Program-made: the position numbers and the translations under genes
Part shown: positions 1 to 64,000 of the stretch, one piece after another
Numbering within the stretch: position 1 is the stretch's first letter
How the letters are laid out: each line of letters opens with the position of its first letter
Notes under the pieces: generated by a model
The model's database searches: none
What the model saw: the letters and a program-made list of their open reading frames with translations, nothing else
Told to the model about the DNA's origin: nothing
From: Lentinus brumalis
Taxonomy: Eukaryota; Basidiomycota; Agaricomycetes; Polyporales; Polyporaceae
Length of the DNA: 64,000 nt
Assembly: GCA_001792895.1 (NCBI GenBank)
Contig: MARA01000005.1
Coordinates: 1,302,001 to 1,366,000 of the forward strand
Direction of reading: 5' to 3'

Positions 1-57
1 TCCGACGATGACGGGTCGTACGGGTCGCAGCAGGACAGGGGATATCGAAGGGATTAA
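1..57 (+). CDS. C-terminal end of an unidentified gene (truncated by window edge)
   Basis: Frame 1 reads 18 codons from the first base to a TAA at 55-57. The peptide begins SDDDGSYGSQQDRG and is acidic, Ser/Gly-rich and low-complexity, as many fungal C-terminal tails are. No domain is visible and the rest of the gene lies left of the window. It could also be chance open sequence, because only 57 nt are available. Confidence 0.35.
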   Translation, partial: SDDDGSYGSQQDRGYRRD

Positions 58-1986
58 CCGGGGCACGGGCACGAGCTCGCCTACTGCTCCACGGTTGTCT
101 CGTTGGACGTGGGCTTTTGTGCTTCGTTTGTGTTGTGTACGCTGTTCATATGTTTTCTTAATTGGTCATATTGGGGAGCCCCGCCTCTCTCTCAGCCCTC
201 CCGTCCATCCGCAGTTGTCCCGTCCATCCTCCGTCCTCTCCTCTCCCTTCCTACATTCCTAACCCTCTTGTCCACTGTCCCGTCTTGTCCCTTCCCTGTC
301 TCTTCTGTCCGGTCCTTGCTCGATCATGACCCGACCCCGACCCCGGCCATGACATTGTGATATATGCTACTCTCTTCCGCGTATTCGGTTGTTTGTAATA
401 TCTTTGCATTGCCGTACTGCACTGATACGTATACCTTCGGTCTATCAGCCCGATATTGTGCAGTCACTTAGCCAGCCGTAACCCGACCAGTTCGCCATGC
501 CACGCCCAATCACCGTCCGAGGCTTCGCACCATAGTACAGTACATATCATACTCATCCAGCTCCAAGGTGTTGGTGCTATTGCGGAGCAGATGCCGAGAC
601 ACGAGTCTCTTCTCGCCTGTTGATACGCTCAACGGCGACGTATTGTCGCAGCCCATCAATCCGAGGCGTGCCGAGGAATGTGCAAGGTCCGGCATGACTC
701 CTTCCCTGGTATTGCGGGTGAGTGCTCCTCCGGTCGTGGATCGTCCTCCTCGAAGTGCTGCCAGTATACCCGCGAGTTCCTCGTATATCTGTGTCACCCC
801 TGGCAGCAGCGTTCGCTCGTAGGGACGATCGTACCCTGGTCAAGCGGGCAGTCCGGATCTGTGTCTTAGCTTGTCGTCACATTATGCCACTCCCGATGAA
901 GGCGGCCTGTGGGCATCTGCCCTTCAGTGGAGAATAACCTTGTTCAGCAGCCGCCCACCCGTTGCGTACGTCTCCCATTCGTCTTTCGCATATCGCCCAA
1001 TGACGGCCCTGGCTAGGCTGATGCGACCCTGATGCCCACAGCCTGGAAGCACCTTCCCCACGGGCCTCGAGGCATCCTGGGCCGCTGAACGTCAGGGAGG
1101 GTGCGGGGACGAACCAAGAAGATATCTTCGCCGCTATTTCTTGATGCATAAATCACTCGAAGCCGCTGTGTCGGGCGTTTGACGAGGGGAACTCGGGTTC
1201 CTCCCTGGCCCCGGAGCTCGTGCGACTCGCCGCTCACGAGGGGACACACCGCGCGGCCAGCACACCGCACGGGGCCCGTCCACATCCGCAACGCGATTTT
1301 TTCTGCTCAATATCGTCCCCGGGAGCGGTTAACCCGCGACTAGCGTAATATTGCCGTGGATCTTCGCCTGGAGTCAATCACCGCCCTGGTGCTTCTCAGC
1401 CGCTAAGTATATGCCATTCACCCTTGGCCCATTGTAGCAAGAACAGGCCGCTTTCCCGACGGGCACAATACTGCTGACAGGGACAAGGTTGCGGAACCGC
1501 AGCTTCACGGTCGAGCTGTGGATGCTGGACGTGCGCCAGACGAGTCACGACTGCAAGAAGCTTGACCAGGGGCACCGAGCACATTACGCAACTCACACGG
1601 ATGACTTCTGGCTGTCTTGGAGACGGCCTGGAGCTGGATCCTGGGACGATCTGTCATCCCGCGGGCGTGTGGATTTACGTGAGCACAGGGGCCTTCGCAG
1701 GAACGCGGCGTGCTTCTTGAGATAGGTAATGGAACCCTATGCTGGCAGCGGCCACGTTCTCATGTGCGACAACCTCTGTACATGGGGATAAGACTTCCTC
1801 CGCATCTCCCCGGATGCTCGGGCTTGTGTCGCGTCGACACCAAAGTCGGCCCAAAGCGTAATACATGAGAGCAAACTCCCGAACACGAGAGTATTAGAGT
1901 ACGGTAGGCTACGGTAGGATACATACATAGTAGGCACTGTCCCATAGAAATCCACAATGCGAGTTGGCCCATAAATGCATAACCCC
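58..1986. other. Intergenic stretch without a supported gene
   Basis: No exon chain with good splice sites or a recognisable domain was found on either strand over 1.9 kb. Positions 180-350 are rich in C/T tracts, as in basidiomycete promoters and UTRs. Short open frames at 510-870 and 877-1290 occur in overlapping frames on both strands without conserved motifs and look like GC-driven noise. Confidence 0.5.
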
Positions 1987-4405
1987 TCATGATCCCTGCT
2001 GTCCCTGCGGCGGCTTCGCTGCCCCAGGCTGCATCTGCTGCTGCGGGTGTCCCTGCATACCAGCCATGTTCTGCGGCATGCCCCGACCCGCGCCCATCCA
2101 GTACCCCTGGGGCATCTGGCCCGGTAAAATGCCCATCCGTTGGAAGTTGAACATCTGCTGGTACTGAGCCAGCATCTGCGGGTTGGACATTGCCGCCTGT
2201 GCCGCTGCTGCTGCCGCGGCCTGCTGCTGCCCGGCCTGCTGTTGAGGCTGCTGGCCCGCGGCGGCGAGGTGCTGGTGCTGCTGTTGCGCGGCAAGCTGGC
2301 GCATGTAGTTGGCGTATGCGATATTCGCGCCCTGAGGATGGTGCTGGGCAGCATGCTGAGCCTGCATCTGGCCCTGGCCTGGGTGCTGCTGAGCGTGCTG
2401 TTGCTGCTGAGCGTGCTGTTGCTGCTGTACCTGAGGCTGTTGGACGGCTTGCTGAGGTGTGTTCGGGTGCGGCATGGGGGATCGTGGCTGGATCTGCTGG
2501 TTTGTGACCATGGGGCTGTTGCGTTGTCCCCCCGCGCCGAGCTGGGCGTGCGCCGGGGGCATAGGACTGCGAGAATGCTGAGCGGGAGAGGGGGCCACTT
2601 GCTGCTGCTGGCCCGGCTGCAGTCGCTGCTGGGCCACCGCCTGTGCTTGGGCGTGCGCCGCCTGCGCCTGCTGGAACGCGACGTACTGGTAGTACAGCTG
2701 TTGCTGTTGTGACGTCTGCTGTTGGGCTGTCGCTCCTGGAGGAGGAGGTGCCTGCCCGTTGGGTTGGCCTCTGCCAGCATTCGCAGCCCTGTTCCGTTGA
2801 GCGATAGCGTTGGCAATCTGGGCTTGGGTATAGGCTCCGGGAACAAGCTGTGGCTGAGATGCCTGACCCTGCACTTGCGGCGCCGGTGATGGCTGCATAG
2901 GACGCTGTTGCGCCGCCTGCATTTGCTGGAGAGGCGCATGGGCAGGAGGCACCGCAGACGGTGGCCTCTGTTCTGGCGCCCTGGGCGGGCTGCTGGCATG
3001 TGCGACAGAAGGCGGACGAGGAGAAGGGACTGACTGGACAGGGGGTTGCGGCGTTCCAGTTCGCGCCGCGAGTTGCGCCTGGTAGTGCTGCTGTAAATGT
3101 GGGGGTATCGGTAGGGGGGCGCCGGATGGGGCGGTAGGCGCTATTGGTGCGGGTGTGACCGACGCCCTCGGCATGAGCGGGGACTGGGCCCCGTCCGCTT
3201 TCTTCTTTGGTGGCTGCTTCTTGATATTCGGCACTGGCGCCGGCGAAGAGGCATTGACGGGGGCCGGAGAAGAGGCATTTGTAGGCGGATGGAGAAATTG
3301 GACTGGAGGAGGGACAGGAGTCGACGTAGGAGCAGGGCCGGCCTGAACAGGTATGGTAGGAGGTGCGACGGTAGGAACTGTGGGTGGGACGACGGTGGTT
3401 GCAGGGGAAGCTCCCGCTGCTTGATGGGGCGACGCGGTGGTCGGTACAGGCGTTGGCATCTTCTGGGCTGCGGCTGCGGCTGCGGCCGCTTGCGGATTCG
3501 CCTTCATCTGCCGATACCTCTGTAGAGCATCCAAGATGGGGAATTTTCTGAGACCGATCTGTCAGTCCACTGCCGCGACGGTGCCGTAAGAACATCTTAC
3601 CCTGGAGGAATACTCCGCTGTGGAGCCATGAACTGCATGAGCTTGATGCGACGAGCTTTCTCGAGCTCGTCCGCTTCTTGGTCAACCGCAGCAGCCTTGC
3701 GTTTGAGTGACGGAGGAGCTGGGGGCGTCGACACTCTCTGCGTGGCATTGACGATACGCGTCAAATGCACGTCGGGCTCTAGACATAGTGGTGCAGCTGT
3801 TGCTAACTGAAAGATCAAGATACATGATCAGCTAGTTGCACGGTATAGAGGCTTCTAAAAGGGGATGGCTTGCGACACGAACCAACATGCGCGCTTCTAC
3901 CTCCACAGCATCCGCATCTGACCAGGGAGTGGCGGACTTCTTAGAAAGTAGGCATATGTCCGCCCAGCGAGATTCGTCGTTAGGAGTCAGTACGACTCTC
4001 GTTCGCTCCGGCTGGTCGAGCTCTGGCTCATTGCTCCTCGCTGGGCGGTAATCGAGTAGCTCAACAATCAAGCATCCTATAAACTCGTTCAGTATAACAG
4101 TATATAAGACAGGAATAGACCAGTGTACCTTCAAAAAATGGTAACCCGGCGGCGTCGAACAGCTCGATGAAATCCACGGGTATATGCTGGGCGCGTATGT
4201 CATCGAGCAACGACTGAGACAGCAATTAGCCAGAGCATAACGTTCAGCACTGTATATTTACCGCTGTCTGACTGTTGTAGAGGAACTTGGACCCGTTATT
4301 CAGCGTCCAATATTCGCGATATAGTCGTACAGTGAATGACGGTGGCGAGTGCTCGTTGGTCTTGAGAAGACCCTGGACAAAGCGGGTCATGTTGTACAAC
4401 GCCAT
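1987..4405 (-). CDS. SPT20: Spt20, SAGA transcription co-activator subunit
   Basis: Spt20 is a structural subunit of the nuclear SAGA histone acetyltransferase complex. Five exons fit in phase: 4405-4262, 4213-4129, 4076-3883, 3806-3601 and 3547-1987, giving about 729 aa. The N-terminal 200 residues form the Spt20 domain, with PPSFTVRLYREYWTLNNGSK, then a helix holding VDFIELFDAAGLPFFEG, then CLIVELLDYRP and a KARRIKLMQFM segment. From about residue 210 the protein is low-complexity, rich in Q, A and P with long polyglutamine blocks, as in other fungal Spt20 tails. The start is the ATG of MALYNMTRF; no ATG lies upstream in frame before a stop. It is head-to-head with HGH1, 207 bp away. The introns are 48-76 nt. 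Confidence 0.93.
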
Positions 4406-4612
4406 GTCCGCATGGATAAGGGCGAACGTCTTGGGGGTCGGGACCCGGGCGGAGGGTGGCTGGTGGGCGAACTTGAGGACACGCAGGCGAGTGGCCAAAC
4501 ATGGTCCATGGAAGGCGCGACGCGTCTCTTATGTAATCCAGTGCCAGGCGTCTATCGCTAACTAACATGGTTCAGGGAGAAAATGGTCTCAAGGCTCTCT
4601 TCATCTCAAACA
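4406..4612. promoter_or_regulatory. Shared divergent promoter of SPT20 and HGH1
   Basis: Only 207 bp separate the two start codons, which face away from each other, so both core promoters and 5' UTRs must fit here. I see no clear TATA box on either strand, as is usual for housekeeping genes. This is inferred from the gene layout, not from a recognised motif. Confidence 0.5.
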
Positions 4613-6289
4613 ATGGCCACCGCCGCTCAGTTTCAAGAGGTCAGGCCCTTGATTCGCTGGCAAGTACAGTCATTTGACCACGCAGCCAGCTCTTCCAATT
4701 TTTGCGAGACAAAAACCCCAACGTCCGGCAAATTGCTCTCGCAAACCTCCTTGGACAGACGCCTAAAGGCTCGCCCCATCGGGATCTCTTCTACTCGGGT
4801 CTGAAGAGCGGCGGACTACAAGAGAAGCAGGAGAACGATGTTATCCGAGACATAAAGATTCTGTGCCGAGACCAGCTCGTATGCCCTACTCGGACTGCAC
4901 TCGGCGTTGGTTACTAAGTTGAACTCAGGCTACTGCTCATGATGCTTTCCGAGCACTTGTCAATCTATCGGACAACTCCCTCCTCGTAGGTGCACTGTCC
5001 GAAGTATCGTTCATGAAATTCCTCGTCTCGTACATGATAGTGAGTTCGCGTCTCCTCGCAAGGCCGGTTAACGCTGACATGATCGTTGCAGAATCCTCAA
5101 TCGATCCTCGCGGATCTGGCCTCGATGCTGCTATCAAACGTGACTGCTTCCGCAAGTGCATGTTCTGTGCTTCTCAACCTCAAGATAGCCGTGCTTCCCG
5201 ATCCCAAGTCTCCTATGAAGGTCTTCCCCGTGGACTCACGCTCGGGCACTTGTCCAGCGCCCGTGCCATACCCGGAGGGGGATCCGAAAGAAGTCCTTGC
5301 GCTTCCTTTGCTTCTAGACGCTTTCGTCAAGGCTGCACCAATAACAGAGGATACAGACCTCGCCAAGCGACCGTTCAAAGGGGACCTCCACTTTTTGGCC
5401 AGTGTCTTCGCTAACCTCAGCACGGTAAGTGATCACGTCCTCTGTACCTGCCACCCATTGCGACTAATCTATGGTTACCTCAATAGACTCATGCAGGACG
5501 AAGTTTCTTCTTGACCCCAAGATCATCAGATCCGTTTGGAGAGGACGTCGATGTGGAGTTTCCATTATCCAAATTGCTCGCTTTCACGGAGCACAAAGAT
5601 ACGATCAGACGGGGCGGAGTTGCCTCTACGATAAAGTCAGTCAATGTCAATATCATACTTACCTCCACACTCAAGCCGTTGCCAGGAACTGCGCTTTCCA
5701 GACCTCAGCGCACCGCGCTCTCCTCACAGAAGATAGCGAAAAGGTCACCTTGTCACCATCGACGGTCGCGGCGCCCGGCATCAACATCCTCCCATATATA
5801 TTGTTACCTCTAGCAGGCCCGGAAGAGTTCGACTTGGAGGCAAGTCTCTCTGTCTGATATGCTTCTTGACCACAGCCACTGATACATCGGGAACAGGATC
5901 AGGAGAAGCTTCCTTCGTCCTTGCAGTTCCTTCCGCCGACCAAGAAACGCGAGCCCGATCCGGTAATACGCCTGACCCATGTGGAAACCTTGCTCCTGCT
6001 CTGTACGACTTACTGGGGTCGGGAGTACCTCCGATCGCATGGCGTCTACGAGGTCGTCCGTGCCCTGCACGAGAACGAGACGGTCGATAAGGCGAGTTCT
6101 GTGCATCCGTTTTGCCATGGGGAATCTTGCTGATCTAGCAACGTGCAGATCTCGGAGCATGTGGAGCGACTGGTTAACTTGCTCAAACAGTCTGAGACAA
6201 AAGAGACAATGCAAGATGGGGCTGACTTGCACTTAGATGCAGACAACCGCGAGTCTGACGACGAAGATGGCAAGATAGAAGAGATCTGA
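4613..6289 (+). CDS. HGH1: Hgh1 homologue, eEF2-folding chaperone
   Basis: Hgh1 is an armadillo-like cytosolic chaperone that helps nascent elongation factor 2 fold with the TRiC chaperonin. Eight exons fit in phase: 4613-4639, 4690-4878, 4929-5039, 5092-5424, 5487-5635, 5686-5839, 5897-6091 and 6149-6289, about 432 aa. Family hallmarks are FLRDKNPNVRQIALANLLGQ followed by TPKGSPHRDLF near the N-terminus, NILPYILLPLAGPEE in the middle, and KKREPDPVIRLTHVETLLLL before YLRSHGVYEVVRALHENE. The tail is acidic. The introns after 5839 and 6091 begin with GC (GAG|GCAAGT and AAG|GCGAGT) rather than GT; only these donors keep the frame. It converges on the Gag-like gene downstream, with 303 bp between the stops. 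Confidence 0.92.
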
Positions 6290-6592
6290 GCTGTATCATC
6301 TCTCTAGACATGACAACGTGACTATTGTATCTCTAGTGCAACGCACCCAGTGAGCGATGTCGAATGTCGTATGCAGGATTTTATAGTTTGTCCAATCAGA
6401 TCATCTAAGACGCAAACATAACGTGAATCATTTCCGAATGTAGGTAGCATACACAAGCCGTCTCGAAAGTGTCCATATCACGACAGAACAAGCATCAATA
6501 TCCGAAAGATGTGACCAAGTAAGGAAATCGACCTGCACAGATGCCTTTAACCACCTCATGTTCTACGAACCTCCGACAAGCCCTAAGCCCGT

Positions 6593-7693
6593 TCAGGGAT
6601 GCGCGATACCGTCCGTGGAGTAGACGATAACTGGGTAGGGGCATGTGAGGACGGGGTGCCCATCAGACCCACACTGCCGGCACTCGTGGATTCTCCGGTA
6701 CCTGCACGGCGACTTCGTGCACACGCCCGAGTTGAATAGCTCACAGAGCTCCTTCCTGCTCGTGAACACTCCGTGGTGGGGCGAAGTTGAGCTAATGACC
6801 CTCTGGCGACCGCCCGTGCTGGTGGTATGATCCGCGGCGTATCTCGATCCCTCCCTGCCAGTCAGGTGGCGTGCATGGAGCCCTGCATCCACATGCGCCC
6901 ACCTGGAGTAGTTCCTGTCCTTCATCTCGCGCACCCGAGCCCGGAAGAAATCGAAGTGGTACGCGAGCACCGCGGCCCATTCGTATGTGGCCGCGAAAGC
7001 CACGAGACGCGAGAGGTACTGATGCGATCCGTCCGCCAGCAGCTGCAGGTCGTAGACGCTTGTGCACGAGGCGAGGAGGATGCGGAAGTAAGTGGTGAGG
7101 GGGTCTATGAGGCTCTGCAGCACCGGGTATTCCTGGACGCCCGTCCCTTGTCCGTCGTAACTCCTACGCCCCAAGTTCGAGTCGAGCTTGTGAAGTTCCT
7201 CTGCTTCGAACTTGTGGTTGGCAATGGCCGTGACCACTGATCCCTTGACAGAGGGGAACTTTTCGCGTAATGCGAGGTCCAAGGCCGGGTCGGGTCCGAG
7301 CTGTGGGTAGCGACGTCGTCGCTGTTCTTGTAGCTGCTCCTCAGTGAGGTCAGAGTAGCGCTCACGACGGCTGCTGCTCTGGGAAGGGGTGGGAAGCTGT
7401 CTGATCCCCGCAACGATGTTGGAAAGCTGGTCAGTACTCAGCGAGTAGTCGTGATGGCCGATGCTCTGGTCGGACAAGAGTGCAGGGCTACCAGGAGGGG
7501 AAATGCCCGCCGGGTAGGCTGAGTACGCGACGGGTCCTGGATACGGGTGGCTCGAAGACATGTCGAGGAACGACGGTTGGTGACTGGAAGAGAAGTCGGA
7601 ACGCTGCGACAACCAGGCGTTCATTGAGGCGAGTGAGTCAGTAGAGTTGCACGAAGCGACCGAAGAGGAGGATTTGGATGCAGGCGAGTCCAT
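6593..7693 (-). CDS. Gag/capsid-like protein with CCCH-type finger and CCHC zinc knuckle
   Basis: This is one uninterrupted reading frame of 366 codons from ATG 7693. The N-terminal ~100 residues are Ser/Pro/Gly-rich. The middle (about 190-290) is helical and aromatic-rich, including EYPVLQSLIDPLTTYFRILL and YEWAAVLAYHFDFFRARV. The C-terminus holds C-x7-C-x4-C-x5-H followed at once by a perfect C-x2-C-x4-H-x4-C zinc knuckle (CRQCGSDGHPVLTC). A capsid-like helical region followed by a nucleic-acid-binding knuckle is the layout of retroelement Gag proteins and related fungal element ORFs. No protease, reverse transcriptase, integrase or terminal repeat lies nearby, so it may be a domesticated or orphaned gag. 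An intronless gene is unusual among these neighbours. The function is unknown. Confidence 0.7.
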   Translation of the reverse strand: MDSPASKSSSSVASCNSTDSLASMNAWLSQRSDFSSSHQPSFLDMSSSHPYPGPVAYSAYPAGISPPGSPALLSDQSIGHHDYSLSTDQLSNIVAGIRQLPTPSQSSSRRERYSDLTEEQLQEQRRRRYPQLGPDPALDLALREKFPSVKGSVVTAIANHKFEAEELHKLDSNLGRRSYDGQGTGVQEYPVLQSLIDPLTTYFRILLASCTSVYDLQLLADGSHQYLSRLVAFAATYEWAAVLAYHFDFFRARVREMKDRNYSRWAHVDAGLHARHLTGREGSRYAADHTTSTGGRQRVISSTSPHHGVFTSRKELCELFNSGVCTKSPCRYRRIHECRQCGSDGHPVLTCPYPVIVYSTDGIAHP

Positions 7694-7776
7694 GGTTGTG
7701 GTTGCAGTACGTCGCGTGGTGTTCTATGTGCTGGGTGGGGAGATCTGAGGGTAGAAACGTCGGCGTTGGGCAGCTG

Positions 7777-7782
7777 TTTATA
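7777..7782 (-). promoter_or_regulatory. TATA box of the Gag-like gene
   Basis: On the minus strand the bases read AGTATAAACAG, with TATAAA 84 bp upstream of ATG 7693. The position fits a core promoter with a short 5' UTR. Confidence 0.45.
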
Positions 7783-8470
7783 CTCCCCGAGGGTAGGTCA
7801 AAGCGGCGTGAGCCGAGACACGTGGTGTCTAAGCAATGCATTCAATGAGACGGGTCGCTTGAAGATCCATTTAGACTTACCAGAAGGACAAAGCGTATTA
7901 TGGACATCGAGCCACTCAGGGGGCGTGTGGCACACGTCGAGGTGTGGTCATCCGGCCTGCCGCAAAGTAAGTGGTTGCTCCTCAAGCGGGATGGAGTTCT
8001 TCAAATTGACCTAGAAAGCCTGTCAAAGTGCTCAGTGCCAGAGACGAATATGGTCGCGGAAACGCTCCAGTTCCCTTCTGGACCGCGGGTGAGGTTGGCT
8101 GTGAATAGCGCCAGCCATATGTAGGGTCGTGAACCGGTCCTCCTACCCAACAGATGGCCCTCGAGCTGGGCGAGAGCCCAATGACGGCAAGCTGGCGGCG
8201 AGGATAACCGGATAGCCGGCCCGGGGTGTCTACTCCGATTTTCACGGAAACCTCTCCCAACAATAATCAGAACTTCGCAGAAGGACAACATCTATTGCTA
8301 CACCTAGAGCAACATGAGTATAAGCATAGGCTGACTTCTGAGAAGGACGCACGGTACATAGAGATAGAAACGCGATCGTCAAGCCTTTCCAGCGAGGGTG
8401 CCAGCTGCCGCCCTTCGCCTCCTGTTCCCCCTTCTGATCTCGCCCATGTCCCCCTCGTATTCGGACTCCT
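7783..8470. other. Intergenic region, no supported gene
   Basis: This lies between the start of the Gag-like gene and the stop of the SDS3-like gene. Open frames exist on the plus strand from about 8226, but they run antisense into the SDS3-like exon and show no conserved motif. Confidence 0.5.
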
Positions 8471-9571
8471 TCAAGGGATGGAAGATGTTGAGGCTCTTTC
8501 CAAGCGTGCCCGGTGCTTGTGCCTGTCCGCCGCCTTTCGCTCTCCTCCGACCATTACCGGCCGCCCCAGTCCCAGCGCCATATCCGTAACTCTGCCCCCA
8601 CCTGAGTTCCCAGAGATGAGGGGCAATGGGAATGGGGATGGGAGCTCGTCCACGGAGAGCGAGTGGGGATTTAGCAGAGGGCCGGATGTGACCGGTCCCG
8701 AGGTTATGGACGCAATGGCGCCGTTGCCTAGGCCAGGATGTCCGCCGGGGACAGGCGTCGGTGGAGGGGACGTACCACCCATCTTATTACGCAGCTTGCG
8801 TGTTATGTGCGGACGTGACTGAGGGTCTACGCTCCCATCTGGCGGCCGCATCGTTGGTTTACGTGAGCGACCGACATATAGCGGTAGTCAATTGGGCATA
8901 CATACCAGCCACCGTGCCCTCGCCGTCTTTCTCCTCGCGTGCGCGCCGCCTGCGCTCCTCGATGCCCTCCAGCATACGTTCCCTGATGCGCTCGCGCCCC
9001 CTCTTCCACTCCTCTTCCACTCGCTCGCGCTCTTCGTCGTACGCGGTCTGGACGACCTGCAGGGCGTGCCGCTCCTGGAGCTCTATCGAGGAGAGGAGGG
9101 CACCGCGTTCGAGTGTCAATGGGTATAGGCGTAGTTGGTATGCGGGAGACGTTTCAGGGCGAGTCGCAAGCTGGTGGGACAAGCTGTGGAGTTCGGAGAT
9201 GGTTTCTGTGTAATGGCGGCCAAAACTGGGGCGGCCGATGGGCAGCGCAAATGAGTACGAGTACGCGTGATAAGAGTACTGAAGCGTGAACGTACTCTTC
9301 TCTCCTATCTGCCATCTCCTTCGCTAACTTGGATACTGCATCCTTCCTCCTCTTGTCTTTCTTGGGGTCTTCGCCTTGGCCGCCTACGACGATCACGTTG
9401 GGTGCGCTTTCGCAATTGAGATAGACATGAGGACATACCGTGTGGTCTAGAGCTTGGCCCTGCTATAGACTCGAAATGCATGTTGACAGAAGTTGCTTCG
9501 GAGACAGGTGCTCCACGGACTTTGTGGGTGGAGGTGTGGGAGACCGCGAAGACTCCTGGTTGTGGTGGCAT
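8471..9571 (-). CDS. Sds3-like subunit of the Sin3/Rpd3 histone deacetylase complex
   Basis: Sds3/BRMS1-family proteins hold together the Rpd3L (Sin3) histone deacetylase complex. Four exons fit in phase: 9571-9439, 9383-9296, 9225-8906 and 8838-8471, about 302 aa. Visible features are the basic DPKKDKRRKDAVSKLAKEM segment, ISELHSLSHQL, then the long charged coiled coil RGALLSSIELQERHALQ ... EERERVEEEWKRGRERIRER ... EGIEERRRRAREEKDG, and finally ITRKLRNKMGG before a Pro/Ser-rich tail. The order matches yeast Sds3. The start is the first in-frame ATG. The intron after 9439 needs acceptor CGTCGTAG at 9384; the earlier AG breaks the frame. Confidence 0.85.
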
Positions 9572-10096
9572 TCGGTGAAGCTGAGGGTGTACGGTGCGTC
9601 TCAAGGAGCTTAGAGGGTATCAGTAGCGTAGGCGTTGAGCTGTAGGAGGTCAATGCTGAAGTGCGGAGACCGAGCACACCGACGAGGACGTAGAGGATGG
9701 CTAATGTCAACCAGTTGCGGGCAGCCGGGCCACCGCTTCAGGCGGAGCGCTTTCGGCGCTACCCGATCATCCACTACCGCCACCGGGCCAGACACACTCC
9801 CCGCTGCTGTGTATTGTCGATTTACAATGAGTTTGTGGCTATGATTCGCAGTATCGCACGGGATTCTGCGGACACGTCGGAATCTTATGTGATCGCGAGT
9901 GAAACCGCGCAGTGACTCGCGCTCGCCAGTGCTCGAAGACGCGTCGCGACGCGTCGAGCCAGCCACACACGCGTCAGCGTCACCTCGACGCGCTGAAACT
10001 CAAACACTTATTCATACACCTCAGAACAGCCTACACACACTATCTCCTGATGGACATTGATTCCGTCTTCTCTTCGCTATCCTGCCGCAACTGCCT
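9572..10096. other. Intergenic region, no supported gene
   Basis: This contains the 5' flank of the SDS3-like gene and the 3' flank of the GH127-like gene, both on the minus strand. No domain-bearing exon was found. Confidence 0.5.
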
Positions 10097-13000
10097 CTAC
10101 GTTGCCTTGAACGTCGGGAACTCGCCGATGCGAAGCTTGGTCGCCTGCAAGTCGTCGTTCCGATTTAGCTTCTGCTGCTTATCACGGTGGAGATGGTCTA
10201 CTTACTCCAAAAGGCCACAGAGTGATGTTCGTCGCCTCCCCAGTGCACGCCGGGTTCGTCGGCGGGACTGCGGCGAATGTGTCCCCGGCCACTTCCCAGT
10301 CGATAGGGCATGCCGTGGCTGTGATCGTGAACGGCGGGAGTCCGGAGTCGAAGACGGGCGAGGGGAGATTGCCACCGGACGGCGTGCTACCGTGGAAGGT
10401 GAGTGTGTCCGGGTCGATTGCGTACTGCCAGCGGCCCGTGGCGTCGAATTCCAGATCCACAGCGCGCGGCTCTTGTGCGTTCGCGGTTAGCACCTTCTGG
10501 CTGCGGGCAATGTCGTACGCGTAGTGCAACGGGCCCCGATGGACCGCAACGGAGCCATGGGGGCGCGACTCTGTGATGTATAGCACAGGGTGAAAGCGCA
10601 TCAGCCTTGGCATGTCGGAGAGGAACAAGGAAATGTAAGCACCGATGGTAATGTCGGAGGGCAGATCCAGCACGACTTTGGTCGTACCCGCCTTCACAGA
10701 CACGGCGTGCAGACCGTTCTTTGGCGATACAGACTTTGGCGCAGCGCCGTTGATCGCAATGGTACCTTTGCTGACCCAGCTGGGGATGCGCACATGGTAG
10801 GTGAATGCATTCTTGGCCGTGATCGTCGTGGTGAGCGTATCGCTGAAAGGGTACAGTGTGTCCACCGTAACCGAAACCTTGTTACCTGCACAACGTGAAA
10901 CGCGAGGTCTTCCGTGTCAGCCAAGATGAAACACCTTGACGTGGCGTCGGTGGGGACACAAGTGCTCACCACCAGCGAGGGTCGTGTTGACGCTGTACGG
11001 TCCGAGATACACATGCACAAGAGACTTCTGGTCCGGAGTTGTGACAAACGCGTTGCTGATGAACTTCGGCCAGCCTTGTGGATGGTTGACCGTGCAGCAC
11101 CTACCGAAGTAAGCATGTGAGTGAGTATCAGGGAGTCCCGACTGAGACACGGGCTCCATCGGAACCGTGCATCGGACGACCGCGCGGTGCCTTCATAGAA
11201 CAACTTACGGGTAGTTCGGCTCAAGTCCAAAGACATTGGAGTACGGCCTATCCATGGACCCGGTCACGGTCAATCAGTCACCTGGACGCGCAATGTGGAT
11301 ATACATAGTAACTCACCCATCGTTAGGGAACGGGTTTCTGCCGCCGAATGAATGAGCAGATTGACAGGAGCACAGTTAGGCATGCAACTCACGGAGTCAT
11401 ATTCTTGGCCGCGATCTGGTTCTGCTGCTGCAGGTACTGGCGAGACCACATATCTGTCACGTCGAGAAGTCAGGAAGCATGATGGACGGCCGGTTGCTTC
11501 CCGGGACCAGGCTTTAGCACCCACCTCCAGTGAGCGTCGCAGGCAGCGCGTTGTAGGTGATCCGTTCGACCTCGCATGAACGTCAGTTCCTGCGACCGCA
11601 GGTGACTAATTGTTCCGCAGACGTACCCTGTCCGCAAATTTCGGGTCACCGATAACTTGGTACAAGTAGGATCCGCTGCATACGGTAATGAGCGCACTGG
11701 ATCCGGTGTGCTTTGCTCCGGTCAACATACGAGAACATTGTTTCCTGACGACCACGAGATCAGCCCATGCTCGTGTGCTCAGTTGTTGCTCCGACGGACT
11801 CACCACGACGAGACACAGTTCCGTTCTGTACAGACGCGCGGGCGGCAGTGCGATAAGCCACGCAACGCCGTCAACGAAGCAATGCACTCACCCTCGGTCG
11901 GCCTCGAGTCCGGCGAGGTATTCATCCGCGGCATAGATACCGGAGGGTCGGCCGTGGTACTGGAACAACAGGTCCCAGCCCTTGCTCGCAGCGTCAAGGT
12001 CTGGCACACCTCCACATCAGTACTTGAGTGCGGAACCGTGCATGACAATCCCACCTGACTGGTTGTGAGTAAAACGGTATGTCGCAGGAAGCGCCTTGAG
12101 TCCCTCGGCCATGTTGACACCGTGCCAGGTCAACACGGGGAAGGGGTTCGGCAGGTTCTCGACCGCAGACTTAGGGAAATACTGGGGCGCAAATCGATGG
12201 TCAGTAAGTGCGGTCGTACCATTGCTCTAGAAGTTGACCTACCTCCTCCTTGAACACGTCCTCCCAAGGATCGCCGGACCACTTCAGCATCTTCATCGTG
12301 TCAACAAGCAGGTCCTCCTGTCCATTCGGATGGAAGTCATAGAGCCTGATAGTGAACATTTGAGCGGCCTGCCTTTGCATGCTACTGACGCTTGACGTAC
12401 CACTGAAGGACCATGACAAAATCTTCCCAGCGTGTCTTAGCCCAGTCTTCGAGACCCTCGCCGTCGTGCAGCATCGTATTGGCGAGAGATACGAACTTGT
12501 GCAATGCAGTCACGACGCGATCCGTCAAGGCGGGGTTGGCCTCGACCATCTGAATGGCTCCAAAAAAGAAAGGGTACCGACCCCAGAGATAGCGCGGTTT
12601 CGTCGTGTTAACCTCGGGCCCTAGCCAGCCAGTGGAGTCCTGATGGTCGAGGACATAGTCCAAGAACTGTTGAACTTGAGTCTGGATGGTAGGGTCGTTG
12701 ACCAAGACGCCAGTGGGAATCATGCCGTTCTATGCATTTACAAGGTCAGTTCCAGATTGAGGCGATCTCGACACTCGATGCACTCACAAACCAGTAGCTG
12801 CCAGCTTAGAAGAAATCAGCACATACTCCAAGACAATCGCGCGCGTGAATACCTTCTTCTAGACTGGAGTAGTAGGAATTCCCGCCGATCCAGTCACTTT
12901 GTGAGACACTGCCGTAAGGGATCGACGTTAGTGCCCACCAGAGGCCCTGTGCGGATAGGATGACTTACTAGTGGTAAAACTCATGCTCATGTCCAGCAAG

Positions 13001-13276
13001 ACCGTTAGTCTGTACGATGAGCTGCCAACATTGTTAGACGGGTAGCGATGCAGTGACATGGCATGTCTCACCTGATCGTGAAGCCATCCAGCTGGCTTGA
13101 TAGTCCCGAGCGGGAGGCTCAAGAACGCCTTAGGCGCAACTGCAGTTGAATAACGATAAGGATGAAGCCTCACATGATACGAAGGATCCACACGTACGAC
13201 CGGTCGGGCTTTGGCCATTGACCGCTGAGCGTGCAGTGAGCGAAGCTAGAAACGAGACGAGGAGCCCCCAAAGCAT
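10097..13276 (-). CDS. Secreted GH127-like (DUF1680) glycosidase, beta-L-arabinofuranosidase family
   Basis: Nineteen exons fit in phase: 13276-13198, 13139-13072, 13021-12969, 12908-12853, 12804-12788, 12729-12401, 12345-12243, 12181-12055, 12000-11892, 11825-11804, 11744-11731, 11675-11627, 11570-11525, 11453-11393, 11337-11317, 11247-11209, 11100-10970, 10885-10206 and 10144-10097; about 683 aa. MLWGLLVSFLASLTARSAVNG is a signal peptide, so the enzyme is secreted. The (alpha/alpha)6-barrel region carries IQMVEANPALTDRVV and YLWGRYPFFFG. The zinc/nucleophile signature of GH127 appears as E316-x-C318 (TELC) and C399-C400 (NYPCCTVNHPQGWPKF), so activity on terminal beta-L-arabinofuranose or a related sugar is plausible; substrate is inferred. 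A beta-sandwich tail ends in FGATKLRIGEFPTF. Four exons are 14-22 nt. The first donor may lie one codon earlier. Confidence 0.9.
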
Positions 13277-13320
13277 TGTGAGTGGTCCGTTCGTCGAATC
13301 TTGCACCACAGCAAGCGGCA

Positions 13321-13327
13321 TTTTATA
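13321..13327 (-). promoter_or_regulatory. TATA box of the GH127-like gene
   Basis: The minus strand reads CCCTATAAAATGCC, 45-51 bp upstream of ATG 13276. A TATA box fits a regulated secreted hydrolase. Confidence 0.55.
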
Positions 13328-15012
13328 GGGTGAACCGTTGCTTCTCCTGGATGGGTGCGGCTCCGATATGCTTCTAGGTGAGCACAATGAGTGTAGCGCG
13401 TGATACGATAGAGAAGAAGTCTCGAAGTCCAGGTGAGTTCGCAATATGATCACGTATCAAGGTTGCTCCTTCGCCCTTTGCAGATGACGTTCAGGTGGGG
13501 TACCACCGGACTGCATATTCCTCACATCTCAGCGTTCGAGGGTATCTCATGATGAGTCTATGTAGTTACTGGGGGGACTCACCAGGCCCTGGGGAGGTTT
13601 CCGGCACGCCTCGTCTCCTCGGAACGGCAGGACGAAGGTTGGGTGCGTCGTAACGGCATGACAAGCCTTCTGAGCAGTAAGTACAGTTGACGTCTTCAGG
13701 CACAAGGGCGCGGCCCGTTGAATATGATACCGGAGAAGTTCGCAGGCTTCTGGCGGCTTGCAGGGCCGGCTTTGCAATGTGGAATAGCAAACAGACGCAA
13801 CAGAGCGCAACACGACCGTCTCGTAGTCGAGCACTATAGAGCATGGCGTACCCGTAAATAGCCCTGAGTCCATGGTAAAGGTGTAGCAGCTACTGAGCGC
13901 TGAACTGATGTCTTCATAGGACGACGACGATGAAGAGGAACAACCTCGGTGGCACTACTGGAGCCTGCCAACTGGCGCCCAGCCGCTGCCCCGTGCTAAT
14001 TGAAGTCCATCGGAAGTACTAGTGCGCCTTGTACACCTCTTTGATATAACGCCATCTCCTCAGCATCTGTGTGTATATAAACCTTCCTGTACGGCCAATT
14101 TGTCCTGATCCGAGGCCTGATATCAGGGATCAGTCTGTGTACTTTGAAAGGAGTACGCATGACCAGTGCTCGACGAAGAATCCTGACCTTGTCGTCGTCT
14201 CGAGCGTGACGCCAGCACGGCTCAAGAACAAGTTTGACTCTGTCGAGCGCGACAGATATAGTTCAGGATGATGCTGGAAGCATCCTCCAGTCAAAGCGCC
14301 GAAAGCTGCCAGTATCCCACCACGATGCCCTGAGCATGCATGCTCCGACCTTCTAATCCTGCTTCATGCAATTTCATGTCGCCGTTGCGCAAACACGTCA
14401 AAGGCCGAGCCTCGGGCCGCCGCAGGGCACGCGACTTCGAAGAAGCAGCTCTCCACATGCAACCGAGCTATTGTGATAGACAGCGTTCCCAAGGTCCATC
14501 TGACTGGAAACGCTCCCTCATGTGGGTACAGTCTGCTACGGCTCCTCCATGATCCCTCCGCGTCGGCTCACGACAGTTTGCGATAGACTTGTTGTGCTTG
14601 GCGAGCCGGTCTGATCAGTGCTGCCTGCCGGAATGCCCGAAGCTAACCAGGAATCTCGACATGCTGCTTTTGCGGCGGTGCGCTCGACAAATGGAAGCCA
14701 TCTGTACTCCAGTGTCTCGTTGCTATATTAACCAATTCTCCGGCGTTCGCCAAGCTTTCTCATAGGAGCGTCGACGCTGCCATTCACGCATGCTACGTTC
14801 GCAGGAGTCTCGGCCGCATTCGGGCACCGAGGCCGTATCTTGGGATCGAATGTCCATGATTGAGAAGGTTGATGCAGGCGCATTCCCGTCAATGTCGCAC
14901 AGTGTCGCACTCGGTACATGATCGAATCGCAACGCGAGGAAGCCCCATCATGCGGCTCTTCCGAAGGCGCGGTCGTTCCATGTAGTAGCTCGCGCCGGAG
15001 GTTGTCAGGCGG
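13328..15012. other. Long divergent intergenic region between two secreted-enzyme genes
   Basis: About 1.7 kb lies between the GH127-like and sedolisin promoters. No exon chain with recognisable coding content was found; the longest open frames (13547-13873 minus) lack motifs and overlap one another in different frames. This length is large for the window and fits upstream regulatory sequence of inducible extracellular-enzyme genes, which is an inference. Confidence 0.45.
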
Positions 15013-15020
15013 TATATAAG
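15013..15020 (+). promoter_or_regulatory. TATA box of the sedolisin gene
   Basis: TATATAAG ends 41 bp before ATG 15062, good spacing for a strong, regulated fungal promoter with a very short 5' UTR. Confidence 0.6.
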
Positions 15021-15061
15021 GTCTTGTTGCTACTGACCTGCCCATCAACGGTCCTTCCACC

Positions 15062-17402
15062 ATGTTCTGGTCGACGTCCGTGCTCCTCCTCGGGCTCGCC
15101 CACTTTGCTGTCTCCAACCCTCTCGTGTCCAAGAGGTGGGATGACTTCGAGGTGAAGCATGCCTGGGCTGAGGTCCCTCGTGGATGGGAGCTGCATGGTC
15201 CTGCTCCCTCGGACTACACCTTCGATATGCGGATCGGCCTCAAGCAGGACAAGTTCGACGAGCTTGTCACCGCGCTCTACGAGGTCAGCGACCCCGCACA
15301 CGAGCGGTACGTGTATTCCGTCTTTACGTCACGCGCCTTGTTGTGCTCATTGTCCGCGTCTCAGGTATGGTCAGCACCTGTCCAAGGAGCAAGTAGCAAC
15401 GCTCGTTGCTCCTCACCCCGATTCCGTCAATCTTGTTGAGGCATGGCTCTTGGCACATGGCCTCGACACCACGTCGAGCAGTCGTTCACCTGCGGGAGAC
15501 TTCATCACCCTTCGCGTCTCTGTCGCGCAGGCGGAGAAGATGCTCGGAACAAAATATCAGACGTTCCGGCACGGGAAGAGCGACGACTACGTTATCCGCA
15601 CGATGAACTACAGCCTTCCGAGCATCCTTCACGAACACGTCGCCGTCGTCGCTCCGACGACATACTTCGGTACCATGAAGAGCATGAAGGCTACTAGCTT
15701 TATCCAGGAGGGCGCGCCTACCATCGAGAATGATGCCGACTTCGCGCACCTTCTCAAGGATCCCGGCTCGCTTGCGACTCCCCCATCGAGCTGCAATACC
15801 GTGATCACCCCTTCCTGCTTGCGTACGCTCTACAACACCGCGAATTACACTCCTAAGGCCACCAGCCAGAACAAGATAGGGATTGCTGGCTACCTGGAGG
15901 AGTTCGCAAACCATGCTGATTTGCAGGTAACGTTCGGTCGACTTACCTTTCCCCATGCTGCTGCTAAAAGATGATGTAGACGTTCTTTTCTCGCTTCCGC
16001 ACTGACGGTGCTGGTCAGGATTTCACCACTGTGCGAGTTAACGGCGGTGGTGATGACCAGACCGATCCCGGTGTGGAGGTACGCTCGGAGCGCTTCTTGG
16101 TAGATGCCAGCTGTTGACATCATCGTTATAGGCGAACCTCGATATCCAGTACACCGAGGGTCTCACGGTCCCCACGCCAAATGTCTACTTCAGCACTGGT
16201 GGTTCTCCTCCCTTCAATCCCGACAGCAACACCCCGACCAACACCAATGAGCCTTACCTCGACTGGCTCAATTTCATTTTGAACCAGACATCTATTCCCC
16301 AGACGGTGAGTGGTGCGACAATGGCAGCCCCAAGCATTCCACTCAGTTCACCTTGACGACAATGTCCGCAGTTCACTACCAGCTACGGCGATGACGAGCA
16401 GACTGTTCCCCTCGATTACGCGACGACTGTGTGCAACCTCTTTGCGCAGCTTGGCGCCCGTGGTTCCAGCATCTTGTTCAGCAGCGGCGATGATGGTGTT
16501 GGCGCCGGCGACTGTCTTACCAACGATGGCAAGAGAACCAAACACTTCCAGCCCAACTTCCCTGGTACGTCCTCGCCTAATCTTTGACCTGCGCCGTCGG
16601 GAGACTCATTGCCGTTTGAACAGCATCCTGCCCGTTCGTTACGACTGTCGGCGGTACCATCCGCGTAAACCCTGAGGTCGCAGTCAGCTTCTCCGGCGGC
16701 GGATTCTCGAACTACTTTGCCCGGCCAAGGTGCGAACTACCATCTCCATATGCTCAATATACCTACCAGACAGAGCTGACGTCCGGATGCATGCAGCTTC
16801 CAGAACACGGCTGTCTCGACGTTCCTGACGAAGCTCGGTACAACGAATGCTGGCTTGTTCAAGTATGTCGAGATTATAGCCCTACATCTCCGATCTCTGC
16901 GTCTCACAAGTCGCTTCAATTTTGCAGCACTACCGGCCGTGCCTACCCAGATGTCGCCGCGCAAGGCCAGGGCTTCCAGGTCGTCATTGGAGGACGCGTC
17001 GCGTCCGTCGGCGGTACTAGCGCCAGTTCACCGGTATGTCCATACGCTGATCCACTCTTCTCCGGCGTCGGTAAGGTGTATACTCACTGCCCGCGGTTCG
17101 TCCGTAGACCTTCGCTGGCGTCATCGCCCTCCTCAACGACTTCCGCCTGTCTGAGGGCAAGGCGCCGTTGGGATTCCTCAATCCGCTGATCTACTCGACC
17201 GGTGCTACTGGCTTCAACGACATCACCTCCGGTGACAACCCCGGCTGCGGGACGAACGGCTTCACTGCGGGCACTGGCTGGGACCCTGTGAGTGTGATCG
17301 CGGCATCTCCAAGCGCATCTCGTACTGACGCAACCTTATCACCGCCAGGTCACTGGTCTCGGTACTCCCGACTTCCTCAAGCTGCAGAGCTTGATCGGGT
17401 GA
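15062..17402 (+). CDS. Secreted sedolisin (peptidase S53), tripeptidyl-peptidase type
   Basis: This is an acidic-pH serine-carboxyl peptidase that removes tripeptides from protein N-termini outside the cell. Ten exons fit in phase: 15062-15306, 15365-15926, 15980-16078, 16132-16305, 16372-16564, 16624-16729, 16797-16862, 16928-17033, 17108-17287 and 17349-17402; about 594 aa. A signal peptide ([18 protein letters not shown]) is followed by a pro-kumamolisin domain ([20 protein letters not shown]) and the catalytic domain. Catalytic residues are visible: E302 and D306 in GVEANLDIQ, four residues apart as in sedolisin, oxyanion D400 in [11 protein letters not shown], and nucleophile S513 in GGTSASSP. 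The calcium-site end [13 protein letters not shown] and [13 protein letters not shown] are present. All key residues are intact, so it should be active. Confidence 0.95.
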
Positions 17403-17756
17403 AAGCCGAAGACCCTGAACAGATGGGGGGGAGGTCGGCAAGTCAAAGGAGCCAGGCAGTGGAGTGGGCGCTGTGGAACATCGAGGGCGTCAATGAGAAG
17501 CAATGTTGCGTGTTGCGGTCTGCCACCCAACCGCTTGTTACGGCTTCGAGCGTGGTCCGGCGTGATCCTCCGGTTCTTGCACATGGCTGCACGCGTGTGT
17601 GCCCGTCACGGCCCCATGGTGGCCACGCGCACAACAGGTTTACACGCGCACATACATGTCTACATGGAACACGAAGAACACACATCGTACAACTGACCTC
17701 CCGGCGGGCCTTCCCTCTCGGGCCTTCTGATCCCGCTGCAGATCCCCAGCGTCCGA
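17403..17756. other. Tail-to-tail intergenic gap
   Basis: This 354-bp stretch holds the 3' UTRs of the convergent sedolisin and TFIIIC90 genes. No further feature was seen. Confidence 0.5.
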
Positions 17757-20700
17757 TCAAACCAGCACGACAAAATTGTTCCCGCAGAACGGACACCGCC
17801 GCGTCGCATCGAGCAGATCTTGCACGAACCGTGCGGAGTTAGGGAGTCCGCCTACCCCTCCCGGCGGGTAGAGCAAGTGTGCCGGAGGCGCTTGCGAGTC
17901 CCCGACACGGGCAACGGGATAGTCCACGGACCCGTTGGCGTCTCCGCTCGACGATGCTTCCGGTGCGGCCCATGCGGGCGCAGGTGGAGGTAGCAATGCT
18001 TTACGGCCACAGCCGACGCATGTCCGAACCATTGGCGTGGCGAGCAGGAATGAGGTAACGCAACAGCGTGCTGTGACAGCCATGAGCTAAGGAAACTGAT
18101 GCGGCGCGAGTGGATGAAAAAAAAGCGAAACAGCGACCCGCGGACAGGCGCAGACAATGCATAGGATGAGACTGCGCGTACGTACCCCAAACGTGGCCAT
18201 TGGTGCAGACGGCGCTCTCAGCATCCATCGACTGGAGGGGAATGGTGCTGTTGCAGGCGGGACAAAGTTCGTCCATCCTGTCCCCTTCCTGTTCATGAGT
18301 GATCCCCACTGCGGGTGACGCCGCGTTGATTTGCATCCCCGCGGCAACTGCATGTGGCGCAAGAGGGAGCTGCGCCCAAAGGTGTTCGGCTTCCTTGGCT
18401 AATGCCGGAGCTGTTGCTGCTGCAGCTGTCGCCTGATGAATGGTCCGACGAGCAAAGGATATGTCATGTACTGTATAATCACTGTGGTCAACAACCACGT
18501 CATGACTCATCCATTGAGATACCGATGCGTACCGCTACGGGATAAAGGCCCACTTATGGCCGATAGGTGTCGTATCAACACCAGGTGGACGTGGGTGCGG
18601 ATACTTGCTAGAAATAGATTGGCAGCGTCAGCGAATTTCTGTTGAAACTCGGCAGCCTCTGCGTGTTTCTGTGTGGCGGATGTCAGCATGGCATGCATTA
18701 CACCGGCTGGGTGAACAGTACGTGCGAACCTGGCAAAAGACCGCGACGGCGTACCGCATTCGTTGTGAATGAATACTACTCCAGCCAAATATATGGGTCG
18801 TCAGGCTCCTTCGAAGTTCGCGAGACAGCTCCGAGGTCCAGTCTCCGGTATAACTTGCAACTGCGATGGTTGCGTCTGGACCGCTGGGCGGTTGTCTGTA
18901 CAGAATATCCAGGAGACGAGGGTGCAGGCGCGCAATCCTGCTTGAATCGCGCAGATGCAAGAAAAGCGGTCGGAGTATAGATAGCGGCGCCTCGCCGCTG
19001 ACTTTGATTCACCGTCAGAAGACCGTCGAACCATGACACGACAATATGTGGACAAACCACTTCCGGCATGGCCGACGCGCTCCGCCAATCCGCTTAAGAC
19101 TCGTTCGTCTAGATCCTCGTCCCATAGCTGCGCCACTACGAACGTGCTAATGTGCTTGGCGTCGTGCTTGTAACTGAAGTCTGTTGGACGGGACGCCCTG
19201 AATCACGCAAGACATTTGAGCTGTGACTTCGCGAGAAGAAGCGGCAAGGGTTAACGTACTCATACGTCCACATGAACGTAGAACCACCGTCATAAGTGAC
19301 TGCACCATGGATACGATCCACATCTTTGTATGACACCTTCTCCGGCTCGGCCCTCACGAAGACTGAGCGGGATGCTGCGGAGAGCGTGTCGGGCTGGATA
19401 GATCCCGGAGATGGTGGGTCTAAAGTTGGGTCGACCGAGAGCTTCTGGATAACATAGAATGATCCGTCCGAAAGCGAGACCACGGCCACGTCGAGACTAG
19501 GAATGTATGATATCCCAGATGCGGGCGAGAGTGCCGAAGAGCCCACGGAACGTTTGTGTGTCCGGAGCACAAACGCTCTAGAGCCCGACCAGGCGGCCTC
19601 AGAAGCCCCAAAAGATGACGCAGACCACAGGTGGAGGACCCCTGGCTTGTGATATATCAAAATCGCCTATACATAAAACTTCAGTTCGCAGCAGTGGTTC
19701 TGCAGGAAGAACATTGCTCACGCTGCGCCCAGGTGTGTTTACCCATTGCAAGCCGGTGATGGCTCTTCCATCCGACCCGGAGATTCTCTCGTCATCCACC
19801 TGGGTTGATAGACCAAGGGCGTGATCCGGAGTAAAGTTCGTGAGAGTAGGTTTGGGGTCGAGAGTCTGGCATACAGTCAGGACAACGACGGAACCATCAG
19901 CGGTGCCGCATGCAAGCATCGCCTCGCCTAGACTTGTGGCAGAACTGAGCGCGCGCATTGAAGGGGTTCGAGAACTTACAAGTGCCGTCCTGTGGGACGT
20001 TCCACGCAGACCACGCAAGATGCGTTACCCATCTGTCAGCGACCTGGGTTTCCGCTACAGCGGCCATCCGTTTTTCCGCCTTATCATACCTGGGTGCAGT
20101 GAAGTGACACGAGACAACGAAAGTGAGGATAGATGGACATACCTGAGAAAGGTGACCGAGCCGAGGCGGTTACCGACTGCCAGCAAGGACGCATCGACTA
20201 GCGGCGCGGGCTCACGACCCCAGTGGGGCTGAGGTGACCATGCGATACCTGCGAGCAGGGCCAATCCGAATCATTGATCTGAAAGCCAGAGAACACCGTG
20301 CGGAGCGACGCACATGTGGACTGGTCTCGCAGCACCGTTTCAACCGCTGAGAGAGGGTTCTTGGCAGCCCAGGCTGTTTTGAGGCCGGATGTGACGTCCT
20401 GAAGCTGTCAGCGTTGTTTCCGTGAGTTACAGCATGGGGCGCTACGACGAGGTCGGCTTGCCCTGATCCACTCTCCTGTGAGGAGGTTCTTCGACGCGCC
20501 CCATATGGTTAGTTCGAGATTCGAGTTGAGTAGGGCGAGGACACATCTGCGCGAGGACAAATCGCCACCGGCAATTAGCTGCAGTGCTTGGCGCAGAGCA
20601 TGTGCGGGAGTCCGCACCCGGCGTCGGTGGTGAGGTTACTTGGGGAAAGCGTGACTGCGTGCAAGGAGGGGTCGAGAGAACCTAGAGAAACAGCGCCCCA

Positions 20701-21129
20701 CTCTGGTTGGGCGTCGATGAGCGCAGTGAGCGTCCCGCCATCCACTTCGGGTAAAATGAATGTACCTTGAGAATCATTGGGCCACTGATGTGCAAGAGAC
20801 CGATCAAACTCAACCATGGTTCTCAGCCATCCCAGAGGACGCGTGCTACGAGACGGCGACTTGGAGGAGTCGGGCGCCTGCTTGATGACTGAGGACAATT
20901 CTATGCTGACGCCGGTGTCCGGAGTCTGTGTAGGTGCTGATCAATGAAGGTGCGACGATCAAACGCGGTGAAAATATACCAAAATGTAGACCGCATACTT
21001 GGTGAGGAGGATGGCTTGGCCGTCCTGGGAGAACTGCAGACACTTGACGGATGGAGGAACTGACACCGCCGAGAGACTTAACACGGTCGGGATAGGCAGT
21101 TCCGTCATGTTGTCGGCGAATATGGGCAT
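17757..21129 (-). CDS. Transcription factor IIIC 90-kDa (delta) subunit
   Basis: This subunit of TFIIIC helps recruit RNA polymerase III to tRNA and 5S genes. Thirteen exons fit in phase: 21129-20980, 20925-20618, 20546-20462, 20404-20314, 20248-20143, 20089-19980, 19927-19722, 19666-19260, 19197-19058, 19001-18730, 18668-18533, 18470-18186 and 18070-17757; about 869 aa. The N-terminal half is the TFIIIC-delta beta-propeller: VKCLQFSQDGQAILLTKYAVYIL, GCVLALLNSNLELTIW, CIAWSPQPHWGRE, LLAVGNRLGSVTFLR and IYHKPGVLHLWSA. The C-terminus is the zf-TFIIIC zinc finger: ELCPACN, VCTNGHVW, RCCVTSFLLATPMVRTCVGC and RRCPFCGNNF. The intron after 20462 starts with GC (AGG|GCAAGC). The start is MPIFADN; MTELPIP eight codons on is an alternative. 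Some donors in exons 9-11 are less certain. Confidence 0.9.
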
Positions 21130-21631
21130 ATGACCCTGATGAGGCCGCCCTGTATCCAACTGCAGTGAAGTGTCAGTTGGACGCTGTACGAGTGAGACAG
21201 GAACCGACCTCTTTCGAGCCCTGAGCCGAGTTCTGTTTTCAGGTTTTCAAAGCGGGCAGCTTGCTACACAAAGACACGGATGCACACCGCGCCCATACGG
21301 CGTTGTAAGGAACAAAAGTCGCAGTGGCGGCCCAGCAGCAGCAGGGGCAGTCCAGACGCGATGGGTGTTGCAACGCAGCTCAGTCGCCGATTCTAGTGCG
21401 AACTTGTCGGAGTTTCAAATCAAGCGTGTTCGGCGCTTGTTTGGACAACGGGGTGGTTGTTCTTACTTGGTTGACTTGTTGTGGCAGATCACAGCTGCAG
21501 CCCCCCCGCCGGAGTGATCTTGCCACTTCTGCATACATCCATTATGACTGTCGGACATCTTTCTTTACTTCTGGAAGAGCCACAACTTCTGACAATGCGC
21601 GTAATAGGATCTCACGTTCTGTTACCTCCAC

Positions 21632-22273
21632 ATGACCCGCCATGACATTGAAGTTCTGGACACGATTGGTACCCCCGACTATCTCAACGGCGACTTGTCC
21701 ATCGAAGGTACGCAGCCGGAGAACCACATGCAGCACATCAGCTAATGCAGACACAGACGTGGACATGGCGCCACACATGAAGCCTCCCAATCCTGAGGAG
21801 TCGGAGGGTGCGTGCGGCCGCCTCTCTGGGAACGCCGCCCGTGTCCTAACCGCACTTTTGCCTGCATTCCAGTGCTTCCCTCCCAGGTTCACCCCTCCTA
21901 TCCATATGGCAACCCGCTGAGTATCAAACACCCGGCCTCGCTGCCCCGTCGGCCGTACGACCCCGCGTCGCGCGCGCTCTTCGAGGACATGGGCTACGGC
22001 GGTGGCGGCGTGAACGGGACCATCCGGTGGAAGGACCTCGCACTCGACCTGTTGTTTCCGGTCGACCAGGCACGGGAGGAGGCGGAGCGGGCTGCACAGG
22101 CTCGCCAGATGGCTAGCGGCACGACGTCCAATCACCCCCCGGCGCAGCCCCAGCAACAGCCCCCGCCGAACCAGGTCATCCAGGAGGAGGAGGATGAGAA
22201 TGACGAGAACGACGACGACGATGAAGACGAAGAGGATGATGAGGAGTCGGACTACGACTCGACCGAAGACTGA
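21632..22273 (+). CDS. Small acidic-tailed protein, possibly APC13-like
   Basis: Three exons fit in phase: 21632-21707, 21757-21807 and 21873-22273; about 175 aa. The product has a short N-terminus, a middle with YPYGNPLSIKHPASLPRRP and the motif IRWKDLALDLLFP, a Gln/Pro linker and an extremely acidic tail. The WKDLALDLL motif resembles the one conserved in anaphase-promoting-complex subunit Apc13, and Pro-rich small proteins of this size are typical of that family, but the match rests on about ten residues. The acidic tail could instead mark a chaperone or chromatin adaptor. It diverges from TFIIIC90, with 502 bp between the starts. Confidence 0.5.
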
Positions 22274-24250
22274 AGCTACTGAAGACTGGAATGCTGCCGC
22301 TACGGTCGCTTAGGGAACTGGGCAGTGTGAGTGGTGACTTCCGTAGACGCGCCTCCCGGGCAGCTGGCGCTGATCTGCATGCGCTGCGCCCGGAGAAGCC
22401 TATAATATGGCACGGCAATGGCCATGGTACCAGTAGGGTCGCCATGCTCGCAGAATCCTGCACTGTAACAACACCGATTGCTCCCGAACGGAGGATGACG
22501 TCTCGCGTGTTCGCCGCCGTGTGCGCCGCCTCATTAACCCTCATGTGAGCTTGGAGCCAGCCCTCGCGGTAGTGAGATGCCAACGTGATCGTGCATCCGG
22601 CTCCTTGTCTATTTGTAGGCTCCGTGGAAGTCGCAGAGTAGTCGGGTTGGTGTCATCGAGCGTCGTACAAGCTAGGGAGCAGTTTGTCAGAACCAAACCA
22701 CCCGAGGTGACGCCCAGGTTAGTGCTCGTTGGCAGCGCCGACGGACGGGATTGTGCCTGGAGCAGCACATGCACGTTTCGCGTACGTAGGTATCTTCGCA
22801 CTGAACCTACCGGCTTGCGAGAGAAATCTGTGAATCTGTGATACTGTGGCGTAGGTTTCAGCCCATCGCTCACTCGCTCATTCGCGAATGGAAGGAAAAA
22901 TAATTTCGGAAGACTTGTGGGACCGAATGTGCATACGGTGAGACCGACGGCTATCCCGACGTGGAAGCGGTGATCTCACTGCGCCCTAAGCTTACCTACT
23001 TATGACCGTTTGCAAGCGCTTCGCTTCCTTTACACACGAGTTAGGCTACGCCGGCACCGGGGAGTTGAAGCACGTATCTGCGATCATCGTTCGCACTGTT
23101 CACGCGCCAGGCGGCCATGATCAGGGCGAAGAGAAGTTTGAACCGTGCAGCAAGCCTCCACTGTGCTGGTCCGCAGGTCTGTGCGATCACGGAGGACAGA
23201 GAGATACAGTATGGCCCAGGACTCACGGAGAATCCACGTAGCCCTTGCTTGCAGATGATGGGATCCGGACGTGCGTAAGCCACGCGAGCATCCTCTCGCG
23301 GTCGGGAGTCGGGCGGCGGGGTAGAAGTGTCCTGCAACAGCGCTCGCAGTGATAAATGCTTGTGGAGGACGCACACGAAGACATGCACTCCTCCGAGGTC
23401 CCGCTGCTCGTGTGTCATGGGCGGACGTGTGTTGCCCGAAAATACACCGGATGCGCATATGTACATACGCGGTGCGATACTCGGCGCGCTGAGCGATGCC
23501 GTGATGGTGGGAGGGACAGTACCGACTCCCGATGATCATTCGGGAGCCCTGCGATGTGCGCGTAACACGGCGGTGGGATGATGCCCGGTGCTCTAGGAGG
23601 CGGTCGTCGAGCCCAGACGGTTCTGCCGCGACACGGAGGAGATCAGCAACTGGGTCCGAAGGCTGAGAGCCTCGTGGTGGTGGGAGATGACGAGATGTCG
23701 GAGGAAGATGGAGGACGCAGCGCTGCAGGCAAGGCACGACAAGGCACCCGCTCGCTCACCCACGGCCCAAGCCCGCAAGACGCACCAAGCCCGCCCGCGA
23801 AGCCCCACACAGTATGATTAGAGTGTGCTGCTCTTCCAGAAACGCCTTCTGCGCAGGCCAAGCAGCCGCCCCGGATCGAGATCCACCGTCAGCGTGCGCA
23901 GGCGTGCGCGCATTCGAAGCAGTCCACCCGGCGTCCTCATGCAGCCCGGTGTGAAACATGACAGAAGCAAGACATGTCCTGTGATTGTCCGCGGAACTCT
24001 ATGCGATGACGGGACAGGAGCTACTCGACGGGGATATACAACACAGTCCGTGGAGGTCGGGAAGGGGAGGGGGCGACATACAGTCTCTGAGCTATGTACA
24101 GTGCGAAAGCGATCGACGAGCATGCAGGGGACGGACGATTAGATAGGGCTATATACAACGATTATACGCACAAGCTTTCTTTTGTGAGTACGGTGACGCA
24201 TGCAGTGCACCATAGCAGGCGGTGAGCGTCGTGCGAACGAGCGGCAGGCG
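22274..24250. other. Unassigned 2-kb region
   Basis: No convincing gene was found. The minus strand at 23041-24123 is open in several overlapping frames with plausible splice sites, including a hydrophobic stretch RFKLLFALIMAAW near 23100, so a poorly conserved small gene or non-coding transcript cannot be excluded. Nothing matches a family I know. Confidence 0.4.
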
Positions 24251-24984
24251 TCAGGTGTACGCGAGGAAATAAGCCGAAAGCGCAGGGAGATCATTGGTCC
24301 CTGCGTCGGAATAGCCTTGACGTCGAGATCCGTTGAACTTGAGCACCACAACAGGGCCGCACCAGGGCTTCACCGCGGCGCCCGACGTTATGCGATATAT
24401 CGCGCGATTGACCGGCGAGCCGCGCTGCAACGATGTCGGACAGTACCAAATGTGGAGCGGGAAGCGCAGCGGCTCGCCGTTGAGGCCTTGTGTGAGAATG
24501 ATTGTGTTCGGCACACTCTCCGTGAACCAGTCCTGGACGAGCGGCGTCGGGCACATTCCCTGCGAAATTGTGCCCTGCGGCTGACACTGGACGGTGGTAA
24601 CCCGCACGCGGTCTGTCGGACAGAAATGCAGCCGGTCAGTGTTCACAGCCCGCAGCGTTCCGAGAGCGCTAGATCGCACCTTCATGCGGCATGAAGAGCA
24701 GAGCGGAGACGGAGATGAGCTCTGCCTGTACCGGCGGCGGAGTCGCTATCATGTTGGGGTATTGGGTCTGCGGCATATTAGTGGGAACACACTCGCGACG
24801 GTGGCGGGGCCAGTCCTGCATAAGGGGAGTATGTCAGCGGATGGAAGGGTGTGGAGAACGGGGTTGGACATGCGTTATTGAGGTGGTCCGGGCTGCAGTA
24901 CCATGCATTTTGGCAGCGACTGCACCACAGGGTGGTGGGCCGGCAGCAGATGGTGCAGGGATGTTTAATGAGTGGCGAAGACAT
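24251..24984 (-). CDS. MYND-type zinc-finger protein of unknown function
   Basis: Three exons fit in phase: 24984-24874, 24815-24680 and 24612-24251; about 202 aa. The N-terminal MYND finger runs across the first intron: CTICC, WCSRCQNAWYC, then H and DWPRHRRECVP. The rest is a compact domain with LTQGLNGEPLRFPLHIWYC, NRAIYRITSGAAVKPWCGPV and KFNGSRRQGYSDAG, ending in LPALSAYFLAYT. This recurs in basidiomycete MYND proteins of unknown role; MYND fingers usually bind short proline motifs in partner proteins. The first intron begins with GC (AAC|GCATGT): GT donors nearby give a stop or destroy the finger. Confidence 0.85.
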
Positions 24985-25682
24985 AGTATGAGTGAGTAGG
25001 GTAGCAAAGGGACAAGGAAGTGAAGAAGGAAGTGAAGAACGCGAAAGGACCGACGAGGATGACGAGGGCCATTTGGCGGAACCGGAGGTGGTCTTTTATT
25101 CGGATTGACGAGCGGCTGATGGCGCGTGGGACAGCCCGTTTCGCTCGGTGTCGACGAGATCTAGAGGAGGATGGGATACGTAAAGAAACAGAATGGTTAA
25201 GGTACGAGGCTGGGAGGAGAAAATGCTCACTTGGAAGCTTGCTTGATGAGGGCATGACACACATCATCGCCGTGGTACGCGGCTGATCTGGTACCGGGAT
25301 GATATGGATTCCATATGCATGTGTGTGAAACAGGAATCGGGGCGCGACACGCGGAGAGAAAATGCAGGATGTTACGAAAGCAGAAGACGCACCGAGTCAA
25401 GGAGGGTGCAACGGCTTCGCTTCGTTCTGCATCTGGCAAGAGGGATCATGCGGGCTGGAAGCAGTGCCAGGGAGTGTGACACCCGCGGTGACAGCACTCT
25501 CCAACTTGCACTCGTCAGACAAGCTCAGACCTCGGCTGCCTCAGGACTGCCATCGTCGTCGCCGTCACAGTCCCGTCCGGCGCTCCCCGGTCCCCGGACT
25601 CGCCCCATTTGGCAGTCCAGCGCCTACCCACGCAGACGCGTCCTACAGCGGCGCGCAAGCTCTCCGCCACCAATCATCCACC
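24985..25682. other. Divergent intergenic region
   Basis: This is the 5' flank of the MYND gene (minus) and of RBM8A (plus). CT-rich sequence at 25540-25680 just before the RBM8A start is typical of fungal core promoters. No extra gene is supported. Confidence 0.45.
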
Positions 25683-26401
25683 ATGTCCGACGACGGTATG
25701 AACATCGACGATGGTATGCTCACGTCGCTCGCTGGCACATCTATGCGGCTAACACCCTCCCGAGCAGGCGGCGTCGTCCGCAGGAAGGGTCGCGGTTTCC
25801 AAAGCGCGGCCGGTGCGTCCCGCTCAGCATTTTCTCCCGACGCATACGGCTGACCTGTCCTCAGGCAACGATAGTGCTGTCACCACCTCGGAAGCCGTGT
25901 TCGACCGCGTCGAGTCGACGGCAGAGACGAGGGCGGCACGATGTGAGTCTTCCGCCGCAATCTGCTCCCATTCATCACTGATACACCCCTACCGCGTCGC
26001 AGCTGTCGAGGGGTGGATCGTGCTTGTGACGAACGTCCACGAAGAGGCCACGGAGGAGGACGTGATGGACAAGTTTGCAGAGTACGGAGAGATCAAAAAC
26101 CTGCACCTCAACCTTGACAGGCGAACTGGCTACGTCAAGGTGCGCACGTCCGTTGTCTCGTCCCCTGCCCACCAGTTGATGCTCGGTGCCCCGTTTCAAG
26201 GGATATGCCCTTGTGGAGTATGAGACAATGGCAGAGGCACAGGCCGCCATTGATGGCGCGTCGGGCTCGACCCTGCTGGAGCAGACCTTGCAGTGCGACT
26301 TTGCGTTCGTGAGACCACCGCCCGCGGGCCCCAAGAAAGGACGCGGTCGCGAAGGCCGTGGTCGGAGTGCCAGCCCGTCGCGGCGACGTGGAGGAGAGTA
26401 A
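25683..26401 (+). CDS. RBM8A: RNA-binding protein 8A / Y14, exon-junction-complex core subunit
   Basis: Y14 pairs with Mago and is deposited upstream of exon junctions after splicing, acting in mRNA export, localisation and decay. Four exons fit in phase: 25683-25812, 25865-25942, 26003-26139 and 26201-26401; about 181 aa. The N-terminus is acidic ([12 protein letters not shown]). Then comes [20 protein letters not shown] opening an RRM, with RNP1 as [12 protein letters not shown], and the C-terminus is an Arg/Ser tail ([19 protein letters not shown]). Size and order match the family. It is of interest because this window is full of tiny exons and odd introns, whose faithful splicing is in some organisms linked to the exon junction complex; that link is speculative here. 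Confidence 0.93.
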
Positions 26402-26520
26402 AAGTGCCGAACACGGACACACATACATCCCCTGTCCGAACTCTCGTGGATTTCGTATTGTCTGTACACTGCTGTGACCTTGAATCTTATATCTGTAATC
26501 TATTCCGTCCTCGTATCTCT

Positions 26521-26580
26521 CCGCATGCATATGTATGTACACCTCCCCGCATGCATATGTATGTGCACCTCCCCGCATGC
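26521..26580. repeat. 26-bp tandem direct repeat, 2.3 copies
   Basis: The unit begins CCGCATGCATATGTATG and recurs with one mismatch at 26521, 26547 and, partly, 26573. It lies between the RBM8A stop and the HP1 start, in the 3' UTR or promoter. Each unit holds the palindrome GCATGC and overlapping ATGCAT/ATGTAT words. Confidence 0.8.
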
Positions 26581-26756
26581 TCTGCAAGATCTCGCAGTCT
26601 CTCGCATTGAGCCGGACCTGCAGCAGCTGAAACAGGCGGCAATGCGGCTGTTGAGCGCCTCACGTGCGAAAGGAGTCTGACGCGCACGCGAACGGGCCTC
26701 TTGCTCATCTTCGTCGTCTTGCTCACTCCCTTCCTCCGCGCGCTCGCTCACATCTG

Positions 26757-27984
26757 ATGGCCAAAGCAACGACACGCAAAGTCGACGCATCCGGCTCGGA
26801 GAGCGAGTCTGAGCTGCCCAAGTCCTCGAAAAAGGGCGTCCCGTCCAAGAACGCCAAAGAACACGACGCGTCCGATGAGCAAGAGGAGAACGAGGAGAAC
26901 GGAGACGACGAAGACGAAGAAGACGGGGAGGAGTACGAGATCGAGGCGATTTTGGAGGCCAGGAACGGCTCATTCCCCGAAGTGCGTACCAGACACACGT
27001 GACGGTTGCATTACTGACCGCGTCTTGACGTGTCAGCAGGGACGAACGGGCTACCTAGTCAAGTGGAAGGGCTACAGCGAGGAGCACAACAGCTGGGTGG
27101 ACGAGCAGGACGCACAGTGAGTGCCCTGGACCCTGTCGGCCCGCGTCTGGACGCGTATTGACTGCCACCCTCGTACCCCTCCGCCCTCCGCCCTCCATTG
27201 CACTGTGGCGCGTGTCCTGTGAATGTTCCCAGAGGCGCAAAGGAGCTCATAGACGAGTTCTGGAAGAAACATAGCAAGAAGGGAGCCTCGCGCAAGTCGG
27301 ACGCGAAGCCGAAGCCTGCGCCCAAGCCACGCAAGTCGGCAGCGAGGGCAACCACGCACGAGTCCGAGGTCGAGTCGGTCACGGCGCCTGCGAAGAAGCG
27401 CGGACGGCAGTCCAAGGCCTCTGCCCGCTCCCCGTCAGAGGAGCAGGAGGAAGCTGAGGAGGACGCCCCGAAGAAGAAGCCACGCAAGGGCTCGAACGCG
27501 ACCAAGAGCGCGAGCGCAAGGCGGGCCGTGGCCCGCCCAGAGGACAGCGACCAGGAAGAAGAGGAACGCGTATACGTAGACATGTCGAAGTGGAAGGACG
27601 CCGCGTCCTGGGAGCACCTGATCGAATGTATCGACACCGTCGAGCGCACGGAGGACAACGAGCTCCTCGTCTACTTCACCCTGTATGTGTGCGGTCCTTG
27701 GACCTGCGCCGCACTTTTTGTGCGCTCCGATCTCTGCGTCCACACATGCACTGACGGCGGTTACGCCTGTTTCACTTCGCAGGAAAAACGGGAAGGGCTT
27801 CGGAAGGGAGACCACAGAAGTCTGCAAGAGAAAGATGCCAAACTTGGTGCGTCGTCGCTCTACCGCCACCGGCAGTGCTGTAGCTATGGGATATATAACT
27901 TATGCCCTCCTGCGCCAGCTTATTGACTTCTACCAGGGCAATCTCCGCTGGAAGCCGAGCGACGAGAATGCCATGGAGGAGTGA
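26757..27984 (+). CDS. HP1: Heterochromatin protein 1 (chromodomain plus chromoshadow domain)
   Basis: HP1 binds histone H3 methylated on Lys9 and compacts chromatin. Five exons fit in phase: 26757-26981, 27040-27116, 27233-27682, 27783-27846 and 27919-27984; about 293 aa. An acidic, Ser-rich N-terminus leads into a chromodomain: EEYEIEAILEAR, then GYLVKWKGYSEEHNSWVDE with the aromatic-cage Tyr/Trp residues, then AKELIDEFWKKH. A basic hinge rich in KKRGR and PKKKPRK follows. The C-terminus is a chromoshadow domain (MSKWKDAASWEHLIECIDTV ... ETTEVCKRKMPNLLIDFYQ ... LRWKP). Domain order and length are those of fungal HP1. Confidence 0.94.
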
Positions 27985-28777
27985 TTCAGAGGCCATTAAC
28001 CGTGTGACGGACCGGCCTGCCGCCTCCACGTCGTTTTTGCGTGCTTCAACTCCCCCTCTCCGGTTTCGCCGAAAAACATCATCTCGCGTTTTCTGTACCG
28101 CTTTCCTGTACATTCGAACTGTTTGCCACTGTACCTGCTGTCCTTCTAGTTTGCTCCTTGCCTTGAATGCTTGATCGGTGCTATGTCCTCGTAGCTCTAG
28201 ATAGAGCCCATATCTTGCTCTGTCAATATGTAATGCGTGGCATGGGCAATGGACATAGCTTCTTGGTCTCTGACTCTGCAGTCTCCATTTGGTTCCCGAG
28301 ATAGCATGACACATATGGTCTCGCGTCTTACTATTGGCGGACGGCGTGAATCAGTGGAAGCAAACAATGCGGGACATCGTTGACAGCTCATACTAGTCAT
28401 AACATGATGTTACCATAACTGAGGAGAACGTGTGTTGCGCAAGGATGGGCGGAGAGTCCGTTCGTTACGTAGGGGTACTTAGATGAAGGAAACTAGGTGA
28501 TGTAGTGCAAGATATCCAGAACCATCGGGAAGCCGTCCGAGCTAAACCCACAGCGGCCTGCCAATAAATAACGCCACGGACACAAGAACACTCGGAAGCA
28601 GGGCAGTATAATGCATTGGATAGATCGAGAGACGAGAACGACCCCAGACACTGAGACAGCGGACGCGCAACAAGCAGCTAGGCTCAGGCCATGGCCGCAG
28701 GAGCGTAACACAACTCACGATCGCCACGACCTGGCAGGCAGCAAACACCACCCGCCGAGACCAAGACCACCCGGGAT
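27985..28777. other. Tail-to-tail intergenic gap
   Basis: About 790 bp between the stops of HP1 (plus) and the membrane/coiled-coil gene (minus). AT-richer than the coding flanks, and no gene is supported. Confidence 0.5.
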
Positions 28778-31700
28778 TTACAGCTCCTCGTGCGACGGCG
28801 AGGAGGCGGACGTGGCCTCGGCTGCAACCGCTTCCTTCAAACTCTGAGCGACGGCGTCAGCGTCTTTGACCTTCTCAGGCTCGTTCGGCGATTGAGCGTC
28901 GAGCTCGGCGACGCGGTTGAGGGCAGCCTCGACCTCCTCCTTCCCGCGTCCGATCACGATCCCCTCGGGAACACCGACATCAGCGGGGGACTCCGTCTGC
29001 TCTGGCTCCTCGATGGGCAGGATCGAGGCAGACCCGTCCTCATCCTCGGCCTCTTCCTCAGGGGTCCCGAAGACCCGAGCACCGCTGCGCTTGATCGTCC
29101 TCAAGCGTGCGTTGAAACCATGAATGACGTCCTCAACATCGTCCTGGAGCTCCTTGATCGCAGGACCGACGGGGTTGATGGGCGGCGATGGATGGGTGCC
29201 GTCTTGAATGCTCGCGGCATGAACGGTGAAGTTCTCGCTCCCTACAAGGCGACGAAGCATCAGTGAAACGTCGCAATCATCTACTTCTGTGACCGACTTA
29301 CTGCGGATGAGGTCGTGGTAGCGTTGCCAGTCGTGGTACGTTACGTCGTCGAGGTACGCGTAGTCAAGACCGATGTCAGCCTGTGCTTGCTCGGCGAGGT
29401 CCTTGACGGCCCTTGTAACCTTGTCGACCTAGAACGCCGCGAAACCGAATGAGTGACAGGCAGATGACAAGGTAGGGTTGAGGCATACCTCAGCTAGTTC
29501 CTTGTCGAGTATCCCCGAGTACCAGCCGTTGACGACAGCCTCGGTCTGGCGCAGTCTGTCCTGGAACTTTTCCTCAACCTTGCTGACAACACGATCCCAG
29601 TACGCCTTCTTCTCCTCAAGTTTCCTGTTCTCCTTCTGAAGGTTGTTCATGTACTTTTCCGCGCCACGCAAGAACTTCTCGGCATCTTCCACGAGGCTTT
29701 CGACCTCCTTCTGGATCTCGGCGTTCTCCTTGAGTTCCGTGACGGCCGCCTTCCGGATGGCCACGAGAGCTTTACGAAGAGCCTTCTTGCTATCGGCCAC
29801 AAGACTTTCGACCTTCTTCTCCCACTCCGTGTGACGCTGGTCGAGCTCCGCCCGGTCTCTCGCCGTCTTTTCCCGACGGGCACGCAGACGCTCTTCGCGC
29901 TCCTGCTCCGACTCATCGTCCGAAACCGGAGTGTCCGGCTGCTCGGGCTCCGAGAGTAGATCGTCCGAGAGACCAAGCTCAGCCTTGAACTCCTCCAGAT
30001 CGGGATCTGAGAGGAAGTCTAACGGATCACGTTCTGCCGCCGCCTCTTCCTGGCCCGAGGCGACGATCGAGGGAACGTCGGAGACTTCTGGGACCGAAGC
30101 GACCGCAGATTGCGTGACCGTGACAGAAGCAACCTCGATGGCAGACGAGGGGATAAGTTTGTCGGGTGTAGCAACCGCGGATGACACAACGGATCCAGCC
30201 ACACTCGCAGCGTCAGGAACTGCGGCGGACACGCCTGCAGCCACACTCGAGGCGACCGATGGAAGTGCCTCAGCGCTCGACAGAGGCGCGCTGACAGCAG
30301 AATCCGCGGCAGCCAACGAAGACGCGGGCGATACGACGGCGTCGCTGGCGGCTGAAACCACAGAGGAGACGGACTGCGACACATCTGACGATGCTGCGAT
30401 GGCAGTGGACTTCAGAGCATCTGACGCGCTGGACGCAACAGACAACGCGCTCTCAGCTGCCTCGGCTACCGCCGACTTAATGGCTTCGGTGGTTTGAGCA
30501 ACGGGCGGTAGCACAGAACTTGACACCGCCTCGGCGACGCTGGTAGCCTGGTCGGCCGCGATCGAGACGGAGGGAGAAATAGCGGATGATCCAGAAACAG
30601 CCGACGAGGCAACTAATGACAATGTGGATGAGACCTTGACAGACGCCTTGGATAGACCGGAAGAGGCCTTGGAGAGTTGCGACGAACCAGAGCTTCGGAG
30701 TTGTGGCGCAGATGCCTGGGGCTTGCCACTCATCTCCTTCACATGCTCCCAGATTTTCTGGACATGTGGGTCGACGAATTGCCGCCGCTGTTCGCCCAGG
30801 ATAGCCGCGACCTGCGCGAGAACGATCTTGACCTTCTCCCACACCGGCCGGGCGTACGGTCGCGCAACCTGATAACCTTGATACGTCTTCTCGGCGGCAA
30901 GGGCGACGTAGGGGCGTGCCTTGCGTTGCCACCGATACAGCGTGGAGGCGGTGAGGCGCACGTATGGTGCTAGGACGCGCTCGTACTCCTGCTCAACCCG
31001 AGACCTATAGGGGGCGGCCTGTGCCTCAAGCTTCATCAGCTGCGGCACGGCATACTTGAAGTAGAGAGGTACGACACGCTTGTTCCACTGGGGAACCACG
31101 CGAGCGTCGAACTCCTTATGCACCCGGGCCGCGATGGGCTGGGCAGTGCGAACCGCATAGTCGGCATATGGCTTGGCCTTTTCCACGTAAGGCGCTACTG
31201 AGGGATGGGCGAGGGCCTGCTGGATTGGTGGAAGGATGTAAGGCTCGATCACGAGACGACGGTACTCTGCAAGACCGCGGCAGACGGGCGACTTCAGCTG
31301 CTCGTCCTGTGGACAAACCGACAGCGTGTAGATGGTGAACCACAACAGGAAGCCGCGGAACAACAATTCCGTAAAGCCCGTAGAGCCGCGGCCAGATTTC
31401 TTCTGCAGCGAAGTCAGCAAACACGAAGAATGTGATAAAGAAAGGACGCAAGTACCTGGCCATTCTTCTTGGATTTTTGTTTCCCCTTTGCTTTCGTAGA
31501 TTTTGACGCGGCGCCGGCCTGGAGATAGTATCACGGGGGTCAATAAACGGTCATTAGCACATATACGGAGTCCTCGCGTCTCGAAGCTCGTCAGGAACCA
31601 CCAGGCCACCAAGCACCCGCACATGTTCATACTTCGCTCGCAAGCCACGAAGGGCGCTCCGTGTGTCCAGCGGAAAACCTGTATATGCGCAGACGATTTG

Positions 31701-32125
31701 TTGGCCACGGTCTGCTCCGGTGCCTCCTCTGAGACGACAGGAGGGCGCTCATCACGATTCACAGCAGTTTGCCGCTGAACACGGCAGACAGTCAAAGACT
31801 GCACAGAGCAGCCGCGCCGCCGCCTTTCCCAGCACATGCGCCGCGGCAAGCCATAAGACTCAGAGAGAGCGATTCAGCCATCCCGCGACTTGGGGGACCG
31901 TAGCACACGCGGTACAGGAAAGGCAGTACTCACGGCTTTGTCTACATCCGCTCCACCTGCTTTCGACGGGACTTCATGGGTACTACCGTTCACAAGGGGG
32001 CTCGACTTGCCGGGGACGGTCGGTGCTTCTGGGCTGGCATTCTTGGCCAGGCGAGGTATCGGCTGTGCAGATTGGGTGCGGGAGGCAGCAGCGGGCGGGG
32101 CAGGGGTACGTCGTGTGACGACCAT
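28778..32125 (-). CDS. Large membrane-anchored Ala/Ser-rich coiled-coil protein of unknown function
   Basis: Five exons fit in phase: 32125-31934, 31518-31456, 31402-29489, 29428-29302 and 29241-28778; about 919 aa. A Pro/Ala/Ser N-terminus and a Lys-rich patch (KSTKAKGKQKSKKNGQKK) precede one hydrophobic segment, LLFRGFLLWFTIYTLSV, probably an ER-type membrane anchor. Next come repeated helical units with AKPYADYAVRTAQPIAARV and ARPYVALAAEKTYQGYQVARP, resembling amphipathic repeats of lipid-binding proteins. About 200 residues of Ala/Ser/Val repeats follow, then an acidic segment and long coiled coils, with YLDDVTYHDWQRYHDLI near the end. Relatives are conserved across fungi but uncharacterised, as far as I recall. 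Intron 1 is 415 nt, the longest here. It is head-to-head with the next gene, 247 bp apart. Confidence 0.8.
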
Positions 32126-32372
32126 GGTGGTGGTGGACAGAAAGCAAGTGCACCAGGCAGACTATATGCGCGATTGCGAAAGCAGACGACTAGAGTACTA
32201 TTAGAGAGCGAGGGGCATGGGGAGAGAACGGCGGCGGACGTCGAGGTTGGCGTTCAACTTGTGGGTGGAGGCGCGTAGGCGCCGCGCGACGTGTAATGTG
32301 TTTGCATCAGTTTGGCGCTGCGCGTCGTCATCGTCACCGGCACCGTCCTCATCTCTCCGCCCGACGCCCACC

Positions 32373-34390
32373 ATGGCCTCCTCATCGCGCAAGCCGTTGA
32401 CCACGTACTCTCGCCGTCGCTCGCGTCGCCGGGACTCCGACTGCGACAACGGAACCAAGTCCTCTCCCATTCGTCCCGTCAGTCCTGACAGAGACGATGT
32501 ATCGTTTGCCGTGATGGCCAGTAGGATGAACAAACGCGCTCGCTTGGTCTCACGCTCTATTACTACCGACAGCGACAGTATCATGGACGCCGATGGAGGT
32601 AGAGATGACCGTCCGTCGAAGAGACAGAAGGCCACATCGACAGATGTCCGTGAAAGGCTCTCGGAAGGCGACTATATGCGCGAAGATGTGCCGCCTGCGA
32701 CGTCCCAAGCATCTCAGTGGTGCACTCCTGGTGTCACCATGCCTTCTGAACAGTCTATGGTGCCTTCTTCTGGCTCACGGCTCCCTCCGTCCTCTGATCA
32801 GCTTTCGCCCTTGCCCTTTGTTCGCCGGATGCTATCTCGTACCAGCTCGCGCAACTTCAAGGAGAATGCTACTCGCGGTCTTCGTTCCCTTGCATCACCC
32901 TTCAGTAGCAGGCCCGGCTCTCGTGCTCCGTCTCCCGGGAAGACACACAAGACTGATCGAGCCATCAAGCGGCGACCCATCCACCACACGAAGTCTAGGA
33001 CGCTTTCTCAATCTGGAGGACTGCGCGAGAAGTTTGTGGATCCGAACCTCGCGATACAAGGAGCCGCCGTGGGCACCCAGTGCTTTCCGACAACGTCTCA
33101 TGTGGACAGCGTCGCTTACGGGAAAATGACTGCGACCGCGCACAATCGCTCCAATTCTACGCCCTCACTCAAACCGCCCCTGGACCACATGTCATCGGAA
33201 CCCTGGCTGGTCGCCTCCAAAGCGAAGATTCACTCACCACAGGTCTCCGACGCTGTCATACAAGGCGAAAAAGAAGACATGGTCGTCGACCACCTATCCT
33301 TTTTTGCGGACGCCCCCCTGCAGACTTCTACTCCACCGCGCCGACGACGGAGCGCGACAGTAGGCGTCTGGGCCCATGGTCTCATGCCGCAGCTCGACGC
33401 AGATCCGCCTCTCCCCGTCCGCAGTTTTCGCTACGACAGCGACGTGGACATGTCTGACAGCAGTCGCCCGGGTTCTCCGTCGGACTCTATCTCAAGCCGA
33501 GTCAAGCCGCCTCGTCGACGCCGTCGGACAATCGTTCACCTCTCCAGCGACAGTCTTTTCTCTTCGTCCATGGATTTCTCAGCACTGATGTCCGAGACTG
33601 AGCGATTTCCTCGCCCTCCTGCCTCAGAAGGGTGTCGCTCACCCGCAGACGAATATCACACCGGAGATGTTGACTTGGCACCCGCTTTCTCACTAAGTAG
33701 CTCGCCGGTACAATCCATGCGCAGTGATGTCTCTGGCCGTCCCCTCTCCAAGGCTTCCCTCCGTATATCTGGACCGAGTTCTTCCGTCTCATTCTCCTCC
33801 CATCAGCCTGGTGTACCGTCTTCGTCTCCAAGCTCCGGTGCTTTACCTGCCCAGGCTAGCCCCGATCCAGAAGGCGACGAGCTCTTGGATCTATTCTCGG
33901 TCCTTGGTCTCGATGGTATGTGCCGGGCACCATTTGACATCTTCCTATCCCGCAGTCGAATCCTCCGACGGAACGGAGGAAATTTGTCTGACATCTATCA
34001 TTTGCAGAGGATGAGGAAAAATGGACCATCGCGGTCGATCCCGACGACTCTGGCGTGGCGTTCTCTGTGTCACGCTCACGCTCTCACGACTCAAACTTAA
34101 GCTCAAGCTCCAGTCGTGTCCGGCGCAAGCGTGGTGACACAATTCGGGCCTCTGACTACCCGAACGCTCCCGGCTTGTCGAGTTCCTTCGACTCCGCGTC
34201 TGCTACCGGCGTTGGACGCCCTGCTACTCGTCGTACTCGCTCTGGTACTGTGACTCAGGTCGACACTGCCGGGAGGAGGAAGTATGATGGTCGGCCTACT
34301 ATCAAGATGCGGACGAACACGGAGCCGCTTCGTGCTGATGGCAACGAGGACGACGAGCTGCTATTGAAGGACGGCGATGTCATTGAATGA
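32373..34390 (+). CDS. Ser/Arg-rich, probably nuclear protein of unknown function
   Basis: Two exons, 32373-33915 and 34008-34390, fit in phase and give about 641 aa. The start at 32373 has a near-perfect CCCACCATGG context; an in-frame ATG 52 codons upstream is less likely. The protein has basic clusters (SRRRSRRRDSD, PSKRQK, KPPRRRRRTIVHLSS) that look like nuclear localisation signals, many SP/TP sites and no folded domain. The most conserved-looking part spans the intron: LLDLFSVLGLDEDEEKWTIA. The acidic end is DDELLLKDGDVIE. It may be a regulatory or cell-cycle phosphoprotein; this is only a guess from composition. Confidence 0.75.
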
Positions 34391-35254
34391 ACCCTCTTCG
34401 GGATGTCGTAAGTTTGCATGCTGCCAATTATCCGTCGTACTCACTGCTCATTGGTCCCAGTGCGGGACATTGTAGTGGTCCATGGAAAATTGCGCCTTGT
34501 CTTCTTGGTCTCCGATTTTCTGATTCTTCGCGCTGTTTGTTTATGCGTTCCGTCTTCGTATAAGCTTTCTGTTATCTGCCTCGTCACGCTTTCGTTGTAT
34601 CGTGCATCATGGTCCGGTTCGCAGTTGTCCTCGTCAAAGAAATATACCCCGTTTCATGCTATACCTCCGAGATCCGCGCTCACCGAAATTGAAACCGAGT
34701 AGAGTATCAAGCTCAAGCGCTAGCGTCTCTCCGGACCTAGGTTCGTCGCCATCCGTTTCGGTGACTAGCGAGCGGAAACTGGTCGCGGGTTCGGGCCTCA
34801 GGACCCCAATACTTCGCTACCGTTCACGCGACGAGGGCGTCCGCTTGATAAGTACATAACAGACTTCCTCGTGATATATATTGTGGTTGTCCGTCCAACT
34901 TCGCTGTAGCCATAAGTATGGAACCTCCTTCGGGGTGTTCCTCAATAGAGTCCCGTGGTTGGTGTGTAAGTAAAAGTATGCATGTACGTGCTGTACCTGC
35001 TTCGTGAACGGCGATACACGTAGCACGATCCAAACGAGTCGGATTCAGAAGATTCACCCCACAAATTCCTACATAGTGTTCCTTCACAGGTGAGGGTTAG
35101 GGTTTGCAGATCATCCGATTCCCGTGACCGGCCTTTGCGATGAGCGCCTCAAGTCCGCCATCCTGCACAAGAACCACCACCATCACCAGGTTTGTTGTGC
35201 AATAACTCCCCCGTTTGACCTACAAGCTCACAATTGTACAGATATACGCGCTGT
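34391..35254. other. Intergenic region, no supported gene
   Basis: About 860 bp between the Ser/Arg-rich gene and the sirtuin. One frame at 34602-34859 is open and Ser-rich but has no motif or fitting splice partner; it could be a lost C-terminal exon or chance. Confidence 0.45.
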
Positions 35255-37967
35255 ATGCAATCTGTTCCGCCAACGCCGCCAACGCCGCCCGTGAGCGGCC
35301 CTCCAAAACCGCGCCGGAGTGCCGCCTCCAGTCTGTACGCGACACAAGTGCGGGCGTTCTTGGAGGCGGCAGAGGCGGTCGATACGGATCCGGACGTGAT
35401 CGAGGACATTCTCGACGGACTTCCCATGGACCGTGTGCCGGAAGATGATGCGCAGGACGAAGATGGGGACGTCGATGTCGAAGGTGGTCCCGGTCCGGAG
35501 ACCTCGGCCCGGGACCACGAGATGGAAGAACGCGACTCTGCGCTGGACGAGCTGAACCTCTACCTCCAAGAAGGTACGCTTGGGAGTGTCGAATGTTGAT
35601 AATTGATGGCCGGTCTTGCTAGCATGTTTCGGGGACTGGATTGAGCATCATACTGGACGCCTGATTACCGCATGTCTAACCTTCGCTTTCCAGCGCAAAC
35701 CGCATGGACATCCCAAGAGGTCAGGCAGATGAAACACTTCCTGAAGGAGAAAGGTCAGTTGATTAGATGCTAGTAGGACTACTGACTCACCTCTTCCAGG
35801 CATGACCGCGTTCCTCAATGAGTATGTGGTTCAACGTGGAGCGCCCATCCCCAAACTTCTATACGCGTTCGGCGTGTGTCTGGTAAGGGTGTCCTCATAC
35901 GTCGCTTCGCGATAACTCCCGAGCACACTGGATGCCTGACTAAGGATCGCAGTGCAAAGAGCTTCGGATGAAACAGCCTAGGACGCTCATGTACTTCTTG
36001 CGCGTTGCGCTCTCGCAGGAGTACGTATCAGATTCCACGTGTGGCTTCGTTCTTGCGCCCACAACCACCCTCACATGGTACACACTTCGCAGATTAGAGG
36101 CCCGCGAGCGGCTGGTGGCGTACAGCACGATCGACGACGCGGTCAATCTGATAGCAGGGGCCAAACGAATCCTGATACTCACAGGCGCGGGGATAAGTGA
36201 GTCCGAAGTCACTTCGATTGCTCCCGGTGACCTTTGTGGCGTTCGAGAAGACTGACGTTGGTTTCTTTGTCGGCCTCGTGCTGGCGTGTGTGGTAACGCA
36301 TAGGCGTCTCATGTGGGATCCCGGACTTCCGGTCCAGGAACGGCCTGTACGCGTCTCTCCAGGAGAGCGGCGAATACGACTTGAACGACCCACAAGAGAT
36401 GTCAGTGCACCCATGTGGAAGCGAATCACAACTTTCTGACTCGAAGCAATTAGGTTTGACATACAGTACTTTCGGGAGAACCCCGCAGGTAAGCCTTATG
36501 GCATGTCTGCGGCAGAGGGCGTCCGGAACTCACGTTTACCTATCTAGTATTCTAGTCAGTCGTCTGTGCAACCGTGTGCCCTCTCACCAGCGCGCTAATG
36601 TAGCTTCCTGCGCAGTTCATTCGCAAGGTGTGTTCTGACGAGCAGTGCATGTCATTGTCAGTTGTCAATCAGCTGATTGTTCTTGTAGCAAGATATACCC
36701 GTCTAACTTTATACCCTCACCTTGCCATCGCTTCATTAAGCTGATTGAGGACAAGGGCAAGGTGTGTGCTACATCTCCTTCCATCTGACAGTCCTGCCGT
36801 CCTAACAATCACGTGTGTATAGCTTCTCCGCGTAAGTGATTCGACCGAGGACCATATCTGCTAAGATGACATGGAAGGTTGTTCTGCACAGAATTACACA
36901 CAGAACATCGATACACTAGAGACGCTGGCTGGTGTTCAGCGAGTGGTTCAGTGCCATGGCTCCTTCGCGACAGCTTCCTGTATCAACTGCAGGACACGCG
37001 TGGCCGGAAGTGAGATCGCGGACGACATCATGAATCAGAAGGTGCCTCTATGCAAGGTTTGCAACGTCCCTCAGGCGCCTGCGGCGACAAGCAAGTCTGG
37101 AAAGAAGAAGGGCAAGAAGAAGAAAGATGGGTGGGACAGCGACGAGTCCGACGAGCCCGACCTACCATTGTACCCGCCTGGCATCATGAAGGCAAGCGTT
37201 TTGGTGGACGTGTCCATATGCACACAGAGGAGACTGACTCGAGTGCGCCATAGCCTGATATTACGTTCTTCGGCGAGAAGCTGGATGACGCATTCGAGCA
37301 GTCCCTTATGGAGGACAGGGACAAGGTCGACCTAGTCATCATCATCGGGACTTCGCTCAAAGTTGCGCCTGTGTCAGACACCATCTGTGAGTTGCATCCG
37401 GCGTTTCGAGACAACGAGGAGGACGGCTTACCGAGTACCGCTTCAGCCCATCTGCCCCATTCTGTACCCCAAATTCTCATCAACAAGACTCCTATACGGC
37501 ACATCAACCCAGATGTTCGTCCATACGCAATATCTATCCGGTGGTTCCACAAGCTGACATGCCCCAGATCGTGCTGTTAGGAAACGCAGACGAGATCGTT
37601 CTGTATTTGTGCCGTCGCCTCGGATGGGACCTTCCGGAGGTCACGGTGTCCAGCGGTAACCAGCTCGACACGCCGAAACGGAACTTGAGGAAGCGACCCT
37701 CTGCCGAGTTCGAGAGCCAGCCGCAACGCGTAGGAAATAGGTTTGTTGGCTGTGCTACCCGCCCACTTGCATGTGCTCATGACCTTCTTTAGCCATGTCT
37801 GGCTGTTCGAGGGCGCGGAAGGGGGCAAGTGGGTCGACGAGATCGAACGACAGTCCCAGCGACAAGCCGTTGACGAGAATGGGTCGGCGACATCCACTCC
37901 ACTGTCGAGCCCTCCGGCATCTGTCTCCGGCGATAGTCGCCAAATGAAGAAACCGCGAGTGCAATGA
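35255..37967 (+). CDS. NAD-dependent protein deacetylase, class I sirtuin (Hst2/Sir2 family)
   Basis: It removes acetyl groups from histone or other lysines using NAD+. Sixteen exons fit in phase: 35255-35573, 35694-35753, 35800-35882, 35953-36020, 36093-36196, 36304-36400, 36454-36488, 36548-36554, 36616-36627, 36689-36761, 36823-36831, 36892-37191, 37254-37386, 37447-37514, 37568-37740 and 37793-37967; about 571 aa. Motifs are [47 protein letters not shown], catalytic H311 in QCHGS, Zn ligands C319, C322, C343 and C346, PDITFFGE, and [12 protein letters not shown] Pro-rich N-terminal extension and a Lys-rich insert ([13 protein letters not shown]) are present. Exons 8, 9 and 11 are only 7, 12 and 9 nt. 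The intron after 37191 begins with GC (AAG|GCAAGC). Confidence 0.93.
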
Positions 37968-37983
37968 TGCCACTGCCCGTGGA

Positions 37984-39559
37984 TTACCAGCGCCGGAGAC
38001 GAAGTCGGAACGCGTTCTTTGACTGTGGCGATTTTGGATCGAGGTAGTCCTCGTAGAAGCCAACGATGAATTCTTCCGCCTTGAAGCCGAAGCGGTTGTA
38101 GAGCAGCTGTGGGGTGGATCTCAGTCAGGGAAGACAGATGCTATACACGTGTACCAGGTACTAACCATGGCCGGGTTGTTGATTGAGACGTGCAGGGTGA
38201 TATCTTTATGTGGGTTTCGTGTAATGAGGTGATAGAGCATAGATCTGTATTGTCCAATAATATTTAGCTTCTCTAGTTCCGCTCATCGCAACGAGGCCTG
38301 GTACTGACTTCGCGATCTGGGAGTTGTCCCAGCCCGACCGGACGGCAAGGTAGGTGATATAGGTCTCCTGTGGTGAGCTGAGGAAGGCAGCCCCGACGAC
38401 GAGTTGTTTGTACGTCGCGACGATGGTGCACTTCTCTGGCGAATGCTCCAGACAATCGCTCACTGAAGGAGGTCGAATCAAGCAGTGTTCGCAAACTAAT
38501 CAGGCCACAGGATGACGTACCGTCGATGCCCTCCCAGAAGACTCGAGCCAGCAAGTCATGTACCTGGTCCAGATGACAGGGCTGCAAAGTACAGTACGTG
38601 ATCGGCGCCACGACTTCCTTCGCAGGATCCTCTTCAGGACTGTGCGACGCTCTCAGTCACTACATGCATGACTTATGGACATAGGAACGCACTGGGAGAA
38701 GTTATAATGGTCCCTGATGTCATCCATGAGTTCCATCCAAGGTGTACGTGTTTCCCAGTCGACGGCGATGACGCCAGTATGCCGAAATGGGCTGTAGCCC
38801 TGGAGGCGCGACAGGAATGAACTCTCGTATGGCGTGGTTTGAATCGCGTACAGCGCATCGAGGACTTGTCTGTTGACTGAAGATATAGGTTGTGGTGCTC
38901 GTAAGGGAGTAAGCGACCCGGATCGCCCGTACGGAGGGTCACGATCCAAGACAACTCGTCGTAGAATTCTCTGCCAACCTGAGGTTATGGTCGAGCATGC
39001 GGCAACCGACCAATATTGGACTGACCGAATGCAGTCTGGCCTTCACAGAGAGCAATGACGATAGGATCGTGCAATTCTCTTCCTCCGCCAGCTTGTCCAG
39101 TTGCGCGGCCCTCTTCCTGGAAAGGAGGTGCAAACCCGACGACTGGGACGGGTGTTGACACGACTGTATATACGGTGGTAGGAGCACTGACCTGTGCCAC
39201 CGCTAGCGTATGCTCTGACATGAAAGCTCTCTCGGCATCTTCCAGCTCTGGAAGCAGGGTGTCCATGGCTGCGTCAAAGGAATCGCGTATGTCCCACTCG
39301 TCGTTCCAATCCTCCGACGCCTGCTCGCGCAGCGCCTGTATGAGGGGATCCAAGGAGAATGACTGCGTTGGTATATCGCGCTCTTGTGAGTCGACACGCT
39401 TTCTGCGTCCTTTTTGCGTGACTTTGCGACGCTTCGTTCTGCGAGACTGTGGCCCTTGAGTCATGAATGCCGGCGAAAATGTTGAGACATGCTTACCTGT
39501 TGGGAAATCGTGTAGGATTCATCGTCTCCAGAACTCTCCCATTCCTCGTCGGTAGCCAT
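37984..39559 (-). CDS. GNAT-family acetyltransferase similar to KAT14/CSRP2BP
   Basis: Nine exons fit in phase: 39559-39497, 39446-39192, 39142-39047, 38978-38933, 38876-38693, 38639-38521, 38462-38309, 38244-38166 and 38106-37984; about 372 aa. The N-terminus is acidic then strongly basic (SRRTKRRKVTQKGRRKR), like a nuclear signal. The C-terminal GNAT domain shows ARVFWEGIDVSDCLEH, CTIVATYKQLVVGAAFLSS, ETYITYLAVRSGWDNSQIA, DITLHVSINNPAMLLYNRFG and EEFIVGFYEDYLD, ending KNAFRLRLRRW. This order closely follows the acetyltransferase domain of animal KAT14, a subunit of the ATAC histone acetyltransferase complex. The conserved GNAT acetyl-CoA loop (R/Q-x-x-G-x-G/A) is degenerate here (SGWDNSQIAK), as in KAT14 relatives. 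It is tail-to-tail with the sirtuin, 16 bp apart. Confidence 0.85.
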
Positions 39560-40208
39560 TGTGTGTACTCTTTGGCGGTAATATGCGTGCCCTCTCTTAT
39601 GATCAGGCTGGTGTGTTGCGGGACGGAAACAACTGCGGGGAGGAGTACAGTATGAAACAAGTTAAAGGAACTTCAGTTCTGGACAAGCGCACAAGCTAAC
39701 AGCATCGGAACTCGGACCGATGGTCCTGTTAATCGCAGACGCCCGACGTTGCTCGCCGGATGTCTGACTTTGTCAACGAACTTAAGGGTTTACGCTCATG
39801 CCCCCTTTCACACAAGTGCTCGGATGCTTACACAGGAAGGTACGTATTGACTGTGGCCTCCATCCTCATTACTTAGTGGACCTGCGTCGGCGGCGGCTGC
39901 CATCCAGGGCGCGTCACTGATCCAAGTTCCTCCGGGGGTACATAAGTCATTGTCCTGGTTCGCGCACGTCTTCTCCTGCGAGCGACTGTCCTGGGAACGT
40001 ATAGAACAGTTAGAATAGTACCAGTTGCTATCCACGGTCTCGCGGTGTACCGTGGTCCCGCCGCGCTCGCACGAGACGGAGAACCAATCCCAGACTGGCG
40101 AGCGTTTCGTAAGCTCGACAACTCCTCACCGCCCAGGATGATTCCTTGGACGCTTCGGTGGGAACGTCTACAGACTAGGTAAAGTTCTAATCCTCACGCT
40201 CGCTGAAG

Positions 40209-40215
40209 TATAAAG
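40209..40215 (+). promoter_or_regulatory. TATA box of the aldehyde dehydrogenase gene
   Basis: TATAAAG lies 41 bp before ATG 40257. The 650 bp between it and the KAT14-like start (39560-40208) hold no supported gene. Confidence 0.55.
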
Positions 40216-40256
40216 CGTACGGCGATTTCTTGTGAACACACCAACCTTAACCCACG

Positions 40257-42200
40257 ATGCCTCTTCCATTCACCCCTCTCTACATCGATGGACAATGGCG
40301 CCCAGCAAGCACTGGGGCGTCCTTCGAGGTTCGTAACCCGACTACCGGACAGGTGGTCGGAACGGCTGCTTCTGCATCGGCGGAAGACTGCGCTGCGGCA
40401 GTGGATGCCGCGGCGCGTGCATTCACGACATGGGAGCACACCCCACTCATGGTCAAACGCGACGTGTTCCTGCGGGCCGCGGACATCCTGGCCACCGACA
40501 AGTACCGAGAGAAAGTCGCCACCATTCCGGCAGAGGAGGTGTCAGCGACGGAGGACATGCTGCCGTTCAACTACCTCGCGCAGACAGGCTTCTTGCGCAA
40601 CTACGCGAGCATGGCGATGAATATGAAGGGCGAAGCGTTCCCTTCAATTGTTCCTGGTGGGCGGGTGATGGCGCAAAGACGAGCTTTCGGCGTTGTGTGA
40701 GTGCTCCCGGGCGGTGGAACACTCTGCGGGAACTCACGATGGGGAGAAGATTCGGGATAGCGCCGTGGAACGCCCCCACGGGACTGACCATCAGGGCTAT
40801 CGCGGTTCCAATCATATGCGGCAACACGGTGGTATTGAAGTGCTCGGAAGAGAGCCCCCGTACGCAGGCAATTATTGCGGAGCTATTCGAGGAGGTGAGC
40901 GCAATTTCCTCCGTGGCTCTGAAGGCACAGACCTTTCATTACCCTCGTAGGCCGGGTTGCCGAAAGGCGTCCTCAACTTCATCTCGATGTCGCGAGAAGA
41001 CTCTCCTGCGCGGACCGCGGAGATTATCGCACATCCTTTGGTTCGCAAGATTAGTGTGAGTGCCCTGTCGGTCCACTTCTGGGTTGCAGTGTCAAACGGG
41101 CCCCAGTTCACAGGAAGCGACCACGTCGGCAGGATCATCGCGGCAGAAGCTGCGAAGTATTTGAAGCCATGTATACTGGAACTAGGCGGCAAGGCACCTG
41201 TTGTTGTAAGCCGCCGCACACATGGGATGTTGTAAGGGATTCGCTGACCGACGCTGAGGCAGGTCCTGGACGATGCTGACATCCCGCGAGCCGCACGAGC
41301 GATCACGTCCTCCGCTCTTCTCAACTCCGGACAGGTCTGCATGTCCACGGAACGAGTGATTGTCCAGCAAGGAGCAGCGCCTACCTTGGTCCAAGAACTC
41401 ACCGCGCTTTTCAAAAAGGCCAAGGCCGGGGACACCAAGACGGAGTCCTCGGCGGTCCTCGATGCTCTCTTCACGGATAAATCTGCTGAGAACGTCGTCG
41501 GCATGATTAAGGAGGCTGTCAGCAATGGTGCGACGCTCATATTGGGCGACCTAAGCAGACGGGGGGCGGTTGTTCAGCCACACATCCTGATGAACGTGAG
41601 ACCGGGGATGCGACTTTGGGAACGGGAGAGCTTTGGACCCGGTACGTACCTCATCCAACCCGACATTGGACGCAGTGCGATGGCTGAAACCATCATCGTG
41701 CGCCGCGGGCAGTCGTCGTAGTGGCGGTGGTGGACACGATAGATGAAGCAGTAGAGCTGGCGAATAGTTCCGAGTACTCCATGTCGGCCGGACTGTGGAC
41801 CCGAGATGTCCACGCAGCGCTCGACGTTTCGGCGAGGATCCGTGCATGTGAGTGACAGCGGCGTCGTACCTACATGAATCAGTAGCTGATCAGGGCAGAC
41901 TGCACCAACATCAACGGTCCCACCGTTCACGGAGAACCTATGAGAACTTTGGGAGGAATGGGGTACGTGTGCGACATTGCGTCGACAAAGGACGTACTAA
42001 CAAATATTTGATTGCGTAGGGGAGCGAGCGGATATGGCCATTTCAACATCGACGACTGGACACAGCTCAGGCTAACGGTCCTTCACCCAGCAAAGGAACC
42101 GCCATATCCAGTCGTCAGCAGACTCGGCAGCATCGCGCAACCCACGACGAACGGGACGGGCGATCGTGTAGTGTCGAATGCGAATGGCACAACCCATTGA
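40257..42200 (+). CDS. Aldehyde dehydrogenase, salicylaldehyde/vanillin-dehydrogenase type
   Basis: It oxidises an aldehyde to the acid with NAD(P)+; aromatic aldehydes are likely by resemblance to fungal salicylaldehyde dehydrogenases. Eight exons fit in phase: 40257-40696, 40750-40894, 40951-41055, 41107-41205, 41263-41641, 41713-41847, 41899-41962 and 42020-42200; about 515 aa. The cofactor fold has FGIAPWNAPTGL and KISFTGSDHVG. Catalytic Glu255 (ILELGGKAP) and nucleophile Cys289 (NSGQVCMST) are both present, as are FGPVVVV and NINGPTVHGEP near the C-terminus. One extra residue appears in GGMGGASGYG compared with the usual spacing, so the last acceptor may be slightly off. The C-terminal 25 residues extend beyond the usual end. 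Confidence 0.93.
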
Positions 42201-42567
42201 TGTGATGGATTTCGCGACAAATGATGCTGATACATTGTGGTTCGGAAGACTCACAATACGAGACGTTCAGGAACTCCTTCCATACCTCAATCCTGCCCGG
42301 GTGCGTCTCGCGCGGCTGTCACACAGCTGAGAGAGATGCGTGCGCACCTATTTCTAGCAGACTCCTAGTCCTATGCCTTCGACCCCGAGGGGCAGTAGCC
42401 CAAAGCAAGGTTGGCAATGCCGTCTGGTGTGGAACTGATGCCATTAGACCGGCATGCTATCATATGCCCAACAGTAGGAGCTAGTCCAAGGGTGTGAGTT
42501 CAACTAGTCTTGTAGGAAGTCCTGCTGTCAACTACAACACACTTCATATGACAATGCAACATACGCG
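42201..42567. other. Tail-to-tail intergenic gap
   Basis: These 367 bp hold the 3' UTRs of ALDH and PET117. No gene was seen. Confidence 0.5.
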
Positions 42568-42878
42568 TCATGTAGCACTGGTTGGATCAGGTGCAGGTTT
42601 TGAGACATTCTGAACACGCTCGTAGAGCTCACGCTTCTCGAGTGATCGTTGCAAGTCTTCTTCTCTCTGCTTCATCTTCTCTCGCCGTCGCACCTCATCC
42701 CTGAGTACACCCTGGTACATGGTCTGGATTGAAAGTTGTTAATTCCCTTCTCTCCACTGCAACAACCAAGCGCAATGCATACCTCACGTTCTTGGACTTG
42801 CAGGTGGTGAACGCCCCAGACGACGAATGCTGACCCGAAGACGGCGGCAGCAAGAGTGATCTTCGCGACACGCGACAT
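42568..42878 (-). CDS. PET117: Pet117, mitochondrial cytochrome c oxidase assembly factor
   Basis: Pet117 is a small mitochondrial protein that couples heme a synthesis to cytochrome c oxidase assembly. Two exons, 42878-42783 and 42723-42568, fit in phase and give 83 aa, the usual size. The N-terminus MSRVAKITLAAAVFGSAFVV is one hydrophobic membrane/targeting helix, followed by the family signature WGVHHLQVQERETMYQGVLR and then a charged helix (RRREKMKQREEDLQRSLEKR). It starts 249 bp from the divergent Cue2-like gene. Confidence 0.88.
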
Positions 42879-43127
42879 GCAGACGGCCACAAGACGAGCA
42901 CCCGAGCGAGAGTGGACACTGACTCGTTGACAGTGATGTGAAGCGCAGCGAGGAAGGTGGCTGACGGAGCGGAATGTCTCGACAGCGCCTGCTGCCAATG
43001 TTATAGACGCCCATGAGGTCAGCCCGCCGGTAAGTCTCGGTAAGTATCCGAGCGGAGCCAAATGAAACTGTTCACCTTACTTACACCTCCACAACCACCG
43101 TCCACCACATCCTACACGCTGCTCGCG

Positions 43128-45204
43128 ATGGCATCACAGCCTAGCATACAAGATACGCTACAGGTACGCAGCCATGTCGGGACCTCGCGACGTCGCTGAG
43201 AAGGCACATCTGTCAGGCGGAATTCTCCCCACCACTCGACACCTCCCTCATCGCTGCCATAGTTGCGGATTACGTCTCTGGGAACGATGCTCAGAGAGAC
43301 ACAGAGCTCGGTCAGCTGCGCGAGGTCTTGAGCAATCTTGCCGCGGAGGCAGAGAAGGAGATCCTCGACTCGGACGAGCAGTCGGTGTCTGCCCTCTCCC
43401 AACTCCATATATCACCTACCTCCTTGGCGGATGACACCTCTAGCTTCTATGACCTTTCGACCACGGACAATTCTTGTTACGCTTCTACGAGCTCAGCCAC
43501 CTCCGAGTCCTCCGGCCAGCCGCCCCTCAGTTCTCCTCTCGGCTTCCTTCGCGCCGTCTTCCCTCACGTCTCGCTTGACAAGCTCAGAGATACCCTTGCT
43601 GCCCATGGAGCGAACATAGATGACCTTGACATGGAGGCGCTGGTGGAGGAGATTCTCACCAGTGAGTACGTTCGGGAGCTTGAGGAACGCGGCCTAAGCG
43701 AATCGGAGTCGATGGAGATGGGTTATGAGCCTGCATGGGAGGTGGTCGATAAGAAGAAGAAGGGTGTTCAGAAGCAGAAGAAGCCAACGAAGAAGGGTAC
43801 CACCATTAAGCTCGTCGATGTCCGGCAGCAGCACCATGTCCGTCCTGCGGCTTCAAACTCGCGCCCTGGTCTGCCCGATCCGTGGACCCAGCTAGCTTCC
43901 GTCGCTTCCCACCTAGCCACCCTCATCCCGTCCCACTCCCCTTCGTTCTTCCAGTCAGTATTCCACTCCCCCGACATCCCACTCCTGCTCATGCTCTTCG
44001 CGCCGCATTGGCCGAGATTGCGCGGAAGACCTCGAACGCGACGGACGAGGTCACGGAAGGAGAGGGTCCGTTGCTGTTCAGCATGTTCGAGGTCCTCACG
44101 ACCTCCTCAATCTATGCGGACCTCAATCTTGAAGAGCGCGATCAGCTCTTAGAGGATGCACTCTTCGCCCTACGGGCCACCGGTGGGAACCCGAACACCG
44201 CTCTGGACGTGGTTCAACTCCTCGTTGAACTTGATGTGGACTTCTCCTCTAAGCAGTACGCATGGGGCGTTTACCACCAGAAAGCGCCTCAATCCAAGAC
44301 CAACACGAACTTGCCGTCTGGCCCGCCGCCTGTTCCTCCGCCTCCCAACACAGTTCGACGCACGAACAATATACCCAGTCCAGCGAAGGACAAGCCATCG
44401 GCCTCGCCCAATGCATGGCAGACCGTACCTATCAAGCCGGGCCCGGACGGCCCGCATCCGTTGTCTGGCGTTATACGCGCGTATAACAACCCAATAACAA
44501 CCTCTCGCAAAGTCAAGGGCAGTGGCAACGGGCAAGGCAAAGGTGGTAAGGGGGACGTCGACGAGCTCCACGCGTCGTTCAGATCCCATCGGACACGTAC
44601 ATGGGAGTTGTTGGAGCAGAGGAGAGCTGCGTTGCGGGAGGCTGGGAAGGCGTGGCAGAGCGGCCATTCGAAGAATCATGGAGGCGAGATCGCCTTCTAT
44701 TTTGCTGAGAGGGTCAGATCAATATCGTCTTTCCTGATAGGTATACGCGCGACTGACAAATGAACCTCCAGGCCCGGGAACTGCAGCAACAGGCTCAGAG
44801 CCAGCAACTTGACTCAGCCCGCGACATGGTCATGCGCACTCGGTTGGTCTTTCCTCCCCCACGGTGCGCTCACGGTCTTACAAGTGGTTGATACAGCGTA
44901 ACTACCCCCAACGCGGAGTCGATTGATCTGCACGGCACAGTGGTTAAGGAAGCCGTCGCCATCTCCCGTGAATTCGTTGCAGCGAACTGGAAGGGTGCGT
45001 CGTCTTGCCGCAGCGTTCTGCGTTCATGAAATTCAACGCTATTATGCAACAGGCAAACCTCTGAGGATCATCACTGGTCGTGGCAAGCATTCGACGAACG
45101 GCGTCGGCGTACTGGGTCCCGCAGTCAAGAACGCCCTTGCTGCGGATGGCTGGCGTGCCGACACCTTCGACGGAGGCGTAATTGTTCGCGGACTCGCGCG
45201 GTAG
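43128..45204 (+). CDS. Cue2-like CUE/Smr-domain endonuclease, with an apparent 1-nt frameshift
   Basis: Cue2/N4BP2-type proteins bind ubiquitinated collided ribosomes and cut the mRNA in no-go decay. Exons are 43128-43163, 43217-44712, 44772-44842, 44897-44994 and 45053-45204, about 617 aa. Visible are a CUE-like helix pair (FLRAVFPHVSLDKLRDTLAAHG), a Pro-rich linker, a DUF1771-type helix (EAGKAWQSGHSKNHGGEIAF to ARELQQQAQSQQ) and the C-terminal Smr domain with the catalytic-type DLH (ESIDLHGTVVKEAV) and IITGRGKHSTNG. Exon 2 is 1496 nt, one base short of a multiple of three although both borders are phase 0. The frame changes at a C5 run at 43968-43972; one more C would join VFHSP to HPTPAHALRAALAE. 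A 63-nt intron from 43957 is an alternative but would delete that conserved stretch. Confidence 0.8.
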
Positions 45205-45840
45205 TAATGCTCTATTGAGTGAGTACGTGCTTCCGCAACGACTATGCCACGAAGCCTTCGATTCACCAATATGGACAGGATCTATTTTGTGTCGTTAGAC
45301 TCCAGGTTTGTTGATACCCCTCACTGTAGCGATCCGTACGTCAGGTATATCGATTAGATCTCTACTTATGTTACTCTAGGTTTGTTATAGCGCCCCCATG
45401 TTGTATACTTTTGCGCGGAATGGGGGTATATGTAGACGTGCAACACGGTGAATTACTGCTCGTTATATCTTCCCGTCTCACGTCTGATCACAGGACGATG
45501 TCTCAAAACACGCCACCCGTGTCCTGCGACAGCACTCGTCCCTCGTGGAGGCCTGTTTAGCCGACTCCGGATGGCCGGTAAGTCCATAGGCGCCCCCTGA
45601 TTTGCTTCATTTTCCGTGCTCGATCACGCAAAAGCCCCCCACACGGGCGACGGCGACCCGCCGGCAGCTGACAAAATTGCCTCGAGTCCTCTCCAGTCTC
45701 GCCAAGAAGCAGAGCCGGCGCTGTGGATACGCTGCTTAAAAACGTATGTCATGACGGGCTAACGTTTTGACTCGCTCTTTGCCTCTCCCTTGCATTGCAG
45801 CCAGGTTCCCCTGCCTGTCTCACAGGCCTAGTGTTCATAT
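45205..45840. other. Intergenic region, no supported gene
   Basis: 3' flank of the Cue2-like gene and promoter of the PQ-loop gene. No TATA box or gene is evident. Confidence 0.5.
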
Positions 45841-47029
45841 ATGCCTGCTAATCATGCAGCGGAGAACGCTCTCGGGACGCTGGGTATGTTCCATCTCGAT
45901 CTAGACTACAAGTAGCTTGGAATTGACATCGACGCCTTTCGTCGCAGGTACCATCTGCTGGACTGTCCAACTATTGCCTCAGCTGTGGCACACTTGGCGC
46001 ACCAAGTCCACTGAGGGTTTGTCTGAATGGCTCATGTACGTGCTATTCCCAATGGTCGCGTGACACCTAATCCTAAGCGCTAATTCTCGTTACGGAAGTA
46101 CAGGTTGACATGGGGCATCGCAGGGACGTTCCTTGGGACGTATTCCATCGTCCAAAACCTCAACATACCCTTGATTCTGCAGCCGCAACTTTTCGGGGTT
46201 TTATGTCTCATCTCTTGGGTTCAGGTTAGTAAGCCGCTCGAATCGTTATACCTGATGTGTTGCATGCTGACTCGTCCCTCTACCTTTGCCATCTAGTGTC
46301 AATACTACGGCCGGAAGCGTTCGAGGGCGGCCGCCATTGCGATCTTTGTGACTTCCGTGGCACTATTCGCTGGCTTCGAAGTCGGCATGATCTTTGCCAT
46401 CACGGTGAGAAGTCTTGCGCCGGTATATCCTCCGATCGTACCGCCTGACTGACGCATGTTACATCGCGTCAGCCCGCCTACAATGCAGGTAACATGGCAC
46501 CTGTGCAGTTCTTCGGAATATTCAGCACCATTCTCATAGCTGGAGCGCTATTGTGAGTGTTATTGAGTGCTTCCGGGTCCTCTGACTCAAGGTTCGCTGT
46601 TGCGGCTGCGTCAGACCGCAGTATTACGAGATTTACAAGCGCAAAGAGGTCGTCGGCATTTCCATGTTGTTCATGACGGTCGATCTCATCGGCGGCGTGT
46701 TCAACGACCTATCCCTCGCGTTCAAGGACGACTTTGATGTCGTCGCTGGCGTAACTTATTCACTAGTGGTGGTAGGTGCCCTCAAATTCACGCTGAAGCA
46801 TTCTGATTTTGACTCCCCGTAGCTCTTGGACGGGATCGTTATCCTATGCGCCCTCATCCTCAACCCACTGGCCAGACGTCGGAGAAAACGCGAAGCAGCT
46901 GCAGCGAGCACTGCAGGGCCTGAGCATGAGGCAGCAGGCAGGAACAATGAGAATCTCAGGATCCTCATGGACACGAGGCCCACGGAAGAGAAAAAGAACG
47001 ATGTGGACATAGAGCAGGGCCCCGCATGA
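45841..47029 (+). CDS. PQ-loop repeat membrane transporter (SLC66-like)
   Basis: Seven exons fit in phase: 45841-45883, 45948-46035, 46104-46224, 46297-46404, 46473-46552, 46615-46771 and 46823-47029; about 267 aa. Two PQ-loop motifs stand in the two halves: LLPQLWHTWRTKSTEGLSEW and LLPQYYEIYKRKEVVGIS. Around them are about seven hydrophobic helices, for example WGIAGTFLGTYSIVQNL, AAAIAIFVTSVALFAGF and FFGIFSTILIAGAL. The C-terminus is a short basic and acidic cytosolic tail. PQ-loop proteins move cationic amino acids, cystine or lipids across vacuolar, lysosomal or Golgi membranes; the substrate here is unknown. Confidence 0.88.
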
Positions 47030-47258
47030 TCGTCACGCCAGTCCACGATCCCACACAGTCATCACTCGCATTATTGACGATCCAGCGCAGCAATCATACC
47101 AACAATTGTGATACCTTGTATCGGTTGCTGGGTTCCGCTGCCAGTGGGATGTGCGCATGACTTGAACAATAACCGTGAGTACTTCTCAATCATACCCCAT
47201 ACTAAGCCAGCGCGACGATCTATACATCGTCGCTAAGCAACCTGTCGTTGCTTGCACA

Positions 47259-49203
47259 ATGCAACACTACAATACGAGGATGCTGGTATGCGCTCCTGGC
47301 ATTGTCTCCGTCTCCGTTATCGGCGCTTCCAACCACGAGCGGAGCAGTATATGAGGAGCTGGTACCTCAGACGCGCCACCCCGCAGATCATCGCCAACCA
47401 CATACGGACCAAGGCAGTCGAAGCGCAGGATGTAAGTCGTCGTTCAGCCGCAAGGAACACCGTCAAACTCACACGCTCTGCAGGGCAGCTCAATGGCCAG
47501 GGCCTCTCCCGCTCGATGCTTGGAATCTGGTCTTCGACGACCTGGACGAGCGCCGCGACGTCTCATCGCTGATGCGCACATGCGGGCTCTTATACGCCTT
47601 GGGCAGCAGGCCTCTCCTCGGGCTGCGCGACCTCTACTGCAAAGACGTCTCCGACCTCAGGTCATTCTGCGACTTCGTGTTAGGCGACATCACGAGGAGA
47701 CCCGGCTACCTTCGCGATCTCATCCTTACCATCGCACTTCCACGGATCAAGGATGTGGACCATGAAGAGGAAGAGGAAGAGGAAGAGGAGATGCATCCCC
47801 TCGAGGTTGCCCAGGAGGAGAAGATCCTCCAGGTTATTCCTTCCCTTGCGCAGATCCTCGCCCGGGCTACTGGGCTGCAACAACTCCGTATAGGGTATGC
47901 CGAGGAGCTTTTCCAGCGCGCGGACATCTCCGTGGCTCGCGAAGCCTGTCCCGCGCAGCTGCACCTCGTCACCGTCATCGCATCCCTACCCTCTCTGACG
48001 AGCATCCAACTGGCCTCATTTGGCGACCAGACCGCATCACTCCTGCAATGGATGTTACCTACCATCCAAACCTTTGACGTCAATTTTTACGATGCCCGTC
48101 CGGATGCGTACGCCGACTGCAGGCAATTCCTCGCTCCTCAAGGGAATACTCTGACACATGTCAGGGTCTGGAATGCACATATGGGCCCTCCTTTGTTCAT
48201 CCCTCCCCCAAATGATCCCCAGCTCCCCCTTGTCCGTCAGCTGACGCTCAGAAAGGTCGGATGGCTTTCGCTTCCGCTACTCGTTCACTTGTTCCCGAAT
48301 ATCTCGTACTTGGTCTACACGACCCCTGACCTAGCCATGCACGGGTTAATCAACAACGCTTTGCAAGTGCGCGAGGCCAACCGTAGGGCACTGTCCCCAT
48401 GGCCGACGTTGCAGCACCTTGTCGGAGGCCTTGAGGGGTTGTTTGTGCTCGGTGTGACGGGCAAACGACACCGAGTGGAGATTATGGAGATCGCTCCGTA
48501 CCAGGGCCACGCCACGATGCTCAACGCAGTGCTCGGAGACGTTCTCCCCACGCACCTGGGCCTCCGTGTCGGCTACCCTGGGGGGCCCGGCCGCACACAC
48601 GTCGACCGCCGCCTCGACTTGGTGGCACTCTTGCGGCACGTTCCATCGCCGCTGGAAATAACGCACCTACGACTGCATTTGCATATGCACGTCCTACTGG
48701 CCATTGGTCCGTACTTTGATGTGCTTAACATGGTACGTCTGTGAGCAGTAATTATGGTGGATGACTTCTCGCTCATCGCCTCGAACCTGTAGGGACTGAT
48801 CAAAGCCGCTCTCCTCCCTTTCCGCCATCTCCGGTTCTGCATGCTACATGTGAGCCGGGACCAGTATCCGATCATCGACAGAGAGCCGGCCGTGAGCGTC
48901 ATTCAACTTGACAAGCTCGCGCATGACATCGCAGCGGCACAACCGGACCTGGAGAATCTGTTCATAGACGCTTATTTCACAACCCTGGCCTGGGCATGGG
49001 CAGTTGTGAGGACAACTACCAGCACACGAGTCGAAGTAATCAACAAGGAGGAGATAAATGGTATACTCGAGAGGGAATACCTATATTCTCAGCTTCCGGA
49101 GGTCAAGTACACTCATCCAATTCGCGTCGTTGCCGACCTAGCGGGTGCAGACGAAATGGGTGTCGACGATGGGGTGATGCGGAACTTGCCCTTCGAAGAC
49201 TGA
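47259..49203 (+). CDS. F-box / leucine-rich-type protein
   Basis: F-box proteins link substrates to SCF ubiquitin ligases; basidiomycetes carry many lineage-specific copies. The model has four exons: 47259-47285, 47371-47431, 47489-48732 and 48793-49203; about 580 aa. The F-box is PLPLDAWNLVFDDLDERRDV followed by SSLMRTCGLLYALGSRPLL. An acidic run (HEEEEEEEEEMH) and irregular leucine-rich repeats follow (LVTVIASLPSLTSIQLASFG, LPLVRQLTLRKVGWLSLPLL). The large third exon is solid; the first two exons were chosen because they give an ATG and the right phase, and are less certain. Confidence 0.7.
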
Positions 49204-50041
49204 ACGAACTCAGCGACGTACAGTGTTATTAGTTATGTACCATCTCTACCGTTCATGTATAGAGATGCTCAACTCTAGTTTGCATAGCTACTTGTAAACA
49301 TCACCGGTTTGACTCATGCTGATCGGTTTCTGAAAGGGATATACCGAGCTAAACAACGTAGAACCCCGAGAGGTGAGTCACAGCCAACGTGAACGTAGGA
49401 AAGCGGATACTGGTGTGGACTGAGACACAGAGCGTCCTCTTGGAAGGTCTTCCTCTCACAAGCCTGCTGACGATCGCTCGATGATACATAGTACTTAACC
49501 GGTCAGATACCATCGCATCATGATGATGCCACTTAGGTTCCGCACAAACCCCTCGCACTAATGCTGACACATGGAGGGTATTGGTATGAGACTATGATGC
49601 CACTCCCGAGCCTTTGGTAGTGCACGCACGATACATAGATAGTGATATAAGAGAAGATAACTAGTGCTAATAAAGTGCGGCCATTCAGGCCGAGGTAGAA
49701 GTCCGAAGTCCAAACGCCTCCCGATATACAAAAATTCTCCCAGAAGCTGGCCAGCGCTGCGTCCCCGGACCCGAATCGGAGGACAAGATGCAGCAGACCT
49801 AGATGGGAGGAGGGAAGGAGTCTGGTGAGGTGCAACATGCTGAAGCGTCTGCGTCAATGCCAGTGTCGTGGCCAGTTCGTCGCCGATGCACTAATAGTAC
49901 TCCCCGCGTAAGGTATGGTTAAAAGATCTAAGCAACTGCCCGGCTCGTCCACGTCATCGTCCTGGGTATAAAAGTCCATGCCACCACCATCCATTATCAT
50001 CCTCTCTTTACTTCGTACACTGATCCTCCTCAGAGCGGCCG
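49204..50041. other. Tail-to-tail intergenic gap
   Basis: These 838 bp lie between the stops of the F-box gene (plus) and the TPT-type transporter (minus). No gene is supported. Confidence 0.5.
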
Positions 50042-51863
50042 TCACGCGACAACCGTCCTCCGTATATTGGCCTCCGGCCGCTGGTGCGGCGGAGAGTGGC
50101 CCGCGACCATGGACGGCCGTCTTGGTGCGGGCCACGGAGCGTCGGACGTCTGCTGGACCGCACTTGACGGCGGGGAGTCTAACGACGGCGGTGGGGACGG
50201 GTACGAGTCGACCGGCGAGATCGCGTGTGTCGGCTTGGTGGCGCTGGGAGGTGTGATTTTGATGTGAAGGTTCGCATGCGGGTGAGAACGCGAGTACGAA
50301 GGCGGCATGGCGTATTGGCTGGAGGAGTACGATGAAGAAGGAGGAGCGTGTGGGTGTGGTGCATCTGGGATCGCTATCGCAAGGGGAGGGTGTGAGGCGG
50401 AGTGCGGGATGCGGCCGTATGCCGAGCTGAGCGCGACCTCCGCCGGGCCAGATATGGGCTCGGGACTGACGGCCCGCGCGGGGGTGTTCTCGCCGCTGGC
50501 GAGTTCGGCCTTGGTCGTAGGAAGCGCGAGGCCGCGGGCAGCCTCGACCCTCCGCATCTTGTGTTCGCCCTTCTCCACGTCGCTCTTGGCGTTGTTGTAC
50601 ATGTACAGACCACCAAAGGTCATTGCGATACCGAACGCCTGTATGGGGTGCACCGGTTGCGCGAACCAGACAATCGCGATGCAGATGACCGCGACGCGCT
50701 TGATGAGCGACGCAATGGAGTACGTTACTGGAGATGTCGACGCCAGGATGACGAACGCAATGATGTTCTGCGCGAAATGGACAGTGCCGTTGGCGATGAA
50801 GTAGTATGTAACCGAGTGCGGCGTCGCATGGCCGTGCGTGGGATGCGCGACGTGAGTCGCGTCCGCGGCCAGGAATACGGGGAGGTCGTAGTACATCCAG
50901 ATAGGGATCATGAGCAGGAACGCCATGCTTGACGAGTAGAACAGGAGGTTCAGCTTGTCCAGCTTGTGCGATGACTGTGCGCCCGGCCCAGAGGGCACAA
51001 TCTTCTTGAAGTAGATGTTCTGGGTAACGAACACGACCGCAGACCCGAAGGCGCACAGAAGGCCGATCGCGTTCGACACGGACATGTCGAAGCTACACGC
51101 CAACATGACACCGAGGGTCAGGGGGAGAAGCGAGACGTACGTCTTCGGTGAGTAGCTGACACCGAAGAAGAGCGCGTAGGCGGCGACAGTGAACAGGGGG
51201 GAGAGGGCCTAAACACAGTGTCAGATAGGGTCCAAAACTGATGTAGGGGATATTACTGACCTTGATCGTATGGACAGTGCTAACGTGGATCCTGGAGATA
51301 GCCATACTAGAGAATATGTGACCCCCGACCTGGAACACGCCCATGGGGAGCGTATTCCGGATGATAGCCTTGTTCGGACGGCGCAGCTTTGAGAACCCCA
51401 CCATGGGGCTCATAAAGAGGAGACAGTAGGCCGCCACGAAGCCGAACTGGACAAAGGTGAGGGTGATCGGGTAGCGGAAGAGGGTCATGATGGATTTCCC
51501 GGTGTTCGAGGAGAGGGCGGAGGTGGCATACCAGAGACAGCACAAGAGCACGAAGCGTACCGTGGTGGCTGAAGGCACCGTTATCGACGACTGGCCCTCG
51601 CCGGTGAGCCTCTGTCCCCTCTGCTGCGACCACTCGAAAGAGGGGAGTCGGCGCATGACTGTGCGCCTGAACCCTCTCAACCGTTGCGCTACCTCTCCAT
51701 CTCCTGACGGCTTCTGGTCCGTGTAGACGGGCAGCTCGCTCTTCACGCCGAATAAGCTGGCCAGCCAGTTCGTGCTACCCGAGCGACGAGGTTTGTCCGA
51801 GTCGAAGGATGTCCATCCGCGACTATCGCGGTGTTGCTGTGGAGCCCAAGCCGAGTCGACCAT
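50042..51863 (-). CDS. Triose-phosphate-transporter family membrane protein (Sly41-like)
   Basis: A drug/metabolite-superfamily transporter of the Golgi or ER membrane; yeast Sly41 is the nearest named relative I can suggest. Two exons, 51863-51261 and 51208-50042, fit in phase and give about 589 aa. After a 100-residue cytosolic N-terminus come about ten hydrophobic helices, including VRFVLLCCLWYATSALSSNT, FVQFGFVAAYCLLFM and AVVFVTQNIYFKKI, plus TYSIASLIKRVAVICIAIVW, where the Lys-Arg pair typical of the TPT domain lies, and AFGIAMTFGGLYMYNNAK. A ~170-residue Ser/Pro-rich tail follows. Substrate specificity cannot be read from the sequence. Confidence 0.87.
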
Positions 51864-52266
51864 AGTGATGCGAGTAGACCAGTGAATTAGATGTCAAGTA
51901 GGGTCGTCTATATGTGCATGGAGATTAGGAGGCAGCCGATAGAAAGGGGACAGCAGCGAAAGTCGACCGGCGGACGAGGGGCTTGAAGCTTGAAGATGAG
52001 AGCCTGAGTCTTGCGCTGTGCCTGGGCTGTTTGGGTGGGCCAAACCGAAGCGCCCGTGCCCAATTTGCCTATGTTGGTCCGGGCGGTACTCTGCCTGCCG
52101 ACGGGGGTTCGGGCCTCTGATGCCTCTCTACGTACTCGGCAATTACTGGCAAGAGCAAGCACGCGGTCAGAGCCTCAGACTCAGAGGGACCAGCACGTCC
52201 ATGTTTTGAGCAAGAGATCGTTCGCGACGACACTGATGATAAACCCGAGTAAACCCAGAATCATGC

Positions 52267-53439
52267 CTATCCAGCCGTATTCAGCGCGCTGCCTCTCCGC
52301 CCCATCGCCGCCTTCCCTTCCAAAATGTCCCTGGCAAAGACGGTGGCCTTGCGCTCGACGTCATCGCCAGGTCTATCCTTAGCAAAGTAGGTGCTCCAGC
52401 CAATGGTCTTCAGCGACGGCAGCAGCTTCGCGAGGAGGGCGCTGGCGATACGCTCTCGTTCCCGCACCGTGGCGCCATGTTCCACAAGGCATATCTCACA
52501 GCGGTCAGGGCCGAAGGGAGGAGAGGAGTACCACCCCGTTCGAGGCGACGATATCACCACTGTGGCGCAGCGATCGAAGTGGCAGTTGAGCATGTCGGCG
52601 CCGGAGAGGAAGATCCCAATATACAGGTGCTCGAGCTTCCGGAGGGGCTTCAGGGCGTTGCCAAACACACTCTGCAGATGGCTTGGTAGGTGGTCAGGAG
52701 TAACGACACTGAGAGAATTGCATACCGCAAGGCGCTCGGCCGAGGGGAAGCAATCCGGTATGGGCGAATGGACGACGCAGCTTGACGACTCCTCGTAGCA
52801 CAGCCAGCAGCATTGTTCGTCCAGCCGTTCGGTGCAAGAGAGTTCAAGGTTTGACAGTGAGGGGAAGCGACCAGCAAGAAGGGAGAGAAGTGTGACATCG
52901 ATCCGGGGCAGGTGGGTCAGCTTCAGAGAGGAAAGGCCGGCTGCGACGTTCTTGAAGAGCAGCAAGCAGCGACTCCTTTGCGTGGCAAGTCCATCGGCAT
53001 AAAAGTCGAGCGTCAGGCCTTGGAGAGACGCAAAGCGAGACAAGGCATCAAGCTTGTACTGGAAGAAGGGTGTCGAGGTGTCGAGAGAGCTGCATATATG
53101 CGCATACAGAGACATATAGGTGAGTATATGCACCGCGTGAATTGGGAGCTTCACTCACCGAACCCACGAATACATCCCATCAATTTGACACAACCTAACC
53201 CAGTGCCTCGCCGAACGTACGCGAAGAGTAGCGTAATAGCGCCTGAAAGCGAGCTGCCGGAACTGCCACGAGACTAGCGAGAGAGAGGCGATTGCGGGGA
53301 AGCCAGCTGTGTCTGATACAAGCAGCAGCACGAGACGGTCCAGGATCTCCGGAGGCAGGCCGGTTCGCGGAATCTAGACGTCGGGAGACGCGTAAGGCAA
53401 CGCATACAGTCACCTCCTTCGACTCACTAGTACCGACAT
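52267..53439 (-). CDS. F-box protein
   Basis: Three exons fit in phase: 53439-53428 (12 nt, MSVL), 53373-53159 and 53089-52267; about 349 aa. The F-box region is LPPEILDRLVLLLV followed by SLSLVSWQFRQLAFRRYYATLRV, then SWVRSLDTSTPFFQYKL across intron 2. The remainder is leucine-rich (LTHLPRIDVTLLSLLAGRFPSLSNLELS), a substrate-binding region without a clear repeat count. No upstream in-frame ATG exists before a stop in exon 2, so the tiny first exon is required. The 400 bp up to the TPT-type gene hold no further gene. Confidence 0.72.
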
Positions 53440-53997
53440 GCGACGATGGCCCGTCACCGTCATTCTGATACTAGCGGTTGGCTTCACGGGTAGTCTTGAG
53501 AGAGGGTGACCGTGAAGCGGGGGAGGGCGTAGAGAGCAAGATGGTGGTCCAGGAGAACCCGTGTCGTCCGTGCTCGAACCTCGACGTCGCACATTGCAGC
53601 GAGGCCCAGGGCATCCCGACGCGTATGATGTCTCACGTGATCGCGTATAACCAAACTTGGCCCACACGGCGAGTCTGCTGCTGGGCTGCGGCCAAAATAC
53701 CTGTTCTTCACAACATCACAAGCATGCAGCTCGAAGAGCGGTGAACTTCAACGTTCCAACGCCACGCGCCAGATGTGTATCGTTCAAGTAAGTAACATTA
53801 TATGAGATCCCCAATAAGGACATCGTAACAGGTGTAGGAAACTCTGCGTACATAGCTAGGTGACATACACTCCGGAACCAAACGCAACTTCGCTGGGAGG
53901 GGTCTCTTAGCCACGGTATACACAGGACGGATGGCGCGCCACACTCACACTCACAGAGATAAGAAATAGAACACAGCCTGTCGACGCCGACGCGAGC
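53440..53997. other. Intergenic region, no supported gene
   Basis: Between the F-box start and the stop of the first deoxyribosyltransferase-like gene. Nothing was recognised. Confidence 0.5.
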
Positions 53998-54555
53998 CTA
54001 GCCTGGACTCAAGCCGTCGACGCCCTTCGACGCCTGAAGTTCCTTCAGCTTCTCGTAGATATGCTTGAAGAACTCATCCCGAGTCTCGATCAAGGTAATT
54101 CCATAGTCGTCGCAAACGATCTCCACGTTGCCCTTGCGCCAGAAGGGGTCCGGGCAGCACACGATCACCTTCCCCGTGGACGCGAAGAGCCCGAGCTCCA
54201 GGAGAGTGATGGGCGACTTTGTATTCGGATCGAAGTACATGGCGATGATGTCCGCGCGCCGCTGACCCTTGAGCTCCCACTCCACCTGGAAGGCGAACTC
54301 GGGGTTCCGCTTGCGCTGCTCCCACTTGGGGTCCCAGTGGTCGCGGCGGGGGTTTAGGATCGCGATGTCGAGGTCTTCGAGGTGCTTCGTGAGTGCGTCT
54401 TGCCACTGTTCAGCTTTATTCTGCTCGATAGAGCCGGCAAGGAAGACGGAGACTCCATCAATCTCGGGGAATTCCTTGGGTGGTTTGTAGACTTTGGCGC
54501 GGGATCGCCTAGTGCCGTCACTGGCCACTGCAACGGTAGCGGACGAGGAAGTCAT
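53998..54555 (-). CDS. Nucleoside 2-deoxyribosyltransferase-like protein, copy A
   Basis: A single exon of 186 codons from ATG 54555; 185 aa. The fold is that of the small nucleoside 2-deoxyribosyltransferase family, which cleaves the N-glycosidic bond of (deoxy)nucleosides or nucleotides through a catalytic Glu. Motifs are VFLAGSI near residue 37, AILNPRRDHW near 65, WELKGQRRADIIAMYFDP with D102, and LLELGLFASTGKVIVCCPD with the expected catalytic Glu at 120. The N-terminus has KVYKPPKEFPE, shared with the next two genes. It is cytosolic, with no signal or membrane helix. The physiological substrate in fungi is not known to me. First of three tandem paralogues, all minus strand. Confidence 0.85.
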   Translation of the reverse strand: MTSSSATVAVASDGTRRSRAKVYKPPKEFPEIDGVSVFLAGSIEQNKAEQWQDALTKHLEDLDIAILNPRRDHWDPKWEQRKRNPEFAFQVEWELKGQRRADIIAMYFDPNTKSPITLLELGLFASTGKVIVCCPDPFWRKGNVEIVCDDYGITLIETRDEFFKHIYEKLKELQASKGVDGLSPG

Positions 54556-55724
54556 AATGTGGCGGACGGGTGTAGCGTCAGATGGCGATCACTGCAGAGT
54601 GCCTCGGAGGAAGTGAGTAAAGGTGTCTGCTGTAGTCATCATGTGGCCTCCGGCGGGCGGGCGGCCTACCTGTGAATGAGACGAACAGGATCTACTGCTT
54701 GGAGTGGTGCACAAGCTGCGGTAGGAGGCGGGATGCAGAAGGATGCAGAACGGTGGCAACTGATCTCCTATTTATACTATTTGAGATCCATGCTATACAC
54801 AAGCTATCAAGCTCGGCCCATGCGTTGATGGCTCATTGACAATGAATGGAAAGCGCTCAAGCTCCGAGAAGAAGGGTACCACGGTACGTACAACAATCAT
54901 TGATAAGCCATGACCGGTTGACCATGTACTTGGGCGTCGCTACTAAGCACAACCAGGCAACACCTTGCAGCAAACGTCGTTCAAGTTCAAGGCCTTATAC
55001 GCTCCGCCAAGAAAGAACGTTGCAACGTTGCAACTCATTTTTGGTATGAGTAGTCAATTGTCCACGACTCGGATTTGTTCATGTGTCGCACTTCAAAGCT
55101 TCAAATTCAACGTTGAACGACCCGAGCGTGCGGTCAATGCCGATATTCGTGTCCAGGGTCATAGGCTACAGGCCCTGGACCTTGTCACTCCACAACGTTG
55201 TCTTGCTTCGAACCTGAAGTACCCGTACATATGCGCGAAAGTACAAGATTGCGCAGCTGACCACTTCCAAAGCATGAAATTGAAAAGTTGCGATACACTG
55301 AACTTTGTAGACTGAGCTGCAAGACCACACATTCAAGATAGTACTCGTCGTCCACGCTCGTGTCTCGATTTCACTTATCAGACCCCTTCCCGTGTAAAAC
55401 AGCCTGAGTGTATAGTAGACTTGCCTCGAAGCGCCGAGTCATACAAAGGCATGCAAGTAAGTACAAGGGCTGGATCCGAAAGGCTTGGTACTCTCTCGCA
55501 TCAATTCGCACCGCTCCTGTCGTGCATCGTAGGTAGGATTCAACTTTCACGGTTCAACGCTGCTATGTATGCAAATATTACACTGATCAACAGGGTAACA
55601 GACCGTCGATGCGACAAGCACTGTATAACAGGAATGGAAACACGACCGTCACTCCAGCGTGCCGACGCGTGCATGGCTGCGAGGGGTTGCGCTGACAGGG
55701 CCGGCCACGAGCTCTGCGACCTGC
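54556..55724. other. Spacer between paralogues A and B
   Basis: No gene is supported. A TATAAATA lies on the minus strand at 54769-54776, 214 bp upstream of copy A. The hexamer AACGTT occurs four times within 55017-55200, unlike the rest of the window, and could be a regulatory site cluster. Confidence 0.4.
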
Positions 55725-56380
55725 TTAGGCCCCTCGCTGGACCTGCTTCTTGAGCTCTTCTGCCAGCCGGTCGAGGAATTCCCCGAAGGTCTCCGTGAGG
55801 GGGACGTCGCGCTGCGAACAGATGGCCTTCACCTCGTGTTTGTTGTCGAAGCCATCAGGACAACAGACGATCAACTTGCCGCTACCGGCGTAGAGTCCGA
55901 GCGGGAAGTGAGAGAATGGGGACTTCAATCCCGGGTGGAAGTAGAGCGCAATGATGTCCGCGTCTTTCTGACGCTCGAGCTCCCAATTCACCTGGGCGGC
56001 GTGCGCTGAGTCGCTAATCCAGAGCGCCTCGATATCGTCACGTCGTGGGTCCAGGATGGCGATGGGAAGGTCTTTCAGACGCTCTACAACGTTATCCCGC
56101 CAAGGCACGTCGGTGATAATGTCCATCGGGCCAGCCAGGTAGACGGAGGGGCGCTTCAGATTGCCGTCGGACTCGGTGAACGGGTGGGGTGCTCTGTATA
56201 CCTTCGCCCTGGGTGGGTTCGTGTCCGTGTCCGAGTAGCTCCGTCTAGACGACACCCCCGTTTGTTCCAACTGACAAACATTCCCGTCTCTCCGCGGCTC
56301 TTCTTGGTTGGCGACAGAGGAGGGAAGGATGTAGCGGAGAGTTTTACGGAGCAAACCGGGGATCCTGTCAGGGTGCGCAT
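55725..56380 (-). CDS. Nucleoside 2-deoxyribosyltransferase-like protein, copy B, catalytic Glu missing
   Basis: The domain is one open frame; the likely model is 56380-56348 joined to 56297-55725, about 201 aa, with the first exon uncertain (no in-frame ATG in the main exon). It aligns along its whole length with copies A and C: PRAKVYRAPHPF, VYLAGPMD, AILDPRRDD, WELERQKDADIIALYFHP and GKLIVCCPDGFD. Where A and C read LLELG and LLEFG, B reads HFPLG: the expected catalytic Glu is Pro143 (codon 55904-55902). The NPR of the relatives is DPR and the following Asp-x-Trp is changed. It is still an intact open frame, so it may be a pseudoenzyme kept for binding or regulation, or an early decaying copy. 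Confidence 0.78.
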
Positions 56381-56521
56381 GTTACAGGTGCTTCACTGAT
56401 AATGATATGCAATACATACGTGCGTCCAAAAGCCATGAACCAAGAAGTTGCTCTGGTACTGAGTCCTTCAGTGGGGCGTCGAGACGGTGCGTCTCAGGGT
56501 GCACGCCAAGGCCCGAAGGAA

Positions 56522-56536
56522 GGGGGGGGGGGGGGG
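56522..56536. repeat. Guanine homopolymer of 15
   Basis: G15 on the plus strand in the spacer between copies B and C (56381-57430), which holds no supported gene. Such a long G run can form G-quadruplexes and is prone to sequencing length errors. Confidence 0.9.
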
Positions 56537-57430
56537 AGAGTGCGAGGATGCCCGGCGATGGCAAGCAAGCATTTGCACTCCTATATACGGCCCAGTCAGT
56601 GGATGATGATTGGACCTTTGTGCTGCCGTCGCGCAGAGGTAAGCTCATGGGATCAACGTGGGACCAAGATGAAGGGACGCATAATGCTAGCGGCAGCGGC
56701 ATAGGCTTACCTTGACGATTGTCCGGGCTTAATGAGATCTTTGAGAGTTATAAGCCGTGACCACGGATGAGGGGGAGGGGGAAGGGGAGGATCATGTACA
56801 AAGGTGGGCAATGGAGACCCCCGGTGTTGGAGGCCATCTTTGTTGAGAGCGAAGGATGGCGGTATACAAAGTTGCCTACGTCTGGTCCGTGGGGCTACCA
56901 GCCTGTGGTCAGCATGCGTGGTCCTCTGGGTAATAGAATGAAGTACGTATTCCTGCATGAGTGTAGCGTCTATCAGAGCTCTGATCCTGCAGGCAAGCTG
57001 CAGGCAGCGACAGGTCACCGTCACAGGTGTCGGGCGGCGACGTTCTTAGCATTGTTCCCTATTTGTTCGGGAACCCCGTGCAGTTCGTGATCAACCAAAC
57101 AAGCCCTGAGTATGCTTGTAGACTCCCCTGGGACAAGGCGCGAGGCGCGAGCTTGCGCCTCACCGTCGACTCAACGGATAATAGGAACGAGCCTACCAGA
57201 TACTGGGACCTCACTTCATTGTTCTGGGACGATAGTACCGGGTGTTCTTTGTACAGGATATGACGGTGCTCACGACTAAGGCCAGCCTCCCATGACGTTC
57301 ACGCGTTCACGGTTCAACAAAATCAAAGCCAGACGGGCGATAGCACAACGTCATGGCGTGCTGGAGTATGGGCCTGGGAGGAAAGTGAGCGTGTATGAAA
57401 TACCAAAGCTATTGTGCCGATAATCCAGAT

Positions 57431-57943
57431 TCAATCCGTCAGCTTCGAAGCCACCACCTGCACAAACTCATCGAAAGTGTTGACGAGCGGTATATCCTCC
57501 TCCTCGCAGACAATCTCGACATGACCCTTCCGATCGAACCCATCTGGACAGCATACCACAACATTTTTCGTCGCCACCGACATCCCAAACTCGAGCAAGG
57601 ACACCGGAGCCTCCGAGCGTGGTGCAAAATAGACCGCGATGAGATCTGCGCGTCGCAGATTCCCCAGCTCCCAGCGGGTCTGCGTGGCGAATCGCGCGTC
57701 GTGTTTGCGCTGTACCCAAGTATTATTCCAGTCGTCCCTCCATGGATTGAATATGGTAACAGGGAGGTGCTCGAGGCGTCGGATCATCTCTAGGTGCCAC
57801 CGCTCGCCGCCGCCTGGCTCAACGGAGCCGGAGAGGAAGACGGAGCGACCGAGGATGTGTGTGATGGGTTCCGGTGCGCGGTAGATCCGAGCTCGCCCTT
57901 CCCGAGCTTGTGGCAGAGATGCGACAATGGTGATGGACGACAT
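57431..57943 (-). CDS. Nucleoside 2-deoxyribosyltransferase-like protein, copy C
   Basis: A single exon of 171 codons from ATG 57943; 170 aa. Same fold and motif order as copy A: ARIYRAPEPI, VFLSGSVE, TIFNPWRDDW, WELGNLRRADLIAVYFAP with D100, and SLLEFGMSVATKNVVVCCPD with the expected catalytic Glu at 118. The end matches A in VEIVCEEEDIPLVNTFDEF. A is closer to C than either is to B over the active-site motifs, judged by eye. C is probably active as a nucleosidase or transferase; the substrate is unknown. Confidence 0.85.
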   Translation of the reverse strand: MSSITIVASLPQAREGRARIYRAPEPITHILGRSVFLSGSVEPGGGERWHLEMIRRLEHLPVTIFNPWRDDWNNTWVQRKHDARFATQTRWELGNLRRADLIAVYFAPRSEAPVSLLEFGMSVATKNVVVCCPDGFDRKGHVEIVCEEEDIPLVNTFDEFVQVVASKLTD

Positions 57944-58549
57944 CGTGGAGAGAGAGGGCTGCGAATCAGAGGTGAGCTATCATCAATGGTTGTCCTGTGG
58001 GATAATGCAGGCCACGCACTATGTGTTTCCAGAGAGGTCTCCCAATGGTGGTCGGGTACAGGGAGGCGCTGAGGATCGATCTTCGTGAGGAGTTTGAGGG
58101 GAGGCGGCCCGCTGTCGTATCTCCTCCACATCCTAGGGGATCACTCGAACCTTAAACTGGACATGAGACTGGATGTTCAAATACAGTGAGATGAACGTAA
58201 AGGGAAGGCCTTCGTGTGCGTTCAAGCATGCGGCCTGCAATACTCGTGACATGGTGCATGATGACGGCAGATAGTAAGCTCTTGGATTGTGAGTGGTGAT
58301 ACTTCACATGATGGTACATACAATGAGATGGCAGGTGCATTACAGAATAAGGAGAGTGTCGTGAGAGTTCATCCGGATCGGGGAATTCCACCCGGATATC
58401 CTGAGAGAGCAAGGCTAAGGGCAAGGTAGCTGTGATGGAGGTATGACTTCTGGACCTGGCAATGTTAGCATATCTACTATCGCCCGACCTGCTAGAAAGG
58501 TAAGTCTCTCACAGGACCGATGTTCGTGAACTGACACTCACCCGCACGT
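57944..58549. other. Intergenic region, no supported gene
   Basis: 5' flank of copy C and 3' flank of the next gene. Nothing was recognised. Confidence 0.5.
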
Positions 58550-59463
58550 TCAGAATCCTCTTGCAGCAAGGAAGGAGTATCGACGCTTGCGCGAAGCATA
58601 GTCACCTTCTTCCGGAGAGCCGCCGTTGCCCGCGCGAGACGGTGAACCAGCAGCAGGAGACATCGGCACATCGAAGTAGGACCTGGACTTGGGCGAGTCT
58701 ACCGACGCGACAGCTGCGTCGTACACCCATGCGCGCGACCCAACGCCCTCTTCGTCGACGCTACCGTCAAACACCGACAGCTTCCGCCCAACAATACGCT
58801 TCTTCACGACGCGGGCATCGCCGTCGTTGGTAGTGTCTAACTGCGGACTGGGCAGGTGGTCGTGCGTCCATGACGTCGACGGCGAAGACGGCAAGAATGA
58901 AGACGTGTCGGATGGGGATGTCGGAGAGAGCGTGGACGCGAACGAATCGCCCTCGAAGCTGCACGAGTCGAATGAGAGCGAGACCGACGACCGCCTGCGA
59001 CCTTTCAGCTCGGGGAGAGGGGCTGGAAACGCTCTTGAGAGGTCCGTACTACATCCTCGACCATCTTGGCAAAGTCGGTGATCGAGTAGAGCTTGTGGAC
59101 CATGAGTCGGAAGGTGAACTGGAACGCTTCCTCTTCCTCCGGGATGGGCAGGTCCCGACCTTTGTCGTTGCCGCGGAGAAGAGTGGCAGCGCGGTGCAGA
59201 CCTTCTGCAGTCGGCTCAAATTGGAAGGCCTGCACGGAGTCGATGGAAGATATGGACATGTCGGGATCCTGATGGTCTTCCTCGATCGCGGAAAGGTGGT
59301 TTGGGGCATCCTCAAACGGGGAACACCGACGCGAGACAGGCCTGGAAGAGATGTTGAGCTCTTTCGCGAGCCCGTCGTAATCTCCTGCTGCGAGGCGGTC
59401 GAAGAAGTTGCGTAGCTCCGCGATGTCTAGCTTGGATGAGGTGGTTGGGGATGGCACAATCAT
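58550..59463 (-). CDS. Unknown Ser-rich protein, apparent 1-nt frameshift
   Basis: The first part runs from ATG 59463: TTSSKLDIAELRNFFDRLAA, then EEEEAFQFTFRLMVHKLYSI and TDFAKMVEDVVRTSQERFQP, a helical segment. It meets a TGA just after a C4 run (minus strand, 59012-59015). The adjacent frame then continues as ELKGRRRSSVSLSFDSCSFE and a Ser/Pro tail to 58550. The span is 914 nt, one short of a multiple of three; one extra C would join the parts into about 304 aa. No intron with acceptable borders and phase was found. The RRRSSVSLS site looks like a basophilic-kinase target. The true end could instead be the first stop (about 152 aa). Confidence 0.6.
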
Positions 59464-59648
59464 GTCAGTCGTCAATGATCGTTGAAAGAGTGTTTTGGGG
59501 AAGGTATCGCCGCGACAATGCGGATGAATGGGGCGCAGTTGCTATAGTAAAGGTGAGCGACCGGGGAGGTCGTGCCGCTGGTGGTGGTGGTGGTTGGGGG
59601 AGTATTTGTGGAAGACCACTTAGGACAGGGCTGAGGCGCCCAAGCGGC

Positions 59649-59654
59649 TTTATA
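59649..59654 (-). promoter_or_regulatory. TATA box upstream of the Ser-rich gene
   Basis: The minus strand reads GAGTATAAAGCC, with TATAAA 186 bp upstream of ATG 59463. The rest of 59464-60298 holds no supported gene. Confidence 0.35.
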
Positions 59655-60298
59655 CTCGAAAGCCAACTGTGGCCGCTCCATTGTGCGATGCAGTCTCCGT
59701 TCCACATGGTGCATCAGCAGGCCTTTGCGCTATGTGTACCTTCCGTTTCCTTACTTCAGTGTTCTGGATGTAATGCTCTTGCGGCGCTGATCGGTCTTGC
59801 AATTCGGCCACGCCAACCACTTGGTGAGTCTCAGACGCTCGAAGGAGAATCGTCTCTTTCAGAGTAACACAATGCCTTCGTATCGCGACTTGCCTACGAA
59901 AAGGCATGCGGCTCAGTCACGCACGCACGTGGGGGTCTTTCAACAACCAAACTGGCATACTCGTACGTCGGAAGTCAGCTTAAAAGCTCCCATAAACGAG
60001 CGGTGGGCATACTCACCTATGCACCTTTTTGCTGCAGTCGTTGCAGCTACACTGTAACGTCGGCCGGTCGACGGAAGATGCGGTCAGAGACTGTCTCTGT
60101 GCGCACGCAAAGACGTGATGGTACAACACACGGGTGCAACCCGACTAGATTGTATTACCATGAGTAGAGGAATTAGAGCTACAGAAGGTGCGGTATCAGG
60201 GGTGGGAGAAGTGCCCAGAACACGCGCGGAGGAGTCGTTGGGAATATGTTAGAAGGCGATATGAACCGCTGCCGCGAGGTCATGACAATGGCGTCCGA

Positions 60299-61392
60299 TC
60301 AGCAGGGTTGACTCGGAAGCTGGACTTGTCCTGCATCGAGTCTGTTCGCGATGAATGTGAGCGGATACACCCTTCCCGTCCGGCGGATAGAGCTCGGACT
60401 CACCATTGTTGGATTTGTACTCCATTACGGTCGAAGGAGGAAGATTCAGGACTCTTCGAATGGTTTCCCTGAAGACGGCCAGATGTCGATCAGCATGAAC
60501 CCTTTTCACCGTCACTAATCGATAACACTCACTTGATCTTCTCCTTTGATTTAGCGTTCGAGTCATGACGGTTCCAGAGCGAGATGATATCCTCGTTCTG
60601 TCTGACACTGATGGTGCATCCACATATTTCAGGCCAGTCCCCTGCGGGCACACCGTCCGCGTTCGAGTCGGCAGCAGCATCCGCAGGATCGACGACGCTG
60701 TCGAACTGGTCGCCAATGACCGCGAGGACCAGATCCTCCCACAAGCGGTCGGCGACACCCTTGCGGAGGCGGATGATCCACTTGCCACCCGACAAGTTCA
60801 AAGGGTCTTCCCAGACAGGGCGCCGCACCCCTGTATGGAAGAGCAAGTAGTCGGTAGTCGGGAGGAGGGAGGATGGCGGATGCACATGCGTCCAGAGAGA
60901 CCAGAAGGACTCAACCTGGCAGAACAAAGGTGAGTAGCCAATCCATGTCTGATGTGCGCAGAGCTCACGGAGCTGAATGCGGATATCTTCTTGATACCCT
61001 CTTCGTAGTTTGTGATTTTGTTACCGGGAGCGCGGTGCTGGCGGAACCAGAACACCCAGCTACGAGCGCACGACAAGCCGTCCAAATTAGAAGTCGGTGA
61101 CGGGCGCACACGGTAGCGTACGAACATACGTATTTCGTAGGGGGTGCACTAATGCAGTGCCGTTAGAGGTGCCGTTACCGGTCGCCTTGTCTTTTCCTTG
61201 CGCCTTCTCTTCCCCGGTCGCCGTCGAAACGAAGGTCGAGAAGTGCTTGGATGAAGGGACGCGCGGGCGAGCCGCATTGGGCGGAGGGGCGGTCGCCGCG
61301 GTTTGAGTCGTCGCGGTCGCGGTCGTCTGTGCAGTTGTGCTGGCGGAGTTGGCGAGGAAACGGGACTGGGAGTGGTTCGAGAAGAAGGCCAT
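60299..61392 (-). CDS. Class II eIF4E (4EHP/eIF4E2-like) cap-binding protein
   Basis: It binds the mRNA 5' cap; class II members often repress rather than start translation. Five exons fit in phase: 61392-61130, 61059-60969, 60915-60533, 60468-60404 and 60330-60299; about 277 aa. After a Thr/Ala-rich N-terminus come HPLRNTWVFWFRQHRAPGN, NYEEGIKKISAFSSVESFWS, the cap-binding Trp in RPVWEDP, GGKWIIRLRKGVADRLWEDL, and VRQNEDIISLWNRHDSN with a C-terminal RVLNLPPSTVMEYKSNN. The usual class I cap-stacking Trp before the EEGIKKI segment is replaced by a non-Trp residue (NYEE), the hallmark of class II. The last 10 codons depend on the fourth intron and are uncertain. Confidence 0.9.
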
Positions 61393-61763
61393 GGGCGAGT
61401 GTGTTCGGATATTCAAAAGCGACCGATGGATGCAAGACTTATTTGTCGCGGTTGACGCGACACGGAGGTGGGCTACAGTAGGAAAACAAAAGCAAGGCTG
61501 TCGTGCGTAAGATGAGGTCGCTGTCGTCGTCGAGTGCGAGAAGCGGGAGGAGGAGGAGCGTGAGATGGACGTCAGGTTCTTGGTCAAGGTCTGCAGCAAA
61601 TCTCGCGCGGCGGCGCGGCAAAGGCAATCAGCGCCGCCCGCAGTTGACCTTGACCAGAAAGCTCTTCCTCGCATCCCCCGCTTGTCCCCCTCCTTCTCAT
61701 TCGTGTTTCTCGAGCTCGTCTCTTTCATGACCGCATAAACTGCACTGTGATCCCCGTCGTCCG

Positions 61764-62973
61764 ATGAAACTCACGCTTCGTCCGGAGTGGAGGCTCCGGC
61801 CGCTCTCCTCCTTCCTCGGATTCCTCGACATCAAGACTGGTGTCACCATCGCCTTGTTGTTCGCGGTGAGTCGTCTCGAGTGTGGGTTGTTGAAGTGCCT
61901 CAAGAACTGACACTCGCGGCGACTCAGCTCCTCAACAAGGTCGCTGGAGTGTATGGCCTCGTCGCCGTACTGACTGGGGCCGGAGGGTCTCTCGCGCAGC
62001 TGAGCCTGTACATCTACTCAGTACTCGGCCTTGTTGCTCTGGTGTGGGGTCTGAAAGCTATCTTACACGTATGCGGCGTTTTCTACCGGCCCTTGCTTTG
62101 CGACAGCTAATGTGCAATGTAGGAGGATCCCAAGCAGTCGCTCTACTTTGCCCATCTCTTCTTCGCCGACCACATCATCTCAACAGCGTGGCTTGTGTTC
62201 TTTGCAGTAATGTGGTGGTTCTACACTCCCCACGATGGTCGTGTCCAGGTCAACTCCGCGGCGCAGAAGGAAGTCATGGAGAGTGGTGCCGGGCACAACA
62301 TGACGGCCGAGGAGCGTGCAACAGCGGCGATGACCATCTGGAATGCGGAGAAAGGGATCGCAACGTCCATGATTGTCATGGGATGGCTTGTCAAGGTGCG
62401 TGCTGCATACGTTTCCATGCGATGGGACTGACATACGACGTCATTTTGGGCCTCCAGATCTACTTCGCAGTTTTGCTGTACTCCTACGCCATCCACCTGC
62501 GTAAAGGCTCATACCGCTCTCTCCCTTACTCTCGATCGTATGTCCCGAACGGCGCCGCGAACGGCTCTGCTTACGCGGCGTCTGGGCTTCCTGACGGCGA
62601 AGATGATGATATCGAAGAGTTCTACCGCCTACCTGTGCGCACGCCGACCTCGCAGTCACAACCGCCGGCGAACGGCAGCGCTCGTGGCGGACACACACCC
62701 TCGTCCTCGCATTCGAGTTTCACCGACTTCGTCAGCGCTCCGGGTCGGTCACGGCGCAGCAAGCCAGGCAAGTCGAACCTGAGCATCAGCATCAGTGCCA
62801 ACGGTGGCGCAGGCGCAGACGACGCCGAGGTCCTTTTCGACGAGGACTTGTCCGACAGTGCTGGTGCTGGAGGAAGCAGGGATGGACGGCCGGAGGACCG
62901 GCTGCCGCTGATGGGTGGCTCAAAGTCGGCTTCATCCCCACATAGCAGGAGGGCGAGCAGAAGCAGAGACTAG
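61764..62973 (+). CDS. KEI1: Kei1, regulatory subunit of inositol phosphorylceramide synthase
   Basis: Kei1 is a Golgi membrane protein needed with Aur1 to make inositol phosphorylceramide, the main fungal sphingolipid head group. Four exons fit in phase: 61764-61865, 61928-62068, 62123-62395 and 62458-62973; about 343 aa. The DUF1753 core covers the first 220 residues: LSSFLGFLDIKTGVTIALLF, NKVAGVYGLVAVLTGAGGS, YSVLGLVALVWGLKAI, AWLVFFAVMWWFYTPHDGR and VKIYFAVLLYSYAIHLRKGS, giving four membrane helices. The tail is Ser/Gly-rich and acidic (DDDIEEFYRLP). It starts 371 bp from the divergent eIF4E2-like gene. Confidence 0.9.
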
Positions 62974-63816
62974 GGCGGTCGACGAGTAGGGTCCTCGCCC
63001 GAGTCCGCCGATGTACTAGCTCTCTTTGTGGGTGCGGGTCCTTGGCTTCGATGATTGTGCGTCTGGACGATTCGGGCTCATGCCTTGTACTGCGGCCGTC
63101 GTCAAGGCGGGCTCGCGAAGTCTCATCTACACGTACAGTCTACACTGAACATGATGTCCCATAGATACCTTCCTTCGTGTTGCGACACGCTTCCCTTCTG
63201 GTCATTGCGTTGGATAATAGGACGCATGGGTGATGACGCGGACGCTGGATACCCGCCAGTCAGCACACACAATAGTAGTCTTTTGGCGATATCTGGACAA
63301 CATCCATCGACATCTCGGTTGCTGTGGTACGTGGCTGAGCGGTACTGTATGGGCGCATTGGGGCGCATCCCCATTTCTCCCATCATACGGCCGGTTCTCT
63401 GTCGGGGAAGTCGCAAGGATGCTAGTGCACCTCGAGAAGAGCCATGCTGTTGCTGTATGAGGGTGGGCCGTGGCCAAAACGAAAGCGAAAGCGGTGGTAT
63501 TGTGCGACATAAGCGAGGGTGGTTGTGCGGCACGAAGCGCGGGCGCCTCGCATTGGCCGGGGCGGATGAGCCTTTTCGTGAGCGGCAATCGCCACAACGT
63601 GTCCTGCAATGTTCAGCTCTCTCGCAGCGCAACCTCCTACTGCCAGCTGTCCGTATAAATGGTCTTGTTTCAGCCTGGCTCTCTCGTCTGACCTTCTTCC
63701 TCTGAGCCCCCGATCCCAACGCTGACCTCGCTCCGTGCTCTTGGACACGCACAAGCCAGTGACAGCCAGTGACCAGCAAGTGCCACCATCGCGCCCATCT
63801 TGCTTCATGCACGCCG
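62974..63816 (+). promoter_or_regulatory. Intergenic region with a TATA box for the right-edge gene
   Basis: No gene is supported in this 840 bp. TATAAAT at 63654-63660 on the plus strand is followed by CT-rich sequence (63670-63710), a common basidiomycete initiator context, about 157 bp before ATG 63817. Confidence 0.4.
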
Positions 63817-64000
63817 ATGGACTGCCCTATTCTAGTATGGATGCTTTTCACCAACCGCGAGATGACTCCAGAAGTGAGTACATTCAAATGTTATCTCTAG
63901 TGCGCATACGAGGCTCACTTGCGCGTTGCAGGAGTATCAGAAGTGTTACACAGTCTTACGTGAATGCGTGCCCAGTGCCCCAGTTCGCAATGCTCCGAAT
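63817..64000 (+). CDS. 5' end of an unidentified gene (truncated by window edge)
   Basis: ATG 63817 opens 57 nt (MDCPILVWMLFTNREMTPE). GAA|GTGAGT begins a 58-nt intron that ends ...GTTGCAG at 63931, and the next exon reads EYQKCYTVLRECVPSAP in phase 0 to the window end. An inner ATG (MTPEEYQK...) could be the real start, because the first 15 residues look unlike the rest. The other frame, from ATG 63837, hits a stop after splicing. No family can be assigned. Confidence 0.45.

Follow-up and report, generated by a model that had tools for sequence, protein, structure and literature searches.

Three coding microexons within the catalytic domain of a putative SIR2-type deacetylase gene of Lentinus brumalis

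Can exons of 7, 12 and 9 nt lie within the conserved catalytic domain of a sirtuin, and how would exons so small be recognized? A locus of the polypore Lentinus brumalis raises this question. It lies in a stretch of 64,000 nt (contig MARA01000005.1, positions 1,302,001 to 1,366,000), referred to here as the window; coordinates are those of the window except where another locus is named. A 16-exon gene model was assembled by hand, prior to any search for relatives. The gene and its central features are as follows.

35255–37967, + strand: SIR2/HST1/SIRT1-type gene for a putative deacetylase; 16 coding exons, 571 amino acids, ATG to TGA.
36454–36488, + strand: exon 7, 35 nt; its end encodes ENPA and supplies the G of a split Val codon.
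36489–36547, + strand: intron 7, 59 nt; GTAAGC...TCTAG, branch-like CTCAC.
36548–36554, + strand: microexon 8, 7 nt (TATTCTA); remainder of the Val codon, Phe and bases 1–2 of Tyr.
36555–36615, + strand: intron 8, 61 nt; GTCAGT...CGCAG, branch-like CTAAT.
36616–36627, + strand: microexon 9, 12 nt (TTCATTCGCAAG); base 3 of Tyr, Ser, Phe, Ala and bases 1–2 of Ser.
36628–36688, + strand: intron 9, 61 nt; GTGTGT...TGTAG, branch-like CTGAT.
36689–36761, + strand: exon 10, 73 nt; opens with the remainder of the Ser codon.
36762–36822, + strand: intron 10, 61 nt; GTGTGT...TATAG, branch-like CTGAC.
36823–36831, + strand: microexon 11, 9 nt (CTTCTCCGC); phase 0, Leu-Leu-Arg, predicted to open a core strand.
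36832–36891, + strand: intron 11, 60 nt; GTAAGT...CACAG, weak branch-like match CTAAG.
36892–37191, + strand: exon 12, 300 nt; coding, ends at GIMK.
37192–37253, + strand: intron 12, 62 nt; GC-AG type, AAG/GCAAGC...CATAG, between GIMK and PDITFF.

The preliminary description of this locus had placed exons of 7, 12 and 9 nt at 36548–36554, 36616–36627 and 36823–36831. These positions proved exact, each exon being bounded by AG and GT, and the five introns reported between 36489 and 36891 (59, 61, 61, 61 and 60 nt) are correct and all of the GT-AG type. Microexons 8 and 9 jointly encode most of the motif VFYSFA, and microexon 11 encodes LLR. All three segments fit the definition of very short internal exons (≤30 nt, canonical splice sites). 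Skipping of the 7-nt exon would shift the reading frame; skipping of the 12-nt or the 9-nt exon would remove four or three conserved residues, respectively, in frame.

The encoded protein matches the SIR2 catalytic domain over the complete profile (PF02146, positions 1–180 of 180, E = 7.9e-63) and the SIR2 N-terminal region over positions 107–153 of 153 only (PF04574, DUF592; E = 9.5e-07, 29.2 bits against a cut-off of 24.5). When it was scored against sirtuins of solved structure only, the values were 305 bits for SIRT1 and 277 for yeast SIR2, compared with 179 for SIRT2 and 138 for Hst2. The far higher scores to SIRT1 and SIR2 identify the gene as SIR2/HST1/SIRT1 type; the name Hst2, under which it had been introduced, was dropped, and membership of the Hst2/SIRT2 subfamily was rejected on the same best matches. 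When 28 sequences hand-picked from the 120 relatives described below were aligned, no variation was seen in GAGIS, TQNID, CHGSF and two C-x2-C pairs, which we take to be the catalytic and zinc residues. The catalytic core, GKLLRNYTQNID and QCHGSFAT are common to the L. brumalis protein and to SIRT1 and yeast SIR2 (PDB 4zzh, 4iao), a likeness at the protein level from a comparison that took in proteins only, not gene structures. As judged from its sequence, the product is an intact putative NAD-dependent deacetylase of a Polyporus/Lentinus-type polypore, and would be expected to be enzymatically active. A DNA search of its own genome matched the locus itself and gave no second hit. Positions 37093–37161, 3′ of the second Cys pair, encode an insert that is Lys-rich and then acidic; it corresponds to residues 354–377 of the structure model discussed below, which are mostly of low confidence.

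The reading of the DNA was examined by enumerating stop-free GT-AG chains with up to four introns, each of 45–130 nt, in region A (36455–36761) and region B (36690–36969). Each translation was aligned to one segment of human SIRT1 and one of yeast SIR2, both references from outside the mushrooms. With either reference, the microexon parse came top among 157 distinct translations in region A and among six in region B. The second-best parse in region A scored 131 against 134 with SIRT1 and 97 against 98 with SIR2. It keeps the 7-nt exon, displaces the two splice sites of intron 9 by 4 nt each (the donor becoming GTTCTG) and so adds 4 nt to the 12-nt exon; its only change to the protein is SFASK to SFARC. 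RC in place of SK was seen in none of the 120 relatives examined (the best 120 of 4195). As a control, the inner intronic DNA was dinucleotide-shuffled 1000 times per region and scored with the SIRT1 segment. No shuffle matched the real score in region A (0/1000) or in region B (0/1000), with narrow margins in both (best shuffles 130 vs 134 and 207 vs 210, respectively). The ranks (1/157 and 1/6) and the shortfall of the shuffles bear out the proposal that the conserved sirtuin frame requires the three tiny exons, and in every sequence test run the microexons were confirmed as real and coding.

Public proteins offered a second view of the locus. The closest among the matches listed comes from Polyporus arcularius HHB13444 (Agaricomycetes, Polyporales). 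Both this protein and the hand-built model have 571 residues, and they differ by 12 substitutions with no insertion or deletion, so the microexon-encoded residues are already present in a public annotation; the P. arcularius gene model may itself be a prediction. Relatives were taken as the best 120 of 4195 proteins found, and all 120 were examined. In this set, the VFYSFA site is damaged in 25, the LLR site in five and either site in 27, leaving 93 intact at both. The expectation that automatic gene callers usually miss such exons was thus overstated, given the 93 intact relatives and a P. arcularius protein with the residues of all three exons. The associated prediction of a broken conserved domain holds for a minority (27/120) and fails for the other 93.

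Annotation errors at splice junctions seem to account for much of the damage, and many of the damaged sequences appear to contain translated intron. A Gly immediately after NPx, as expected from read-through of the G/GT donor at intron 7, is found in 12 of the 25 sequences damaged at VFYSFA and in none of the 95 undamaged ones (best 120 of 4195). A loss of exactly SFAS is seen in P0040, P0095 and P0106, and one of exactly LLR in P0081, P0103 and P0106. P0058 and P0005 could be genuine small insertions instead of errors. Control junctions gave a mixed picture, and not all favor damage specific to the microexons. With a window of ±6 residues, damaged sequences numbered 1, 0, 2 and 0 of 120 at junctions 5, 6, 13 and 14, respectively; there were eight at junction 4 and 12 at junction 12, which adjoins a variable-length linker and the GC-AG intron. 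With a narrow window, the five microexon junctions had 11, 11, 9, 5 and 3 damaged sequences of 120, compared with five at junction 12, four at junction 15 and 20 at junction 1, in the variable N terminus.

The damaged sequences also bear on the age of the arrangement. Eight species were looked up behind them, four from the Polyporales (Sparassis, Epithele, Steccherinum and Rhodonia/Postia) and four from the Agaricales (Amanita, Galerina, Moniliophthora and Agrocybe). Damage signatures in both orders point to shared junctions, which suggests, from annotation errors and not from the DNA of other species, that the intron positions are common to Polyporales and Agaricales. On this reading of the errors, the microexon arrangement would be older than the split between the two orders. 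A scan of viral contigs with exon 12 for orthologous DNA confirmed no relative. Could the microexons instead be recent in the lineage, with intron positions limited to close relatives? The species comparison involved proteins only, and intact protein sequences cannot reveal introns. We nevertheless regard a recent origin as very unlikely, because sequences from both orders are damaged at the same junctions, with the Gly sign of read-through, and clean losses of four and three amino acids occur among them.

Eleven of the 120 relatives (best 120 of 4195) have no NCBI source, and VFYSFA and LLR are exact in all 11. Six of these come from contigs that could not accommodate 15 introns of 46 nt each, P0046 by a slight margin, an argument that presumes an equal number of introns in the relatives. 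Because the contigs are so short, the six are probably spliced transcripts. These RNA-like sequences, so classed by length and none of them from L. brumalis, contain the microexon residues.

A structure predicted for the P. arcularius homologue from 28 sequences (mean pLDDT 72.7, with 83 at residues 251–260 and 95 at 281–290) places VFYSFA (256–261) within helix 254–264 and LLR (287–289) at the opening of strand 287–292. From these positions in a helix and a core strand, loss of VFYSFA or LLR would be expected to damage the fold. The prediction weighs on a different interpretation, which treats microexons 9 and 11 as regulated cassettes and in-frame isoforms without SFAS or LLR as catalytically weak or dominant-negative. 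Both exon lengths (12 and 9 nt) are divisible by three, and some public models lack exactly SFAS (P0040, P0095, P0106) or LLR (P0081, P0103, P0106). Fungal precedent exists as well: as described in PMC11121469, regulated inclusion of a microexon in Trichoderma virens Xlr2 alters a transcription factor. The Xlr2 microexon is regulated, however, and the DNA and proteins compared here gave no sign of regulation for the SIR2 gene. All 11 of the listed relatives that have no NCBI source contain the residues of both exons, misfolding of the short forms is probable given where the residues lie in the model, and many other damaged sequences at the same sites resemble mispredictions that translate intron. 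We consider such cassettes highly improbable. Still less credence is given to a wider scenario for Agaricomycetes sirtuins, in which ancient microexons would sit between ~60-nt introns held by selection, and the 12-nt and 9-nt exons would act as a fold-disrupting off-switch for SIR2.

The least probable reading of all is that one or more of the segments are non-exonic and the protein is spliced otherwise there, without microexons: some alternative parses remain open (e.g., KGK joined straight to NYTQN) and the 4-nt shift of intron 9 scores almost as high, but every alternative aligns less well to SIRT1 and to SIR2, shuffling never equalled the real score in either region, and the residues are present in the public P. 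arcularius protein and in 93 of the best 120 of 4195 relatives. We favor, with high confidence as an explanation of the whole, tiny exons that are constitutive, intron-defined and essential in an ancient SIR2/HST1/SIRT1 gene arrangement. The microexons are real and conserved; that they are included constitutively is probable, as is their dependence on intron definition.

Fungal microexons, and the annotation errors that result from them, are already published (PMC1184071, PMC12940212), and the sirtuin case is a further example. In the white-rot basidiomycete Phanerochaete chrysosporium, microexons encoding 2–10 amino acids, the shortest of 6 bp, are described as widespread in P450 genes (PMC1184071). 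These are likewise tiny coding exons amid small introns. They belong to P450 genes rather than to a sirtuin, however, and the authors of PMC1184071 suggest that they take part in alternative splicing; our own argument is for constitutive inclusion. In PMC12940212, Fusarium CYP621A is reported to have an exon of 1 nt and Phanerochaete one of 8 nt, with a warning that micro-exons are often overlooked or misassembled. The CYP621A exon resembles those studied here in being a tiny exon in a conserved motif that was found via frame and motif logic, and many gene models miss it. It differs in belonging to an ascomycete P450, in its length of 1 nt and in its confirmation by RNA reads; the sirtuin microexons are read here from DNA and proteins. 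A last exon of 6 nt is mentioned for class II peroxidases in PMC6937255. Our literature search, which was narrow on sirtuins and left many journals outside it, found no report of microexons in fungal sirtuins. This cluster of microexons, found in a core enzyme of chromatin, offers a well-conserved and readily testable case. It also has a practical consequence, since comparisons of mushroom SIR2 proteins can mislead when the catalytic region is damaged in 27 of 120 database sequences (best 120 of 4195).

Microexons are not peculiar to the SIR2-type gene. The same genome contains, on a different contig, two adjoining Hst2/SIRT2-like genes:

L010:990-1998 (G000 contig C1): first Hst2/SIRT2-like gene, with microexons of 10 and 8 nt.
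L010:3306-4288 (G000 contig C1): second Hst2/SIRT2-like gene, with a microexon of 8 nt.

The 8-nt exon occupies the same codon in both, and at least three sirtuin genes of this genome (the SIR2-type gene and the two Hst2-like genes) therefore have microexons. The first Hst2-like gene shows 98% identity to a P. arcularius protein named sirtuin-2, which includes the residues of its microexons. Among 120 listed Hst2 relatives, the residues of the 10-nt exon are kept in 106 and those of the 8-nt exon in 113, counts that concern residues and not introns. The Hst2-like intron at L010:1498-1551 falls within the Phe codon; relative to intron 7 of the SIR2 gene, it lies one codon further downstream. 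The two positions are close but different, and we claim no homology between these introns.

The three sirtuin genes together allowed the lengths of their introns to be compared. Those that flank microexons are 58–65 nt long (SD 1.9, n = 11), and the remaining introns span 46–120 nt (SD 20, n = 15). In a post hoc and small test on three related genes, a random split was equally tight in 4 of 100,000 permutations, and in 8 of 100,000 when introns of at least 100 nt were left out; for the paralogues alone, the figure was 8 of 462 splits. Under intron definition, intron length matters and exon length does not, according to a review (PMC8624252), which also cites Prp40 as required for exons too small for enhancers. 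Intron definition with near-constant intron length, the mechanism put forward in the preliminary description, is sensible in light of the contrast between the flanking introns and the others. Each ~60-nt intron would be recognized as one unit, so that the length of the exon between two of them would be of little importance. The three microexons would be constitutive, and all would be needed in the mRNA for a working enzyme. Uniform length of flanking introns, if true genome-wide, would provide a simple test of intron definition. The uniform flanking introns of ~60 nt are consistent with this mechanism, as is the branch-like CTNAY present in 10 of the 11, intron 11 of the SIR2 gene having a weak match only.
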